Assembly (NCBI RefSeq): GCF_002968285.2
Contig: NZ_CP134400.1
Location: forward strand, 2,418,001-2,482,000
Origin: Mycobacterium sp. ITM-2016-00318
GTDB lineage: Bacteria; Actinomycetota; Actinomycetes; Mycobacteriales; Mycobacteriaceae
DNA: 64,000 nucleotides
Reading direction: 5' to 3'
Translations under genes and position numbers: made by a program
Shown: piece by piece, positions 1 through 64,000 of the stretch
How the letters are laid out: every line of letters starts with the position of its first letter
Numbering within the stretch: position 1 is the first letter of the stretch
The notes under the pieces: generated by a model
Databases searched by the model: none
What the model saw: the letters and a program-made list of their open reading frames with translations, nothing else
What the model was told of the DNA's origin: nothing

Positions 1-252
1 GCGGCGCCGGCGAGCATGGACGCACTCAACGCGGACCCCTACGCCTTCCTGAAGAAGGAAGCGGTGCCGACGCCGTGGGAGTTCACCGTCACCCTGCAGG
101 ATCCGCAGTGGGCGACCATCGACGCAAGCATCGGCTTCCACCGCGCCAGCGCTCAACCGAATCCGCATTGCGAAATCCAGGTCGACGGTCAGGTCGTCGT
201 GCAGGCCGACGGTCCGTACACGGCGCGCTGCCAGCTCGGCAACTGGAACTAA
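1..252 (+). CDS. C-terminus of a hypothetical protein (5' end outside window)
   Basis: The frame is open from base 1 to a TAA at 250-252, so this is probably the tail of a longer gene; an ATG at 16 exists but has no clear ribosome site in view. The visible ~83 residues contain a beta-rich stretch (WEFTVTLQDPQW, CEIQVDGQVVVQADG) and end in CQLGNWN, with two cysteines. This could be a small secreted or periplasmic beta domain, but I do not recognise the family. It ends 4 bp into the convergent gene at 249-1100. Confidence 0.55.
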   Translation, partial: AAPASMDALNADPYAFLKKEAVPTPWEFTVTLQDPQWATIDASIGFHRASAQPNPHCEIQVDGQVVVQADGPYTARCQLGNWN

Positions 253-1100
253 CCGGTCAGCTGTAGTTCCGTTTCCGGCGCGTCGACGAACAGCACGCGA
301 TTGTCGTCGCCCGTCGCGGTGAGGATCTCGAGTTCCCCGAACCGGCTCGCCGCCTTGCTGACGAGGCAGACGTTCACCGTCACCGGATCGGTGGCGCTGA
401 CGAGTGGGTAGGCGCGTTCGCGTACGGGATCACCGACACCGATGATGAGGTTCTCCCTGGCGCGCACCGCAAGTACGCCGTCGCGTGTGTCGATCAGTGC
501 GCCGGCGATGGCGTCGTCCTCGAAGATCAGCTTGACCAAGCGCACCTCGGTGTCGGGCAACAGATCGGCCTCCGCAGCGTGGGCTCTCAGCCACCTGCTC
601 AGCGACAGAGGAGGCAGGCCGGGGCTCAACTCGACCGAACCCACGATCGCCGCTTCGACCTTTTCGCCGCGGGTGCCGCTACGCATCTCGGTCATCTGGC
701 GTCTGGTCACCCGGTCGTAGACGACGCCGTGCGCTGCTGCGGCACATCGCTGCGCCCACTGTTCGAGTGCAGCGCCGAAGAACGGTTCGATGACTGCACG
801 GCGGTTCGACCGCGGCGGCGGCACGACGTCTTCGACTGCGCGTGCCGGCCAGAAGCCGTGCGCGGGGCCCCCGCCGGTGAAGGCGTAGTCGAAGCCGGCC
901 AGGTGCCGTGTCGTCTGACCGTCGCCACCCCGGTAGCTCACGGGTGCGGCCAGGTCTCCGCCGCTCTGTGGTGATTCCGAGGTGCCGAGGTACACGTCGA
1001 AACCTGCGTTCGCAGCGACGAGACCGGCAGCGAGCACTCCAGCCTCGGCTCCGATGCAGACGACGTCGACCTCGAGGCCCCACTGGGTCTCGGTGATCAT
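249..1100 (-). CDS. FAD-binding dehydrogenase-like protein with altered dinucleotide motif
   Basis: Protein of 283 aa starting MITETQWGLEVDVVCIGAEAG. The N-terminal beta-alpha-beta looks like the Rossmann fold of fumarate-reductase/3-ketosteroid-dehydrogenase-type flavoproteins, but the usual GxGxxG is GAEAGVLAAG, so the first glycines are only partly kept. It is short for that family (450-550 aa is usual), so much of the cap domain is missing. The start at 1100 is chosen because GGAGG lies 8 nt upstream (complement of 1109-1113) and because it leaves 4 bp after the stop of the upstream gene (1105); an ATG at 1136 would overlap that gene by 32 bp. It is probably cotranscribed with the GNAT-like gene. 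FAD binding is inference. Confidence 0.6.
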   Translation of the reverse strand: MITETQWGLEVDVVCIGAEAGVLAAGLVAANAGFDVYLGTSESPQSGGDLAAPVSYRGGDGQTTRHLAGFDYAFTGGGPAHGFWPARAVEDVVPPPRSNRRAVIEPFFGAALEQWAQRCAAAAHGVVYDRVTRRQMTEMRSGTRGEKVEAAIVGSVELSPGLPPLSLSRWLRAHAAEADLLPDTEVRLVKLIFEDDAIAGALIDTRDGVLAVRARENLIIGVGDPVRERAYPLVSATDPVTVNVCLVSKAASRFGELEILTATGDDNRVLFVDAPETELQLTG

Positions 1101-1104
1101 GGCT

Positions 1105-1845
1105 TCAACCTCCGACTGGCGCATGGCGGCTCGCATTATCTAGACGGTTACGGATGGCCGCCATCTCGGCGATGATCTTGGCGGTTTGACTGGCTGCGGC
1201 GTGGTTGGCGACGGTCTGCCGGTCCCACCACATCAACTTGGTACGGAAACGCTCATCGGGATAGGGAGTGGAGCGTATCGGAGCGACGACTCCGCCGGAG
1301 GACCGCCAGCGCGCCAGCACGTGTTGCGCGCCGGTCGCCATGCAGAACTGGACCCCCGTCACCGCGAGCACGTGGCATCCGGTCCGGGCCAGCGACGCGG
1401 TGAGTCCGCGGCCGCGGTCGGCGTCGTCTGTCACCCACGCCGACTTCATCTCGACGACGCCGAACGGAAGGCGGTCCGAGATCATCTTGCGGACCGACGG
1501 CAGGCTGGGGTGGTCCGCCCACTCGACGACGGCATGGGTCTGGTCGGGTGAGGTCAGGGGCCCGATGGCACGGATGCCGCCGACCACCGTCCCCGCGCTG
1601 TCGAGCAGCGTCCAGAAGAGGGCGGTGTCGCCAGAGTCGCGTATCGCGTCGATGTCGATGGCCGCTTCGATCCCGTGCCTGCGGTAGGAGCGCTCGGCGC
1701 AGTACAGGTACTCCTGCCACAGGCCCTCGTTGTCGGCGGGCCTGGCGATGGCGACGGTGCACTCGGCGTCCGGATCCCACCAGCTCATGAGCGCGCCGTC
1801 GACGTCGTCGCCGGCGAACTCCCGAGGCAGTTCGAGGACCCTCAT
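1105..1845 (-). CDS. GNAT-like acyltransferase domain protein
   Basis: Protein of 246 aa starting MRVLELPREFAGDD. The central part (DTALFWTLLDSAGTVVGGIRAIGPL, then MKSAWVTDDADRGRGLTASLARTGCHVLAVTG) has the layout of an acetyl/acyltransferase core: a strand, then an R-G-R-G-L loop resembling the acyl-CoA pyrophosphate loop, then a helix. No substrate can be assigned; the N-acyl-amino-acid synthase branch is possible. The ATG at 1845 is preferred to the one at 1857 because GGGAGG lies 4 nt upstream of it. It forms a two-gene unit with the flavoprotein-like gene, next to a strikingly AT-rich gap, which suggests an acquired module. Confidence 0.55.
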   Translation of the reverse strand: MRVLELPREFAGDDVDGALMSWWDPDAECTVAIARPADNEGLWQEYLYCAERSYRRHGIEAAIDIDAIRDSGDTALFWTLLDSAGTVVGGIRAIGPLTSPDQTHAVVEWADHPSLPSVRKMISDRLPFGVVEMKSAWVTDDADRGRGLTASLARTGCHVLAVTGVQFCMATGAQHVLARWRSSGGVVAPIRSTPYPDERFRTKLMWWDRQTVANHAAASQTAKIIAEMAAIRNRLDNASRHAPVGG

Positions 1846-2074
1846 CGCGCCTCCCATCAGGTCAGAACCGGCCGTATCAGGTCTTATTCTTCTCGATAAA
1901 GCGCAGAGATATGCAGATCTAGCAATGTAACAAGCAAACCTAGATAGGGCTAATGGATAGAATAAAAAAACCAGAATAAATATGCTTTGGCGAAAGTTAT
2001 GGCGATGAGATACCAGGTCACCGGGTTAACCGCGGTCGCCGCTCAGGGCGCGGCGCGATTTCGGTCGCCGGTGC
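1846..2074. other. AT-rich intergenic region
   Basis: About 230 bp separates the divergent GNAT-like and radical-SAM genes. Bases ~1900-1990 are very AT-rich for this genome, including a run of seven A at about 1963-1969, whereas the flanks are ordinary GC-rich DNA. I see no gene here. It probably carries the promoter of the leftward pair and could attract Lsr2/H-NS-like silencing; that last point is inference. Confidence 0.5.
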
Positions 2075-2103
2075 TTGACATCTACTCGAACGTGAGTTCG
2101 CAT
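2075..2103 (+). promoter_or_regulatory. Promoter with LexA SOS box for the radical-SAM gene
   Basis: TTGACA at 2075-2080 is followed 17 bp later by a weak -10 (TCGCAT, 2098-2103) whose expected start point is the ATG at 2110, which suggests a leaderless mRNA. Inside the spacer lies TCGAACGTGAGTTCGC (2086-2101). It matches the mycobacterial LexA consensus TCGAAC-N4-GTTCGA at 11 of 12 fixed positions. LexA bound here would block RNA polymerase, so the gene should be induced by DNA damage. Confidence 0.75.
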
Positions 2104-2109
2104 CGATAG

Positions 2110-3126
2110 ATGCGGTGGGATGGCCAAGGCGTCAGCGTCGACGACGGCGCATTGCCGGGCCTACAACGAATCGGTTTCGTGCGAAGCGTGCGGACACCCC
2201 AGTTCGACGGCATCACGTTTCACGAAGTGCTCTGCAAGTCCGCACTCAACAAGGTGCCGAACGCGTCGATGCTTCCTTTCAAGTACACCGTCAACGGCTA
2301 CCGTGGCTGCTCGCACGCCTGCCGGTACTGTTTCGCGCGGCCAACGCACGAATACCTCGAGATGGACTGCGGCGCCGATTTCGACACGCAAGTCGTGGTG
2401 AAAACCAACGTCGCCGAGGTACTGCGTCGCGAGTTGACCCGCAAGTCTTGGCGGCGCGAGACCGTCGCACTCGGCACGAACACCGATCCCTACCAACGCG
2501 CGGAAGGTCGCTACGCCCTGATGCCGGGAATCATCGGGGCGCTTGCCGACTCCGGCACACCGTTCTCCATCCTCACCAAGGGCACGCTGCTGCGTCGCGA
2601 CCTTCCGCTCATCGCAGAAGCCGCTCAACGCGTCGACGTCAGTGTCGCGGTCTCGCTCGCTGTGGGAGACCCGGTGCTGCACAAGGAAGTCGAACCGGGG
2701 ACGCCGTCGCCGCGGGCGCGACTCGACCTGATCGCAGCGATCCGCGATGCCGGTCTCGAATGCCATGTCATGGTCGCACCGGTGCTGCCCAAGCTCACCG
2801 ATTCCGTCGAGCACCTCGACGGTCTGCTGGGCCAGATCGCCGAAGCGGGAGCACGCAGCGCGACGGTGTTCGGTCTACACCTACGGGGTTCAACGAGAGG
2901 TTGGTTCATGTCGTGGCTGGCGCGGGCGTACCCCGAGTTGGTCTCCGAGTATCGCAATCTGTACCGGCGGGGCGCATACCTGCCCGTCGAGTATCGGGAC
3001 ATGTTGCGCAACAGGGCGAATCCGCTGTTGCACAAGCACGGGCTTGCCCCCGACCGCAGATCGTTCCGCGCGGCGGAGGCGCCGCAGGCCTTGACGGCAG
3101 AGGTGGCTCAACCCACCCTGTTCTAG
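2110..3126 (+). CDS. Radical SAM protein, Rv2578c family (SPL-like)
   Basis: Protein of 338 aa. The radical-SAM cluster motif is CSHACRYC (Cys67, Cys71, Cys74; CX3CX2C), preceded by the KYTVNGYRGC stretch typical of the spore-photoproduct-lyase-like Rv2578c family. Downstream are TNTDPYQRAEGRY, ILTKGTLLRRD and VMVAPVLPKLTD, which fit the SAM-binding barrel. Family members are putative 4Fe-4S SAM enzymes; the substrate is unknown, and a nucleic-acid repair or modification role is suggested by homology and by the LexA box directly upstream. The start at 2110 fits a leaderless transcript. The next gene, on the other strand, ends 3 bp beyond its stop. Confidence 0.85.
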   Translation: MRWDGQGVSVDDGALPGLQRIGFVRSVRTPQFDGITFHEVLCKSALNKVPNASMLPFKYTVNGYRGCSHACRYCFARPTHEYLEMDCGADFDTQVVVKTNVAEVLRRELTRKSWRRETVALGTNTDPYQRAEGRYALMPGIIGALADSGTPFSILTKGTLLRRDLPLIAEAAQRVDVSVAVSLAVGDPVLHKEVEPGTPSPRARLDLIAAIRDAGLECHVMVAPVLPKLTDSVEHLDGLLGQIAEAGARSATVFGLHLRGSTRGWFMSWLARAYPELVSEYRNLYRRGAYLPVEYRDMLRNRANPLLHKHGLAPDRRSFRAAEAPQALTAEVAQPTLF

Positions 3127-3129
3127 TGA

Positions 3130-4383
3130 TCAAGCCTTGTTGCGCTTGACCTCTCTGAAGGGCACGCCGCGATCGGCGGCAGCCTCGCGGGGGAAGCCGA
3201 GAACGCGCTCGCCGATGATGTTGCGGGCGATCTCGGTGGTGCCGCCGCCCAGCGCAGCCGTCTGCCGGGACAGATAGCGCTCGCCGAAGCGGAGCATGCC
3301 CTCGTTGCCTTCGACGACGCCGAAGCTGCCGGTGAGTTCGACCGCGGTGTCGAAGCCGACCTGGTGCGTTTCGGCGTGGGTGATCCGGATGATCGATCCC
3401 GCCGCCGGCGGCAGGGAACCGTCGAGCACACCGTGATAGACGTGGTCGATGAGGCATTCCTGCACGGCCTTGTGCACGATCGCCCGGCCGGCACGTTCGC
3501 GCGCGCGCTCGCTGTCTGACTGGCCGGTGGCTTCGAGAAGTGCGACCCAGTCGATCGGCACGTCGGTCTTGCCCTCTGCGCCGATGCCGCTGGCGAACTC
3601 CGAGCCGCCGCCGACAGCGCGCCGCTCGTGGTACAGCTGCCGGGACGCCACGTGCCAGCCCTCGTTGACCTCGCCGACGACGGCGTCGTCGCCGAGTTCG
3701 AGGTTGTCGAAGAACTCCTCGCAGAACTCGACGGAACCGTTGACCTGTTTGATCCTGCGCAGCGTGATGCCGGGGCTGTCGATCGGAACCATGAACATCG
3801 TCAGGCCCTCGTGCTTGGGCGCATCCCAGTTGGTTCTCGCGAGCATCAAGCCGTAGTCGGCGGCGAAAGCGCTTGTGCTCCATGTCTTTGCGCCGTTGAT
3901 CACCCACTTGTCACCCTGCCGGTCGGCGCGGGTGATCACACCGGCCAGATCCGACCCGCCGCTGGGCTCCGACAGCAGCTGAACAAGTACCTCCTCGCCC
4001 CGCAGGGCGGCGGAGATGTGTTGCTTCTTCTGCTCTTCGCTCGCGGTGTCGAGAATCGTCGCCGCACAGATCGTGAACGTCGGGGTGTTGAGGATGATGG
4101 GCAGCTCGTAGCTTCGCGATACGTCGTCGAACGCCCGCTGGTACTCGATGGACAGCCCGAGCCCGCCGTACTCGCGCGGAAAGCAGATTCCGGCGAAACC
4201 GCCGTCGTAGAGCATCCTCTGCAGTTCGCGGGCACGCTGCCATGGCGCTTCCTCCCCGCGATCCGCTTCTGGCGGGTTGGCGGGATCGATGCGCGGCATG
4301 TTCTCCGCCAACCAGGCACTGGCCCGCGCCGAGAACTCGGCGACGGACTCCGTGGTGGCCGGGGCCGACGTCGTCTCGGTCAC
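3130..4383 (-). CDS. Acyl-CoA dehydrogenase (FadE family)
   Basis: Protein of 417 aa, full length for an acyl-CoA dehydrogenase. Recognisable parts are the N-terminal helical domain (FPREYGGLGLSIEYQRAF), the middle beta domain (QLLSEPSGGSDLAGV, then WVINGAKTWSTSAF) and the C-terminal FAD/tetramer signature (AALGGGTTEIARNIIGERVLGFPRE). It should oxidise an acyl-CoA at the alpha-beta bond, passing electrons to ETF. It is the last gene of a TetR-controlled operon (amidohydrolase, second FadE, this gene), 31 bp after the second FadE. Mycobacterial FadE pairs of this kind often form alpha2beta2 enzymes acting on bulky or sterol-like acyl-CoAs; that is inferred here. Confidence 0.88.
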   Translation of the reverse strand: MTETTSAPATTESVAEFSARASAWLAENMPRIDPANPPEADRGEEAPWQRARELQRMLYDGGFAGICFPREYGGLGLSIEYQRAFDDVSRSYELPIILNTPTFTICAATILDTASEEQKKQHISAALRGEEVLVQLLSEPSGGSDLAGVITRADRQGDKWVINGAKTWSTSAFAADYGLMLARTNWDAPKHEGLTMFMVPIDSPGITLRRIKQVNGSVEFCEEFFDNLELGDDAVVGEVNEGWHVASRQLYHERRAVGGGSEFASGIGAEGKTDVPIDWVALLEATGQSDSERARERAGRAIVHKAVQECLIDHVYHGVLDGSLPPAAGSIIRITHAETHQVGFDTAVELTGSFGVVEGNEGMLRFGERYLSRQTAALGGGTTEIARNIIGERVLGFPREAAADRGVPFREVKRNKA

Positions 4384-4414
4384 ATCGTCTCCTCACGCAA
4401 GCGCTCGTCGGTCA

Positions 4415-5548
4415 TCAGGCGGACTCCCGGGCTTCGGTGATGGCGTACACGCGCAGGTTGTGTTCGTCGGGTGTACCGAACAGCGATCGGTCGAGCATGA
4501 CCCTGCGCAGGTACAGATGCAGATCGTGTTCCCATGTCACACCGATGCCGCCGTGCAACTGGATGCAGTGCTGCAGCATTCCCGGGGCATGTTCGCCCAC
4601 ATACGATTTGGCGACGCTGACGGCCATGTCCGCTTCGGGGGAGCGGCTCGCGACCTCCGCGACGGCCGCATTGGTCGCCGCCTTGCAGGCTTCGAACCAG
4701 ATCTTCAGATCGGCGTAGCGGTGCTTGAGCGCCTGATACGAGCCGAGCGGACGGCCGAACGAGTGCCGGTCGAAGCCCCACTGGATGGTGAATTTCAAGA
4801 CGGCGTCGAGAATGCCGACGACCTCGGCGCACTGGAGGATTTGGGCTATCTGGCTCTGCCGGGCGATCAGGTCCGCCGTCTGCTCTTCAGTACCGACGGC
4901 CGCCGATGCCTCGACTTCGACGCCGTCGAAATGGACACGCGCATAGGACTTCACGAGGTCGACCGATTTCTGCGGTTCGATTTGGACGCCACGTGCGTCT
5001 GTCGACACAACAAACTGCCGCACAGCTCCTTCGCAGTTCGCGACGACGAGAAGCACAGCGCTGTCCGCACCCGCCTCGACCCGGTCCTTCACACCGTCGA
5101 TGCGGAATCCGGAGTCGGTCGGCATTGCGGTCACGCCGGGATTCATCGGGGACCACGACCTGCCCGGCTCGTACACCGCCCATGACGCGACGGCTTCACC
5201 GCTCACCAGCGATTCGATTGTCCCCTCGTGGTTTTCGGGGGCCTCGACGAGACCGGCGAGCACGGTGCTCACGGAGTGCAGCGGCCCGGGGGCGACGGTC
5301 TTGCCCGCCAGCTCGGCCACCAGCGCAAGGTCCTTCACGCCGTCGCCCGATACGGAACCGCCGCCGAGCTCTTCGGGAACGAGCAGGCTCGTCCAGCCGA
5401 GCTCGGCCGCGCGGCGCCACCAGCCGTGGTCGAAGGAGGTGCCTGCAGCGTGTAGTTCACGCAGCCGGCTCAGCGATGCCTCCTTCTCCAGGAACGACTG
5501 GGTCGTCGAGGCGAAGAGCAGGACCTCGGGGTTTGAGGCGTCCGTCAT
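4415..5548 (-). CDS. Acyl-CoA dehydrogenase-like protein (partner FadE)
   Basis: Protein of 377 aa with the acyl-CoA dehydrogenase architecture: N-terminal helices (WWRRAAELGWTSLLVPEELGG), a middle domain, then QWGFDRHSFGRPLGSYQALKHRYAD and the C-terminal QLHGGIGVTWEHDLHLYLRR. It is more divergent than its neighbour. It resembles the smaller subunit of mycobacterial heteromeric FadE pairs, which may lack the catalytic base. Its ATG overlaps the stop of the amidohydrolase gene (5545-5548, ATGA), indicating translational coupling. Confidence 0.85.
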   Translation of the reverse strand: MTDASNPEVLLFASTTQSFLEKEASLSRLRELHAAGTSFDHGWWRRAAELGWTSLLVPEELGGGSVSGDGVKDLALVAELAGKTVAPGPLHSVSTVLAGLVEAPENHEGTIESLVSGEAVASWAVYEPGRSWSPMNPGVTAMPTDSGFRIDGVKDRVEAGADSAVLLVVANCEGAVRQFVVSTDARGVQIEPQKSVDLVKSYARVHFDGVEVEASAAVGTEEQTADLIARQSQIAQILQCAEVVGILDAVLKFTIQWGFDRHSFGRPLGSYQALKHRYADLKIWFEACKAATNAAVAEVASRSPEADMAVSVAKSYVGEHAPGMLQHCIQLHGGIGVTWEHDLHLYLRRVMLDRSLFGTPDEHNLRVYAITEARESA

Positions 5549-6771
5549 GCAGGGATGACGACCGCGGGCGCGTCGGGGTTGTGGACTATTTCGTTGGGAA
5601 CCTTGAACAGGTCGATCATGTTCTTGCCCATCACCTTTCGCTGGCCCTCGTCATCGAGGCCCTGCAGGTCGTCGACCAGCTTCGTCGGCTCGGCGAGACC
5701 TTCGGGGTGCGGCCAGTCGGAGCCGAAGATGACACGGTCTACACCGATCAGTTCGGCCATCTTCGCGAAGTCGTCCTCCCAGAACGGTGCTACGTAGACA
5801 CCGCGCCTGAACGCCTGGATCGGGTCCTCCGGAAACTCCTGCGGCATCTTCTTGTACGTGCCCTCGAACTGCTTGAACAGGTAGGGCACCCAGTCGGCGC
5901 CGTTCTCGATCGACAGGACTCGCAGGTCCGGGTTGCGCGTCAGGGCGCCGTGGCAGACCAGCGCCGCCATGGAGTCCTCGATCGGTCGCTTGCCCATCGA
6001 GACCATGCGGAATGCGGTCGGCTTGAACGGCAGGTATTCGTCGGCGGGTTCCCAGTCGTTGAGGTATTCGGCGTAGCCCGAGTCGGAGGCGTGCATCGAC
6101 ACCGGAATGCCTGCCTTGACGCATGCCTGCCAGAACGGGTCGAACTCGGGAAGGCCGAAGGAGCGCGTTCCGCCGACCCCCGGTACCGGCGCCGGGCGGA
6201 CAAGCACCGTCTTGGCGCCACGTTCCAGACACCACTCGAGTTCCTCGAGGGCGCGGTCGACGATCCCGAGGTTGACAACTGGAGTCGAGAAGATCCGGTC
6301 GTCGTAATTGAACTGCCATGTCTCATACATCCACTCGTTGAGCGCGTGGATGACGTCGGCGATGAGCTTCGGATCGTCTTTCATCCGCTCCTCGACGAGG
6401 CTGGCCAGCGTCGGGAACATCAGAGAGTAGTCGAGGCCGAGGCCGTCCATCACCTCTAGACGGGCGGCGGGGTCGCGGAACGCCGGAATGGCCTTCATCG
6501 GCTTGCCCATCACCTCGCGGAAGCTCTTGCCCCCGCTGCCGTGGCGGAAGTACTCCTCCTGGGCGCCCGGCCGGGCGACGACCTCGAATGTCGGGTTTGG
6601 AATGTAGTCGCTGACCTGGTTGCGCACCATGATCTTGGTGCGGCCGCGGACCTCGATGTAGTCGATGACGTTCTTGCGGTGGTCCGGAAGGAACTTGGTC
6701 AGCGCCTCTTTGGGCTCGTAGAAGTGATTGTCGGCGTCGAACACGGGATAGGGGAGCTGGCGAGCAGGCAC
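5545..6771 (-). CDS. Amidohydrolase family 2 (ACMSD-like) metal-dependent hydrolase
   Basis: Protein of 408 aa. The N-terminal FDADNHFYEP carries a DxDxH metal-binding pattern of the amidohydrolase-2/decarboxylase group. Further ligands are likely in VSMHASDSGY and FGSDWPHPEG, the latter a conserved C-terminal metal/catalytic motif of the family. The enzyme probably hydrolyses or decarboxylates a carboxylic acid or ring substrate in the catabolic route served by the two downstream FadE genes. It is the first gene of the operon, 28 bp downstream of a perfect TetR-type palindrome. The substrate is not determinable from sequence. Confidence 0.85.
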   Translation of the reverse strand: MPARQLPYPVFDADNHFYEPKEALTKFLPDHRKNVIDYIEVRGRTKIMVRNQVSDYIPNPTFEVVARPGAQEEYFRHGSGGKSFREVMGKPMKAIPAFRDPAARLEVMDGLGLDYSLMFPTLASLVEERMKDDPKLIADVIHALNEWMYETWQFNYDDRIFSTPVVNLGIVDRALEELEWCLERGAKTVLVRPAPVPGVGGTRSFGLPEFDPFWQACVKAGIPVSMHASDSGYAEYLNDWEPADEYLPFKPTAFRMVSMGKRPIEDSMAALVCHGALTRNPDLRVLSIENGADWVPYLFKQFEGTYKKMPQEFPEDPIQAFRRGVYVAPFWEDDFAKMAELIGVDRVIFGSDWPHPEGLAEPTKLVDDLQGLDDEGQRKVMGKNMIDLFKVPNEIVHNPDAPAVVIPA

Positions 6772-6799
6772 GTCGCCTCCTGGAAGTCTCGTATGGCTG

Positions 6800-6822
6800 A
6801 AGTGGTAATGACATTACCACTT
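6800..6822. promoter_or_regulatory. TetR operator upstream of the amidohydrolase-FadE operon
   Basis: Perfect inverted repeat with 11-bp arms (AAGTGGTAATG and its complement) around a single base. Its core GGTAA-N5-TTACC (6804-6818) recurs at 7507-7521 over the TetR start, so both are probably bound by the TetR protein encoded between them. Confidence 0.8.
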
Positions 6823-6870
6823 GCCGACCAGCCAAAACACCACCCCCCTCAGAAGCTCCTTCTCGCCAGG

Positions 6871-7506
6871 TCAGGCGATGTCGACAGGTTGCCAAAGCGC
6901 CGCTATACAGAAGTCGTATATGTGAGAGCCCTCAACGGGAACGCCGCTCAGTTCGGCGCCGAGGAGTTGCAGGCGCATCGCGCCGAGCGCTGTCTGCATG
7001 ATCAGCGCGGCCGTCGCATCGAGGTCGATGCCCGCCCGAAACGAACCTTCGGCGATGCCGCGGGCGATGATGTCCTTGATCAGTTCGTGCAGTGGCGAGA
7101 GCACCCTGGCGTACTCGCGCGGAAGGGCCTCGGCGAGATGGTCGTTGTAGTTCGTCAGACCGCGGTTGACCCTGTCCTGCTTCGTAGAGGAGGCAGGCTT
7201 GCAGATCCGGTCGATCAGCATGCGTAGTGCTTCGACGGGGGCCAATTCTTCCGTGTCCATGCGCCATTTCCGCGTCGATTCGGACATGATCTTGTCGATG
7301 AGCGCGAGCAGCAGCTCGTCCTTCGTCGAGAAGTGTTGGTAAAAGGACCTCAGCGAGGTCTTTGATCGCTCGACGACTTCGAGCACGGTGAAGTCGGTGC
7401 GGCCGGTTTCGCCGAGGATCGCCAGCGCCGATCGCATGAAGCGGCGCTCCCGCGGTTCTGTTTCCACGCCGACGGCCTGCGTGGTGCGTCCGCTCGACTT
7501 CACCAT
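6871..7506 (-). CDS. TetR-family transcriptional regulator
   Basis: Protein of 211 aa starting MVKSSGRTTQAVG. The N-terminal helix-turn-helix is clear (RFMRSALAILGETGRTDFTVLEVVERSKTS, then LRSFYQHFSTKDELLLALID). The C-terminal ligand domain (residues ~75-211) is not specific. It lies immediately upstream of the amidohydrolase-FadE-FadE genes on the same strand. An operator core identical in layout to the one before that operon overlaps its start region, so autoregulation plus control of the operon by an acyl-CoA-type ligand is likely. GTG at 7515 and GTG at 7503 are alternative starts; the ATG at 7506 leaves the operator just upstream. Confidence 0.85.
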   Translation of the reverse strand: MVKSSGRTTQAVGVETEPRERRFMRSALAILGETGRTDFTVLEVVERSKTSLRSFYQHFSTKDELLLALIDKIMSESTRKWRMDTEELAPVEALRMLIDRICKPASSTKQDRVNRGLTNYNDHLAEALPREYARVLSPLHELIKDIIARGIAEGSFRAGIDLDATAALIMQTALGAMRLQLLGAELSGVPVEGSHIYDFCIAALWQPVDIA

Positions 7507-7521
7507 GGTAATCACGTTACC
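7507..7521. promoter_or_regulatory. Second TetR operator core between tetR and the thioesterase gene
   Basis: GGTAATCACGTTACC is a GGTAA-N5-TTACC inverted repeat with the same arms and spacing as the core at 6804-6818. It sits at the tetR start codon and in the 48-bp gap to the divergent thioesterase start (7555), so it could control both. Confidence 0.7.
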
Positions 7522-7554
7522 GGTTCTGCTGGTGCTCGGTTAGTGTTCCCTCTC

Positions 7555-8433
7555 ATGACGACTGACTCAGCGCACTGGACGGTGCAGGCACTGCTCGACC
7601 TCTTCGACGTGAAACCCGAAGGCGAGAACCGCTTCGTCGCCGAGACCGGCCCCGCAGGCGAGGACGAGCGCCAGGTCGTCGAGGGCACGCAGGTGCTGGC
7701 GCAGATGATCGTTGCAGCGGCCAAGCGTTTCCCGCAGAAGTCGGTGCGATCGGTCTATGCCGTGTTCGCGCGTGCGGTGATGGTCGGCGCAGGACCGGTC
7801 GAAATCGAGATCGACGTCGTCAGCGAGGGTCGTTCGACGGCGACAGCGGTCATCGCGGCCAAACAGAACGGCAAGCGCTGCATCACGACGACGCTTCTCG
7901 CCGATGTGCCGACCGGCGATGTGATCCGCCATCACCTGCCCCGCCCGCAGGTCGCCGCGCCCGGGGACGCGAACGTCGCGGAGATGCCGATGGACGGCCG
8001 CGAGCTGCGGTTGGTCGACGTGGTCGACGTGAACAGCCCCGATGAGGTGGGCCCGCCGGAGCTGCACGCGTGGCTGCACTACGACCCGATTCCCGATCGC
8101 GACGACCTGGCCAAGGCACTGATCGCGTATTTCACCGGGCATCTGGGGATCTCGACGACCATGCGGGCACACGCGGGCATCGGCACCAGCCAGGCGCATC
8201 TGACGGTGTCGACGGCTCCGATGACGGTATCGGTCAGCTTCCACGAGCCGGTTACCTGGGACGGCTGGATCCTGTACACCCACGAAAGCACGCAGGTCGG
8301 TTCGGGGATGTCCTATGTGCGCGGTGCGGTGCACACCGAGGAGGGTGAGCTGATCGCGTCCTTCACCCAGGATGCGTTGATCCGTCCGCTGCGCACCACG
8401 GACACCTCGATCAAGCAGCAGTCCAGGCTGTAG
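7555..8433 (+). CDS. Acyl-CoA thioesterase (TesB-like, double hot-dog)
   Basis: Protein of 292 aa starting MTTDSAHWTVQALLDLFDVKPEGENRF. It has the layout of TesB/acyl-CoA thioesterase II proteins: a first hot-dog (VEGTQVLAQMIVAAAKRFPQKSVRSVYAVFARA, then EIEIDVVSEGRSTATAVIAAKQNGK) and a second one near residues 170-290, ending GEVLIASFTQDALIRP-like. It would hydrolyse acyl-CoA to free acid and CoA. It is divergent from tetR with an operator between them, consistent with the acyl-CoA theme of the neighbouring operon. GTG at 7543 is an alternative start. Confidence 0.8.
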   Translation: MTTDSAHWTVQALLDLFDVKPEGENRFVAETGPAGEDERQVVEGTQVLAQMIVAAAKRFPQKSVRSVYAVFARAVMVGAGPVEIEIDVVSEGRSTATAVIAAKQNGKRCITTTLLADVPTGDVIRHHLPRPQVAAPGDANVAEMPMDGRELRLVDVVDVNSPDEVGPPELHAWLHYDPIPDRDDLAKALIAYFTGHLGISTTMRAHAGIGTSQAHLTVSTAPMTVSVSFHEPVTWDGWILYTHESTQVGSGMSYVRGAVHTEEGELIASFTQDALIRPLRTTDTSIKQQSRL

Positions 8434-8525
8434 CGGTCGGAAACCAATCTTTACATATTTGTCGATAAGTGTCACGCTGTGATTTGTCTCCGCCCGGACA
8501 CCCGCTCGTCGAGATTGGAGCCGCT

Positions 8526-9104
8526 ATGTCGCCGCAGACCTTCCGCACGATCACTCGCGACGGCCGGAAAGCCGCTTCGACGGCCAGGTTCCGCGGGCGC
8601 GCGAGCACGGTGCTGCGGCATGAGATGACCGTGGTCGCGTCGAGCGTCGCGGATGTCGTCGCATCGACGGGTGGCTGGCTCTACGACCGCCGGATGGCGG
8701 GCTGGCGGGTCAACGTTCTTGTCGACGACCGGGCAGGTGAGCGGGCGCTGCGCATTCTCGGCGCCGTCGCATTCGACCTGAGCGGAGACCTCGAGGCGAT
8801 CAGCGACGACCCGGACCGCGCGGCCACGCTGGCAGTCGCTGCCGATGTGTACGCCGCCGATCGGCGGGTGCGTCGGTTCGTGTCGACATCGGATCCCACC
8901 CGCGCCGAAGTGGCGCTGTGGGGTGAGACCGCGACCCTCGTCAGAAGCGTCAGCCCCGTCACCTACCGCCTGAGTGCCGCAGCGCGGGCGTTCAAGGCGC
9001 AGGCGCTGGTGGCCGCCGGTGTCTCCGCAGAACCCGTGAAGGCCACAGAAGCGTTGTACCGCCGGGGCGTGACCGCGCTGGCGAGTGTGGCCGCTAGACC
9101 TTGA
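8526..9104 (+). CDS. Conserved hypothetical actinobacterial protein
   Basis: Protein of 192 aa starting MSPQTFRTITRDGRK; GGAG lies 5 nt upstream of the ATG. It is cytosolic-looking and alpha/beta mixed, with a strongly basic first 40 residues (RDGRKAASTARFRGRAS) and no membrane segment. The central part (VASTGGWLYDRRMAGWRVNVLVDDR, then LRILGAVAFDLS) is coherent and codon use is normal for the window, so it is a real gene. I do not recognise a family or function. Its last 11 bp overlap the convergent SDR gene. Confidence 0.65.
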   Translation: MSPQTFRTITRDGRKAASTARFRGRASTVLRHEMTVVASSVADVVASTGGWLYDRRMAGWRVNVLVDDRAGERALRILGAVAFDLSGDLEAISDDPDRAATLAVAADVYAADRRVRRFVSTSDPTRAEVALWGETATLVRSVSPVTYRLSAAARAFKAQALVAAGVSAEPVKATEALYRRGVTALASVAARP

Positions 9105-9918
9105 GATAACCCTTGTCCGCAGGAATCTGCGCCGCGGTCACCAGAGACGACGCATCGCCGGCGAGCCACACCACGATGTCCGACACGAGGTCGGGTGAGG
9201 CGAGCGAATCGGTCGGCAGTGCGCCGGGTGAGAAGCTGTGGATGAAATTCTGGTGGTCGGCGAACATCTGCCACATCGACGCGTCGTTGCCCATCGGGGT
9301 GTCGGTGCCGTACGGATGCACCGAGTTGACCCGAATTCCGAACTCGCCCAACTCAACCGCAAGGGAGTTCGTCAATCCGACGACGCCGAACTTGCTCGCA
9401 CAGTAGTGCCCGCAACCCGGCACGGCCTTGACGCCCGCCGCCGAGCTGATGGTGATGATCGATCCGCCGTTGCCCGCCTCGATCATCGGTGGCACGACGG
9501 CCTTGACCGTGTTCCACAATCCGGTCAGATTGATGTCGATGACGTCCTGCCACTGTTGAGGCGAAATCTCCCACAGCCGACCCCAATTGAGCACGCCTGC
9601 GTTGGCGACCACGATGTCGAGACGGCCGAACTCCTCGATCGCGTCGGCCACCACGCGTTGCTGGGCGGCGAGATCGCGGATGTCGGCCTCTTCGGCGCGA
9701 ATCTTTCGGCCCTCGCCTTCGACGAGGTTCACCGTCTCGGCGAGGTCGGCCGGTTCGGCTGGTGGGTAGCCGTTGTGTTCGGCGACCGGACGGCATGCGT
9801 CGATGGCGATGATGTCGGCGCCCGCGCGAGCCAGTCGGACGCAGTGAGAACGCCCCTGCCCGCGAGCGGCCCCGGTGACGTAGGCGACCTTGCCTGCCAG
9901 CGGTGTGTTTTCAGCCAT
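9094..9918 (-). CDS. Mycofactocin-coupled SDR family oxidoreductase
   Basis: Protein of 274 aa starting MAENTPLAGKVAYVTGAARGQG. It has the TGxxxGxG cofactor motif in the form GAARGQGRSH, the catalytic serine region ISSAAG, the YCASK active site (Tyr-x-x-x-Lys) and NANAG-type VVANAGV. The extra loop after the second strand (RPVAEHNGYPPAEPADLAETVNLV) is typical of the mycofactocin-associated SDR subfamily, which keeps its NAD bound and passes electrons to mycofactocin. No mycofactocin biosynthesis genes are in the window. It overlaps the upstream DinB-like gene by 8 bp; an ATG at 9927 is also possible. Confidence 0.85.
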   Translation of the reverse strand: MAENTPLAGKVAYVTGAARGQGRSHCVRLARAGADIIAIDACRPVAEHNGYPPAEPADLAETVNLVEGEGRKIRAEEADIRDLAAQQRVVADAIEEFGRLDIVVANAGVLNWGRLWEISPQQWQDVIDINLTGLWNTVKAVVPPMIEAGNGGSIITISSAAGVKAVPGCGHYCASKFGVVGLTNSLAVELGEFGIRVNSVHPYGTDTPMGNDASMWQMFADHQNFIHSFSPGALPTDSLASPDLVSDIVVWLAGDASSLVTAAQIPADKGYLKV

Positions 9919-10429
9919 GATCGACATCGTGCGCGTGGTGAACGACGTCATGCAAGTGGTAGACCGCGATGGAGGCGATGGTGAACTCGCTGCCGTTGCT
10001 GCGAATCCCGCGTCGTGACCACGCGTCGGGCAGGATGCGCTCGTAGGTGTCGGCGACAACGCGTGCCGCCTCGACGAGTTCGGATGTGACGACGACGGGA
10101 TCCTGGGAGCCGTAGTCGTCCTCGATCGCCGTCGCGTCCTGATCCCAATTGGGGAAACGTGGATCGTCCTGGCCGAGCATCATCACGACGCGCTCGTTGA
10201 AGATCCGGTGCACATCGCGGATGTGGCACCCGTACTCGAGCGCCGACCACACCGTCGGCCGCGGCCGCACGGTGGCATCGGCGGTGCTGAGGCGACGCGG
10301 CCATTCGTCCGCGTCGGCCAGGATGTGGCCGGCCACGTCGGTGTGCTCGACCGTTGACCCGTCGAAACCGCACTCTGGGCATTGCTGCGAGATGACCCAG
10401 GTCCAGTCCTTGGTGTCGGGCTCGATCAT
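9911..10429 (-). CDS. DinB/maleylpyruvate-isomerase-like protein
   Basis: Protein of 172 aa. It has the helical DinB-superfamily layout with three histidine-bearing regions: VEHTDVAGHI, WSALEYGCHIRDVHRIF and a C-terminal YHLHDVVHHAHDVDHG, which could form the usual metal site. Relatives bind mycothiol or a divalent metal and act as isomerases or transferases. An N-terminal CPECGFDGS adds a CxxC pair. It sits in a tight three-gene run (MBL-fold gene, this gene, SDR), with an ATGA overlap with the MBL-fold gene at 10426-10429. Confidence 0.7.
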   Translation of the reverse strand: MIEPDTKDWTWVISQQCPECGFDGSTVEHTDVAGHILADADEWPRRLSTADATVRPRPTVWSALEYGCHIRDVHRIFNERVVMMLGQDDPRFPNWDQDATAIEDDYGSQDPVVVTSELVEAARVVADTYERILPDAWSRRGIRSNGSEFTIASIAVYHLHDVVHHAHDVDHG

Positions 10430-11103
10430 GCCGTCAGTGTGGCAGCCGCCCGCGAGAGCCGATCACCGGCTCCCGAGGCAATCGGCTCGCCGTGCCCGAA
10501 GCAGGCGGTCTCGACGTCGAGCGCAGCCAACCGCTGAAACGACGCGACGGTGCGGGCCCGGTCCTGGTTGAACGTGCCGAGCATCACCGAGCCGACATTG
10601 GCGATGGTGTCGCCTGTGAAGAGCACGCGGTGCTCGGGCAGGTAGACCGCGATGCTTCCCTCGGTGTGTCCGGGGATTGCGAGGACCTGCGCACCACCGC
10701 CGAAGTCGAGCACGTCGCCGTCGATCAGCTCGCGATCGACGTGCACCGGGGGAGCGGTGCGTGGCAGCCCGGCCGAAACGCGTTCGTATATCGGCAACTC
10801 CCAGTCTTCGAATACAGCAGGCGACATGTCGGCTTGGCCGCGAATGACGGCGGCGTCGCCCGCCCCGGCCAGCACGGTGGCCCCCGTCGACTCACGCAGT
10901 TCGGCCGCCGAACCGGTGTGGTCGGCATGGCCGTGGGTCAGCACCATCCGGTCGATCCCCGGTACGGCCGCTGCGATCTCGGCACCCGAACCCGGAGCGC
11001 CGGTGTCGATGAGGGTGGCCGAGTGGCCGTCTCGCCAGACGTAGACCTGCCAGCCGTTCACCCGCAACATCGTCAGGTTCGGCGTGACGGTCAGCGTTTC
11101 CAT
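10426..11103 (-). CDS. MBL-fold metallo-hydrolase
   Basis: Protein of 225 aa. The metal motif is THGHADH (His57, His59, Asp61, His62), followed by IPGHTEGSIAVYLPEHRVLFTGD with the next ligands (His and Asp) and a final FGHGEP. This is the glyoxalase-II/metallo-beta-lactamase fold binding two metals, so a hydrolase is expected, but the substrate is unknown. It is the first gene of the leftward run ending in the SDR, and is divergent from the cyclase-ATPase gene. Confidence 0.85.
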   Translation of the reverse strand: METLTVTPNLTMLRVNGWQVYVWRDGHSATLIDTGAPGSGAEIAAAVPGIDRMVLTHGHADHTGSAAELRESTGATVLAGAGDAAVIRGQADMSPAVFEDWELPIYERVSAGLPRTAPPVHVDRELIDGDVLDFGGGAQVLAIPGHTEGSIAVYLPEHRVLFTGDTIANVGSVMLGTFNQDRARTVASFQRLAALDVETACFGHGEPIASGAGDRLSRAAATLTA

Positions 11104-11180
11104 CGTTCGACCGTATGGCCGGGACAGTCGCTGTCGAAAGCAGGTTCGCTGTCGGCGAATCGTGGCACCATGTCGACGTG

Positions 11181-13814
11181 GTGCCCAAACCCTCAGGGGT
11201 GGTGACGTTCCTGTTCACCGATATCGAGGGCTCGACCCGTCGGTGGGAGTCGGACGCGTGTTCGATGCGGCGAGCGATGGTCGCTCACGACGAGGTCATG
11301 CGTGACACCGTTGCGGCGCACGACGGTTGGTTGTTCAAGCACACCGGTGATGGGGTATGCGCGGCGTTCGCCTCCCCCCGCTCCGCCGTCGACGCCGCGA
11401 TCGACGCGCAGCGTGCTCTGGAGTTGCCAGTGCGGATGGGTATCGCGACTGGCGAGGCGGACCTGCGCGGCGAGGACTACTTCGGCACCGCGCTGAGCCG
11501 CGTCGCACGCGTGATGTCGGCCGGCCACGGCGGCCAGATCCTGGTGGACGGTGTCACCGCGCAACTGCTCACGGGCGTCGATCTGGTTGCCATGGGCTCT
11601 CGGCGGCTGCGCGACATCGTCAGGCCGGTCGAGGTGTTCCAGGTGCAGGCGGGTGGTCTGCGCTCGGATTTCCCGCCGCTGAAGACAGGCGAGTCGATGC
11701 CGGGCAACCTGAGGCCGCCGACCACGCGGCTGATCGGCCGCGGGTCGGAGCTTGTCGACATCGCGTCGGCACTCAAGGCAAACCAGCTGGTCACGCTGAC
11801 CGGCGTGGGCGGGGTCGGCAAGACTCGGCTCGCGCTTGACGTGGCAGCCCGGGCGGCATCAGATTTCCCCGACGGCGTATGGGTCATCGAGCTGGCGGCG
11901 GTCACCGATCCGGCAGCGGTGTCCGACGCCGTGGCGGCAGTGCTCGGTATCACTCACCGGCCGGGCATGACGCTGACCGACAGCATCGCCTCGGCGCTGG
12001 CGGGGCGGTCGCGTCTACTGCTTTTCGACAACTGTGAGCATGTTGTGAGCGCGGCCGCCGATATTGTCGAGGCGATCCTCTCGCGCTCAACCACCGTCAA
12101 GATCCTCGCGACCAGCCGCGAGGGCCTTCGGGTGGCCGACGAACGACTGTGGCCGGTGCCGTCGCTGGATACGGAAAGCGCATCGGACTCCGCGGCGGCA
12201 ACGTTGTTCACCGAGCGTGCGGAAGCCGCGGTGCCGGGTGTCAGCTTGGAAGCGTCTGCGGTGCACGAGATCTGCCTACGTCTCGACGGAATCCCATTGG
12301 CTATCGAGCTGGCCGCGTCACGCATCGTGTCGATGACGGTGACCGAGGTGCGCGACCGACTCAACGATCGGTTCCGGCTCTTGGTCGGATCTCGTCGTGG
12401 GCTCGAGCGCCATCAGACACTGCGGCACGCCGTGCAGTGGTCCTACGACCTCCTCGAAGGTGACGAGCAGATGCTGCTCAAGCGGTGTGCGGTATTCGCA
12501 GGCGGGTTCGATCTTGCGGGGGCGTGCGCAGTGGCCGACTCCGACGACGAGTTTGCGATCATGGACCTTCTCGACGCATTGGTGCGCAAGTCATTACTGA
12601 TTGTCGACAGGTCAACGGGTTGCACCCGATTCTCGATGCTGGAGACCATTCGGCAGTTCGCCGAAGATCAGCTCGTCGCTGACGGACTCGCAGACGTTGC
12701 CCGCGATGCACACTCGCGATTCTTCGGCGGCCTCGAAGCCGATGTCGTCGCGCTGTGGGACAGTCCGCGACAGCGTGCGGCCTACGACTGGTTCGCCAGC
12801 GAGCTTGCGAACCTTCGCATCGCGTTTCGGTGGGCCACCGACAGGGGCGACATCGACACCGCCGCCACCATCGTCGAATACGCGTTCATCGGCACCATGA
12901 TTGAACAGTACGAACCGGCGGGCTGGGCCGAGGAGCTCATCGAACCGGCGAAGGCTGCCGACCACCCGAAGCTCGCGACCATGTACATGGTTGCCTGTCA
13001 ATGTGGTTGGGTCGGCCGAGTAGAGGACGCGATTCGGTACAGCGAAAACGGTGTCAAGTTGCTCGGAAAAGACCCCTACGACAGATCCCCGCTGCACTAC
13101 GAGGCAACCTTGGGTAGCCCCTACATAGCGCCCGGTCTGCCCGAACGGTGGCAAGCAGTCGCACGGCAGATACTGGAGCAGATCGAGGACAACCACGGAC
13201 ATACCCGCGCTTCGTTGGTCATGGCACTGGCCCTCGGTGGCGCACATGAGGAGGCGATGGTCCTGACGGACGGACTCGTCGAATTGGCCGAATCCACTCA
13301 CAATCCCTTCTCGCTCGCGCAAGTGCTCGTCGCCGTCGCATTGGCTTACCGCTATTCGGATCCGCATACCGCGCTGGAAGCCCTGCGGCGTGCACTGGCG
13401 ATCGCTCAAGACAGTGGCAATCGATTCATCGAATCACACGTCGCGGTGACGCTGGCTCCGCTCGAGGCGCAACACGGCTCACCGGACGCGGCGTTGGGCT
13501 GTCTGAGGCTGGCGATCTCCAACTACCTCGATTCGGGGAACACCGCGACGTTGCACAGTCCGCTGGCGAACCTTTCGAGCCTATTGCACCAACTCGGTCA
13601 TCATGAAGCTGCGGCCTCCATCGCAGAGTTCGCCGACGACCCGCTGACCCGCATAGCCTTCTCCCAAATCACCACGACCATCGCGCAACTGCGGGCGTTG
13701 CTCGGTGTTGATCGCTACGAGACGCTCGCAGGAATCGGCAGTGCGATGACCAACGCCGAGATGGCGAATTACGCCTTCGCGCAGATCGACTTGGCCCGCG
13801 CCCAACTGCGCTGA
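11181..13814 (+). CDS. Class III adenylate cyclase-like / NB-ARC-type ATPase signalling protein
   Basis: Protein of ~877 aa. Residues 1-155 are a class III nucleotide cyclase domain with both metal aspartates (FTDIEGST, Asp14; KHTGDG, Asp57), but the catalytic Asn that normally precedes the transition-state Arg is Ser (ALSRVAR, Ser106/Arg110), so activity is doubtful. Residues ~185-450 are a STAND/AP-ATPase module with P-loop GVGGVGKT (208-215) and Walker B LLLFDNCEH. The rest is helical repeats (TPR-like). No C-terminal LuxR helix-turn-helix is visible, unlike some mycobacterial relatives. The GTG at 11181 starts just before the domain and leaves ~77 bp to the divergent gene; an ATG at 11115 is the alternative. 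Confidence 0.75.
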   Translation: MPKPSGVVTFLFTDIEGSTRRWESDACSMRRAMVAHDEVMRDTVAAHDGWLFKHTGDGVCAAFASPRSAVDAAIDAQRALELPVRMGIATGEADLRGEDYFGTALSRVARVMSAGHGGQILVDGVTAQLLTGVDLVAMGSRRLRDIVRPVEVFQVQAGGLRSDFPPLKTGESMPGNLRPPTTRLIGRGSELVDIASALKANQLVTLTGVGGVGKTRLALDVAARAASDFPDGVWVIELAAVTDPAAVSDAVAAVLGITHRPGMTLTDSIASALAGRSRLLLFDNCEHVVSAAADIVEAILSRSTTVKILATSREGLRVADERLWPVPSLDTESASDSAAATLFTERAEAAVPGVSLEASAVHEICLRLDGIPLAIELAASRIVSMTVTEVRDRLNDRFRLLVGSRRGLERHQTLRHAVQWSYDLLEGDEQMLLKRCAVFAGGFDLAGACAVADSDDEFAIMDLLDALVRKSLLIVDRSTGCTRFSMLETIRQFAEDQLVADGLADVARDAHSRFFGGLEADVVALWDSPRQRAAYDWFASELANLRIAFRWATDRGDIDTAATIVEYAFIGTMIEQYEPAGWAEELIEPAKAADHPKLATMYMVACQCGWVGRVEDAIRYSENGVKLLGKDPYDRSPLHYEATLGSPYIAPGLPERWQAVARQILEQIEDNHGHTRASLVMALALGGAHEEAMVLTDGLVELAESTHNPFSLAQVLVAVALAYRYSDPHTALEALRRALAIAQDSGNRFIESHVAVTLAPLEAQHGSPDAALGCLRLAISNYLDSGNTATLHSPLANLSSLLHQLGHHEAAASIAEFADDPLTRIAFSQITTTIAQLRALLGVDRYETLAGIGSAMTNAEMANYAFAQIDLARAQLR

Positions 13815-13859
13815 CGCTGACCAAAACGCGGAAAACTCGCTGAATAGCGGTTATGCGGG

Positions 13860-13871
13860 TTGTGCGCACAA
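13860..13871. repeat. 12-bp palindrome upstream of a secreted-protein gene
   Basis: TTGTGCGCACAA is a perfect palindrome ~75 bp before the start at 13946. It is a possible regulator site, with no other copy noticed in the window. Confidence 0.3.
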
Positions 13872-13945
13872 GCGCGCCACGATGCGCCCGGATCCATAAC
13901 TTCATTCCTGTCCCAGCTACATCGGAGCTACTCAGGAGAACTGAT

Positions 13946-14389
13946 ATGAACACAACCGCATCGCGTGGCGTCATCGGGTGGGTTGCCGCGCCCGTAGCCG
14001 CCGCAGGCATCTTCGCAAGCACATTGGGCATGTCCGCCGTCGCCCATGCGGCGACGGCGGTCCCCGGTGTCAACACGCGCACCTCGGGAATGGTGCTGTC
14101 CAAGGAGTACACCTCTGAGCAGAAAGAGGAGCACGGCGGGCCCGCGAAGGCCATCGATTCGCAGCTGCAGCAGGAGGCGGCGCAGCCCGACAGCCCTGCC
14201 AAGCAGGAGGCCAATGAACTGCGGGGCGACATCAAGGCCGAAGAAGTCAAAGAGGACGCGCTCAACAAGGTCGAGTCGTTGGCGAATGTCCAGACGCCGG
14301 AGCCGAAATCGCATGCTTACGTGTTGAAGAACCCGGTGCACAAGCACCTGGGAATGATGAAGGCCGGCTTTTCGCAGGTGGCGCGTTGA
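13946..14389 (+). CDS. Small secreted protein, Glu/Lys-rich
   Basis: Protein of 147 aa starting MNTTASRGVIGWVAAPVAAAG; AGGAGA lies ~8 nt upstream. An N-terminal signal peptide with a hydrophobic core and an AHA/AT cleavage site (around residue 33) predicts export. The mature part is hydrophilic, rich in Glu, Lys and Gln, and probably helical (EQKEEHGGPAKAIDSQLQQEAAQ, then GDIKAEEVKEDALNKVESL). There is no cysteine and no recognised domain. Its role is unknown; it stands alone with its own upstream region. Confidence 0.65.
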   Translation: MNTTASRGVIGWVAAPVAAAGIFASTLGMSAVAHAATAVPGVNTRTSGMVLSKEYTSEQKEEHGGPAKAIDSQLQQEAAQPDSPAKQEANELRGDIKAEEVKEDALNKVESLANVQTPEPKSHAYVLKNPVHKHLGMMKAGFSQVAR

Positions 14390-14401
14390 GCCGATCCGGG
14401 T

Positions 14402-16036
14402 TCAGCGAGCCGACAGCGTCGCCTTGAGAACATCGAGCGGCAGCCCACCGAGATCGAGCGCGCGGCGGTGGAATTCCTTCAAAGGCACTCCACCGCCGAC
14501 GATTTCGTCACGCAGCTGCTGCCAGATCCGTTGCCCGACCGCGTACGACGGAGCCTGACCGGGCCAGCCTAGGTAGCGGTCAAGCTCGAACCGGAGGTTG
14601 GCCTCCTTCATCGCGCTATGCGACTGCAGGAAAACCCAGGCTCTGTCGGCGTCCCAGATGCCGCCGTCGGGTGCTGTCATACCGCAGTGCACGCCGATGT
14701 CGATCACCACGCGCGCGGCCCGGAACCGTTGCGCATCAAGCATTCCCATCCGATTACCTGCGTCGTCGAGCCACCCGAGCTCGGCCATCAGTCGCTCGGC
14801 GTACAGCGCCCAGCCCTCGCCGTGCCCCGACACCCAGCAACCCAGTCGACGCCAGCGATTGAGCTGGTCGGCCAACACCACGGCGCGCCCGATCTGCAGG
14901 TGGTGTCCAGGAACGCCCTCGTGGAAGACGGTGGTGGTCTCCTGCCAGGTGTGAAATGTGTCGACGCCCGGTGGCACCGACCACCACATCCGGCCGGGCC
15001 TGGTCAGGTCCTCCGACGGGCCGGTGTAGTAGATCCCCCCGGTATGGGTCGGCGCGATCCGGCATTCCAGGCTTCGTAGCGGCTCAGCGATCTCGAAATG
15101 CGTGTCCGCCAATGCGTCCACCACCCGGTCTGACAGTTCCTGCATCCAGGCCTGCAGGTTATCGGTGCCCTCGACGACGTAGCGCGGCTCGTCGTCGAGG
15201 CGGCGGAGCGCCTCGGCCACCGACGATTCCGGATAGAGCCGGTGGGCGACGGATTCCTGTTCGGCCACAATGGCTTCCAGACGTTGCAGGCCCCATGCGT
15301 AGGTTTCGTCGAAGTCGATCTCTGCGCCGAGGTAGACCCGGGAGAACAGCCGGTAGGCGTCGCGGCCGAACGCGTCGTCGCCACGGGCGTGCGGACCGAC
15401 CTCCTCGCGCAGCGTGGCAGCCAATTCGCTGTAGGCGCCCGCCGCCGCTACGGCATGTTCATGGAGTTCGGCGTGCAGCGCGTCGTTGCCGGGTGCGGCG
15501 TCGGCGACCATGTCGAGAAACAGCTGCTGGATCGTCCCCGCCTGCTCGATACCGCGAGCTACCTGGCGGACCGCGGGCGGCCGCCCCGCCGCGACCGCTG
15601 CGCGAAGCGAGGCCGCGTAGCCCGTGACGCGGTCGGGCACCCGCGACATGCGCCTGCTGATCATGCGCCAGTCGTCCTCGGTGTCGGTGGACATCAGGTC
15701 GAACACATCGCGCATCGACTGCAGCGGCGACGCGATCACGTTGAGCTCGCCGACGTCGAGCCCCGCATCGTTCAGTTCGACTTGAATGTCGAGTCGTTCC
15801 CGCATCGCCGCGACGGTGACGGCATCGACGTCGTCGTCCGGCGCGACGCCGTCCAGTTCGCGCAGGGTGGCGCGGGCGGCGTCGGCACGCGCGGTCACGG
15901 CGTCGGGGGAGTAGTCGGTGATTTCGTCATCGAAGCCGGCGATGCCCATTTCCGTTGCCGCGCAGGGATCGAGCGCGGCAAAGGTCGCAAGATAGTCCTC
16001 TGCTACGGCATCGACTCCGGTGGCGCGCCTACCCAA
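14402..16036 (-). CDS. DUF885 family zinc peptidase-like protein
   Basis: Protein of 544 aa beginning LGRRATGVDAVAEDYLATFAALDP. The DUF885 hallmark HEGVPGHHLQ (HExxxGHH) is present in the C-terminal half, with CWVSGHGEGWALYAERL and QSHSAMKEANLRFELDRYLGWPGQAPSYAVG as in the family. DUF885 proteins are metallopeptidase-fold (M32/M2-like) and cytosolic; the substrate is unknown. The start is the TTG at 16036, overlapping the stop of the upstream metallopeptidase gene (TTGGGTAG); the longer open frame up to 16210 runs antiparallel in sense to no known N-terminus and lies inside the neighbour. This overlap implies coupled translation of two predicted peptidases. Confidence 0.8.
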   Translation of the reverse strand: MGRRATGVDAVAEDYLATFAALDPCAATEMGIAGFDDEITDYSPDAVTARADAARATLRELDGVAPDDDVDAVTVAAMRERLDIQVELNDAGLDVGELNVIASPLQSMRDVFDLMSTDTEDDWRMISRRMSRVPDRVTGYAASLRAAVAAGRPPAVRQVARGIEQAGTIQQLFLDMVADAAPGNDALHAELHEHAVAAAGAYSELAATLREEVGPHARGDDAFGRDAYRLFSRVYLGAEIDFDETYAWGLQRLEAIVAEQESVAHRLYPESSVAEALRRLDDEPRYVVEGTDNLQAWMQELSDRVVDALADTHFEIAEPLRSLECRIAPTHTGGIYYTGPSEDLTRPGRMWWSVPPGVDTFHTWQETTTVFHEGVPGHHLQIGRAVVLADQLNRWRRLGCWVSGHGEGWALYAERLMAELGWLDDAGNRMGMLDAQRFRAARVVIDIGVHCGMTAPDGGIWDADRAWVFLQSHSAMKEANLRFELDRYLGWPGQAPSYAVGQRIWQQLRDEIVGGGVPLKEFHRRALDLGGLPLDVLKATLSAR

Positions 16037-16922
16037 GGTCGCGCGTTGTGAAGGTGTTGCACTTGTTCGGATCGCCGGTCTGGTATCCGATCGTGAACCA
16101 CTTCTGTCGTTGCTCGGATGATCCGTGCGTCCACGACTCGGGATTGACCCGGCCCGTGGCCTGCTCCTGGATCCGGTCGTCGCCGACGGAGGCGGCGGCC
16201 GACAGCGCATCCCTGATGTTGTCGTCGGTCAGCGGCTTGAGGAACGGCACATCGGTGCCCTCCTGCTTCGTGATCGCCGCGTAATGCGCCCACACGCCCG
16301 CGTAGCAGTCGGCCTGCAGTTCGGTGCGCACGCCGCTGCCCGTGGGGCCCTGGGCGCCCTGCTGCGCCCGCCCGAGCGTGCCCTGCAAATTCTGCACGTG
16401 ATGCCCGAACTCGTGGGCGACGACGTACTCCTGCGCCAATGGTCCTCCGCTGGAACCGAACTGGGTCTTCAGGACCTCGAAGAAATCGGTGTCGAAGTAC
16501 GCGGTCCGGTCGACGGGGCAGTAGAACGGCCCGACATCGCTGGTCGCCGGACCGCACCGGGTGTCGACCGAGCCGCTGAACAGCTCCACGCGCGGACGGG
16601 TGTAGCCGCGTAGCAACTGTTCCCACACCGCATCGAGGGAATTGCCGGTCGCCACCACGCGGCACTGGGGGATCGTGTTGGCGTCCTCTCCGGTCTTGCA
16701 CTGGCTGAGGTCGAATCCCGGGGCGGCGTAACCCTGGTCGGCGTAGGCCCCCTGATCCTGCGGGATCACCGAGCCCGGGTTCACCCCGAGCAGCAGCGCG
16801 ACCACCACGATGAGCAGGCCGCCGAAGCCTCCGCCGATCGCCATTCCGCGACCCGGTCCTCGGCCACCTCCGCTGCTCGACGTGGTGCTGGTGTCGATCT
16901 GCATACCCTCGTTGAAGGTCAT
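16029..16922 (-). CDS. Neutral zinc metallopeptidase, YpfJ/Rv2575 family
   Basis: Protein of 297 aa. A Gly/Ser-rich cytosolic N-terminus is followed by one membrane segment (GLLIVVVALLLGV, ~35-47) and an external catalytic domain with HEFGHHVQ (His170, Glu171, His174). Paired cysteines (Cys123/Cys135 region) suggest a disulfide. This matches the neutral zinc metallopeptidase family (YpfJ; Rv2575 in M. tuberculosis). It lies upstream of DUF885 with an 8-bp overlap, and its start is only 31 bp from the divergent carboxylesterase. Confidence 0.88.
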   Translation of the reverse strand: MTFNEGMQIDTSTTSSSGGGRGPGRGMAIGGGFGGLLIVVVALLLGVNPGSVIPQDQGAYADQGYAAPGFDLSQCKTGEDANTIPQCRVVATGNSLDAVWEQLLRGYTRPRVELFSGSVDTRCGPATSDVGPFYCPVDRTAYFDTDFFEVLKTQFGSSGGPLAQEYVVAHEFGHHVQNLQGTLGRAQQGAQGPTGSGVRTELQADCYAGVWAHYAAITKQEGTDVPFLKPLTDDNIRDALSAAASVGDDRIQEQATGRVNPESWTHGSSEQRQKWFTIGYQTGDPNKCNTFTTRDLG

Positions 16923-16941
16923 GGCTGCCAGCTTTGCACAC

Positions 16942-16953
16942 TACGATTCGGGT
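16942..16953 (+). promoter_or_regulatory. Leaderless -10 element for the carboxylesterase gene
   Basis: TACGAT at 16942-16947 has the mycobacterial TANNNT form and its last T is 7 nt before the GTG at 16954, the spacing expected if transcription starts at the start codon. Confidence 0.5.
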
Positions 16954-18486
16954 GTGTCAGCTGTTGTCGGACATTCGGCCGTCGTGCACACGGATGCAGG
17001 GGACCTGCGCGGTACCGCCGAAGCAACGGACGCGAGAAGCACAGGAGTGCGGCGCGTGAGCGTCTGGCGCGGCGTCCCGTATGCCCAGCAGCCGGTCGGC
17101 GACCGGCGGTTCCTCGGGCCCGGCCCGCTGGCTCCATGGTCGGGGGTCCGCGACGCCGTCGAGCACGGCCCGTTGCCGCCGCAGAGCAAGTCGTTCGTCG
17201 GCGGCGGCCGGGACGATCCGAAGGTTCGCGACGAGGCGTGCCTGACGTTGACGGTGTGGTCTCCGGACACCTCCGCCTCGCTGCCGGTGATGGTGTGGAT
17301 CCCGGGTGGGGCGTTCGTGTTCGGCGCCGGCCAGTTCCAGCTCTACAACGGATCGCGGTTGGCGGCCAACGGGAATGTCGTGGTCGTCAACATCACCTAC
17401 CGGATAGGTGTTTTCGGCGGATTCGAACTCAGCGATCTCGGTGACGGGTTCGACGACAACCTCGCGTTGCGCGATCAGCTGGCCGCGTTGCGTTGGATTC
17501 AGCGCAACATCGCGTCATTCGGCGGTGATCCCGACCGGATCACCGTTTTCGGCGAATCGGCCGGGGGCACCTCGGTGCTCGCGCTGCTGGCCAGTCCGGC
17601 CGCCGACGGACTCTTCCGCCGGGCGATCGCGCAGAGCCCGGCACTGCCCCTGATCGCCGACCGTGAGCTACGGGCCAGGCGCGCACACGAGTTCCTGCAG
17701 CGGCTCGGTGTGCCCGCCGAGGAGGTCAAAGCCCTGCCGCAACGGCAACTGCGCCGCGCCGCGGGGCGGCTGCAGCTGAAGAGCGCCGCGACGACGCCGA
17801 CGCTGGCGTACGGGCTGACCTACGGTGTGGACCTGCTGCCGAAACACCCGGTCGACGCCGCCCGCGACGGTTCGCTGGCCAAGACCCCGTTGATCATCGG
17901 CACCAACAGCCATGAGGCGTCGATGTTCGCATGGACCAAGCCGCCGATGCTGCCCACGACGACCGCCTCGATCGACACCTACATCGAACGGGTGGCGCCC
18001 GACGCGCGGGAGCGGCTGCTGGCGGCGTATCCGGACTACCCGCGGCGGCGCGACCTGCTGGCGTTCGGCTCCGACGTCATGTTCGGTGCTCCGACGTGGG
18101 CCTTCGCCGACGCGTACAGCGCACACGCACCGACCCACATGTACCGGTTCGACCACTTCGGCTTCAGCCTGCGGATGCTCGGTCTCGGCGCGACGCATGG
18201 CAGCGAGATCGTGCACATCCAGCACAGCTACGGCTCGTTCCTCGGCCGCAAGATGCACCCGCTCGGACGACGGCTGGCCCCCTCAGTCGGCAAGCGCATG
18301 CAACGGGCATGGCTGGACTTTTCGGCGCAGGGTTGGCAGACAGGTGAAATCGAGTGGTCGAGCGGTCAGGACTGGCCACGCTACGACGCCGAGCGGCGGC
18401 TGACCCGGATCATCCAGTCGTCCCGCGACACGGTGGTGTCCGACCCCGACGGCGGGCGCCGCGAGGCGTGGGCGGGCCTCTACTGA
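16954..18486 (+). CDS. Carboxylesterase / lipase (type B)
   Basis: Protein of ~510 aa starting VSAVVGHSAVVHTDAGDLRG. It is an alpha/beta hydrolase of the carboxylesterase type-B family: FRGVPY-like WRGVPYAQQPVG, oxyanion-hole stretch MVWIPGGAFVFG, nucleophile elbow FGESAGG, and a later ATHGSEIVHI that probably holds the catalytic His. It should hydrolyse carboxylic esters. There is no signal peptide from this start. The GTG at 16954 is preferred because of the leaderless -10 before it; the ATG at 16921 overlaps the divergent gene's start. It ends 7 bp into the convergent SRPBCC gene. Confidence 0.85.
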   Translation: MSAVVGHSAVVHTDAGDLRGTAEATDARSTGVRRVSVWRGVPYAQQPVGDRRFLGPGPLAPWSGVRDAVEHGPLPPQSKSFVGGGRDDPKVRDEACLTLTVWSPDTSASLPVMVWIPGGAFVFGAGQFQLYNGSRLAANGNVVVVNITYRIGVFGGFELSDLGDGFDDNLALRDQLAALRWIQRNIASFGGDPDRITVFGESAGGTSVLALLASPAADGLFRRAIAQSPALPLIADRELRARRAHEFLQRLGVPAEEVKALPQRQLRRAAGRLQLKSAATTPTLAYGLTYGVDLLPKHPVDAARDGSLAKTPLIIGTNSHEASMFAWTKPPMLPTTTASIDTYIERVAPDARERLLAAYPDYPRRRDLLAFGSDVMFGAPTWAFADAYSAHAPTHMYRFDHFGFSLRMLGLGATHGSEIVHIQHSYGSFLGRKMHPLGRRLAPSVGKRMQRAWLDFSAQGWQTGEIEWSSGQDWPRYDAERRLTRIIQSSRDTVVSDPDGGRREAWAGLY

Positions 18487-18992
18487 GCCGCCATCGGGTA
18501 CCGCTTCTCGGAGTAGTCGCGCAGGTTGTAGAGGAACTTCTGGAAGAGCCACGACATCACGGGTCGGCCGAGCGACATGCCGAGCCTGGCGGCCCTTCCG
18601 TTCGGCTCCATCGCCATCACCCAAGTGAGATGGCAGCCGTCGGCGGTGGGGTCGATTCGGTAGTCCTCGGCGAACGCCTTGATGCTTGCACTTGATGCCG
18701 CGTTGAACCGAAAGGCCATGTGCGCGAATGGCTCCCAGGCCAAGTATTCTTCGTCGCCGACGATGCCGCCGCGCATGTTGACGACCCGGGTGGTGCCGAC
18801 CCCGTGCGGCTGTGGGCTCGTCCACGTCACCTTCGTGATCACTGTCGCCCAGTGCGGCCACGATTCGGCGTCATCGAGCACCTCCCACACCTGTTCAGGC
18901 ATGATCGGAAGGTCGACGGTGCTGACGAACCGATACGGCGCGTTGTCGATGAAGTCCAACTCGACGCGTTCGCAAGGCTTCATGGCATACAA
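18480..18992 (-). CDS. SRPBCC (START-like) protein, Rv2574-like
   Basis: Protein of 170 aa starting MYAMKPCERVELDFIDNAPYRF. It has the polyketide-cyclase/SRPBCC pattern: VDLPIMPEQVWEVLDDAESWPHWATVITKVTWTSP, VNMRGG, then WVMAMEPNGRAARLGMSLGRPVMSWLFQKFLYNLR. Such proteins bind hydrophobic ligands in a helix-grip fold; the ligand is unknown. A decayed second copy lies at 22242-22540, beside the PanE-like gene where the orthologue would be expected, and the cyclase gene sits between them. ATG at 18983 is an alternative start. Confidence 0.8.
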   Translation of the reverse strand: MYAMKPCERVELDFIDNAPYRFVSTVDLPIMPEQVWEVLDDAESWPHWATVITKVTWTSPQPHGVGTTRVVNMRGGIVGDEEYLAWEPFAHMAFRFNAASSASIKAFAEDYRIDPTADGCHLTWVMAMEPNGRAARLGMSLGRPVMSWLFQKFLYNLRDYSEKRYPMAAQ

Positions 18993-19007
18993 GTTAGACG
19001 ACAGTGG

Positions 19008-22000
19008 CTAGTCCATAGCTCGAGCCAGCGCAATGTGGCCCTGTAGTTCCGTTTCCACCGCACGTGCGCGATAGCGGTCCCACAGAAGCCGGAACTTCTC
19101 ATCCTCGCCGCGAGCTTTCGCCAGAAGTGCGGTAAGGCGCATCAACGGCAATTCGTGATAGACGAACCCGCCTTCGACGGGCATGGACGCCAGTCGATCG
19201 ACGGCGGCAGCTGCTGTGTCGACGTCCTCGTCGTGGCCTCGGTGCAGCAGCGCTTCAACGAGTACCGTCGTCGCCCAGCCGATGTTGATGTGCTCACCGC
19301 AGTTCAATTCCTCCTCCAGGACGTCGTGTGCAAGTTGCACAGCTGAGTCGAGGTCGCCTAGTCGGATTTTCTCGGCCGCGACGTCCAGATCCGCACACCA
19401 TGCGGCGATGATCGTGTAACGGTGTTCGCGCCCCAGCCGCGCGGCCTTGGCGAGCAGTTCGAATCCTTTGTCGCGGTCAGTGTCGTCACGGCGCACCAGA
19501 ACCAGTCCGTGGGCGAACTCGGCGTTGACGAGCGTGAAGTCGTCGGCGCCGTGCCGAGCTATGTCGAGCGCCTCGGTGGTTTCGCGCAGCGCCTCGTCGT
19601 CGGGCTCCAACGCCCAATTCAAGACCGAGATGTATTTGAACTGAACGACCCCGCAGAAGCTGAATTGGTCGACTTTGCGAGCCATGTCGACAGCCTGGTC
19701 GAAATCGTCGCGCCAACCCGGAATGCCAAAGCAGCAGCGGGCGGACGCCCGCAACGCGAGCATGAAGGCCAGTGGAGAACCGATGATGAGGGCGCCGAAG
19801 GACGGGTCGCCCCCCGACAACTCGATCCCGTACTCGCACAGCCTCAGAGATTCGCGGATCTCACCTGCATTCCACTTGGTCAGTATCGGCGGGAGCAGCA
19901 TCGCCACCGTCAACTCCGGGTCGCCGAAGGACTCCAACACGCTCACATATTCGGTGGCCAGATCCGATGCCTCGGTGAATCGACCGTGAAAGTTCAACAT
20001 CTGGATGAGCCCGGTCATGCCCATCGCCATAGAGCGATTGTCTCCGGCTTGCATCGCGAGCTCACGCAACTCATCGAACCGCACATCGGCAAGCTCACCG
20101 CCGACCCGCCAGATGGTCGCGCACAACAACGTCCGCGGCGCTATGCGCATCGCAGGTCGCTCCGGAGCCTCGGCAGGCATTTCGTCGGCGACGCCGACGG
20201 CTCGCTGCCAGCTCATCCGTGCCGCCCGGATATCGCGGTGGGTCGACCACCCACCCGCCCGCATATGCCAATCGAACGCCGCGCGCAGATCGCCCGCCGA
20301 CTCGAGATGAGTGGCGATCAAGGCAGCGTTCGCGTCGACCGAATGAGCATCTCGTTGTTCGATCGCGTCTGCGATCCTGCGATGGAGTACCGCGCGACCG
20401 GCCCTCAGTTGTGATTCGTAGGCCACGGCGCGGAGGAGGGGATGTCGGAAGGCGAATTCGCCCGAATCCGTCACTGGCTCGATGAGTTCGGCGTCGATGA
20501 GAGTGGGAAGCTCGTCGTCGTCGATAATTTCTGCGAGCAGATCGCGACTGAACCGCGTTCCGATGACCGATGCCGCGTTCAACGTCCGTTTGGCTGCCGA
20601 ATCGAGGCGGTCGACGCGAGCTGCGATGGTCGCTTGGACGGTAGCGGGAACGGCCACATCGCCGTCCCCAAGACAAATGTAGGCGCCTCGTTCGCCTCCT
20701 ATCACGCGACGTTCGACGAGATCGCGGACCATTTCCTCCGTGAAAAAAGGATTGCCGCCGCTGCGTTCGGCAATCTGCGTCGACAGTCGTGCGAGCGTGG
20801 GATTCGATCCGAGAAGTTCGGCGGTGAGGGTGGACGCTTCTGCTCGATCCAGCGGCGCCAGCGAGATCGACGTCATGCCGGTCAGCGCGCCGTGGTACTC
20901 CGGCCGATGGGTAACCAGCACGAGCGACGGCGTCTTGGATATGACCGCGACCAACTCCGCGAGCATCGACTCGCTGACGGTATCGATCCAATGGGCATCC
21001 TCGATAACGAAGATGGCCGGGGTGCGTCGTCTTACCAGCACGGTTTCGAGTAACCGCGCCACGCGTCGCCTGCGCGCGTCCGGGTCGATTGCCATGGCTG
21101 GTTGCTCTGCGTCGCGAATGCCCAACAGATCGTCAAGCAACAGAATGTCGTTGGGATCTGCGTCGGGCAGCGACGATCGCAATTTCTCGCGGGCTGCCTC
21201 CGAATCGAGCTCGACAACTCCGAAAAAGCCACGAAGGAAGCGTGCCGCAACGTGGAAGGGGATGTCCTTGAAGTGGGACTCGCAGTATGTCTTGATCACC
21301 GTGAGTTGGCGGTCACCTGCGATCCTCAACAGCTCGCGTGTGACTCGGCTTTTACCGATGCCGGGTGGTCCGACGATGCCGACCACATATCCGTCCCCAG
21401 CGATCGCTCGCTCCAGCACGGTGGTGAGACGGGTTAACTCGGCGCTGCGGCCGACCAACGGAGATTCGCGCCTACTCGACCAGCGGTCCCCCAAGTGGAC
21501 CGTCAGCAACCGACGAGCGAGCACCGGCTCGTCGGATCCCTTGATCCGCACCGGCTCGGGGTCACCGAGGTCGGCTACTGACTCCACAAGTCGAGCCGTG
21601 GACTCGCTGATCATCACGCCACCCGGTGGTGCGGTCGATTCCATGCGCTGGGCCATGCCAACGTGCCGGCCGGATACGGTGTAGCCCATTGGTCCTGAAC
21701 CGATGTCGCCCGCGACGACTTCGCCCGAGTTCAGTCCGACGCGCAATTTGAGAGCGACGCCGTACCGGTGTTCGAAATCGTTCGCGAGACTGCGTGCTTC
21801 GGCTTGGACGTCGAGCGCAGCCAGACATGCGCGGACGGCGTGGTCCTCCATCGCAACAGGTGCGCCGAACAGCGCCATGAAGCCGTCGCCAGTGAACTGG
21901 TTCACCGTGCCACCGAACCGCCGGACCGCCGAACCTGAGCGCTCGACGAGCTCGGTCATCAACTCGCGTAGCCGCTCCGGGCCCAACGTGGCGGCGATGT

Positions 22001-22145
22001 CCATCGAACGAACGACGTCGGCGAAAAGGACCGTCACCTGCTTGTATTCTGCCGTCTGCTGGCTGGGCTCAAACGCGGTTCCGCAGTTGTCGCAGAACCG
22101 CGCAACGTCCCTTAGCGCAGTCATTCCGCACGCAGAGCAGCGCAC
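19008..22145 (-). CDS. Adenylate cyclase-like / AAA ATPase regulator with zinc ribbon
   Basis: Protein of ~1045 aa from GTG 22145. The order is zinc ribbon (Cys3, Cys6, Cys18, Cys21), class III cyclase domain (FADVVRS, Asp43; FTGDG, Asp87), AAA-type ATPase with P-loop GPPGIGKS (259-266) and FVIEDAHWID Walker B, then a long helical-repeat C-terminus. In the cyclase core the catalytic Asn is replaced by Gly (VGMAQRME, Gly163/Arg167), so cAMP synthesis is uncertain and the domain may only bind nucleotide. The only other in-frame start is TTG at 22184, inside a sequence derived from a PanE C-terminus. It is followed 15 bp later by the SRPBCC gene. Confidence 0.75.
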   Translation of the reverse strand: MRCSACGMTALRDVARFCDNCGTAFEPSQQTAEYKQVTVLFADVVRSMDIAATLGPERLRELMTELVERSGSAVRRFGGTVNQFTGDGFMALFGAPVAMEDHAVRACLAALDVQAEARSLANDFEHRYGVALKLRVGLNSGEVVAGDIGSGPMGYTVSGRHVGMAQRMESTAPPGGVMISESTARLVESVADLGDPEPVRIKGSDEPVLARRLLTVHLGDRWSSRRESPLVGRSAELTRLTTVLERAIAGDGYVVGIVGPPGIGKSRVTRELLRIAGDRQLTVIKTYCESHFKDIPFHVAARFLRGFFGVVELDSEAAREKLRSSLPDADPNDILLLDDLLGIRDAEQPAMAIDPDARRRRVARLLETVLVRRRTPAIFVIEDAHWIDTVSESMLAELVAVISKTPSLVLVTHRPEYHGALTGMTSISLAPLDRAEASTLTAELLGSNPTLARLSTQIAERSGGNPFFTEEMVRDLVERRVIGGERGAYICLGDGDVAVPATVQATIAARVDRLDSAAKRTLNAASVIGTRFSRDLLAEIIDDDELPTLIDAELIEPVTDSGEFAFRHPLLRAVAYESQLRAGRAVLHRRIADAIEQRDAHSVDANAALIATHLESAGDLRAAFDWHMRAGGWSTHRDIRAARMSWQRAVGVADEMPAEAPERPAMRIAPRTLLCATIWRVGGELADVRFDELRELAMQAGDNRSMAMGMTGLIQMLNFHGRFTEASDLATEYVSVLESFGDPELTVAMLLPPILTKWNAGEIRESLRLCEYGIELSGGDPSFGALIIGSPLAFMLALRASARCCFGIPGWRDDFDQAVDMARKVDQFSFCGVVQFKYISVLNWALEPDDEALRETTEALDIARHGADDFTLVNAEFAHGLVLVRRDDTDRDKGFELLAKAARLGREHRYTIIAAWCADLDVAAEKIRLGDLDSAVQLAHDVLEEELNCGEHINIGWATTVLVEALLHRGHDEDVDTAAAAVDRLASMPVEGGFVYHELPLMRLTALLAKARGEDEKFRLLWDRYRARAVETELQGHIALARAMD

Positions 22146-22193
22146 GTGTGCACTGTATCCAGGGCCGTCGCTTGCCGCGGCCAATAGCGCAAC
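22146..22193 (-). repeat. Diverged second copy of the PanE-like C-terminus
   Basis: Read leftward, the frame encodes [12 protein letters not shown], identical to the last 12 residues of the PanE-like protein that ends at 22550. I count about 32 of 39 bases matching, with the mismatches at third codon positions, and the stop TAG changed to TAC. The copy runs in frame into the cyclase gene. It indicates a join with a homologous but diverged locus rather than a recent tandem duplication. Confidence 0.7.
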
Positions 22194-22241
22194 GGGAAGG
22201 CTTCATGGCCATTCCGGTGAGAACACGGTCCTAGCCGATCG

Positions 22242-22540
22242 CTAGACCGGCGCGCCGGACCGATTCTCGGTATAGCGGCGCAATCGCTTCAAGGCACGGC
22301 GAATGGCGGTGTAGCCACCGCGAATATCCACGATGCGGCGACTGCCGACCTTTCGCGTCGCAGATGTGGTCCAGGTCGCCTTGGCGATGAGCCGAACCAC
22401 TGAGGCCATGCGTCGGCGTCGGCGAGTAACTCCCACAGATGGTGAGCGGAGACGGCTATGTCGACGGTGGAGCGGGTCCGGTACGGGCGGTGTCGAAGAA
22501 AGTCCGGGCCGACGCGCTCGCACGAAAAGAGTGGGACCAC
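22242..22540 (-). pseudogene. Decayed SRPBCC gene (duplicate of 18480-18992)
   Basis: From GTG 22540 the frame reads SCERVGPDF, STVDIAVSAHHLWELLADADAWPQW, matching the intact SRPBCC protein (CERVELDF, STVDLPIMPEQVWEVLDDAESWPHW). There the spacer before the next strand is 8 instead of 9 nt, a 1-bp deletion that shifts the frame. In the shifted frame the match continues (LIAKATWT, RRIVDIRGG), then jumps to a C-terminal LKRLRRYTENR resembling LYNLRDYSEKR, so roughly 80-90 codons of the middle are deleted. TAG at 22242-22244 closes it. It lies 9 bp after the PanE-like gene, the expected orthologue position. Confidence 0.75.
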
Positions 22541-22549
22541 CGCCCGGCC

Positions 22550-23437
22550 CTAGCCGGGGCCGTCGCTGGCGGCGGCCAACAGCGCGACGACGCCGTCGCT
22601 GATCGGCGTCGCCAGCCCGTGTCGGGCGCCTTTGCGCGAGATGACGCCGTTGCGGATGTCCCACTCCAGCCGCCGATGCGCCTCGCGGTCGGTGAGCATT
22701 GAGGTCGTCATGTCCTCCGGCGCCTTGGCGAACAGTCCCACGATCTCGTCGACGACGTCATCGCCGAGCTTTGCGCCCTCGGCCCGCGCCACCGCGAGAC
22801 ATTCGGCGAGATAGCGGCGCGACAACGCGGCGATGTCGTCGCGGCGGAACATCCCGGAGCGGCGACCAGTCAGCACCATCAGATCGGCCAGCGCGTTCAC
22901 CAGCAGCTTGCGCCACGCGGCGGTGACGAAGTCCTCGTCGAGTTCGACGGTGACGTCGGAGCCTCGCATGAGATCCGCGAGTCGATGAGCGCCGTTCGAT
23001 TCGGGTAGCACCAGTCGGACGCCGGTGCGCAGCCGGACCCATCCGTTCGGGTGCGGCTCTGCGGAGAACCAGACGACCGCGGGCACGACTACCGACGACG
23101 GGCACAGCGGACCGACCCGTTCGATCTGCTCGACGCCGTTCTGAAGCGCACACACCACGGTGCGGTGGTCGCAGAGCTTGGCCAACCAGCCCGACGCGCT
23201 CTGATTCTGGGTGTCCTTGACGGCCAGCAGTACGACCTCCGCCGGGCCGTCGACATCGGCGGGATCAGTGAGTACCGGTCCCGGCACGACGATCGGATCG
23301 CTGTCGTCGGGCCTGACCTCGATGTGATCGCGCGGTGAGTGACCGCAGAGCAGCACCGAATGGCCCGCGGCGTGCAGCAGAGCCGCCATGGTGGAACCGA
23401 TCGCCCCTGGGCCGACGACCGCGATGGGTGCACCCAC
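22550..23437 (-). CDS. 2-dehydropantoate 2-reductase-like (PanE/ApbA family, Rv2573)
   Basis: Protein of 295 aa starting [27 protein letters not shown] is the NADP-binding loop; [10 protein letters not shown] and ALQNGVEQ fit the substrate and nucleotide contacts of ketopantoate reductases, and [19 protein letters not shown] supplies the catalytic Lys region. It would reduce 2-dehydropantoate to pantoate in coenzyme A synthesis, but this is one of several paralogues in mycobacteria and the true substrate is uncertain. It is divergent from aspS, with ~77 bp between starts. Confidence 0.8.
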
Positions 23438-23514
23438 ACGGCCAAGCTACCGGCCGAAACACCCCCACTAGACTGTGGCGGTCCTGTCGTCAGGCAATTC
23501 CCAGGGAGTCATCA

Positions 23515-25290
23515 GTGCTGCGCAGCCATGCCGCCGGTTCGTTAAGGGCCACCGATGCCGGTCAGACGGTGACCTTGGCCGGTTGGGTTGCCCGCCGACG
23601 CGACCACGGCGGTGTGATCTTCATCGACCTGCGCGACGCGTCGGGGGTGTCGCAGGTGGTGTTCCGGGACGCCGGCGTGCTGGCGGCCGCGCACCGGCTG
23701 CGCGCCGAGTTCTGTGTGGCCGTCGAGGGCGTCGTCGAGGCGCGGCCGGAGGGCAACGCCAACCCGGAGATCGCCACCGGCGACATCGAGGTGAACGCCA
23801 CATCGCTGACGGTGCTCGCCGAGAGCGCGCCGCTGCCGTTCCAGCTCGACGAGAAGGCAGGCGAGGAGGCGCGGCTCAAATACCGCTACCTCGACCTGCG
23901 ACGCGAAGGACCCGGTCACGCTATTCGGTTGCGGTCCAAGGTCAACGCGGCCGCGCGCGGTGTGTTGGCGGCCCATGACTTCGTCGAGATCGAGACGCCG
24001 ACGATGACACGGTCGACGCCCGAGGGCGCACGCGACTTCCTGGTGCCCGCGCGGCTGCAGCCCGGATCCTTCTACGCGCTGCCGCAGAGCCCGCAGTTGT
24101 TCAAGCAGCTGCTGATGGTGGCAGGCATGGAGCGCTACTACCAGATCGCGCGGTGCTACCGCGACGAGGACTTCCGCGCCGACCGGCAGCCGGAGTTCAC
24201 GCAGCTGGACATGGAGATGAGCTTCGTCGACGCCGACGATGTGATGGCGGTGTCTGAGGAGGTCCTCAAGGCGATCTGGGCGCTGATCGGCTACGACCTG
24301 CCGACGCCCATCCCGCGGATGACGTACGAGGAGGCGATGCGGCGGTTCGGCTCCGACAAACCGGATCTGCGCTTCGGTCTCGAACTCGTCGACTGCACAG
24401 AGTTTTTCGCTGACACCCAATTCCGGGTTTTCCAGGCAGCCCATGTGGGCGCGGTGGTGATGCCGGGTGGCGCGGCACAGCCGCGGCGCACGCTCGACGG
24501 CTGGCAGGAGTTCGCCAAACAGCGCGGCCACAAAGGTCTCGCGTACGTGCTGGTCGCCGAGGACGGCACCCTCGGCGGTCCCGTCGCCAAGAACCTCACC
24601 GACGCCGAACGCGACGGTCTGGCGGCCCATGTCGGCGCCGAGCCGGGGGACTGCATCTTCTTCGCGGCGGGAACGGCGAAGTCGGCCCGTGCGCTGCTCG
24701 GCGCAACGCGAATCGAGATCGCCACGCGCCTCGGCATGGTCGACCCCGCGGCGTGGGAGTTCGTCTGGATCGTGGACTGGCCGTTGTTCGAACCCGCTGA
24801 CGAGGCGACGGCTTCCGGTGATGTGGCCGTCGGCTCGGGTGCGTGGACAGCGGTGCACCACGCCTTCACGGCGCCCAAGCCCGAGTCGGAGGCGACGTTC
24901 GATACCGAGCCCGGCACCGCGCTGGCCAACGCCTACGACATCGTGCTCAACGGAAACGAGATCGGCGGCGGGTCGATCCGTATTCACCGCCGCGACATCC
25001 AGGAGCGGGTGTTCGCGATGATGGGCATCGACCACGACGAGGCGCAGGAGAAATTCGGATTCCTGTTGGACGCCTTCGCGTTCGGTGCACCGCCGCACGG
25101 CGGCATCGCGTTCGGCTGGGATCGCATCGTGGCCCTGCTCGGCGGCTACGACTCGATTCGCGAAGTGATCGCGTTCCCGAAGTCCGGCGGTGGCGTCGAC
25201 CCGTTGACCGGCGCGCCCGCGCCCATCACGGCGCAGCAGCGTAAGGAATCGGGAATCGATGCCAAGCCGCAGAGGCTGGAGGACAGATGA
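23515..25290 (+). CDS. aspS: Aspartyl-tRNA synthetase (probably Asp/Asn non-discriminating)
   Basis: Protein of 591 aa, normal bacterial AspRS length. It has the N-terminal OB fold ([21 protein letters not shown]), class II motif 2 ([25 protein letters not shown]), the bacterial GAD insertion, and motif 3 ([14 protein letters not shown]). It charges tRNA(Asp); mycobacterial enzymes also mischarge tRNA(Asn), corrected by GatCAB (family knowledge). The start is GTG 23515 with AGGGAG upstream. The next gene overlaps by 4 bp (ATGA). Confidence 0.97.
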
Positions 25291-25718
25291 GCGAGGTTTT
25301 CAGCGCGGACGCAATGAAGGAATTCAACGAGAAGCTCGTCGAGGTATTCAGGGCCAACGGCGGCAAGGTGGGCGGCCAGTTCGCGGGCGCGGATCTGTTG
25401 CTGCTGACCACGACGGGCGCCAAGTCGGGTCAGCCGCGGCTGGCACCGCTGGCGTACTTCACCATTGACGACAAGATGATCATCATCGGGTCGAAGGCGG
25501 GCGCCGACACGAATCCTGACTGGGTGCACAACCTGCGGGCCAACCCGAGCGCACACATCGAGGTCGGCGTCGACGCCTACGACGTCACCAGCCGCGAACT
25601 GCCGCGCGACGAGCGCGATGCGTTGTTCGACAAAGTCGTCGCCGCCGCGCCGGGTTTCGGTGAGTACCAGGCGAAGACGTCGCGCATCATTCCGCTTTTC
25701 GAGCTGCAGAGGGTTTGA
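25287..25718 (+). CDS. F420-dependent nitroreductase-fold (Ddn-like, DUF385) protein
   Basis: Protein of 143 aa. The family core is clear: [21 protein letters not shown], then [30 protein letters not shown]. This is the deazaflavin-dependent nitroreductase family (Ddn), which uses F420H2 to reduce quinones and related compounds at the membrane. It starts within the aspS stop (ATGA at 25287-25290), so translation is coupled although the functions look unrelated. A strong bidirectional hairpin follows its stop. Confidence 0.88.
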
Positions 25719-25769
25719 TTTTGCACTCAGGGTCGCAGAAGGCACCTGACCACGACCCTGAGCGCAAAA
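25719..25769. terminator. Bidirectional terminator hairpin between convergent genes
   Basis: Arms 25719-25735 (TTTTGCACTCAGGGTCG) and 25753-25769 (CGACCCTGAGCGCAAAA) pair with one mismatch around a 17-nt loop. T-rich and A-rich outer ends give a U-run in both directions. It lies between the Ddn-like gene and the convergent thiolase gene. Confidence 0.8.
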
Positions 25770-25779
25770 CCGGCTCTGG

Positions 25780-26961
25780 TTACAACCGCTCGATGATGGT
25801 GGCGTTGGCCATGCCGCCTGCTTCACACATCGTCTGAAGTGCATAGCGCCCGCCGCGCTGCTCCAACGCATTGACCATCGTCGTCATGATCCGGACGCCG
25901 CTCGCGCCGAGCGGGTGCCCGATCGCGATCGCGCCGCCGTTGACATTCGTCTTCGCCAGATCGGCTCCGACGTCGTGCGCCCAGCTCAGCACGACCGGCG
26001 CGAACGCCTCGTTGACCTCGAACAGGTCGACGTCGGCGATCGCGAGGCCGGCGCGCTGCAACACCTTCTCGGTGGCCGGGATGACGCCGGTCAGCATGTA
26101 CAGCGGATCCGAGCCGACGACCGTGGCCGTGTGAATGCGGGCCAGCGGTCGCAGGCCGAGGCGCTTGGCGACCTCGGAGGTCGTGATGAGCACGGCTGCG
26201 CTGCCGTCAGACAGCGGCGAGGAGTTGCCCGCGGTGATCTCCCAGGTGATCTGGGGGAAGCGCGCCTCATACGCCGGGTTGTAGAACGCAGGCTTCAAGC
26301 CGGCCAGCGTCTCGACCGTCGTACCGGGACGGATGATCTCGTCGGTCGCAAGGCCCGCGATCAGGGCCAACTCATTGTCGAAGCGCCCCTCTTTCGTTGC
26401 GGCGGCGGCCTTTTCGTGGCTGCTCGCAGAGAATTCGTCGAGCTGCTGACGCGAGAATCCCCACTCGGCGGCGATCAGTTCGGCGCTGATGCCCTGCGGC
26501 ACGAGACCTTCGGGATAGCGCTGCGCCATCGCGCCGAAGGGGTCGCTGCCCGGCAGGACGCTCGACCCCATCGGCACGCGGCCCATCGATTCGACGCCGG
26601 CCGCGACCACGATGTCGTAGGCACCGGAGATCACGCCCTGGGCGGCGAAGCTGATCGCCTGCTGGCTGCTTCCGCACTGGCGGTCGACAGTGGTGCCGGG
26701 CACGGATTCGGGGAAGCCGGCGCCCAGCAGCGCATTACGGGCGATGTTGGCGGCCTGGTCGCCGACCTGCGTGACCGCCCCCGCGATGACGTCGTCGATC
26801 TGCGAGGGGTCGACGCCCGTGCGCGTCACGAGTTCTTTCAGGCTGTGGGCCAGCAGGTCGACGGGCAGAACGTCGTGCAGTGCGCCGCCTGCCTTGCCCT
26901 TCCCGACGGGGGTGCGAACCGCCCCGACGATTACTGCGTCCCGACCTACGTATCCGGCCAT
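25780..26961 (-). CDS. Acetyl-CoA acetyltransferase / thiolase (FadA6-like)
   Basis: Protein of 393 aa, full thiolase length. The acylated cysteine is in DRQCGSSQQ (Cys96); the His is in AIGHPLGASG (His349) and the second Cys in MCEAGGMANATIIE (Cys379). The CEAGGMAN form instead of the common CIGGGMG resembles mycobacterial steroid-ring thiolases (FadA6/FadA5 group). It would cleave a 3-ketoacyl-CoA. It is divergent from an HxlR regulator with an operator-like palindrome between them, so it is probably that regulator's target. Confidence 0.88.
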   Translation of the reverse strand: MAGYVGRDAVIVGAVRTPVGKGKAGGALHDVLPVDLLAHSLKELVTRTGVDPSQIDDVIAGAVTQVGDQAANIARNALLGAGFPESVPGTTVDRQCGSSQQAISFAAQGVISGAYDIVVAAGVESMGRVPMGSSVLPGSDPFGAMAQRYPEGLVPQGISAELIAAEWGFSRQQLDEFSASSHEKAAAATKEGRFDNELALIAGLATDEIIRPGTTVETLAGLKPAFYNPAYEARFPQITWEITAGNSSPLSDGSAAVLITTSEVAKRLGLRPLARIHTATVVGSDPLYMLTGVIPATEKVLQRAGLAIADVDLFEVNEAFAPVVLSWAHDVGADLAKTNVNGGAIAIGHPLGASGVRIMTTMVNALEQRGGRYALQTMCEAGGMANATIIERL

Positions 26962-26998
26962 CTCCGCCTCCTGTGACTCACCGCTGAGTACTTCTTTC

Positions 26999-27027
26999 TA
27001 TACCCAGCTATACCACCTGGGTATACT
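26999..27027. promoter_or_regulatory. HxlR operator overlapping a TATACT -10 element
   Basis: TATACCCAG (26999-27007) and CTGGGTATA (27017-27025) form a perfect 9-bp inverted repeat with a 9-bp spacer in the thiolase/hxlR gap. TATACT at 27022-27027 overlaps its right arm and is a good -10 for the HxlR gene, so binding would repress it. Confidence 0.75.
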
Positions 27028-27056
27028 AGGAACAACTCAGAGGCGGGGTGAATTCC

Positions 27057-27527
27057 ATGACAGTTCTGCAGGGCAGGCTTGCCGATCGAGACGCATGGTC
27101 GGCGGTGGGCGAGTGCCCGATCGAGAAGACGATGGCGTTGCTCGGCACGAAGTCGGCGATGCTGATCCTCCGGGAGGCGTACTACGGCACCACCCGGTTC
27201 GACGACTTCTGCACACGCGTCGGCATCACAAGGGCCGCTGCGTCGGCCCGGCTCAACGAGCTGGTCGACGCGGGTCTGCTGACCCGGCGGCCGTACCGCG
27301 AGCCGGGGCAGCGCGCCCGCGAGGAGTACGTGTTGACGCCCGCGGGCACCGAATTCATGCCGGTGGTTTGGGCGATGTTCGAGTGGGGCCGTAAGCATCT
27401 GCCGCACCGCTCGCCGCTGCAGCTGGCCCATGCCGGCTGCGGCGCAAAGGCCGGAGTCGAGATCCGCTGCGCGAAGGGACACGACGTGCCCGCCGGCGAG
27501 CTGGCCGTGCGGATCGCAAGCCGTTAG
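27057..27527 (+). CDS. HxlR-family winged-helix transcriptional regulator
   Basis: Protein of 156 aa starting MTVLQGRLADRDAWSAVGECPIEKTMALLGTKSAMLILREA. The HxlR signature is present: an early Cys (GECPIEK), GTKSAMLILREAYYGTTRFDDFCTRVGITRAAASARLNELVDAGLL (recognition helix) and a wing (PYREPGQRAREEYVLTPAG). A C-terminal cysteine pair (AGCGAKAGVEIRCAKGH) could be a redox or metal site. The palindrome over its promoter suggests autoregulation and control of the divergent thiolase. Confidence 0.88.
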   Translation: MTVLQGRLADRDAWSAVGECPIEKTMALLGTKSAMLILREAYYGTTRFDDFCTRVGITRAAASARLNELVDAGLLTRRPYREPGQRAREEYVLTPAGTEFMPVVWAMFEWGRKHLPHRSPLQLAHAGCGAKAGVEIRCAKGHDVPAGELAVRIASR

Positions 27528-27534
27528 CCCCAGG

Positions 27535-27954
27535 TCAGCAGTTAGTGCTGATCTCGAACGTCGCGGTGGTGGTCTGGTTGGGCTTGTCGGCGAACGCCCC
27601 TTGTGCCTCGCCGCGGACGGTGAACTTGCCCTGGTTCACCTTGGCAGAGGCCTTGCCGAGGTTGTCGTCCCAGTAGGTGCCGGAGAAATTGCCCAAGTTG
27701 CGGATGTCCACCGTCTGGGCGGTGATCGGGTCGCCCAACTGGATCGTCGCGGTGAACCCGGGCTCCTTGTCCAGCGTCTCGATCGTCCAGCTCTGGCCGA
27801 CCTGAGAACACACGACCGGTTGCAGCGATCTGGTGGCCTCGCCGTTGATGATCACCTTGGCGTCATGGGTGGCCAGTGCGGCGGGTGGACTGGAGCAACC
27901 GGCGACACCGGCGGCTACGAGGAAAGCGACTGCGGCAGGAAACCGGCGCTTCAT
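27535..27954 (-). CDS. LpqH-family (19-kDa antigen-like) lipoprotein
   Basis: Protein of 139 aa starting MKRRFPAAVAFLVAAGVAGCSS; the lipobox VAGC puts the lipidated Cys at position 20. The mature part (KVIINGEATRSLQPVVCSQVG, TIETLDKEPGFTATIQLGD, GNFSGTYWDDNLGKASAKVNQGKFTVRGEAQG, TTTATFEISTNC) follows the LpqH beta domain with its conserved cysteine pair. LpqH-type lipoproteins are surface-exposed, acylated and immunogenic. GGGGG lies ~10 nt before the start. It is convergent with the HxlR gene and divergent from the DUF389 gene. Confidence 0.85.
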   Translation of the reverse strand: MKRRFPAAVAFLVAAGVAGCSSPPAALATHDAKVIINGEATRSLQPVVCSQVGQSWTIETLDKEPGFTATIQLGDPITAQTVDIRNLGNFSGTYWDDNLGKASAKVNQGKFTVRGEAQGAFADKPNQTTTATFEISTNC

Positions 27955-28057
27955 GAATGTGAATCCCCCTCTACGACGAACTCGGCAACACAGGTGACAG
28001 TAGAGCAGCCTGCGCCGGCGGAGGGACAGTCGCACCATATTGCGCCATCCATGCCAC

Positions 28058-28063
28058 TACTGT
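28058..28063 (+). promoter_or_regulatory. Candidate leaderless -10 for the DUF389 gene
   Basis: TACTGT (TANNNT form) ends 7 nt before the ATG at 28071, the spacing of a leaderless mycobacterial transcript. Confidence 0.35.
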
Positions 28064-28070
28064 GCCGACA

Positions 28071-29000
28071 ATGCTGCACCTACGCGTCATCACCCCGCCT
28101 GACGTTCGCGATCGGCTGATCGATGCCCTGAACGACAACCCCGGCGTTGCGCACCTGGTGGTTCACCGGGGTGCCGCACTTGACCCGCCGGGCGACGAAG
28201 TCACCGCCGACATCGCGCGTGAGTCGGCCAACGACGTCATCGACACCCTGAAGGAACTCGGCGTGAAGGAACGCGGGGCGATCACCCTCGACGAGATCGA
28301 CACGGTGCTGTCCATCCGGGCCTACCGAGCCGAGCAGCGAGCGGTCGGCGATCCCGCCGACGCCGTGGTGTGGGACGAACTGGCCGCGAGGACACGCGAG
28401 GAATCCAGCCTGAACGTCGCCTACATGACGTTTCTGTGCCTGGCCTGTCTCATTGCCGCTATCGGCGTCGTCACCGACTCGCCCGTCACCGTGGTCGGTG
28501 CGATGGTGGTCGGGCCGGAGTTCGGGCCGTTGGCTGCCGTGGCCGTGGCGCTGGTACGGCGCAAGGCGTACCTCGCGCGGCGCGCTGCGGCTGCTCTGCT
28601 GATCGGGTTTCCCATCGCGATGGCGGTCACTACGCTGCTCGTGCTGGCGGGCGAAGCGATCGGCTGGATCGAGGTGACCAGCACTCGGGAGCTCACCGAA
28701 GTGGACTTCATCTTCCAGGTTGGCCCGCTGTCGTTCATCATCGCGCTGCTCGCAGGGGCGGCCGGAATGCTGTCGTTGGTCTCGGCGAAATCCTCTGCTC
28801 TGGTGGGCGTGCTCATCTCGGTGATGACGGTGCCCGCAGCGGGCTTCGCCGTCGTCGCCGCGACCGTCGGCGACTGGGATATCGCCGCCAAGTCGAGTGT
28901 CCAGCTGGCGGTGAACCTTGCGGGTATCGTGCTCGCCGCTGTTTTCGTGCTCTGGGTGAGGGGTCTGGCAGACCGTCGGCACTGGCACATGGTGCGCTGA
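28071..29000 (+). CDS. DUF389 integral membrane protein
   Basis: Protein of 309 aa. A soluble N-terminal domain (~1-110; VITPPDVRDRLIDALNDNPGVAHLVVHRG) is followed by six or so membrane helices from TFLCLACLIAAIGVVTDSPVTVVGAMVVGPEFGPLAAVAVALV onward. The VVGAMVVGPEFGPL stretch is the DUF389 signature. The transport or sensing function of the family is unknown. GTG at 28062 is a second possible start. Confidence 0.85.
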   Translation: MLHLRVITPPDVRDRLIDALNDNPGVAHLVVHRGAALDPPGDEVTADIARESANDVIDTLKELGVKERGAITLDEIDTVLSIRAYRAEQRAVGDPADAVVWDELAARTREESSLNVAYMTFLCLACLIAAIGVVTDSPVTVVGAMVVGPEFGPLAAVAVALVRRKAYLARRAAAALLIGFPIAMAVTTLLVLAGEAIGWIEVTSTRELTEVDFIFQVGPLSFIIALLAGAAGMLSLVSAKSSALVGVLISVMTVPAAGFAVVAATVGDWDIAAKSSVQLAVNLAGIVLAAVFVLWVRGLADRRHWHMVR

Positions 29001-29031
29001 CAGGCCATTGCCTACGTAGTCTTCAGAACTG

Positions 29032-31626
29032 ATGGCACTCACCGCGGCTGGTCCGCACGACATCGACAACCCGCTGGCCGAGTACCGCGTGGCACGGGCT
29101 CAGCGGGCATTGTTCGATGCACGGGGTAGTACGGTCGGCGGCTACGACGAATTCGTCGATGCGGCAGGCGGCGTCCGGCCGGCTTGGCTAGAACTGGCCG
29201 AGGGCATCGCCGAGCGCGGCCGTGACGGTCTCGAACGGCTGCGCGCCGTTGTGCGCAGTCTCGTCGACAACGACGGCATCACCTATGTCCGGCCGGACGG
29301 CGTCGACCAGGGCGGCTGGAATCTCGATGCCTTGCCGCTGGTGATCTCGGCGTCGGACTGGGACACGCTGGAATCCGGTCTCGTGCAACGCTCCCGGTTG
29401 CTCGACGCGGTGCTCACCGACCTGTACGGCGAACGTCGGTCGGTCACGAGCGGGGTGTTCCCGCCGCAGCTGCTGTTCGCCCATCCCGGATACATTCGAG
29501 CAGCGCGCGGTATCGAGGTGCCCGGCAGGCATCAACTGTTCATGCACGCCTGTGACATCAGCCGGTCCGCCGACGGTGTGTTCCAGGTCAACGCCGACTG
29601 GACGCAGGCGCCGTCGGGCGCCGGTTACGCACTGGCCGACCGCCGGGTCGTCGCGCGTGCGGTACCCGACCTCTACGAGCGGATCGGTCCGCGCCCCGCC
29701 TCGCCGTGGGCGCAGGCGCTGCGCCTGGCCTTGATCGACGCCGCACCCGAAGCGGCCGAGGAGCCGGTCGTGGTGGTGCTCAGCCCGGGCATCCACTCCC
29801 AGAACGCCTTCGACCACGCATACGTAGCCAGCGTGCTCGGCTTCCCGCTGGTGGAGAGCGCCGACCTGGTGGTGCGGGACGGCAAGCTGTGGATGCGGTC
29901 GCTCGGCACCCTCAAACGAGTCGACGTGGTGTTGCGGCGGGTGGACGCCGAATACTCCGATCCGCTTGAACTACGGGCGGATTCGCGTCTCGGCGTGGTT
30001 GGCCTCGTCGAGGCGCTGCGCAGGGGAGCGGTGACCGTGGTGAACACGCTGGGCAGCGGCATCCTGGAAAGTCCCGGCATGCTCCGCTTCCTGCCGGAGC
30101 TGTCGGCGGCCCTGCTCGGTGAGGCACCGCTGGTTGAGACGGCGCCGGTGTACTGGGGAGGGATCAACACGGAGCGGTCGCACCTGCTGACCCGGATGGC
30201 GTCGCTGTTGATCAGACCGGTCGACGGCGGTGAAACGATCGTCGGACCCGCGCTGACTGCCGCTCAACGCAAAGAACTCGGCGTCCGCATCGAGGCCGCG
30301 CCATGGCAGTGGGTCGGTCAGGAACTGCCGCAGTTCTCGTCCGCGCCGACCGACGCCCAGCCCGGCGGCCTGTCGGCGGCCAACGTCGGAATGCGGTTGT
30401 TCACGGTGGCTCAGCGCGGCGGTTACGCGCCCATGATCGGTGGCCTCGGTTACCTGCTTGCGTCGGGGAACGCCGCCTACCGAATGAAAACAGTTGCCGC
30501 AAAGGATATCTGGGTCCGAAGCCCGGCGCGTGTCACAGCAGAACGGATCCTGACGACTCCGGTCGAGTCGCCCGCTGCGACACCGAGCGCGACGCTTGGG
30601 GTGAGCTCTCCGCGCGTACTGGCGGACCTCTTCTGGATGGGACGTTACGCCGAACGCGCCGAGAACACCGCACGGCTGCTGACCGCCACCCGGGAGCGCT
30701 ATCACGAGTTCCGCTACCGGCAGGACGTGGACGGCAGCGAGTGCGTGCCGGTTCTGCTGTTCACACTGGGCAGGATCACCGGTACCGATACCGGCGCCGA
30801 CGGGGACTCCGCCGAGATGATCGCGACCGCGCCGACGACGTTGTGGTCGCTGACCGCCGACCGGCGTCGCCCCGGCTCGCTTGCCCAGTCGGTCGAAAGA
30901 CTCGGTTCGGCCGCGCGCGCGGTACGCGACCAGATGTCCAACGACACCTGGATGGTGTTGGCGGCCGTGGAACGTGCGGTGTTGCACCGCGGCCGGGGGT
31001 TGCCGGACTCACGCACCGAAGGCGAGGCGTATCTCGTTTCGGCGCACCGGGAAACACTCGCCGGGATGCTGGCGCTATCCGGGCTGGCCGCCGAATCGAT
31101 GGTGCATGACGTCGGCTGGACCATGATGGACATCGGCAAGCGCATCGAGCGGGGCCTCGCGCTCACCGCGCTGCTCGGCGCGACGTTGACCACGGCCCGC
31201 AGCCCTGGCGCGGAGCAGACCGTCACCGAATCCGCGTTGGTCGCCTGCGAGTCCTCGGTCATCTATCGCAGACGCAATCTAGGCGCGGTGAACATCTCGG
31301 CGGTGGCCGATCTGGTGCTCCTTGACGCCGAGAACCCGCGGTCGCTGGTGTACCAGTTCGAGCGGCTGCGTATCGACCTCAAGGCGCTCGGCTCGGCGCG
31401 ACCGGAACGGATGGTCGACGAGATCGGTGCCAAGCTGCGCAGGATCGATCCCGCCGAACTCGAGCGGGTCGCCGCCGACGGAATGCGAAGTGCGTTCGCC
31501 GAACTGCTCGACGGGCTGCACGTCGATCTGCGTGAGTTGGCCGGTCTGATCACCGCCACGCATCTGGCACTACCCGGGGGAATGCAACCGCTGTGGGGCC
31601 CCGCCGAGCGCAGGGAGGTGCCGTGA
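29032..31626 (+). CDS. Circularly permuted ATP-grasp + alpha-E fusion protein (Rv2567-like)
   Basis: Protein of 864 aa. The N-terminal half (DUF404/DUF407) is the circularly permuted type-2 ATP-grasp: GLERLRAVVRSLVDNDGITYVRPDG, VVVLSPGIHSQNAFDHAYVASVLGFPLVE and RRVDAEYSDPLELRADSRLGVVGL. The C-terminal half from ~520 (VLADLFWMGRYAERAENTARLL) is the helical alpha-E domain. ATP-grasp proteins ligate a carboxylate to an amine, so peptide-tag synthesis is predicted for this family, but the product is unknown. It overlaps or abuts the transglutaminase gene (GTGA at 31623-31626). Confidence 0.9.
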   Translation: MALTAAGPHDIDNPLAEYRVARAQRALFDARGSTVGGYDEFVDAAGGVRPAWLELAEGIAERGRDGLERLRAVVRSLVDNDGITYVRPDGVDQGGWNLDALPLVISASDWDTLESGLVQRSRLLDAVLTDLYGERRSVTSGVFPPQLLFAHPGYIRAARGIEVPGRHQLFMHACDISRSADGVFQVNADWTQAPSGAGYALADRRVVARAVPDLYERIGPRPASPWAQALRLALIDAAPEAAEEPVVVVLSPGIHSQNAFDHAYVASVLGFPLVESADLVVRDGKLWMRSLGTLKRVDVVLRRVDAEYSDPLELRADSRLGVVGLVEALRRGAVTVVNTLGSGILESPGMLRFLPELSAALLGEAPLVETAPVYWGGINTERSHLLTRMASLLIRPVDGGETIVGPALTAAQRKELGVRIEAAPWQWVGQELPQFSSAPTDAQPGGLSAANVGMRLFTVAQRGGYAPMIGGLGYLLASGNAAYRMKTVAAKDIWVRSPARVTAERILTTPVESPAATPSATLGVSSPRVLADLFWMGRYAERAENTARLLTATRERYHEFRYRQDVDGSECVPVLLFTLGRITGTDTGADGDSAEMIATAPTTLWSLTADRRRPGSLAQSVERLGSAARAVRDQMSNDTWMVLAAVERAVLHRGRGLPDSRTEGEAYLVSAHRETLAGMLALSGLAAESMVHDVGWTMMDIGKRIERGLALTALLGATLTTARSPGAEQTVTESALVACESSVIYRRRNLGAVNISAVADLVLLDAENPRSLVYQFERLRIDLKALGSARPERMVDEIGAKLRRIDPAELERVAADGMRSAFAELLDGLHVDLRELAGLITATHLALPGGMQPLWGPAERREVP

Positions 31627-31628
31627 GC

Positions 31629-32528
31629 ATGAGCACACGACGGTATCGCGTGTCCCACAGCACCACATATGGGTACTCCGCGGTCGTGACGAGCTCCTAT
31701 GGCCGCGGTTTCCTCACACCGCGCGACTCAGATACGCAACGCAGGCTCTCCCATGTACTGCACATCGACCCGGAACCGACCGACATTTCCACCAGCAAGG
31801 ACGGGTACGGCAACGTCAGCTCCTACTTCCACGTCACCGAACCACACCGCTCGTTGTCGGTCACCAGCGAGTCCGTTGTCGAGGTCGACACGCCTCCGCG
31901 GGCGCTCTACGGTGCCGGATCTGCCGTTGCGCCATGGGAAATCGCGCGTCCCGTTGGGCCGGACGGTGCACTCGCAACCGAATTCACCCTCGACCTTCAA
32001 CCACCGGAGATCACGGAGAATGTACGAGAGTATGCGGCCCCGAGCTTCGAGCCGGGTCGTCCGTTGATAGACGTGCTGAGGGATCTCTCGTCACGGATCT
32101 ACCGGGACTTCACGTATCGGTCTGGCTCGACCACGGTGTCCACCAGGGTGAACGACGTGCTGACTGCCAGGCAAGGCGTGTGCCAGGACTTCGCTCGGCT
32201 GGCAATCGCCTGCCTGCGGGCCAATGACCTTGCGGCAAGCTATGTCTCGGGCTATCTGGCCACCGACCCGCCACCGGGTAAGGAGCGGATGGTCGGTATG
32301 GATGCCACCCACGCCTGGGCATCGGTGTGGACGCCACAGAACCAGTGGCTGGGTCTTGACCCGACCAACGATCAAATGGTCGACGAACGTTACATCGTCG
32401 TGGGCGCCGGCCGCGACTACGCCGATGTGCCGCCGTTGCGGGGCATCATCTACACCGACTCCGAAAGCAGCGTCATCGACGTCGCGGTCGACGTGGTGCC
32501 GTTCGAAGGCGAAGTGGCCCGTGCGTGA
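31629..32528 (+). CDS. Transglutaminase-like cysteine protease (Rv2569c-like)
   Basis: Protein of 299 aa. An N-terminal beta domain (STTYGYSAVVTSSYGRGFLTPR) precedes the transglutaminase-like core with Cys (RQGVCQDFARLAI), His (DATHAWASVWTP) and Asp (GLDPTND). These proteins usually cleave amide bonds and are predicted to process peptide tags made by the linked ATP-grasp. GTG at 31623, within the upstream stop, is an equally possible start; GGGAGG is placed between the two options. Confidence 0.88.
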   Translation: MSTRRYRVSHSTTYGYSAVVTSSYGRGFLTPRDSDTQRRLSHVLHIDPEPTDISTSKDGYGNVSSYFHVTEPHRSLSVTSESVVEVDTPPRALYGAGSAVAPWEIARPVGPDGALATEFTLDLQPPEITENVREYAAPSFEPGRPLIDVLRDLSSRIYRDFTYRSGSTTVSTRVNDVLTARQGVCQDFARLAIACLRANDLAASYVSGYLATDPPPGKERMVGMDATHAWASVWTPQNQWLGLDPTNDQMVDERYIVVGAGRDYADVPPLRGIIYTDSESSVIDVAVDVVPFEGEVARA

Positions 32529-33546
32529 CTTCATCTGCCCCAGATGCGGTCAGCACCTGGCGTTCGAGAACTCCGTGTGCCTGTCGTGCCAGAGCCCCGT
32601 GGGTTTCTCGCTGCCGGATATGGCGCTGCTGGTGATCGCGTCGGGGAAGGAGGGCTCTCGGCCCGGCTTCGTGGAAGCCGACTCCTACGAGTTGTGCGCC
32701 AATCTCCATCTGGCCGAATGCAACTGGCTGGTCGAGAAGGCGCCCGTCAGAAAGCTGTGTACGTCTTGTACGCTGACGCGGACGAGGCCCCGCGACACAG
32801 ACGTCACGGGGCTGGCGGCGTTCGCGGGCGCGGAACGGGCCAAGCGCAGGCTCATCGCCGAGCTCTTCGAACTCAAGCTGCCGATCATCGGCCGCGACGA
32901 GGATGCCGACTTCGGGCTGGCGTTCGACCTACTGTCGAGCGAAAGCGAGAAGGTGTTCACCGGTCATGCGAACGGGGTGATCACACTCGATCTCGCCGAA
33001 GGCGACGATGTGCACCGCGAGCGGCTCCGCATCGCCATGGATGAGCCGTACCGAACTCTGCTGGGTCATTTCCGCCACGAGATCGGCCACTACTACTATT
33101 TCCGGCTCGTCGACCCGGTGCCCGACTACAAGACCAACTTCACCGAACTCTTCGGCGACCCGGACGCCGACTATCAGGCGGCGTTGAACCGCCATTACGA
33201 CGAGGGAGCCCCGCCCGGTTGGCAGAAGAACTACGTGTCCTCCTACGCGACCATGCACCCCGCAGAGGATTGGGCCGAAACCTTCGCGCACTACCTGCAC
33301 ATCCGAGACACCCTCGACACGGCGGCGGCGTTCAGCTTCGCGCCCGCGGCTGCGACATTCGAGCGGAAGGTACTGGGCCCCAGCGGCTTCGATCAGATCA
33401 TCGACATGTGGCTGCCGCTGTCATGGGCGCTGAACATGATCAACCGGTCGATGGGCAAGGACGATCTCTACCCGTTCGTGCTGCCCGTGGCGGTCCTGGA
33501 CAAGATGCGGTTCATCCACACTGTCGTGGAGGACACGACCAGCTGA
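32521..33546 (+). CDS. Zinc-ribbon metallopeptidase-like protein (Rv2568c-like)
   Basis: Protein of 341 aa starting VRDFICPRCGQHLAF. An N-terminal zinc ribbon has Cys6, Cys9, Cys20 and Cys23, followed by another CTSC pair (Cys80, Cys83). The catalytic motif is HFRHEIGHYYY (His186, Glu187, His190), followed by NYVSSYATMHPAEDWAETFAHYLH, which should supply the third ligand. It is probably the peptidase of the ATP-grasp/transglutaminase cluster. The GTG start overlaps the transglutaminase stop by 8 bp, and its length equals the M. tuberculosis protein as I recall it. Confidence 0.87.
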   Translation: MRDFICPRCGQHLAFENSVCLSCQSPVGFSLPDMALLVIASGKEGSRPGFVEADSYELCANLHLAECNWLVEKAPVRKLCTSCTLTRTRPRDTDVTGLAAFAGAERAKRRLIAELFELKLPIIGRDEDADFGLAFDLLSSESEKVFTGHANGVITLDLAEGDDVHRERLRIAMDEPYRTLLGHFRHEIGHYYYFRLVDPVPDYKTNFTELFGDPDADYQAALNRHYDEGAPPGWQKNYVSSYATMHPAEDWAETFAHYLHIRDTLDTAAAFSFAPAAATFERKVLGPSGFDQIIDMWLPLSWALNMINRSMGKDDLYPFVLPVAVLDKMRFIHTVVEDTTS

Positions 33547-33684
33547 TCACCCCCCCGCGTACACCAGCCGCTCGGCGGTGATCGCCACGGCGAGGGTGAT
33601 CAGCTGCTTCGGGTACCAGCGGCGCAACACGAGCGTGATGGTTCCGTTCGCGATTCCCTCGGCCGTGTCGCGGTTCAGCAGCAC
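33547..33684 (-). pseudogene. Short remnant resembling an ASCH/PUA-like protein N-terminus
   Basis: A 45-codon frame from GTG 33684 reads VLLNRDTAEGIANGTITLVLRRW, which looks like the first strand-helix of small actinobacterial ASCH-type proteins (LL-x-R-x-x-EGIA-x-GT-x-T-L-x-RRW). After RRW the sequence no longer resembles that family and a TGA follows at 33547-33549. It may be a truncated gene. The assignment is tentative. It abuts the zinc-peptidase stop and is divergent from the DUF3097 gene. Confidence 0.35.
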
Positions 33685-33707
33685 GGGTGTGACCCTACGA
33701 TCACCGG

Positions 33708-34544
33708 GTGGCAGATCGCTATGGCACCGACGTCCTCGCCGACAACCCGCACAGAAGGCCCCGCTCCACCGAGTTGCCTGTCGAGATGGGGATGGTCGTC
33801 GAGGATGCGCAGACCGGCTATGTCGGCGCGGTGGCCCGGATCGAATACGGGCGAATGGAACTCGAGGACAGGCATGGCCGCCGTAAGCCGTTTCCCGTCG
33901 GTCCGGGATTCCTGGTCGACGGTAGGCCGGTGATCTTGACTGCGCCGCGTCGTGCCGCTCCGGCATCGAGTGCGCGCACCGCGTCAGGGTCCGTCGCGGT
34001 GCGGGGTGCGAAGGCGAAGGTCGCACTGTCCAGCCGCATCTACGTCGAGGGCCGCCACGACGCGGAACTCGTCGAACAGGTGTGGGGTGACGATCTGCGG
34101 ATCGAGGGCGTGGTCGTCGAGTACCTCGGCGGAATCGACGACCTGACGGCGATCGTCGAGGACTTCCGGCCGGGACCGGGCCGACGGCTGGGCGTGCTCG
34201 TCGACCACCTCGTCGCAGGCTCCAAGGAAGCGCGCATCGCGCAAGCGGTACGGCGCGGCCCCGGTGGCGCATACACGCTCGTCGTCGGTCATCCCTTCAT
34301 CGACATCTGGCAGGCGGTCAAGCCGGAGCGGCTCGGCGTCGCCGCTTGGCCGACCGTGCCCAAGGGAACCGACTGGAAGAAGGGCGTCTGCCGCGCGCTC
34401 GGTTGGCCGTATTCCCGCCAGGCCGACACGGCGAGGGCGTGGCAGCGCATCCGCGGCCTGGTCCGGGACTGGAACGACCTCGAGCCCGCACTGATCGGCC
34501 GGGTCGAGGAACTGATCGACTTCGTCACGGAACCTCAGGCATAG
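33708..34544 (+). CDS. DUF3097 family protein with TOPRIM-like core
   Basis: Protein of 278 aa from GTG 33708. The N-terminal ~90 residues are a small beta domain (GMVVEDAQTGYVGAVARIEYGRMELEDRHGRR). The C-terminal part contains RIYVEGRHDAELVEQVWGDDLR and later RRLGVLVDHLVAGSKEARIA, which resemble the Glu and Asp-x-Asp motifs of TOPRIM nucleases such as RNase M5. DUF3097 is conserved in Actinobacteria with no assigned role that I know. A nucleic-acid function is inference. rarA begins 20 bp downstream. Confidence 0.8.
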   Translation: MADRYGTDVLADNPHRRPRSTELPVEMGMVVEDAQTGYVGAVARIEYGRMELEDRHGRRKPFPVGPGFLVDGRPVILTAPRRAAPASSARTASGSVAVRGAKAKVALSSRIYVEGRHDAELVEQVWGDDLRIEGVVVEYLGGIDDLTAIVEDFRPGPGRRLGVLVDHLVAGSKEARIAQAVRRGPGGAYTLVVGHPFIDIWQAVKPERLGVAAWPTVPKGTDWKKGVCRALGWPYSRQADTARAWQRIRGLVRDWNDLEPALIGRVEELIDFVTEPQA

Positions 34545-34564
34545 GTCCGTGGTAAGCAGGGAGC

Positions 34565-35899
34565 GTGTCTGACGGTCTGTTCGACGTCCCCGGCGAGCCG
34601 ACCTCGACGGGAGGCGCAACAGGGCCGGTCGGTGCATCGAGCCCGTTGGCGGTGCGGATGCGGCCGGTGTCTCTCGACGAAGTCGTCGGCCAGGACCACC
34701 TGCTTGCCCCGAATTCACCGATGCGCCGACTGGTCGAAGGCTCAGGGGCGGCGTCGGTCATCCTCTACGGTCCGCCGGGCACGGGTAAGACGACGCTGGC
34801 GTCGCTGATCTCGCAGGCGACCGGCCGCCGGTTCGAGGCGCTGTCGGCGCTCTCGGCGGGGGTCAAGGAAGTTCGGGCGGTGATCGATGTCGCTCGACGG
34901 GCCGCCGCATACGGCGAACAGACCGTGCTGTTCATCGACGAGGTGCACCGCTTCTCGAAGACCCAGCAGGACGCGCTGCTCAGCGCCGTCGAGAACCGGG
35001 TGGTGTTGTTGGTGGCGGCCACCACGGAGAATCCGTCGTTCTCGGTCGTCGCTCCGCTGCTGTCACGGTCGCTGATCCTGCAGCTGCAGCCGCTCACCGC
35101 CGAGGGTGTCCGCACGGTGGTCACGCGCGCGATCCAGGATCCACGCGGGTTGGCCGGGAAGGTCGAGGTCGATGACGATGCCGTCGAACTGCTGGTCCAG
35201 CTCGCGGCGGGGGATGCCAGGCGGGCGCTGACCGCGTTGGAGGTGGCGGCGGAGGCGGGGCAGACGGTCACCGTCGAGACGGTCGAGCAGTCATTGGACA
35301 AGGCCGCGGTCCGCTACGACCGAGACGGCGATCAGCACTATGACGTCGTCAGCGCCTTCATCAAATCCGTCCGCGGATCCGACGTCGATGCCGCGTTGCA
35401 CTACCTGGCGCGCATGCTCGTCGCGGGGGAGGACCCGCGATTCGTCGCGCGCCGGTTGATGATCCTCGCCAGCGAGGACATCGGGATGGCGGACCCGACC
35501 GCGCTGCAGACCGCGGTGGCGGCCGCGCAGACGGTGCAGCTGATCGGTATGCCCGAGGCGCAGCTCACCCTGGCGCACGCCACAGTGCACCTTGCGACGG
35601 CGCCGAAGTCGAACGCGGTGACGACGGCGCTCGGGGCGGCGATGAGCGATGTCAGGCAGGGCAAGGCCGGGCTGGTTCCCCCGCACCTGCGCGACGGGCA
35701 CTACTCCGGGGCCGAGGCGCTCGGCAACGCCGTCGGCTACAAGTACAGCCACGATGATCCGGATGGCGTTGTGCCGCAACAGTATGCGCCCGATGAGCTG
35801 GTCGGTGTCGACTACTACCAGCCGACGGGCCACGGTGCCGAACGCGAGATCGCCGGCAGGCTGGACAAGTTGCGCGCGATCATCCGCCGCAAGCGCTGA
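34565..35899 (+). CDS. rarA: Replication-associated recombination protein A (RarA/MgsA), Rv2559c-like
   Basis: Protein of 444 aa, the usual length. P-loop GPPGTGKTT (69-77), Walker [17 protein letters not shown] and sensor [13 protein letters not shown] are all intact, followed by the clamp-loader-like helical and tetramerisation domains ([36 protein letters not shown]). RarA acts at stalled replication forks. The GTG start leaves only 20 bp after DUF3097, suggesting one transcription unit and possibly related DNA metabolism. Confidence 0.93.
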
Positions 35900-35960
35900 T
35901 TTTGTTGGCCGAATCAGGCCACGGCGTGCCGCCTACGAGTAGTCTCTGCACTTTCGAGAA

Positions 35961-35980
35961 GTTTGCTGAGCACCGCAAAC
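35961..35980. promoter_or_regulatory. Inverted repeat upstream of the Cys-rich secreted protein
   Basis: GTTTGC (35961-35966) and GCAAAC (35975-35980) form a 6-8-6 inverted repeat 45 bp before the ATG at 36026. It is a possible operator; the regulator is unknown. Confidence 0.3.
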
Positions 35981-36025
35981 AGTTAAGCGGTATCACGAGA
36001 ATCTGTCTGCGAAAGGGAGTGATTC

Positions 36026-36268
36026 ATGAAGTCCAGCCAACTGTTCTGCGCGGCGATCGGTGTTGCCTTGGGCATGCTATTCACGTCCGGCGCCGCTGCC
36101 AACGCCGGACCACTGGACCAGGCGTGCGTGCGACCGGACGGATCGCCGTGCCCCGAGATGCCTCCGGGTTGTGTGCAGGAGAACGGTCTTCCATGCTCGG
36201 GCGCGCTTCCGGACATCAACGCCGCCTGCAACCAGAACCCGGTGGTCTGCCGTTGGCTGATCGGTTAA
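36026..36268 (+). CDS. Small cysteine-rich secreted protein
   Basis: Protein of 80 aa starting MKSSQLFCAAIGVALGMLF; AAAGGGAG lies upstream. A signal peptide ends near ANAG (residues 25-28). The mature ~52 residues hold six cysteines (34, 42, 49, 57, 68, 75). Two of the three pairs are a repeated motif, CVRPDGSPC (34-42) and CVQENGLPC (49-57), pointing to a compact disulfide-bonded fold. I do not recognise a family. It stands alone between rarA and the ArsR operon. Confidence 0.7.
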   Translation: MKSSQLFCAAIGVALGMLFTSGAAANAGPLDQACVRPDGSPCPEMPPGCVQENGLPCSGALPDINAACNQNPVVCRWLIG

Positions 36269-36292
36269 AGACCCGCCCCTGAAGAACCGCTC

Positions 36293-36321
36293 TTGACACC
36301 TCAGGTCCCCAACCCTACAGT
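36293..36321 (+). promoter_or_regulatory. Promoter of the arsR-AHSA1 operon
   Basis: TTGACA (36293-36298) and TACAGT (36316-36321) are separated by exactly 17 bp, a near-ideal SigA promoter with a start near 36328, inside the first ArsR operator. Confidence 0.75.
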
Positions 36322-36325
36322 CGTA

Positions 36326-36359
36326 ATCAACTAACTTGTTGATCAAACACTAGGTTGAT
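36326..36359. promoter_or_regulatory. Two tandem overlapping ArsR operators
   Basis: ATCAAC-N6-GTTGAT (36326-36343) and ATCAAA-N6-GTTGAT (36342-36359) are two 18-bp inverted repeats of the same design sharing two bases. They cover the predicted transcription start and the region up to the arsR ATG (36361), as expected for autorepression. Confidence 0.75.
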
Positions 36360-36360
36360 A

Positions 36361-36723
36361 ATGGGGAGTGGCGAGGATGCCGACGCGCGAATGGATCGCG
36401 CCTTCATGGCGTTGGCCGACCCGGTTCGGCGAGCCATGGTCGCGCGCCTGTCCCGTGGTCCGGCGACGGTCAACGAACTCGCCGAGCCGTTCGACATCAC
36501 CAAACAGGCGGTGTCCAAACACATTCAGGTGCTCGAGCAGGCGGGTCTGGTCACCAGGACCCGCGATGCACAGCGCAGGCCCGTCCATCTCGACGCGGCC
36601 GCACTCGAAGGGCTGACCGCATGGATCGACCGATATCGGCTCGAAGCCGAACGCAGCTACCGCCGGCTGGACGTCCTGCTGGCTCACATGACCGACACCA
36701 CCGAGAAGGGAAAGAAACGATGA
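36361..36723 (+). CDS. ArsR-family transcriptional regulator
   Basis: Protein of 120 aa. Winged-helix core: MALADPVRRAMVARLSRGPATVNELAEPFDITKQAVSKHIQVLEQAGLVTRTRDAQRRPVHLD. It lacks the CxC metal-binding helix of metal-sensing ArsR proteins. It belongs to the widespread group whose gene overlaps a downstream AHSA1/SRPBCC gene (here ATGA at 36720-36723), where the partner probably relates to the ligand. It should repress its own operon through the tandem palindromes. ATG at 36391 is a possible shorter start. Confidence 0.87.
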   Translation: MGSGEDADARMDRAFMALADPVRRAMVARLSRGPATVNELAEPFDITKQAVSKHIQVLEQAGLVTRTRDAQRRPVHLDAAALEGLTAWIDRYRLEAERSYRRLDVLLAHMTDTTEKGKKR

Positions 36724-37193
36724 CGAACGCACTCAATCTGCGGGCCCCGGTCGACACTCTGGCGATGGAGTTCACCCGGGAGTTCGACGCCCCGGTGGAG
36801 GCGCTCTTTCGCGCACACGCGGAGCCCGAACTGTTGAAGCAGTGGCTGGGGCCGCACGGCCTCGAGATGACGATCGAGGAGTGGAACTTCACCACCCATG
36901 GCGGCTATCGCTACATCCACTCCACCGAGGGTGGCGACTTCGGCTTCAACGGCACGTTCCATACCGTGCGGGAGAACGAAGTCATCATCCAGACCTTCGA
37001 ATTCGAGGGTGCGCCGGACATGGTGAACATCGAGTTCATGTGGTTCGAGGACCTCGGCAGCGGCCGCAGCCGACTGCGCGGCCGGTCGATCTGCCCCAAC
37101 ACCGAGGCGAGAGACGCACTGCTGTCATCGGGCATGGAGGGCGGTATGACCGAGGGGTACGAGAAGCTCGATGTACTGCTGAAATCGCTTTGA
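36720..37193 (+). CDS. SRPBCC / AHSA1-domain protein
   Basis: Protein of 157 aa. The AHSA1 (activator of Hsp90 ATPase-like, START fold) pattern is clear: FTREFDAPVEALFRAHAEPELLKQWLGPHGLEMTIEEWNFTTHGGYRYIH, FNGTFHTVRENEVIIQTFEFEG and a final SSGMEGGMTEGYEKLDVLL. It binds an unknown hydrophobic ligand. It is translationally coupled to arsR by a 4-bp overlap, a common partnership. A terminator hairpin follows at 37230-37260. Confidence 0.87.
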   Translation: MTNALNLRAPVDTLAMEFTREFDAPVEALFRAHAEPELLKQWLGPHGLEMTIEEWNFTTHGGYRYIHSTEGGDFGFNGTFHTVRENEVIIQTFEFEGAPDMVNIEFMWFEDLGSGRSRLRGRSICPNTEARDALLSSGMEGGMTEGYEKLDVLLKSL

Positions 37194-37229
37194 CGAGATA
37201 CGCCCGCCTTCAACGCCTGAAACATGCGC

Positions 37230-37260
37230 GAGCCCGGCGGCCAGGGGTGCCGCCGGGCTC
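37230..37260. terminator. Terminator hairpin after the arsR-AHSA1 operon
   Basis: GAGCCCGGCGGC (37230-37241) and GCCGCCGGGCTC (37249-37260) form a perfect 12-bp stem with a 7-nt loop and no T-run, typical of mycobacterial terminators. It can serve the convergent GlsB-like gene as well. Confidence 0.8.
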
Positions 37261-37279
37261 CGCTTCAGCGCATCTTGGG

Positions 37280-37591
37280 TCAGCGAAGCAGACCCGAGCG
37301 CCTGCGTCCTCCCACCACACCGGTGCGCCTGCGTCCCATCATCGACGAGACCAGAGCCACGCCGAGGGCGGCAACGATGACCTGGACCAGAAGCTCCAGC
37401 CAGTCGATCCCGTTGGTCACGGTGGGGATCCCGAGCATGCGTGCGATCGCGGTACCGAGGAAGGCGCCGACGATGCCGATGAGAACTGTCACGAGCATGC
37501 CGATGGGCTGCCTGCCCGGAACGAGCAACCTGCCGAGCACGCCGACGACAATGCCGATGAGAATTGCGGTGATAACACCGGTAATGGTCAT
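37280..37591 (-). CDS. GlsB/YeaQ/YmgE-family (transglycosylase-associated) membrane protein
   Basis: Protein of 103 aa. Three hydrophobic helices: ITAILIGIVVGVLGRLLVPG, GMLVTVLIGIVGAFLGTAIARMLG, and LELLVQVIVAALGVALVSSMM. The GRLLVPGRQPIGMLVTVLIGIVGAFLG stretch is the family signature. The tail is basic (GRRRTGVVGGRRRSGLLR). The family is stress-associated; its mechanism is unknown. Confidence 0.85.
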   Translation of the reverse strand: MTITGVITAILIGIVVGVLGRLLVPGRQPIGMLVTVLIGIVGAFLGTAIARMLGIPTVTNGIDWLELLVQVIVAALGVALVSSMMGRRRTGVVGGRRRSGLLR

Positions 37592-37686
37592 CTCTACTCC
37601 TCTTGGGCGGTAGTGGTGTGCGAGTGAGATACCCGAGCCGCCCGTGAAATAAACGCCTGCGTCAATCGGCCGGCCGCGGCGTCAAT

Positions 37687-38310
37687 TCACGCCACCTCTG
37701 GTAAGCGAAGATGGGCGAGGCACAGCTCGAACTCCCCGACGTCGAGTATGTCTGCGCCCAGTTCGCGGGTTCGCGTGTTGCGAAGCTCCCGTGCGTGTTC
37801 TCTATTGCGCTCCATCGCTTCCGCGCTGTCGAACGTCGCCGACGACACGCCCCTGCCGGTCTCGCGGTTGATCAAGAAGCTGGCGCTGCAGAAGCCTTCG
37901 AGATCCTCGAGCGCTGGCAGCACGGACGTTCGGTAGAAGTCGGTGGCCCGAGCGACCTGATCGCGGGGCATCTTGAGCCAGGTTGCGCGCACACAGGCGC
38001 CGTCTCGCGAGCGGTGGTCACGATGCATCGCTCCGATCTCCCAGTGGTCGACTGTGACATCGCCGCCGCCGAACAACTTTGCGGCCTGTTCTCGCAGCGG
38101 TGCCGCGGTCTCGGTGCTCCTGCGCAGGGCGTCCTCGGATTCCCAGGCGCTCGTGGCGATGCACTGACCAGACTCGCGGTCGACCAATAGGGACAGACCG
38201 ACGTAGCCATCCATGGATTTCAGCGCCGACATGACTTCATCACGGACATATGCGATCCCGTCATCGATCGACGCGGGTTGTGCCTGGATAGTGGTAGAGC
38301 GCGCGTACAC
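37687..38310 (-). CDS. Rv2558/Rv2557-like protein with two ABM-like (dimeric ferredoxin-fold) halves
   Basis: Protein of 207 aa from GTG 38310, reading [59 protein letters not shown] second similar half follows ([57 protein letters not shown]), so it is an internal duplication of an antibiotic-biosynthesis-monooxygenase-like alpha-beta domain. This matches M. tuberculosis Rv2557/Rv2558 in start and length as I recall them. The function is unknown. A longer frame to 38466 exists, but the GTG matches the family start and a GAGGGGG lies just upstream. Confidence 0.85.
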
Positions 38311-38533
38311 GGCCCACCCCCTCTTCTCTGGGGCGGCACCCCGATGGCGCCACCCACCGTCATTAGCTTCCACCCGCCTACAGAAGCTCTCACGAGATTG
38401 GCAGAAGTGGCCCCACATAATTGGTGTGAGGCGGACTCGCCGAGATATGAGCATCGTCGACCCCAACGTCGGGTCCAGACGAGGGCAAGGTGTTGTTCAC
38501 GTCGCCTACGGCGCGGCTCGTAGGCTCGATCAC

Positions 38534-38935
38534 ATGGACACCGATGTACTTGAGGTCGACACCGCGAAGCGGCGCACCGTTGACCTCACCGACGAGGTTC
38601 GCTCCTTCTGCGCCGGCCACCAGGACGGCCTGTGCAACGTCTTCGTCCCGCACGCCACCGCGGGCGTGGCGATCATCGAGACCGGCGCGGGTTCCGACGA
38701 CGACCTCGTCGACACGCTGGAGAACCTGCTGCCTCGCGACGACCGATACCGCCACGCCCACGGGTCGCCGGGACACGGCGCAGACCACGTCCTGCCCGCC
38801 TTGGTCGCACCGTCGGTCACCGTGCCTGTACAGGGCGGACAGCCGTTATTGGGTACCTGGCAGAGCATCGTGCTGGTCGACTTGAATAGGGACAACCCGC
38901 GCCGGTCCGTGCGGCTGAGCTTCGTAAACGGCTGA
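38534..38935 (+). CDS. YjbQ/UPF0047 family protein (Rv2556c-like)
   Basis: Protein of 133 aa starting MDTDVLEVDTAKRRTVDLTD. Family motifs are NVFVPHATAGVAIIETG, then HAHGSPGHGADHVLPALVAPSVTVPVQGG and LGTWQSIVLVDLN. The conserved His residues probably bind a metal. Relatives show weak thiamin-phosphate synthase activity; the cellular role is uncertain. It lies 79 bp upstream of alaS, as in other mycobacteria. Confidence 0.88.
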   Translation: MDTDVLEVDTAKRRTVDLTDEVRSFCAGHQDGLCNVFVPHATAGVAIIETGAGSDDDLVDTLENLLPRDDRYRHAHGSPGHGADHVLPALVAPSVTVPVQGGQPLLGTWQSIVLVDLNRDNPRRSVRLSFVNG

Positions 38936-39014
38936 TTCATCCGCGACAAATGTCCCCGGTACTGTAGTGCGGTCGGTTATTGATCCATCGCCGGGAACAT
39001 GAGGGACAGCGGAC

Positions 39015-41705
39015 GTGCAGACACACGAGATCAGGAAGCGATTCCTCGATCACTTCGTGAACGCGGGCCACACCGAGGTGCCCAGCGCCTCGGTGATCCT
39101 CGACGATCCCAATCTGCTTTTCGTCAATGCCGGCATGGTGCAGTTCGTGCCGTATTTCCTCGGTCAACGCGCTGCGCCGTGGAACCGCGCGACCAGTATC
39201 CAGAAGTGCATCCGCACACCCGACATCGACGAAGTCGGCATCACCACACGGCACAACACGTTCTTCCAGATGGCCGGCAACTTCTCATTCGGCGACTACT
39301 TCAAGAAGGGCGCCATCGAGCTGGCCTGGACGCTGTTGACCAACCCCGTCGATCAGGGCGGCTACGGCTTCGACCCCGAGAAGCTCTGGGCCACCGTTTA
39401 TCTCGATGACGACGAGGCCGCGGACCTGTGGCGGGAGATCACCGGCATCCCGGCCGAGCGAATTCAGCGTCGCGGGATGGCCGACAACTACTGGTCGATG
39501 GGTATCCCCGGCCCCTGCGGTCCGTCGTCGGAGATCTACTACGACCGCGGCCCGGAGTACGGCGTCGAGGGCGGCCCTGAGGCCAACGAGGACCGCTACA
39601 TCGAGATCTGGAATCTCGTGTTCATGCAGAACGAGCGCGGCGAAGGAACATCGAAGGAGAACTTCGAGATCCTCGGACCGCTGCCCCGCAAGAACATCGA
39701 CACCGGGATGGGCGTCGAGCGCGTCGCGTGCCTTCTGCAGGGCGTCGACAACGTTTACGAGACGGATCTGCTGCGATCGGTGATCGACCTGGTGGCGGGC
39801 ATCGCGCCGCGCGGTTACGGCGAGGGCAACCACTCCGACGACGTCCGGTACCGGATCATCGCCGATCACAGTCGCACCGCCGCGATCATCATCGCCGACG
39901 GCGTCAGCCCCGGAAACGACGGCCGCGGGTACGTGCTGCGGCGGCTGCTGCGCCGAATGATCAGGTCGGCGAAGCTGCTCGGCATCGAGGCGCCGATCGT
40001 CGCCGACATCATGATCACCGTGCGCGACGCGATGGGCCCGTCCTATCCGGATCTGGTCAGCGACTTCGACCGGATACAGCGGATCGCGGTCGCCGAGGAG
40101 ACGGCGTTCAACCGCACGTTGGCCTCGGGTTCGCGGCTCTTCGACGAGGCGGCCCGCACGACGAAGGCGTCGGGTGCCTCCGTGCTGTCGGGAACCGACG
40201 CGTTCACCCTCCACGACACGTACGGCTTCCCGCTTGAACTGACTCTCGAGATGGCCGCAGAATCCGGGCTCAGCGTCGACGAAGAGGGCTTTCGCGGCCT
40301 GATGGCCGAACAGCGGCAGCGCGCGAAGGCTGACGCCGCAGCCCGCAAGCAGGCGCACACCGACCTCTCCGCCTACCGCGAGCTCGTCGACTCCGGTCCG
40401 ACGGAGTTCACCGGCTTCGAGGAATTAATTACCGAGGCAAGGATTCTCGGCATCTTCGTCGACGGCAGGCGGGTTCCGGTCGTCGCGCATGACGGGCAGC
40501 AGGCCGAGCGGGTCGAGCTGGTTCTCGATCGCACCCCGTTCTACGCCGAATCGGGCGGCCAGATCGCCGACGAGGGCAGCGTCACCGGCACCGGCTCGTC
40601 CAGCACCGCCAAGGCGGCGGTCACCGATGTGCAGAAGATCGCCAAAACGCTGTGGGCGCATCGCATCAACGTGGAGTCCGGCGAGTTCGTCGAGGGCGAC
40701 ACGGTCGTGGCGGCCGTCGACCCGCGCTGGCGTCACGGTGCGACGCAGGGCCACTCCGGCACCCACATGGTGCACGCCGCGCTGCGACAGGTGCTCGGGC
40801 CCAACGCCGTTCAGGCCGGCTCGCTGAACCGCCCCGGCTATCTGCGCTTCGACTTCAACTGGCAGGGCGCGCTGACAGAGGACCAGCGGACGCAGATCGA
40901 AGAGGTCACCAACGAGGCGGTCGAAGCCGACTACGAGGTGCACAGCTTCACCACCGAACTCGAGAAGGCCAAGGCGATGGGCGCCATGGCGTTGTTCGGC
41001 GAGGCCTATCCCGAAGAGGTGCGGGTGGTGGAGATCGGCGGACCCTTCTCACTCGAACTGTGCGGCGGCACGCACGTCCACAACTCGGCGCAGATCGGCC
41101 CCGTGACGATTCTCGGCGAGTCGTCGATCGGGTCGGGCGTGCGCCGCGTGGAGGCCTACGTCGGGCTCGATTCGTTCCGGCACCTCGCGAAGGAACGCGC
41201 GCTGATGGCGGGGCTGGCGTCGTCGCTCAAAGTGCCGTCGGACGAGGTGCCCGCCCGGGTGGCCCAACTGGTGGACCGGCTGAAGACCGCCGAGAAGGAA
41301 CTCGACCGGATGCGACTCGCCAACGCGCGGGCGGCAGCGGTGAATGCGGCAGCCGGCGCCGAGCAGATCGGTAAGGTCCGTCTCGTGGCGCAGCGGATGG
41401 CTGGTGGAACGTCGGCAGGCGATCTGCGCCAGCTCGTCGGGGACATCCGTGGAAAGGTCGGCTCCGAACCCGCGGTGATTGCGTTGATCGCCGAGGGGGA
41501 GAACGACTCCGTCCCGTTCGTGGTCGCGGTTAACCCGGCGGCGCAGGACCTGGGTCTGAAGGCCAATGAATTGGTCAAGGAGCTGGGCGCGGCGGTGAAC
41601 GGCCGAGGCGGCGGCAAGGCGGACATGGCCCAAGGCTCAGGCAGGGGAGCCGCAGGTATCGATGCGGCGCTGGCCGCCTTACGCGCAGAGATAGGCCGGA
41701 GCTGA
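39015..41705 (+). CDS. alaS: Alanyl-tRNA synthetase
   Basis: Protein of 896 aa, full length. Class II catalytic core ([39 protein letters not shown]), the editing domain with the HxxxH zinc site ([16 protein letters not shown] [17 protein letters not shown] and [13 protein letters not shown]), and the C-terminal C-Ala domain ([32 protein letters not shown]). It charges tRNA(Ala) and deacylates Ser/Gly mischarges. The GTG start is followed by a tight cluster alaS-ruvX-mltG-aroE, as in M. tuberculosis Rv2555c-Rv2552c. Confidence 0.97.
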
Positions 41706-41709
41706 CCAG

Positions 41710-42207
41710 GTGCCGAACCCAGAACACCGTCTGCCGGATCGGCCCGGAGGCGACGATCCCGGAAGAGGCCGCCGGCTGGGTATCGACGTCGGAAGTGTTC
41801 GCATCGGCGTCGCGGTGAGCGATCCCGACGGCATCCTGGCCACCCCGGTGGAGACCGTCCGCCGTGACAGAACCGATCGCCACCTGCGGCGACTGGGTCA
41901 GCTGGCGGCGGAACTTGAGGCTGTCGAAGTGATCGTCGGGCTGCCACGTACTCTTTCCGACCGAACCGGTCCGTCAGCGGAGGACGCCATCTCCCTCGCA
42001 GAGAACCTGGCGCGACGCGTCGCTCCGACGCCGGTGCGGATGGCTGACGAACGGCTGACCACCGTCACCGCACAACGCTCGCTGCGGGAAGCCGGTGTCC
42101 GAGCAAGGGGACAGAAGGCGATGATCGACCAGGCCGCCGCCGTCGGCATATTGCAGAGCTGGCTGGATCAGCGACGAACAACACTCAACGAGGTAGGCAA
42201 TGCCTGA
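41710..42207 (+). CDS. ruvX: Holliday junction resolvase-like RuvX/YqgF
   Basis: Protein of 165 aa. RNase-H-fold motifs: [16 protein letters not shown] (first Asp), [17 protein letters not shown] and [14 protein letters not shown] (Asp/Glu), with [15 protein letters not shown] at the end (last Asp). The family processes Holliday junctions or 16S rRNA 5' ends. The GTG start lies 4 bp after alaS, and it overlaps mltG by 8 bp. Confidence 0.93.
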
Positions 42208-43450
42208 CGGCTGGGAACGCGAGCGCCCGCAGCCCATTGCGGTGGGGCCGCCGCGGCGACGGTTGAGCCGTGCGGAACGCATCCGTGAAGCCCGTCGCCG
42301 CCGCAGGCGCCGATTCGCCCGCAGCGCCACGCTCTGCGTATTCGTCCTCATCGTGGTCGGCGCGGTCTTCCTCGGTTCGCGGCTGTGGCACAGCGTTTTC
42401 GGGGGCGACTCGGACTTCTCCGGAGAAGGCAAGTCCGACGTCGTCATCCAGGTGCACGACGGCGACTCGACCACAGCGATCGGGCAGACGCTCGAGGACA
42501 ACGACGTGGTTGCGACGTCGAAAGTTTTCATCAGTGCTGCGGAAGGCAATGCCGCGATCCAGGCCATCCAGCCGGGCTTCTACAAGATGCGCACCGAGAT
42601 CTCGGGTTCCGACGCGGTGTCCCGGCTGGCGGATGCGCAGAACAGAGTGGGCAAGCTGGTCATCCCCGAGGGTCGTCAGCTCGACGACATCCGGGACGTC
42701 AAGACCAACGATGTCACCGAGGGCATCTTCACGTTGATTTCCAATGCGACGTGTGTCGATCTCGACGGGGACCGTCGCTGTGTGTCGGCCGATGACCTTC
42801 GCGACGCGGCGAGCACCGCGTCGCTGGGGGACCTGTCGGTACCCGACTGGGCGACCAAGCCGGTGCAGGCGATGGGCGACGATCACCGCAGGCTCGAAGG
42901 TCTCATCGCGCCAGGGGCATGGGATGTCGATCCCTCCGCGTCGCCCCGCGACATCCTCTCGTCTCTTGTCGGTACCAGTGCCTATCAGTACGCGCAGGGT
43001 GGACTGCTCGACACGGCGAAGTCGCTGAGCATGACCCCGTATCAGATCCTGACGGTGGCGTCGCTGGTGCAGAGGGAGTCCAAGCCGCAGGACTTCGACA
43101 AGGTCGCCCGGGTCATCTACAACCGTCTCGTCGCACCGGATCACCGCAGGCTCGAGTTCGACTCGACGGTGAATTACTCGCTGGACCGCCAGGAGGTCGC
43201 GACCACGGATGCCGATCGGGGACGCGAGACCCCGTGGAACACCTATGTGCGCGAGGGACTTCCGGCCAGCCCCATCTGCTCGCCGAGTGCGGAGGCGCTG
43301 GCTGCGGCCGAGCATCCCGCGGCAGGCGATTGGCTCTACTTCGTAACCATCGACCTGCAGGGCACGACGCTCTTCACCAAGGATTACCCACAGCACCTGG
43401 CGAACATCGAACTCGCGAAGCGCAACGGTGTCCTCGACAGCGCCCGGTGA
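42200..43450 (+). CDS. mltG: Endolytic murein transglycosylase MltG (YceG family)
   Basis: Protein of 416 aa. A basic cytoplasmic N-terminus (~50 residues) precedes one membrane helix ([22 protein letters not shown]) and an external domain with LysM-like [21 protein letters not shown] and the YceG catalytic part ([29 protein letters not shown], with the catalytic Glu in RES). It ends nascent peptidoglycan strands. It overlaps ruvX and aroE, so the four genes are coupled. Confidence 0.93.
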
Positions 43451-44246
43451 CGCCCGCAAGGCGGCGGTTCTCGGTTCTCCGATAGCGCATTCACGCTCAC
43501 CGCAGTTGCATCTGGCGGCCTATCGGGCGTTGGGACTCGACGGCTGGACCTATGACCGCATCGAATGCACGGCCGATCAATTGCCTGAATTGGTCGGCGG
43601 TTTCGGCCCCGAATGGGTAGGTGTCTCGGTGACGATGCCGGACAAGTTCGCGGCATTGCAATTCGCCGACGAGCGCACCGCGCGCGCGGATCTGGTGGGA
43701 GCGGCGAACACGCTGCTGCGAACGTCATTCGGGTGGCGGGCCGACAACACCGACGTCGACGGCTTGGCGGGTGCGCTCGGTCACGTGGCGGGGCACGCGA
43801 TCGTCGTGGGTTCGGGTGGAACCGCGCCCGCAGTCGTCGTTGGCCTCGTCGAACTCGGCGTGCAACGCATCACGGTCGTCGCGCGGAACCGGGAGAAGGC
43901 AGCGCCCGTGGTGGACCTGGTGACCCGCATGGGCGCCGAGGCGGCATGGCTCGACATCGACGGAGCGGACCTGCGGCCTGTGGTCGCGGAGGTCTCCGTC
44001 GTGGTCAGTACGATCCCCGCCGACGCGGCCGCACGCTACGCCGACGTCTTGTCGTCGACGCCGGTGCTGCTCGACGCGATCTATGACCCATGGCCGACGC
44101 CGCTGGCCGCCGCCGTCGAGGCCAACGGGGGTCGAGTCATCAGCGGTCTGCAGATGCTGCTGCATCAGGCCTATGCACAAGTGGAGCAATTCACCGGGAT
44201 GCCTGCGCCCAAAGAGGCGATGAGAGAGGCACTTCAGGACCGTTAG
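43428..44246 (+). CDS. aroE: Shikimate dehydrogenase
   Basis: Protein of 272 aa. AVLGSPIAHSRSPQLH (shikimate-binding Ser pair), VSVTMPDKFAAL (catalytic Lys), NTDVDGLAGAL (catalytic Asp) and GSGGTAPAVVVGL (NADP loop) are present. The reaction is 3-dehydroshikimate to shikimate with NADPH. It overlaps the end of mltG by 23 bp (GTG 43428). The other shikimate genes aroC-aroK-aroB-aroQ follow from 47.4 kb, separated by prepilin peptidase and the broken 13E12 locus. Confidence 0.93.
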   Translation: MSSTAPGDARKAAVLGSPIAHSRSPQLHLAAYRALGLDGWTYDRIECTADQLPELVGGFGPEWVGVSVTMPDKFAALQFADERTARADLVGAANTLLRTSFGWRADNTDVDGLAGALGHVAGHAIVVGSGGTAPAVVVGLVELGVQRITVVARNREKAAPVVDLVTRMGAEAAWLDIDGADLRPVVAEVSVVVSTIPADAAARYADVLSSTPVLLDAIYDPWPTPLAAAVEANGGRVISGLQMLLHQAYAQVEQFTGMPAPKEAMREALQDR

Positions 44247-44255
44247 CCTCGATGG

Positions 44256-44681
44256 ATGGGGGCGGCGAGCGTGTCGGTGCTGGCATGGCTCGTGGTGCTG
44301 AGCCTGTATGACATCCGCGAGCGGCGGTTGCCCAATCGGTTGACGGTGCCGGGAGCGATCGTGATCCTTCTGGTGTCCACGGCGATGGACCGCGGTGGTC
44401 CGGCGTTGGTGGGCGCTGGGGCTCTCGCGGGCGTGTATCTCGTCGTGCACCTGATCGCCCCCACAGGGATGGGTGCCGGCGATGTGAAACTCGCGGCGGG
44501 TGTCGGGGGACTGACGGGCGCTTTCGGATACGACGTGTGGGTGCTTGCCGCAATTGCCGCACCACTGTTCACCGCGGCGATCGCGTGTGTCGCCGTCGTT
44601 GCACGCTCGAAAATCACTGTGCCGCACGGGCCATCGATGTGCTTGGCGTCGGTAGCCGCCGCGATGCTCGCGATCCTCTAG
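44256..44681 (+). CDS. Prepilin peptidase (A24 family, Rv2551c-like)
   Basis: Protein of 141 aa made of membrane helices. The two catalytic aspartates of type IV prepilin peptidases are present: SLYDIRERRLPN (Asp19) and GMGAGDVKLA (GAGD, Asp76). It lacks the N-terminal methyltransferase domain, like the ~139-aa M. tuberculosis protein. It would process pilin-like leader peptides at the membrane. Its stop overlaps the 3' remnant of the 13E12 gene on the other strand. Confidence 0.87.
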   Translation: MGAASVSVLAWLVVLSLYDIRERRLPNRLTVPGAIVILLVSTAMDRGGPALVGAGALAGVYLVVHLIAPTGMGAGDVKLAAGVGGLTGAFGYDVWVLAAIAAPLFTAAIACVAVVARSKITVPHGPSMCLASVAAAMLAIL

Positions 44682-44845
44682 GAGGGTGGGGGAACGTTGC
44701 TGTGGTTTGCCGGGAACAGGTGCAGGCTGCCGGGGTAGGTGACATAGGTGTGCCCGGTGGGTGAGGTCCAGATGATGGTCGAGTCGGGTAGTTGTCGGTC
44801 GTGCCAGCCGCCGAGTGCGTTCCAGAACGTTTTCAGTAGGTGGTG

Positions 44846-45988
44846 GCACCGACTGTCTGAAGAGCATTCTACGAGCTGCCTCGGCGACAAGGCGATCCAT
44901 GTGGAGCCGAGCACTAAGAGCTACGCCCGTGCGCAATCTCGACGAATCGTCTACGAGGCCAGCCCCCGCCGCGTCGGAAGCCCGCGCGTCGGACAGAAAC
45001 GCGTTACGCTGAACCACAGCCTTTCCCGAAGGAACAAATGCGCCGAATCGCCTTAGATATTTACTGGGCGTTCTGGATGGTTGTCCGCGCCTTTGGCCTG
45101 ATGCGACAGAAAGACGCGGCCGCTTACTACACGATGATCGGCGACGACGTCATTGACCTCATGAATGAAGAGTACGTCGATGACTCCAAGCCGCTGTGGC
45201 TCAACCTCGGCTACTGGAAAGTCGCTCGCACCTATCCCGACGCTTGTGTCGCGATGGTCGAACTCCTAGGAACGCGGGCCGGGCTGAAACCAAGCGATGG
45301 AGTCCTCGACGTCGGCGTCGGTTTCGCGGAGCAGGACTTTGTTCTACTCGATCGCTTCAAGCTGTCTCACATCACAGGCATCGACATCACACCCGTACAC
45401 GTCGATAAGGGCCGGGAACGCGTCGCCAAGCGTGGGCTTGAGAAACAAATCGACATTCGACTCGGTTCCGCGACCGCAATGGAGTTTCCCGACGCATCGT
45501 TCGAAAAAGTGCTGGCCCTGGAATGCGCATTCCACTTTGACACGCGCGATCAATTCATGCGCGAAGCATTTCGCGTCCTCAAGCCAGGGGGAACCATTGC
45601 TCTCGCCGACATGCTCCCAAAACCAGGCAAGAAATCCGGCCTGACAACCTTTTTCGGCCGAAAGTACGGCCACATCCCCGAAGCCAATCACTACGACAGG
45701 GAGGAATACTCCCGGCGGCTAGCCGCCGCGGGATTTGGCGATGTCCTCGTGGAATCGATCCGCGAGGATGTGTACCCCGCGATGGCCAAGTACATTTCGC
45801 AGCGCGTTCATGGAAAGAAAAGGATGGATGAAGTGGTCGTGGAAGTGACTGAAGACGATCGCGCCCAGTGCCGGGGCGTGGCGCTGTGGGGACGAACGAC
45901 CGGCTTTGCGGACTATGTGATCGTGTCGGCGCGGAAGCCTTTGGACACCAACGCAATTTCGGCATCCACTTGAGTGGTTCCACCGATC
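44846..45988. mobile_element. Inserted methyltransferase cassette within the 13E12 gene
   Basis: Bounds come from the interrupted 13E12 reading frame. The flanking His codon CAC (GTG on the + strand, 44843-44845 and 45989-45991) is present on both sides, which would fit a 3-bp target duplication. CACCGA occurs just inside the left end (44847-44852) and near the right end (45981-45986) as a direct repeat. There is no transposase, integrase or terminal inverted repeat. The cassette holds one gene (45038-45973) and ~190 bp before it with a TACGCT -10-like site (45005-45010). Confidence 0.6.
45038..45973 (+). CDS. SAM-dependent class I methyltransferase
   Basis: Protein of 311 aa with AAGGA before the ATG. 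Motif I is LDVGVGFAEQD (residues ~85-95), followed by TGIDITPVHVDKG, SATAMEFPDASFEKVLALECAFHFDTRDQFMREAFRVLKPGG. The last part (HYDREEYSRRLAAAGFGDVLVESI) resembles small-molecule/lipid or sugar O-methyltransferases of the EryG/sterol C-methyltransferase type. The substrate is unknown. Base composition is visibly lower in GC than its neighbours. It lies inside the broken 13E12 gene in the opposite direction, so it was probably acquired. Confidence 0.85.
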   Translation: MRRIALDIYWAFWMVVRAFGLMRQKDAAAYYTMIGDDVIDLMNEEYVDDSKPLWLNLGYWKVARTYPDACVAMVELLGTRAGLKPSDGVLDVGVGFAEQDFVLLDRFKLSHITGIDITPVHVDKGRERVAKRGLEKQIDIRLGSATAMEFPDASFEKVLALECAFHFDTRDQFMREAFRVLKPGGTIALADMLPKPGKKSGLTTFFGRKYGHIPEANHYDREEYSRRLAAAGFGDVLVESIREDVYPAMAKYISQRVHGKKRMDEVVVEVTEDDRAQCRGVALWGRTTGFADYVIVSARKPLDTNAISAST

Positions 45989-47181
45989 GTGAAAGCGGCA
46001 CAAGCACTTGAGGTTCGACGGATGGGTGGGCCCTATCGGGTAGGCCACGGTGTGGTCGAGGTCGCAGACCTGGGCGGGTTTGTCGCAGCCCGGGAACCGA
46101 CACGTCAGGTCGCGGCAGCGCACGAACTCGGCCAGCGCGCGCGAGGGCGTGTAGCGCGGTTCGGCTGCCGAGTCGCTGCCGGGGTGGCCGACCTCGCGGA
46201 TGTTGGCCCGCGCCAGGATGGCGCCCAGGAGCGCGGTCGGCATGATCCCGGCGCCGAACACATACCCCGGCTTGGACCGCGTAGTCGTCGGCTGTGCAGC
46301 GGCCTGGCGATCGGCATTGGCGGCTGCATCGGTTTGGGCTGTGGTGGATTCGTCGACGGCCTTGTCGTCGACGATGGCGTAGACGACGGCGTTATTTGTC
46401 GGCGCTTCTCCGGTGGTGCCGCCGGGGCAGTCGGGGTCGGTGCACTGGCACTGGAAGGCGGTGTGGTTGGCCGACGGGGCCAGCGCGTGGGCGCGGCGTT
46501 GGTAGTGGCCGCGCGGGTCGGCGTCACACACGCTGCGCGCGACCACCTCGACGGTGTGCTCCATCAGCGCGGCGTCCGCAGAGTTGAGCCGCGCCCAGAT
46601 CGTCGTCGTGCCGGGGACGTCGTTCGGGGAGCCGAACTCGACTGTCTCATTCATCGCCGCCTGCGTGGCGCGGCGCAGCGCACCCGGGTCGTGTTCGTCG
46701 ATCAGGGCGTCGATGGCGTCTTCGATTTTCTTCACCGCCAACGCTCCCCAGCGGGTGACCCGGTCGGCGAGCCCGGCGTCCACGGCGGTGAGCGCGTCGT
46801 GGTCATCGATCAGGTAGGTGCGCGAGATGATGGTGCGCACCAGCAGGTCACTGATCACCCCGGCGGCGAACAGCGCCGCCACTTGGGGCAGCCGGTCGCG
46901 TAGCGCGAGGCCGCGGTGGGTCTGGTGGAGCGCCATGCCTGGTGCTGACGTTGAGCGCGGCGGCCAGTTCGCAGGCCACCGCGGCGTCGGGGTCGATCCA
47001 CCACAGTTCGCGCTCTGCGGTGTCCAGGCGGGTGCGGCGGTCGAAGATCTCGGCCATCACCGCCAGCTTCTGTGCCCCCGCGGCGTTCTCCGCGCGCGCC
47101 CACCCGCCGGCAGCATCAACCAACTCCGCGTCAGTCAACGAAGCCAGGTCGGCTATATCGGAGCAACAGATGATCGAACAT

Positions 47182-47371
47182 GCTGTTGAATTTACGTAGC
47201 TCAGGCGACGCGCAAGCCTCACAATCACCGGCTGCACCCGCGCCTGTGGATGAAACCGCCACTGTGGATAACTGCGGCCCGGGCGGTTTCGGCGAGCCGA
47301 TCGATCATCGGCTGCCCGGTTTCAAATCGCGGATTTTCACACGCAAAGTGCGACGTGGGAAGATGGGACGC
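47182..47371. other. Intergenic region between the broken 13E12 gene and aroC
   Basis: About 190 bp. Just upstream of the 13E12 start a GTTCGA half-site (overlapping ATGTTCGA) is preceded by TTCAAC with a 5-nt spacer, a possible decayed LexA box. The rest, nearer aroC, should contain the aroC promoter; I cannot assign it confidently. Confidence 0.4.
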
Positions 47372-48579
47372 GTGTTGCGATGGACCACTGCTGGCGAATC
47401 CCACGGCCGCGCGCTTGTGGCCGTGGTCGAGGGCATGGTCGCGGGCGTCGAGGTGACATCCGGCGAGATCGCCGGTCAGCTCGCCCGCCGCAGGCTGGGC
47501 TACGGTCGCGGCGCGCGAATGAAATTCGAGCAGGACCAGGTCACCATGCTCGCAGGCGTCCGGCACGGCATCACACTCGGCGGCCCGGTCGCCATCGAGA
47601 TCGGCAACACCGAATGGCCCAAATGGGAGACGGTCATGGCCGCCGATCCCGTCGACCCCGCCGAACTCGAGAACATGGCCCGCAACGAGCCGCTGACCCG
47701 GCCGCGACCCGGCCACGCCGATTACGCCGGCATGCTCAAGTACGGCTTCGACGACGCCCGGCCGGTCCTGGAACGAGCGAGCGCGCGCGAAACGGCCGCC
47801 CGCGTCGCCGCAGGCACGCTGGCCCGGGCCTTCCTGCGCCAGGCGCTCGGCGTCGAGGTGGTTTCGCATGTCATCTCCATCGGCGAGTCGGCGCCGTACG
47901 ACGGCCCACCGCCGCAAGCTTCCGATCTGGCCGCCATCGACGCCAGCCCGGTACGCGCGTTCGACAAGGAGGCTGAAGCCAGGATGATCGCCGAGATCGA
48001 GGCCGCCAAGGCCGACGGCGACACGCTCGGCGGGGTTGTCGAGGTCGTCGCGAACGGCCTTCCGATTGGGCTCGGATCGTTCACCAGCGGTGACAACCGC
48101 CTCGACAGCCAGTTGGCCGGCGCGGTGATGGGCATCCAGGCGATCAAGGGCGTGGAGATCGGCGACGGCTTCGAAACCGCCCGTCGCCGCGGCAGCGTCG
48201 CCCACGACGAGATGTATCCCGCAGCCGGCGGCGTCATGCGCTCGACGAACCGGGCCGGTGGGCTCGAAGGCGGGATGACAAACGGTCAGCCGCTGCGGGT
48301 GCGCGCCGCGATGAAGCCGATTTCGACGGTGCCGCGCGCACTGGCCACGGTCGACATGGCAACCGGGGACGAGGCGGTCGCCATCCACCAGCGCTCAGAT
48401 GTGTGCGCGGTTCCTGCAGCGGCAGTGGTCGTCGAAACCATGGTCGCGCTTGTGCTCGCCCGTGCGGCGCTGGAGAAGTTCGGCGGCGACTCGATCGGCG
48501 AGACGCGGGCCAACATCGACACCTACCTGCGGTCGATAGCCGAACGCGAACCGGCTCAACGGGCACAGGCGTCGGGCTG

Positions 48580-48580
<1 letters not shown>
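47372..48580 (+). CDS. aroC: Chorismate synthase
   Basis: Protein of 402 aa from GTG 47372 ([22 protein letters not shown]). All three family signatures are intact: [14 protein letters not shown], the [37 protein letters not shown] region and a C-terminal [19 protein letters not shown]. It makes chorismate from EPSP with reduced FMN. ATG 47363 is possible, but the GTG matches the mycobacterial start. It is first of the aroC-aroK-aroB-aroQ operon; its stop overlaps the aroK ATG by one base. Confidence 0.97.
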
Positions 48581-50757
<2,177 letters not shown>

Positions 50758-50760
50758 CGC

Positions 50761-51336
50761 TTAAGTCTGTTCCTGACGGCGCTCGGTCGGCGTCTCGTCG
50801 GCCCGGGCATCCGGGTGGCGGACGGCGGCGAACACGTCGGTGTCCGCGCGGTCGTCGTCGCCCGCGCGGTCGTCGTCGCCCGCGGCGAGACCATGGTGCT
50901 GGCGCGGTGTGTCGTCGGCGTGGCGGTCGATGACCCAGTGCCCGAGCGCGACGCCTGCGATTGCGGCGAGGAAGGTCAGCAGCGCGGTGAACGCCGCGAA
51001 GGTGGTGAGTTCGTTGAGCAGCCCACCGGCATAGAGGTCCTTGTAGAACATCGAGATCAGCCAGGCGAGCGCGCCGCTGACGAGTCCTGCAAACAGTCCT
51101 GCCAGCAGCCACGTCATCGCCAGGTCGGCGCGGCGGTCGGGATCGGGATTCGCGCGCGCATCTGAACGCCCGTCCAGGATGCCCCAAATGAACACCAAGA
51201 TGGCGAAGAGAACGACGAGGGTGATGCTGATCAGAGTTGCCTTGGTTTCCCAGATATTGATCGCAGTGCCCTGCACCAATCGGATGAAGACCATCAGGGC
51301 CGCGAACACCAGTCCGCGCAGCAACCACTTACTCAT
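50761..51336 (-). CDS. B-4DMT-like four-helix membrane protein (Rv2536-like)
   Basis: Protein of 191 aa. Four membrane helices: WLLRGLVFAALMVFIRLVQ, ATLISITLVVLFAILVFIWGIL, WLLAGLFAGLVSGALAWLISMFY and TTFAAFTALLTFLAAIAGVALGHWV. The ~55-residue tail is hydrophilic with a short repeat (GDDDRAGDDDRADTD). It matches the membrane protein between aroQ and pepQ in M. tuberculosis; transport function is unproven. Confidence 0.8.
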   Translation of the reverse strand: MSKWLLRGLVFAALMVFIRLVQGTAINIWETKATLISITLVVLFAILVFIWGILDGRSDARANPDPDRRADLAMTWLLAGLFAGLVSGALAWLISMFYKDLYAGGLLNELTTFAAFTALLTFLAAIAGVALGHWVIDRHADDTPRQHHGLAAGDDDRAGDDDRADTDVFAAVRHPDARADETPTERRQEQT

Positions 51337-51369
51337 GGGGCATCACCTTAGCGAGTAGCGTCAAGACCT

Positions 51370-52455
51370 GTGACTATATCGCAGCGCCGGGACCGACTTC
51401 GGCACCGGTTGCAGTCCGAGGGGCTCGACGCGATATTGGTAACGCGCCTGGTCAACGTGCGTTATTTGTCCGGTTTCACCGGATCGAACGCGGCGCTGCT
51501 GATTCGCGCGGACGACGACACACCGGTGCTGGCGACCGACGGGCGCTACCGCACCCAGGCGGCCCAGCAGGTTCCAGACGCCGAAATCGTCGTCGAACGA
51601 TCCTGCGGACCGTTTCTGGCAGCCCGGGCCGCCTCTCTCGGTGTGCGTCGGCTCGGTTTCGAGAGCCACGTGGTGACGGTCGAAGGGTTCGACAGGCTGG
51701 CGGTAGCGGCCGGCAAGGCCGAGCTGGTTCGGGCTGCGGGCACGGTCGAAGCGCTGCGGGAAGTCAAGGACGCCGGAGAGGTCGCGCTGCTGCGGCTGGC
51801 CTGCGAGGCAGCCGATGCCGCCTTGGCTGACCTGGTCGAACGCGACGGTCTGCGGCCCGGTCGCACCGAGCGTGAGGTCGGCCGCGAACTGGAGTCACTG
51901 ATGCGGGATCACGGTGCGGACGGACCGTCCTTCGAGACCATCGTGGCGGCCGGTGCCAACTCGGCGATCCCGCACCATCGGCCCACCGACGCCGTGCTGG
52001 CGGCCGGCCACTTCGTCAAGATCGACTTCGGCGCGCTGGTGTGCGGTTATCACTCGGACATGACGCGCACCTTTGTGCTGGCGCCTGCCGCACAGTGGCA
52101 ACTCGACCTCTACGAGCTCGTCGCCGCCTCGCAACGGGCCGGCCGGGAGGCGGTCCGACCAGGAGTCGCGCTGCGCGAGGTGGACGCGGCGTCGAGGCGG
52201 GTGATCGCCGATGCGGGATGCGCCGAGAACTTCTCCCACGGCCTCGGGCACGGCGTCGGGCTGGAGATCCACGAAGCGCCGGGTATCCACGCGGGTGCCG
52301 CCGGTACACTGCTTGCTGGCTCTGCGGTGACTGTTGAGCCCGGTGTCTACCTGCCCGATCGCGGCGGTGTCCGCATCGAGGACACGCTGGTGGTGTGCGA
52401 GACGACGCCCGACCTGCTTACCCAGTTCCCCAAGGAATTGGCCATTCTTCGTTGA
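51370..52455 (+). CDS. pepQ: M24 metallopeptidase, Xaa-Pro dipeptidase type
   Basis: Protein of 361 aa, GTG start. N-terminal creatinase-like domain, then the M24 pita-bread domain with the five metal ligands: VKIDFGALVCGYHSDMTRTF (two Asp), GHGLGHGVGLEIHEAPG (His), SAVTVEPGVYL (Glu) and GVRIEDTLVV (Glu). It cleaves Xaa-Pro bonds in the cytosol. It lies upstream of efp as in other actinobacteria. Confidence 0.92.
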   Translation: MTISQRRDRLRHRLQSEGLDAILVTRLVNVRYLSGFTGSNAALLIRADDDTPVLATDGRYRTQAAQQVPDAEIVVERSCGPFLAARAASLGVRRLGFESHVVTVEGFDRLAVAAGKAELVRAAGTVEALREVKDAGEVALLRLACEAADAALADLVERDGLRPGRTEREVGRELESLMRDHGADGPSFETIVAAGANSAIPHHRPTDAVLAAGHFVKIDFGALVCGYHSDMTRTFVLAPAAQWQLDLYELVAASQRAGREAVRPGVALREVDAASRRVIADAGCAENFSHGLGHGVGLEIHEAPGIHAGAAGTLLAGSAVTVEPGVYLPDRGGVRIEDTLVVCETTPDLLTQFPKELAILR

Positions 52456-52476
52456 GAGACTAGGAGTAGTACCGCC

Positions 52477-53037
52477 GTGGCATCGACCGCCGACTTCAAG
52501 AACGGACTTGTCCTGAACATCGATGGACAGCTGTGGTCCATCGTCGAATTCCAACACGTCAAGCCGGGCAAGGGGCCCGCATTCGTGCGCACCAAGCTGA
52601 AGAACGTGCTGTCGGGCAAGGTCGTCGACAAGACGTTCAACGCCGGGGTCAAGGTGGAGACCGCCACGGTGGACCGTCGCGACACCACCTATCTGTACAA
52701 GGACGGCTCAGACTACGTGTTCATGGACAGCCAGGACTACGAGCAGCACCACCTGCCGGAGTCACTGGTCGGCGACGACGCGCGGTTTCTGCTCGAGAGC
52801 CTCCCTGTGCAGGTGGCCTTCCACAATGGCACGGCGCTCTACATCGAACTTCCAGTGACCGTCGAAATGAAGGTCAAGCACACCGAGCCCGGTCTGCAGG
52901 GCGACCGGTCCAGCGCGGGCACCAAGCCCGCGACGGTGGAAACCGGTGCAGAGATCCAGGTTCCGCTGTTCATCAACACCGGCGACAAGCTGAAGATCGA
53001 TTCTCGCGATGGCAGCTACCTGGGTCGAGTGAATTGA
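52477..53037 (+). CDS. efp: Elongation factor P
   Basis: Protein of 186 aa from GTG 52477, AGGAG ~10 nt upstream. KOW-like N-domain with [17 protein letters not shown] (the loop Lys lies in PGKGP), then OB domains ending [21 protein letters not shown]. It rescues ribosomes stalled at polyproline. nusB begins inside its stop (TTGA). Confidence 0.96.
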
Positions 53038-53516
53038 CCAGACCCAAGCCGGACCGGGGTCGACACCAGGCCCGCAAGCGAGCCGTCGATCTGCTGTTTG
53101 AGGCCGAGGCCCGTGGCATCACGCCGGCGGAGGCCGCCGAAGCGCGAGAGGCGTTGGCCCAGAGGCAATCCGATGTGTCTTCGCTGAACCCGTACACGGT
53201 GACCGTCGCCCAAGGGGTGACGCAGCACGCCGCGCACATCGACGATCTGATCTCGTCGCACCTTCAGGGCTGGACGTTGGACCGTCTGCCCGCCGTGGAT
53301 CGGGCAATTCTGCGGGTTGCGGTCTGGGAACTACTGCACGCCGACGACGTTCCCGAACCGGTCGCCGTCGACGAGGCCGTCGAGCTGGCCAAGCATCTGT
53401 CCACCGACGATTCGCCGGGTTTCGTCAACGGAGTGTTGGGCCAAGTGATGCTGGTGACGCCGCAGATTCGGGCCGCCGCCGCGGCGATTCAGGGTGGAGC
53501 AGAGGGTTCCGGGTAG
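53034..53516 (+). CDS. nusB: Transcription antitermination factor NusB
   Basis: Protein of 160 aa beginning [28 protein letters not shown]. NusB motifs are intact: [58 protein letters not shown]. It binds boxA RNA with NusE for rRNA antitermination. The start is a TTG overlapping the efp stop as TTGA, implying translational coupling; no ATG or GTG fits the conserved N-terminus. Confidence 0.93.
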
Positions 53517-53548
53517 ATCGATTCGGGTCTCGCTTCTCGTCTTGTCCG

Positions 53549-53653
53549 GTGGCCGCACCACAGGGCTGGGCGCCCTACTACGGCCTAGAGGACGTCGCCA
53601 AGGTGCACCTGCGGGATCCGGTTGTGGCGCTTGACCACCTGCGCGGCATGTAG
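53549..53653 (+). other. Short open frame, possible gene remnant
   Basis: From GTG 53549 a 34-codon frame encodes a protein-like sequence (PQGWAPYYGLEDVAKVHLRD, then DPVVALDHLRGM) ending at TAG 53651-53653. It reads like a real protein terminus but I cannot name the family. It lies directly against the decayed monooxygenase. Confidence 0.3.
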
Positions 53654-53654
53654 C

Positions 53655-53937
53655 TCAGGCTGTCGAATAGTCCGGCAGCGCGATGGAATCGGCTACTTGA
53701 ACCAGATTCGCGACGCAATCGGCCGAAACGGCCAGCGCTGCATCCACTTCATCAACGCGATGTTCGCGGCGATGTCGAAAGGCGAGTTGGGTGCGTACCG
53801 GTCGACGCGGTTGGGAATGTCCTGGCATTTGTCCACATAGGTCCGCAATCTCGACTGGTATCGCTGAAATGCGTCATTAACGGTCCGGCGATGCCTGCGC
53901 CGCTGATCAGAACAGTCGGCTGTGCCACGTCACCCAC
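53655..53937 (-). pseudogene. Decayed FAD-dependent monooxygenase (internal deletion)
   Basis: Leftward from 53937 the N-terminal QPTVLISGAGIAGP is the FAD-binding start (GxGxxG) of aromatic-ring monooxygenases. After ~20 codons the sequence jumps, in another frame, to a C-terminal piece: FQRYQSRLRTYVDKCQDIP, DRYAPNSPFDIAANIALMK, WMQRWPFRPIASRIWFK. A further shift gives VADSIALPDYSTA and a TGA at 53655-53657. About 300 central codons are therefore gone and one or two frameshifts remain. It is non-functional. Confidence 0.65.
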
Positions 53938-53998
53938 ATTAAGCGTGCGACCTGGGAGCGTGCCTCATGCCGCGGCGTGCGGCGCCGCAGCGAAATTG

Positions 53999-54014
53999 AA
54001 GTAGCGCGCTACTT
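53999..54014. promoter_or_regulatory. 16-bp perfect palindrome upstream of the exported protein
   Basis: AAGTAGCGCGCTACTT is a perfect palindrome 67 bp before the ATG at 54082. It is a candidate operator for that gene; no other copy was noticed in the window. Confidence 0.4.
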
Positions 54015-54081
54015 ACGTCTCCTTCCTCAGGGCACGCAACGATCAATTTGCGGAAATTCCCAACGATTGGAGGGGTCCACT

Positions 54082-55533
54082 ATGTTTCAGGGAATTCGCC
54101 CCCTAGTAACCACCGGTGTTGCGCTCGTCGGAGCCAGCGTCATCGCAGTATCTCCGGTGACTGTGCCGCCGCCCGAGATTCAGGCTGCGTCACTGCCTGC
54201 AGCGCAACGTGTTGTCGAGATGTCAGATGTCCAGTTGACGGGACTGGTTGAGGATCTGGAGAGGTTTCTGGACGCCGCGATCAACGCGCCTCGTAACGCG
54301 GTATGGGGCGTCGGACAAGCTCTGGATGGCTTGCCCGAAGCGCTCGGCGATGCAGCTTCGACTCGCGAGGCTGTAGGTGTGCTCGCGGAGGCCATTGGCA
54401 CGGTATACGCATCGCCGATCAGGGCATTCCTCGACCCGCTTATTGTGAATGCGTCGCCGTACGACCCTGCGCAGCAGGATTTCATCGATGCGACATTGCT
54501 TGTCATCAGGGACCTCGCCGACGACCCGCTGTTCCTCCCGACCATTCCGGTGAGCTTCCTCAACTACTGGGGCAATCTGGGCCTCACCCCTTTGCAATCG
54601 GCTGGCCTGATCGCCGCCGGTTATCTACTGAAGCCGTTCAGTCTGGCGGGCCCATTCGTCGCTGCCCTGGCCAATTCGTTGCCGGCGCCGTTCGGTGGGG
54701 ATCTGACCTCGAGTGACCCCGCCGATTGGGGTTTGATCAGTAACGCTTTCGACGAGGTCTTGCAGGGCGCGCAGAACCTGATCGTCGGAATACTCATTCC
54801 CGACTTGATGGCTGGAAATATGGCAGCGGGCGTCGCCGCCGCTGCTGCGCCAGAAGACACCTGGCCACCGAATGCAGAGACAGCACAACAGGTTCTGAGG
54901 AACACAGGCCGGACGATTCTTCGCCTGCCCGAACTGTTGGGCAACCTCGCCGTCGACGACGTGCGACGTGTCGGCGCATACCTCGAACGAGGTCGACCGC
55001 TCGATGCAGTCCGGTTGTTGGCGAGCCATGTACTCGCCGTGCCAACAGAATTGGCGTCGATACCGGTGAACCTCGGTTCGACATTCCTGCCTCCTCCTGC
55101 AGGCGACTTGCTGGCCGACGGATACTCCAAGGCATACGCCGCCGTCTCATCCATCGCCGGCCGGATCGGGCCGCAGCCCTCGACGACGCTCACGCAGAAG
55201 CAGGTCACGGCGTCTGGAAACGTTGCATCGGAGGGTAGTACAGGCAATGTTGTGCAGCTTTCGCTGCCGCGGGGAAACTTCGACGAGGTCACCAACATCG
55301 GCGTGACCAAGAGTGCGGATCCGAACAACGGCAATCCGGTGACGAAGCTGGACAACCGACCGAAGGTCGGCGGCAACGTGAGGGCAGTCGTGAACGATGT
55401 CCGTACGGAGGTCCGCCAGACGATCAAAGACGTCCGCCAGGGCGTCCGCGACGTGGTGAAGGCGGTCACCGGGGTCGGCAAGAAGAAAGACGTCAAGGCC
55501 GAAAGCAACGAGCCGTCGAAACCGGCGGAGTAA
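54082..55533 (+). CDS. Large exported mycobacterial protein, Pro/Ala/Val-rich, with basic tail
   Basis: Protein of 483 aa starting MFQGIRPLVTTGVALVGASVIAVSPVTVPPPEIQ, with GGAGGGG ~7 nt upstream. The N-terminus is a hydrophobic export signal. The body is rich in hydrophobic helices (SAGLIAAGYLLKPFSLAGPFVAALAN, NLIVGILIPDLMAGNMAAGVAAAAA), and the last ~80 residues are basic and repetitive (NDVRTEVRQTIKDVRQGVRDVVK). Proteins beginning this way are common in mycobacteria with unknown function, often cell-wall or secreted. It is flanked by a terminator hairpin. Confidence 0.7.
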   Translation: MFQGIRPLVTTGVALVGASVIAVSPVTVPPPEIQAASLPAAQRVVEMSDVQLTGLVEDLERFLDAAINAPRNAVWGVGQALDGLPEALGDAASTREAVGVLAEAIGTVYASPIRAFLDPLIVNASPYDPAQQDFIDATLLVIRDLADDPLFLPTIPVSFLNYWGNLGLTPLQSAGLIAAGYLLKPFSLAGPFVAALANSLPAPFGGDLTSSDPADWGLISNAFDEVLQGAQNLIVGILIPDLMAGNMAAGVAAAAAPEDTWPPNAETAQQVLRNTGRTILRLPELLGNLAVDDVRRVGAYLERGRPLDAVRLLASHVLAVPTELASIPVNLGSTFLPPPAGDLLADGYSKAYAAVSSIAGRIGPQPSTTLTQKQVTASGNVASEGSTGNVVQLSLPRGNFDEVTNIGVTKSADPNNGNPVTKLDNRPKVGGNVRAVVNDVRTEVRQTIKDVRQGVRDVVKAVTGVGKKKDVKAESNEPSKPAE

Positions 55534-55545
55534 CACCAGCTCCGG

Positions 55546-55574
55546 TGGGCCTCCCAACCACCCCGGGAGGCCCA
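55546..55574. terminator. Terminator hairpin between convergent genes
   Basis: TGGGCCTCCC (55546-55555) and GGGAGGCCCA (55565-55574) form a perfect 10-bp stem with a 9-nt loop, between the exported-protein gene and the convergent serine hydrolase. Confidence 0.75.
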
Positions 55575-55589
55575 TCGGTCCTGTCAGGC

Positions 55590-56792
55590 CTAGATGTTCA
55601 GCGCCTGATAGGTACGTCGCACGAATTTCGGTTGCACGCCTTGGAGTTTGGCCAACGACGTGTTGCCCGCCACCGCGGCGGCGGAGTCGCCCGACATGTC
55701 GGGGTGGTTCTGGATCAGGTACAGCATGATGAGGTCGGCCGACGGGTCGGCCTGCCACCATGTCCCGAATGCCCCCGGCCACGTGAACGTGCCCTTGCCG
55801 CCGGGGCCGAACAGTTGCCGCGACTTCGCCGGGTCTGTGACGACCGACAGATTCAAACCGAACCCGCGACCGATCCAGTACGGCATGCCGAGGAACGGAT
55901 ACTGCCGCTGCTCATCGGTCAGCCGATCTGTCCTCATCAAATGCACCGAATCTTCGGAGAGCACCCGGTTTCCATCGAGCGTTCCGAACGCGAGAAGCAT
56001 GCGCACGAAGCGCAGATAGTCGTCGACCGTCGACCACAGCCCCGCCCCGCCGCTGCACAGCGGCGGATCACTGATGGGTGCAGGCCCCATCGAGTCATGA
56101 CGGAGCGTGTCGCCGGCGAGCTGATACATCGTCGCCGCGCGTTGCCGCCCGGTCGGTCCGACGCTGAATCCGGTGTCCGGCATGCCGACCGGTTCGAGGA
56201 TGCGCTCTCTCAGCACCTCGGCCAACGGCTTGCCCTCAATCCTCGAGAGAACAATGCCCAGCACATCGGTCGACACGCTGTAGGTCAGCCGTGCGCCGGG
56301 TTGATGCGTCAACGGAAGCCTGGCCAGATCGGTGAGCCAGCCGTCCTGGTCCTGGCGGTGCGACAGCTTCCCGTACGCACGCGCCAGCGGACCGAGCACC
56401 GAGAACACATACGCGAAACCGCTCCGATGGGTCATCAGATCGTCGACGGTGATCGGCCGCTCTGCGGGAACCGTGTCGTCCAGTGAGCCGCGGGGGTCGG
56501 TCATCACCCGAAGATCGGCCAACTCCGGCAGCCACTTCGTCACCGGATCCGTCAGCGCCAGCCTGCGTTCGTCGACAAGCGTCATCGCCGCGGCGACGGT
56601 GACGGGTTTGGTCATCGAGGCGATGCGGAACATGGTGTCGCGCCGCATCGGCAGCCGGGCTTCGACGTCGCGGTAGCCGAGTTCGTTGACCTGGAGCACC
56701 TCACCGGCCTGCCATACCAGCGTGACCGCGCCGGACAACAGACCGCCGTCGATCGCCTCGTTGATAGAACTGCGGTTGCCGTCGAGATTCAC
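55590..56792 (-). CDS. Beta-lactamase-fold serine hydrolase (class C / esterase-like)
   Basis: Protein of ~400 aa from GTG 56792 (NLDGNRSSINEAIDGGLLSGAV). The active-site Ser-x-x-Lys is in FRIASMTKPVT and the Tyr motif is YSVS (instead of YxN), with a later GGKGTFTW that may serve as the KTG-equivalent. This is the EstB/class C beta-lactamase-related family; esterase or peptidase activity is more likely than resistance. No signal peptide is visible. A TTG at 56843 is the longer start, but it would run into the pyrR promoter region. Confidence 0.82.
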   Translation of the reverse strand: MNLDGNRSSINEAIDGGLLSGAVTLVWQAGEVLQVNELGYRDVEARLPMRRDTMFRIASMTKPVTVAAAMTLVDERRLALTDPVTKWLPELADLRVMTDPRGSLDDTVPAERPITVDDLMTHRSGFAYVFSVLGPLARAYGKLSHRQDQDGWLTDLARLPLTHQPGARLTYSVSTDVLGIVLSRIEGKPLAEVLRERILEPVGMPDTGFSVGPTGRQRAATMYQLAGDTLRHDSMGPAPISDPPLCSGGAGLWSTVDDYLRFVRMLLAFGTLDGNRVLSEDSVHLMRTDRLTDEQRQYPFLGMPYWIGRGFGLNLSVVTDPAKSRQLFGPGGKGTFTWPGAFGTWWQADPSADLIMLYLIQNHPDMSGDSAAAVAGNTSLAKLQGVQPKFVRRTYQALNI

Positions 56793-56850
56793 CGCCGCCA
56801 GGTTACTCAGGGCGGTTGGTGTCGCTGACGGCCGGTTGTGCAACGGGTGT

Positions 56851-56856
56851 TAAGCT
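56851..56856 (+). promoter_or_regulatory. Possible -10 of the pyr operon
   Basis: TAAGCT fits TANNNT. It would start the mRNA near 56863 and give a leader of ~56 nt that contains the PyrR-binding loop. No clear -35 was found. Confidence 0.35.
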
Positions 56857-56885
56857 GCCCGGCAGTTCGACGTCCTTTAACGATC

Positions 56886-56910
56886 CGTCCAGAGAGGCGG
56901 AGAAGGAGGT
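56886..56910 (+). promoter_or_regulatory. PyrR-binding RNA loop overlapping the pyrR ribosome site
   Basis: CGTCCAGAGAGGCGG (56886-56900) closely matches the PyrR-binding loop consensus (TCCAGAGAGGCT core) and can form a CCG/CGG-closed hairpin. It is followed at once by AGGAGGT (56904-56910), 8 nt before the TTG start of pyrR. In M. smegmatis PyrR represses pyr translation by this kind of site, so UMP-bound PyrR should block initiation here. Confidence 0.85.
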
Positions 56911-56918
56911 CAGGGCCC

Positions 56919-57500
56919 TTGGGCGCCACCGACTCTTCCGACACCGACCGGGAACTGATGACCGCGGCGGACGTCGGTAGGACCATTTCCCGCATCTCCC
57001 ACGAGATCATCGAGAAGACCGCCCTCGACGGTTCCGATGCCCCCCGCGTCATCTTGCTCGGCATTCCCACCCGCGGCGTCGCGCTGGCAGCCAGGATCGC
57101 CGACAAGATCAAGGAGTTCGCCGGCGTCGACGTCCCGCACGGCGCCCTTGACATCACGCTCTACCGTGACGACCTCAACACCAAGCCGCCGCGGCCGCTG
57201 GAGGTGACGTCGATCCCCGACGAAGGCATCGACGGTACGGTCGTCGTCCTGGTCGACGACGTGCTGTACTCGGGCCGCACGGTGCGCGCCGCACTCGATG
57301 CGTTGCGCGACGTCGGACGGCCGCGGGCGGTCCAGCTGGCGGTGTTCGTCGACCGCGGGCACCGGGAGTTCCCGCTGAGGGCCGACTACGTCGGCAAGAA
57401 CGTGCCCACCTCGCGCAGCGACAACATCAAGGTCCGCCTTACCGAGCATGACGGATTCGACGGTGTGGCCATCGCATCGCACGGAGGGCCGCCCCGATGA
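56919..57500 (+). CDS. pyrR: Bifunctional pyr operon regulator / uracil phosphoribosyltransferase PyrR
   Basis: Protein of 193 aa beginning [25 protein letters not shown]. The PRPP loop is [22 protein letters not shown] and the RNA-contact/UPRT parts ([43 protein letters not shown]) are intact. It senses UMP/PRPP and represses pyr mRNA translation; it may also salvage uracil. The TTG start is fixed by AGGAGGT 8 nt upstream and by the family N-terminus. It overlaps pyrB by 4 bp. Confidence 0.93.
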
Positions 57501-58453
57501 GCCCCCGACACCTGCTCTCCGCGGCAGACCTCACCCGCGCCGAGGCGACCGCGATCCTCGACGACGCCGACCGGTTCGCCGAGTCGCTGCTCGGCCGCGA
57601 GATCAAGAAGCTGCCGACCCTGCGCGGTCGCACCGTCATCACGATGTTCTACGAGAACTCCACTCGAACCAGGGTGTCGTTCGAGGTGGCGGGCAAGTGG
57701 ATGAGCGGGGACGTCATCAACGTCAGTTCGTCCGGGTCGTCGGTGGCCAAGGGAGAGTCGCTGCGCGATACCGCGCTGACGCTGCGGGCGGCCGGCGCCG
57801 ACGCGCTGATCATCCGCCACCCCGCCTCAGGGGCGGCACAACAGCTCGCCGAGTGGACGGCCACCGAAGACGGCGGCGGCCCGTCGGTGATCAATGCCGG
57901 TGACGGCACCCACGAGCATCCGACCCAGGCGCTCCTCGACGCGTTGACCATCCGCCAGCGCCTCGGCGGCATCGAGGGCAAGCGAGTGGTGATCGTCGGC
58001 GACGTGCTGCACAGCCGCGTGGCCCGGTCCAACGTCCTGCTACTGCACACCCTCGGCGCCGAGGTGGTTCTCGTCGCGCCGCCGACGCTGCTGCCCGTCG
58101 GGGTGGCGGGCTGGCCGGTGGCGGTGTCGCACGACCTCGACGCCGAACTGCCCACCGCCGACGCCGTGCTGATGCTGCGGGTGCAGGCCGAACGCATGAC
58201 CGGCGGCTTCTTCCCGTCGGCCCGCGAGTACTCGGTGCGCTACGGGCTCTCGGGGAAACGGCAGGCCCTGCTGCCCGGCAACGCGGTGGTTCTGCACCCG
58301 GGCCCCATGCTGCGCGGCATGGAGATCTCGTCGTCCGTCGCAGACTCCACGCAATCGGCTGTGCTGCAACAGGTTTCCAACGGTGTGCATATCAGGATGG
58401 CGGTGCTGTTCCACCTGCTGGTCGGCGCAGAGGACGAGGCGGTCAGCGCATGA
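57497..58453 (+). CDS. pyrB: Aspartate carbamoyltransferase catalytic subunit
   Basis: Protein of 318 aa. Carbamoyl-phosphate-binding [13 protein letters not shown], aspartate-loop [15 protein letters not shown], and [18 protein letters not shown] are present. It makes carbamoyl-aspartate, the first committed pyrimidine step. There is no regulatory pyrI nearby. It overlaps pyrR and pyrC (ATGA at both ends). Confidence 0.97.
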
Positions 58454-59742
58454 GCGTGCTCATCAGGGGCGTACAGCTCTACGGCGAAGGCGAGCGGGTC
58501 GACGTGCTGGTCGACGACGGCCAGATCGCCGACATCGGCGCGGATCTGTCCATCGCCGACGATGCCGACGCCGTCGACGCCTCCGGCCAGATCCTGCTGC
58601 CCGGCTTCGTCGACCTGCACACCCACCTGCGCGAGCCAGGCCGCGAGTACGCCGAGGACATCGAAACCGGTTCGGCAGCAGCAGCTCTCGGCGGCTATAC
58701 CGCGGTGTTCGCGATGGCCAACACCACACCCGTCGCCGACAGCCCGGTGGTGACCGACCACGTGTGGCACCGCGGCCAGCAGGTCGGTCTCGTCGACGTC
58801 CACCCGGTCGGTGCGGTGACCATGGGTCTGACCGGAACACAGCTGACCGAGATGGGCATGATGGCCGCAGGCGCCGCGCAGGTTCGGATGTTCTCCGACG
58901 ACGGCATCTGCGTGCACGACCCGTTGGTGATGCGCCGCGCCCTCGAGTACGCCACCGGTCTCGGCGTGCTGATCGCCCAACACGCCGAGGAACCGCGGCT
59001 GACCGTCGGCGCCGTCGCCCACGAAGGGCCCAACGCCGCCCGTCTCGGGCTCTCCGGCTGGCCGCGCGCCGCAGAGGAGTCCATCGTCGCGCGCGACGCG
59101 CTGCTGGCCCGCGACGCCGGGGCCAGGGTGCACATCTGTCACGCGTCGACAGCGGGCACGGTCGAGATCATCAGATGGGCCAAGGAACAAGGCATTTCGA
59201 TCACCGCCGAGGTGACGCCCCACCACCTGCTGCTCGACGACGCCAGGCTCGCGACCTACGACGGTCGCAATCGGGTCAACCCGCCGCTGCGTGAGTCCGA
59301 CGATGCCGAGGCGCTGCGCCAGGCGCTCGTCGACGGCGTCATCGACTGCGTCGCCACCGACCACGCGCCGCACGCCGAACACGAGAAGATGTGCGAGTTC
59401 GCCAACGCCAGGCCCGGCATGCTCGGTCTGGAGACCGCGCTGTCGGTCGTCGTCGAGACGATGGTCCGCCCGGGGCTCTTCACATGGCGCGACGTCGCCA
59501 GGGTGATGAGCGAGAACCCGGCGCGCATTGTGGGGCTGCCCGATCAGGGCAGACCGCTGGAGGTGGGGGAACCCGCCAACCTCACCGTCGTCGACCCCGA
59601 AGCCACGTGGACGGTGGCGGGCGCCGAGATGGCCAGCCGGTCGGACAACACCCCGTATGAATCCATGACGCTGCCCGGCGCTGTGACCTTGACCCTGTTA
59701 CGTGGCAATGTCACCGCGAGGGACGGAAAATCGCCGGCTTGA
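58450..59742 (+). CDS. pyrC: Dihydroorotase (type I)
   Basis: Protein of 430 aa. Zinc site [29 protein letters not shown] and [14 protein letters not shown] are all intact. It cyclises carbamoyl-aspartate to dihydroorotate. Its last codon and stop (GCT TGA) now fall at the edge of a TnpB element; restoring the empty site gives GCA TGA, so the protein still ends in KSPA. Confidence 0.96.
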
Positions 59743-59900
59743 CGTCCTCCCCGGACTAACGTCCGGGGATTCCAACCCGATCCCATCGACTAGGCGGCAG
59801 GAGCAGAGAGTTGAGGTTCACGGTTCGCAGACCGCCTAGTGGCGAGGTCTCCCCGTGCTGTCACCGCCCGTCCGGCGGCGATGTTGCGTGCAGCGTTGAC
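59740..59900 (-). ncRNA. Probable reRNA/omegaRNA of the TnpB element
   Basis: TnpB guide RNAs come from the 3' end of tnpB and the right end of the element, which ends here in a 9-bp hairpin (59748-59769) and GACGTCAA. The natural guide would be the next minus-strand bases, GCCGGCGATTTTCC and onward, the reverse complement of the pyrC 3' end. The upstream limit is approximate. Confidence 0.45.
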
Positions 59901-60974
59901 GTCGGCGTTGCACCGGCCAGCAGTGCAGGCTTCGCACTCGAAAACCGCTTGGCTCTTGCGGTTCCCAGGAGCGACGTGCCCGCACACCGAGCAACGTTGC
60001 GACGTATATGCGGCCGGTATCTGTTCGACCCGGCCGTAAGCTTTAGTCTGCAGACGCGCGGCGAAAAGGCCCCACCCACTTCGGTGTATGGCCCGGTTCA
60101 GCCCGCGCTTCTGAGCAACACCCGCACCGGGCTCCTCGACAGTTCCACGTGCAGTGCGGGCCATCGCCCGCACGTCGAGAGCTTCGAGCCTGATCGTATC
60201 GAAGCGGCGAGCAATGTCAGTAGTCGTCTTCTCGACCCAGTCCTTGCGCCGATCGACCTCGCGCGCCCTGCGTTTCGCGATCGCCAGTCTCGTTCGCGCG
60301 CGCCGGTGGGAGCCGCGCTTGGCCCGGGCGAGCCGCTGCTGCAACACCCTCAACCGCTTGGCCTCACCGCGAGTCAGACTGGGTGCGTGCAACAGTTCAC
60401 CGGTCGACAGTGCGGCCGACACGGCGACACCGCGGTCGATGCCCACCACACTGCGGTCATGCGGCCCGGAGATCGGGTCAGGGATGTGGGCGAATGCGAT
60501 GTGCCAGCGGCCGGACCGGTCACGGGCGACCCGGTAGGACTTGACCCCCGCGCCCAAGGGTCGCGACAGCCGAAACCGCACCCAGCCCACCTTGGGAACC
60601 CACACGCGACCGACGTGGCGGTTCAGCCGCTCGATGTGACGCGGTTTGACCGCGACCTGCCGAAACCCCTCGTGCAAATTCGCTTTACGCCATGTCGGTC
60701 GACGATGCGTGCCGCAGAAGAAGTTCTGCATTGCCTGGTTGAAATCTCGGAGCGCCTGCTGCTGCACGGTCTGACTCCCGGCACGAAGCCACCCGTACTC
60801 GGCGCGAGCCTCCGTCAACTGTGCAGCCTGTTCGACGTAGCCAGGAGCCTTGCGGCCCGGTTGCCAGTGCTGTTGCTGCTCTACCGCCAGATTCCATACA
60901 AACCGCGCATGCCCACAATGCGCCAACAAGACCTCTTCCTGCTCCGTGGTTGGCAACAGTCGGAACCGCGACAT
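59790..60974 (-). CDS. tnpB: TnpB, RNA-guided RuvC endonuclease (IS605/OrfB family)
   Basis: Protein of 394 aa starting MSRFRLLPTTEQEEVLLAHCGHARFVWNLAV. The RuvC triad is intact (Asp180 in VVGIDRGV, Glu264 in IRLEAL, Asp358 in CNADVNAARNI), as is the four-Cys zinc finger (Cys328, 331, 347, 350), so it may be active. The length is typical. The open frame continues upstream to 61316, but the family start is this ATG. It is antisense to the pyr-car operon. Confidence 0.9.
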   Translation of the reverse strand: MSRFRLLPTTEQEEVLLAHCGHARFVWNLAVEQQQHWQPGRKAPGYVEQAAQLTEARAEYGWLRAGSQTVQQQALRDFNQAMQNFFCGTHRRPTWRKANLHEGFRQVAVKPRHIERLNRHVGRVWVPKVGWVRFRLSRPLGAGVKSYRVARDRSGRWHIAFAHIPDPISGPHDRSVVGIDRGVAVSAALSTGELLHAPSLTRGEAKRLRVLQQRLARAKRGSHRRARTRLAIAKRRAREVDRRKDWVEKTTTDIARRFDTIRLEALDVRAMARTARGTVEEPGAGVAQKRGLNRAIHRSGWGLFAARLQTKAYGRVEQIPAAYTSQRCSVCGHVAPGNRKSQAVFECEACTAGRCNADVNAARNIAAGRAVTARGDLATRRSANREPQLSAPAA

Positions 60975-61087
60975 ATCCGCAAAGTAGCCACGGGCACCGA
61001 CATCCCTGGCCCCAGCACCGCCGCCACCCTCGGGGTCGACCTCCTTCGCGAATTGAAATCCGAGGTTTCCGCCCCGAAGAGGCTTCG

Positions 61088-61618
61088 ATGAACACCGGCA
61101 CGCTCGTGGGATCGCTGATCGTCGCCGCCGTGCTCGCGGTGGCGCTGGGGCTGGCGGTTCAGTCGATCTTGAGGGGCTGGCGCCACCGCGCCCAGCGGCA
61201 GGCGGAGCTGATCGGCGCGCTTCCGCCGATGCCCGACACCGTCGGCGAGGCGATCGTGCCCCCGACCAAAGGTCTCTATGTGGGCAGCACTCTTGCGCCC
61301 GAGTGGCTGGGGGCACCTCCCGCTTGCGGGGGAGACCGCATCGCGGTCGGCGACCTCGGCTATCGCACGAAAGCGGTGCTGACCCGCTATCCCGAGGGCA
61401 TCATGCTGCAGCGAACCGGGGCCCAGCCGATCTGGATACCCCACGAGTCGATCATCGCGATCCGCACCGAATTCGGGATCGCAGGCAAGGTCATGACCCA
61501 TGCGGGCATCCTCGCGATCAGATGGCGGCTACCGTCGGGCACAGAAATCGACACCGGATTCCGCGGCAACGATCGCGCGGAGTACGCCCAATGGCTGGGG
61601 GAGGAGGAAGCCGTATGA
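61088..61618 (+). CDS. Single-pass membrane protein of the pyr-car operon (Rv1382-like)
   Basis: Protein of 176 aa starting [27 protein letters not shown] (one membrane helix). The cytoplasmic part ([79 protein letters not shown]) looks like a PH-type domain. A nine-residue LGAPPACGG between APEW and DRIAVGD is encoded by an inserted repeat. It now starts against the left end of the TnpB element, whose GAAGAGG may act as the ribosome site inside a hairpin. It overlaps carA (ATGA). Confidence 0.8.
61307..61333 (+). repeat. Short palindromic repeat inserted in frame in the Rv1382-like gene
   Basis: 27 bp containing GGGGGCACCTCCCGC and TTGCGGGGGA, with a TCCCGC-TT-GCGGGGGA inverted repeat. It resembles a small palindromic sequence I recall as dispersed in mycobacterial genomes. 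Its length is a multiple of three and it adds LGAPPACGG without a stop. Confidence 0.55.
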
Positions 61619-62733
61619 GCAAAGCCGTACTGGTGCTCGACGACGGACGGATCTTCACCGGCACGTCGTTCGGCGCCGTCGGAGAGACGCTGGGCGAAGC
61701 GGTGTTCTCCACCGGTATGTCGGGCTACCAGGAAACGCTCACCGACCCCAGCTATCACCGCCAGATCGTGATCGCCACCGCCCCGCAGATCGGCAACACC
61801 GGCTGGAACCACGAGGATGCCGAGAGCCGCGGTGACAAGATCTGGGTCGCCGGCTATGCCGTGCGCGACCCTTCGCCGCGGGCCTCCAACTGGCGGGCGA
61901 CGGGAACCCTCGAAGACGAACTCGTCCGGCAGGGCGTCGTCGGAATCGCCGGTATCGACACCCGCGCCGTGGTGCGCCACCTACGCAACTTCGGTTCGAT
62001 GAAGGCCGGAATCTTCTCCGGTGCCGCGCTCGCCGAACCCGACGAGCTGCTGAAACGGGTCAGGGACCAGGCCTCGATGCTGGGCGCCGATCTGGCAGGC
62101 CAGGTCAGCACCGACGGCAGCTACGTCGTCGAACCCGATGCGGAACCACGGTTCACCGTCGCCGCGATCGACCTCGGCATCAAGACCAACACGCCCCGAA
62201 ACTTCGCGCGACGAGGCATCCGCAGCCACGTCCTGCCGTCGTCGGCGACCTTCGACCAGGTCGCCGAACTCGAGCCCGACGGCGTATTCCTGTCCAACGG
62301 GCCGGGTGACCCGGCCACCGCCGACCACATCGTCGGCGTCACCCGGGAGGTGCTCGGCGCCGGAATCCCGCTGTTCGGCATCTGCTTCGGCAACCAGATC
62401 CTCGGCCGCGCTCTCGGCCGATCGACGTACAAGATGGTGTTCGGCCACCGCGGCATCAACGTGCCCGTCATCGACCACATCACGAGGCGGGTCGCGGTCA
62501 CCGCGCAGAACCACGGGTTCGCGTTGGAAGGCGAAGCAGGCGAGCGGTTCGACACCCCGTTCGGTCCGGCGGAGGTCAGTCACACCTGCGCCAACGACGG
62601 CGTGGTCGAAGGCATCAGACTCGTTGACGGGCGCGCCTTCTCGGTGCAATACCACCCGGAGGCGGCGGCCGGCCCACACGATGCCAACTACCTCTTCGAC
62701 CAGTTCGTCGACCTGATGTCGGAGGGACGCTAG
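61615..62733 (+). CDS. carA: Carbamoyl-phosphate synthase small (glutaminase) subunit
   Basis: Protein of 372 aa. N-terminal [17 protein letters not shown], then the class I glutamine amidotransferase with [10 protein letters not shown], the nucleophile in [14 protein letters not shown] and the His-Glu in [13 protein letters not shown]. It supplies ammonia to CarB. The ATGA overlap with the upstream membrane-protein gene couples it, and carB follows immediately. Confidence 0.97.

Positions 62734-64000
<1,267 letters not shown>

Follow-up and report, generated by a model that had tools for sequence, protein, structure and literature searches.

How can a transposable element come to lie between two operon genes that overlap by their stop and start codons, and leave both proteins almost unchanged? 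The question is raised by one place in the window, by which we mean the whole 64,000-nucleotide stretch of DNA that was analysed, itself part of a single 5.46-Mb contig. The gene row there runs pyrR, pyrB, pyrC, a bPH_11-domain gene, and carA, and a minus-strand tnpB-only element of the IS605 type, 1349 bp in length, separates pyrC from the bPH_11 gene. At a probability of roughly 0.7, we read this as a tnpB-only IS200/IS605 element that inserts at RTGA joints, whose ends resupply a stop codon and often a Shine-Dalgarno (SD) site, and whose TnpB probably performs guided cutting of empty alleles.

The element at the pyrC joint

The features on which the argument rests are as follows, with positions in the window.

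59739..61087, minus strand: the whole tnpB-only IS605-type element, 1349 bp, delimited by empty sites, the ends of other copies, and the sequence itself
59790..60974, minus strand: tnpB, encoding a 394-aa RNA-guided endonuclease TnpB (NF040570; PF01385, PF07282, PF12323)
59739..59775, minus strand: right end, TTGGAATC-hairpin-GGGGAGGACGTCAA, predicted 3' part of the omega RNA (the sole match of this pattern in the genome; hairpin with pair changes)
60975..61087, minus strand: left end, the 113 nt between the start of tnpB and the TAM, delimited by comparison with other copies
61088..61092, minus strand: TAM-position motif TTCAT, the reverse complement of the ATGAA at the next gene's start (from the sequence and mapped copies)
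61076..61082, plus strand: GAAGAGG, a weak SD-like sequence of the left end, 5 nt upstream of the ATG (from duplex energy)
59719..59738, minus strand: predicted guide segment of 20 nt, which adjoins the right end and is antisense to the last bases of pyrC
58450..59742, plus strand: pyrC, whose last Ala codon and stop (GCT TGA) contain element bases
61088..61618, plus strand: bPH_11-domain gene (PF25362, 176 aa), whose start codon is the TAM ATG

On the operon strand, pyrC ends ...TCG CCG GCT TGA, the element opens with TTGACGTCC at 59739 and closes with ...CCGAAGAGGCTTCG at 61087, and ATGAACACC follows from 61088. When the element is removed in silico, GCC GGC is joined to ATG AAC, and pyrC then ends in GCA TGA overlapping the next ATG. 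With the element in place the last pyrC residue is kept (GCA becomes GCT, both Ala), and the stop is supplied by the right end, which on the plus strand opens with TTGA. The first-pass annotation had placed an insertion at 59740..61087, exactly in an ATGA stop/start overlap. The position in the overlap is borne out by the sequence and by empty relatives, and the right edge held, while the left edge belongs one base earlier, at 59739. The restored stop and retained Ala that it described can be read directly from the sequence, and the GAAGAGG that it had noticed before the downstream ATG is present 5 nt upstream. Its choice of carA as the downstream neighbour was mistaken: the gene directly after the element encodes the 176-aa bPH_11 protein, which a protein search recovered in 387 of the 396 genomes of the genus sample, and carA begins at 61615. 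On the other side of the operon, a beta-lactamase-family protein (PF00144) is encoded at 55590-56843 on the opposite (minus) strand, directly beside pyrR.

A search with the bPH protein returned 30 loci for comparison, namely the window's own and 29 relatives, and in all 29 relatives the pyrC/bPH junction lacks the element. Several of these show the empty junction that had been predicted from the window, with the ATGA overlap seen among others in L052 (GCCAGC/ATGAACACC), L053 (GCCTGT/ATGAACACC), and L055 (TCCCGC/ATGAACACC); at other empty junctions GTG takes the place of this ATG, or there is a spacer of 2-79 nt.

The window's TnpB scores 225.5 bits against the guided_TnpB profile NF040570 (cut-off 100) in addition to matching the three Pfam domains listed above, and reaches 79.2 bits against the IS607-type profile NF038280, below its cut-off of 350. 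It had been described as a catalytically intact TnpB without TnpA, and both parts agree with what we found. The candidate catalytic residues D180, E264, and D358, whose RuvC role we assume by analogy with ISDra2 TnpB, are invariant in an alignment of the window copy and 12 relatives, and Y1 TnpA (PF01797) was not found anywhere in the genome, which contains one TnpB and one match of the right-end pattern. Members with tnpB only are a recognised sub-type of IS200/IS605. Among the genomes examined, PF01797 is present in 9 of 28 carriers and 5 of 28 non-carriers.

The tnpB gene looks to be under purifying selection, with dN/dS of 0.09-0.20 in the seven pairs computed; the calculation was ungapped, and three of the ten pairs, whose lengths differ, were left out. 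Where named, the nearest TnpB relatives among the matches listed are from Mycobacterium and Mycolicibacterium. Two copies with nearly identical tnpB genes, L009 (genome G289) and L031 (genome G278), occupy different sites in two species, and the family has therefore moved recently; G278 yielded no Y1 TnpA, and the one detected in G289 is partial. A TnpB sharing 59-61% identity with that of the window is encoded on each of two metagenomic viral contigs (L081 and L082). Among phages, the relatives recovered by a protein search all fell below 60% identity, and a near search with the gene of one relative had no match.

Flanking motifs and start codons in other copies

Within the mycobacteria, 58 of the 396 genomes had a match at E 1e-60 or better, and these yielded 40 usable close copies, 38 of which have a left boundary. 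Rows were dropped for fragments (L042 and L043), a duplicate of L029 (L044), and copies with no left boundary (L011 and L035), and three pairs that share a site (L013/L016, L019/L022, and L025/L033) were each counted as two. The flanks of the 38 copies read TTCAT in 13, GTCAT in 15, CTCAT in 4, ATCAT in 4, CGCAT in 1, and GCCAT in 1. The first-pass annotation had named other copies with no TTCAT flank as grounds for refuting its proposal, and by that check TTCAT fails, 25 of the 38 differing from it, while its TCAT core holds: 36 of the 38 are flanked by NTCAT, which on the other strand is ATGA.

An ATG was called start-like from codon-position GC and an open frame, the gene reading away from the element. 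By this measure, the ATG at the motif opens a gene in 31 of the 38 copies, compared with 36 of the 344 ATGA sites in the window (Fisher p about 2e-20); the remaining 7 copies failed the call. A stop/start overlap was called when the upstream gene also reaches the element in a frame ending at the restored TGA, and this is the case for 15 of the 38 copies versus 9 of the 344 window sites (p about 4e-11). A second background, made up of 833 ATGA sites in the fetched loci with the elements included, holds 98 starts and 13 overlaps. Because the CAT motif had guided the first choice of these boundaries, 12 of which were set by eye, they were remapped from the ends of homology; of the 21 among the 38 that could be checked in this way, 20 agreed and one disagreed, and the 20 confirmed boundaries include 15 start-like sites and 8 overlaps.

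A scan of bacterial genomes extended the comparison. From the best 80 of 463 loci, 24 had already been counted and two (L138 and L145) have no left end, which left 54 new loci and, together with the two viral contigs, a wider set of 56, of which 20 could not be mapped by strict alignment scoring. The set draws on Kutzneria, Kibdelosporangium, Lentzea, Actinomadura, Actinoallomurus, Frankia, Nonomuraea, Streptosporangium, and other genera, and 34 of the 36 mapped copies come from actinomycete genera outside the mycobacteria. RTGA, the only motif sought, stands at the end of homology in 36 of 49 copies (29 ATGA and 7 GTGA), compared with 2-9 of 43-49 when the windows were shifted by 22-66 nt. 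The site is start-like in 22 of 36 copies, 14 failing the criterion, against 67 of 626 ATGA and 100 of 1112 GTGA background sites, and it is an overlap in 17 of 35 copies, against 17 of 626 and 22 of 1112, respectively. Separated by motif, 19 of 29 ATGA copies and 3 of 7 GTGA copies (p 0.02) are start-like. As GTGA was seen in only seven copies, TCAT can be taken as firm, whereas few copies support widening it to TCAY.

As controls, we took IS605-type elements of the same genus with TnpB 41-48% identical, for which 15 of 26 left ends were mapped (L049 was omitted as a copy of L048). Only 2 of the 15 sit at a start codon within a 22-nt window, compared with 31 of 38 copies of the present family by the same looser measure. 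Twelve of these control elements have an open Y1 frame upstream of tnpB, two of them confirmed by Pfam; in 2 the frame is broken, and in 1 it was not seen. The flanking motif of the controls differs as well, being GATC-like in the larger group. Taken as a comparison of sequences, these results strongly support what appears to be a family-wide preference for start joints.

Element ends and translation signals

Right ends were located by searching for GTCA followed by A or T, and their constancy (GTCAA in 94 of 95, GTCAT in 1 of 95) is therefore partly built in; across the same 95, the hairpin shows pair changes and some breaks. The sole right end reading GTCAT belongs to L034, whose boundary consequently shows ATGA once more on the operon strand. 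GTCAA also closes the right end at 22 of 23 control loci, so the end that gives TTGA is ancestral and not an adaptation to this kind of site. The special features of the family are its motif and its left end, not its right end. A relaxed Rfam search returned sub-threshold matches to HgcC (24.7 bits against 50; window 59726-59884, minus strand) and snoR9 (17.7 bits against 90), which we did not use; HgcC may nonetheless resemble an omega RNA, judging from the position of its match over the right end.

The left ends vary more in how they meet the downstream gene. One mycobacterial clade has a sequence of the CCGAAGGAG type, plus a few bases, directly ahead of the ATG. Another clade, like the relatives from Actinomadura and Actinoallomurus, has AAAGGAG or AGGAGG, for the most part 50-60 nt upstream of the start codon. 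In many copies a hairpin of about 40 nt comes after such a distal SD-like site, and several unpaired bases come after the hairpin. SD 5-mers were counted at two distances upstream of the start codon: proximal ones, at 4-14 nt, are present in 14 of 74 left ends, compared with a mean of 2.6 and a maximum of 9 in 200 shuffles, and distal ones, at 35-75 nt, in 33 of 74, compared with a mean of 9.0 and a maximum of 16. No 5-base SD match is found in 29 of the 74, the window copy among them. The window's GAAGAGG has a duplex energy of -5.8 against a shuffled mean of -2.6, and the native flank at the same site scores -6.6 as an SD, no worse than the element's -5.8. An adaptation of the left end is likely. 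Our working hypothesis for the distal arrangement is that the hairpin, which is present in many copies, would bridge the distance between SD and start codon; it is also expected to bind TnpA. In two copies from Kibdelosporangium banguiense (L125 and L128), the left ends seem to finish with CCGCCGATGAACAAG before a further ATGA, and these elements may bring their own in-frame start codon ahead of that of the target gene.

All of this could also arise by survival alone, if the element were to insert at any TCAT and the copies within genes were lost while those ahead of start codons or between genes persisted, with ends that are unadapted and SD-like sites that are accidental or serve TnpA binding. 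Such a reading would fit the GTCAA right ends of the control families and the many left ends that have no 5-base SD match. However, starts exceed intergenic positions even when only non-genic sites are considered (31:7 against 36:43, p 1.7e-4), overlap joints are over-represented in both the mycobacterial and the wider set, the control elements of the same genus do not share the start habit, and the outward-facing SD-like 5-mers exceed those of the shuffles. As such, we hold survival alone to be a tentative alternative with odds clearly short of even.

Guides, re-occupied joints, and known systems

The first-pass annotation had taken the minus-strand flank of the right end as a guide against the empty allele, and the empty sites are consistent with this: the predicted window guide differs at 3, 3, and 4 of 20 positions from L052, L053, and L055, respectively, and at 6-7 of 20 from the more distant empty sites L062 and L073. 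The pyrC/bPH junction is also occupied in a metagenome-assembled draft genome, G148, by an element whose TnpB is 75% identical to the window's and whose predicted guide is the exact empty sequence of L073. This element is split over contigs 326 and 684 (L083 and L084), the ends of which share left-end sequence, and from this overlap and the gene order we infer that the two contigs join across the element. TnpB probably cuts empty alleles, given that tnpB looks to be under purifying selection and that the predicted guide matches the empty allele. Guide-directed retention by such cutting is plausible, and would fit both the dN/dS values and the presence of two TnpB lineages at this junction.

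In a tree of 44 TnpB proteins, the window and G148 copies fall into different clades with well-supported branches between them, which indicates that distinct lineages took the pyrC site on two occasions. The response-regulator/sensor-kinase junction of L019 and L022 likewise holds two separated TnpB lineages. For the other two shared sites, the tree did not resolve the relationship of L013 and L016, and L025 and L033 belong to one larger clade and yet never formed one side of a branch in 200 bootstrap trees, although the starred branches are compatible with a single origin of this pair.

A second occupied joint could be compared with its empty form on plasmids. In pMA100 of Mycobacterium avium, the element sits between eccB and eccCa, and in the NCBI annotation eccB ends at the element's TGA and eccCa starts at the TAM ATG behind the left end. 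From 24 other records matching eccB, three element-free plasmids were examined, and in each the eccB/eccC overlap is 4 bases long (GTGA, GTGA, and ATGA). A 15-residue query for a second empty site matched only its own genome. The empty sites of both pyrC and eccB/eccC point to clean insertion beside a short motif with no target duplication.

The re-occupation of joints might instead reflect homing, in which copies would spread mainly because TnpB cuts the empty homologous joint after horizontal transfer and repair copies the occupied allele, conserved joints thereby being occupied again. Several observations would suit this: the two TnpB lineages found at each of two joints, the identity of the G148 guide with the L073 empty sequence, the location of copies on plasmids typed as mobilizable, and a preprint report of TnpB as a gene drive for IS605 elements in plasmids (PMC11870625). 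Had one element crossed between species, however, the TnpBs at a shared site should be sisters, and at the pyrC and L019/L022 sites they are not, which argues for separate insertions; moreover, by our own estimate, a few hundred conserved joints would yield about one chance coincidence among some 36 sites. We consider homing a doubtful account of the pattern, weaker than survival alone. Very improbable is a domesticated regulator resembling TldRs, which are nuclease-dead TnpB regulators, with an antisense guide RNA and TnpB regulating the pyr operon: the single copy without TnpA in the genome and the purifying selection on tnpB copies would suit it, but it was set aside on account of the retained RuvC catalytic D/E/D residues, 29 relatives do without the element, and there is no common target, as the site varies from copy to copy.

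The reading we prefer, that of an element inserting at RTGA joints with ends that resupply translation signals, can be laid out in steps. On the tnpB strand, the element would insert 3' of TCAT, a motif that probably relaxes to TCAY in the family at large, with Y1 TnpA presumably supplied in trans, as the wider family suggests. On the other strand TCAY is RTGA, that is, a start codon followed by A and also a 4-base stop/start overlap. As the insertion point directly precedes RTG, the downstream gene would keep its start codon, and as the right end opens with TTGA on that strand, an overlapping upstream gene would regain an in-frame TGA and differ from its original form in the final residue at most. 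An SD-like site would be added by many left ends, either 4-14 nt upstream of the start codon or directly in front of the left-end hairpin that separates it from the start, and the operon joint would in this way be split with little damage to either protein. TnpB would then cut empty alleles, by which the element would be kept or re-homed. Whether the whole actinomycete TnpB lineage is specialised for operon joints, with a TAM antisense to RTGA, a right end that serves as a stop, and a left end that serves as a restart module, so that transposon and RNA-guided cutting are aimed where insertion costs the host least, we regard as an even bet.

TnpB elements are common, and to our knowledge their TAMs have been treated as arbitrary. 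A full-text literature search, judged by titles and the openings of abstracts and mostly not reaching subscription papers, found no account of TnpB elements that sit where genes start or where a stop overlaps a start. Should TCAY owe its selection to its reading as RTGA on the opposite strand, an RNA-guided nuclease would have a TAM that amounts to a choice of genomic niche, placing both element and guide at operon joints. This would help to explain the persistence of tnpB-only elements in operons such as pyr with no detectable transposase, and would provide an example, open to testing, of a transposon whose own stop and ribosome-binding signals suit its target.

Among known systems, TldRs resemble the window family in being TnpB relatives with a guide RNA (predicted here), but the window family keeps its catalytic residues, has intact transposon ends, and has no fixed target. 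The mycobacterial IS605-type elements with a Y1 tnpA frame and tnpB have right ends of the same shape and differ in their GATC-like motif (in the larger group) and in lying at a start codon in only 2 of 15 cases. The closest likeness is to ISDra2 TnpB (PDB 8bf8) and the tnpB-only members of IS200/IS605, presumably those named IS1341-type, with which the family has in common the TnpB domain set, the right-end hairpin, GTCAA, the right-flank position of the guide, a short motif, and, in many copies, a hairpin in the left end. In contrast to IS200/IS605, the motif here is antisense RTGA, the sites are start codons and stop/start overlaps, tnpA is absent from the element, and the left ends often carry an outward SD-like site.
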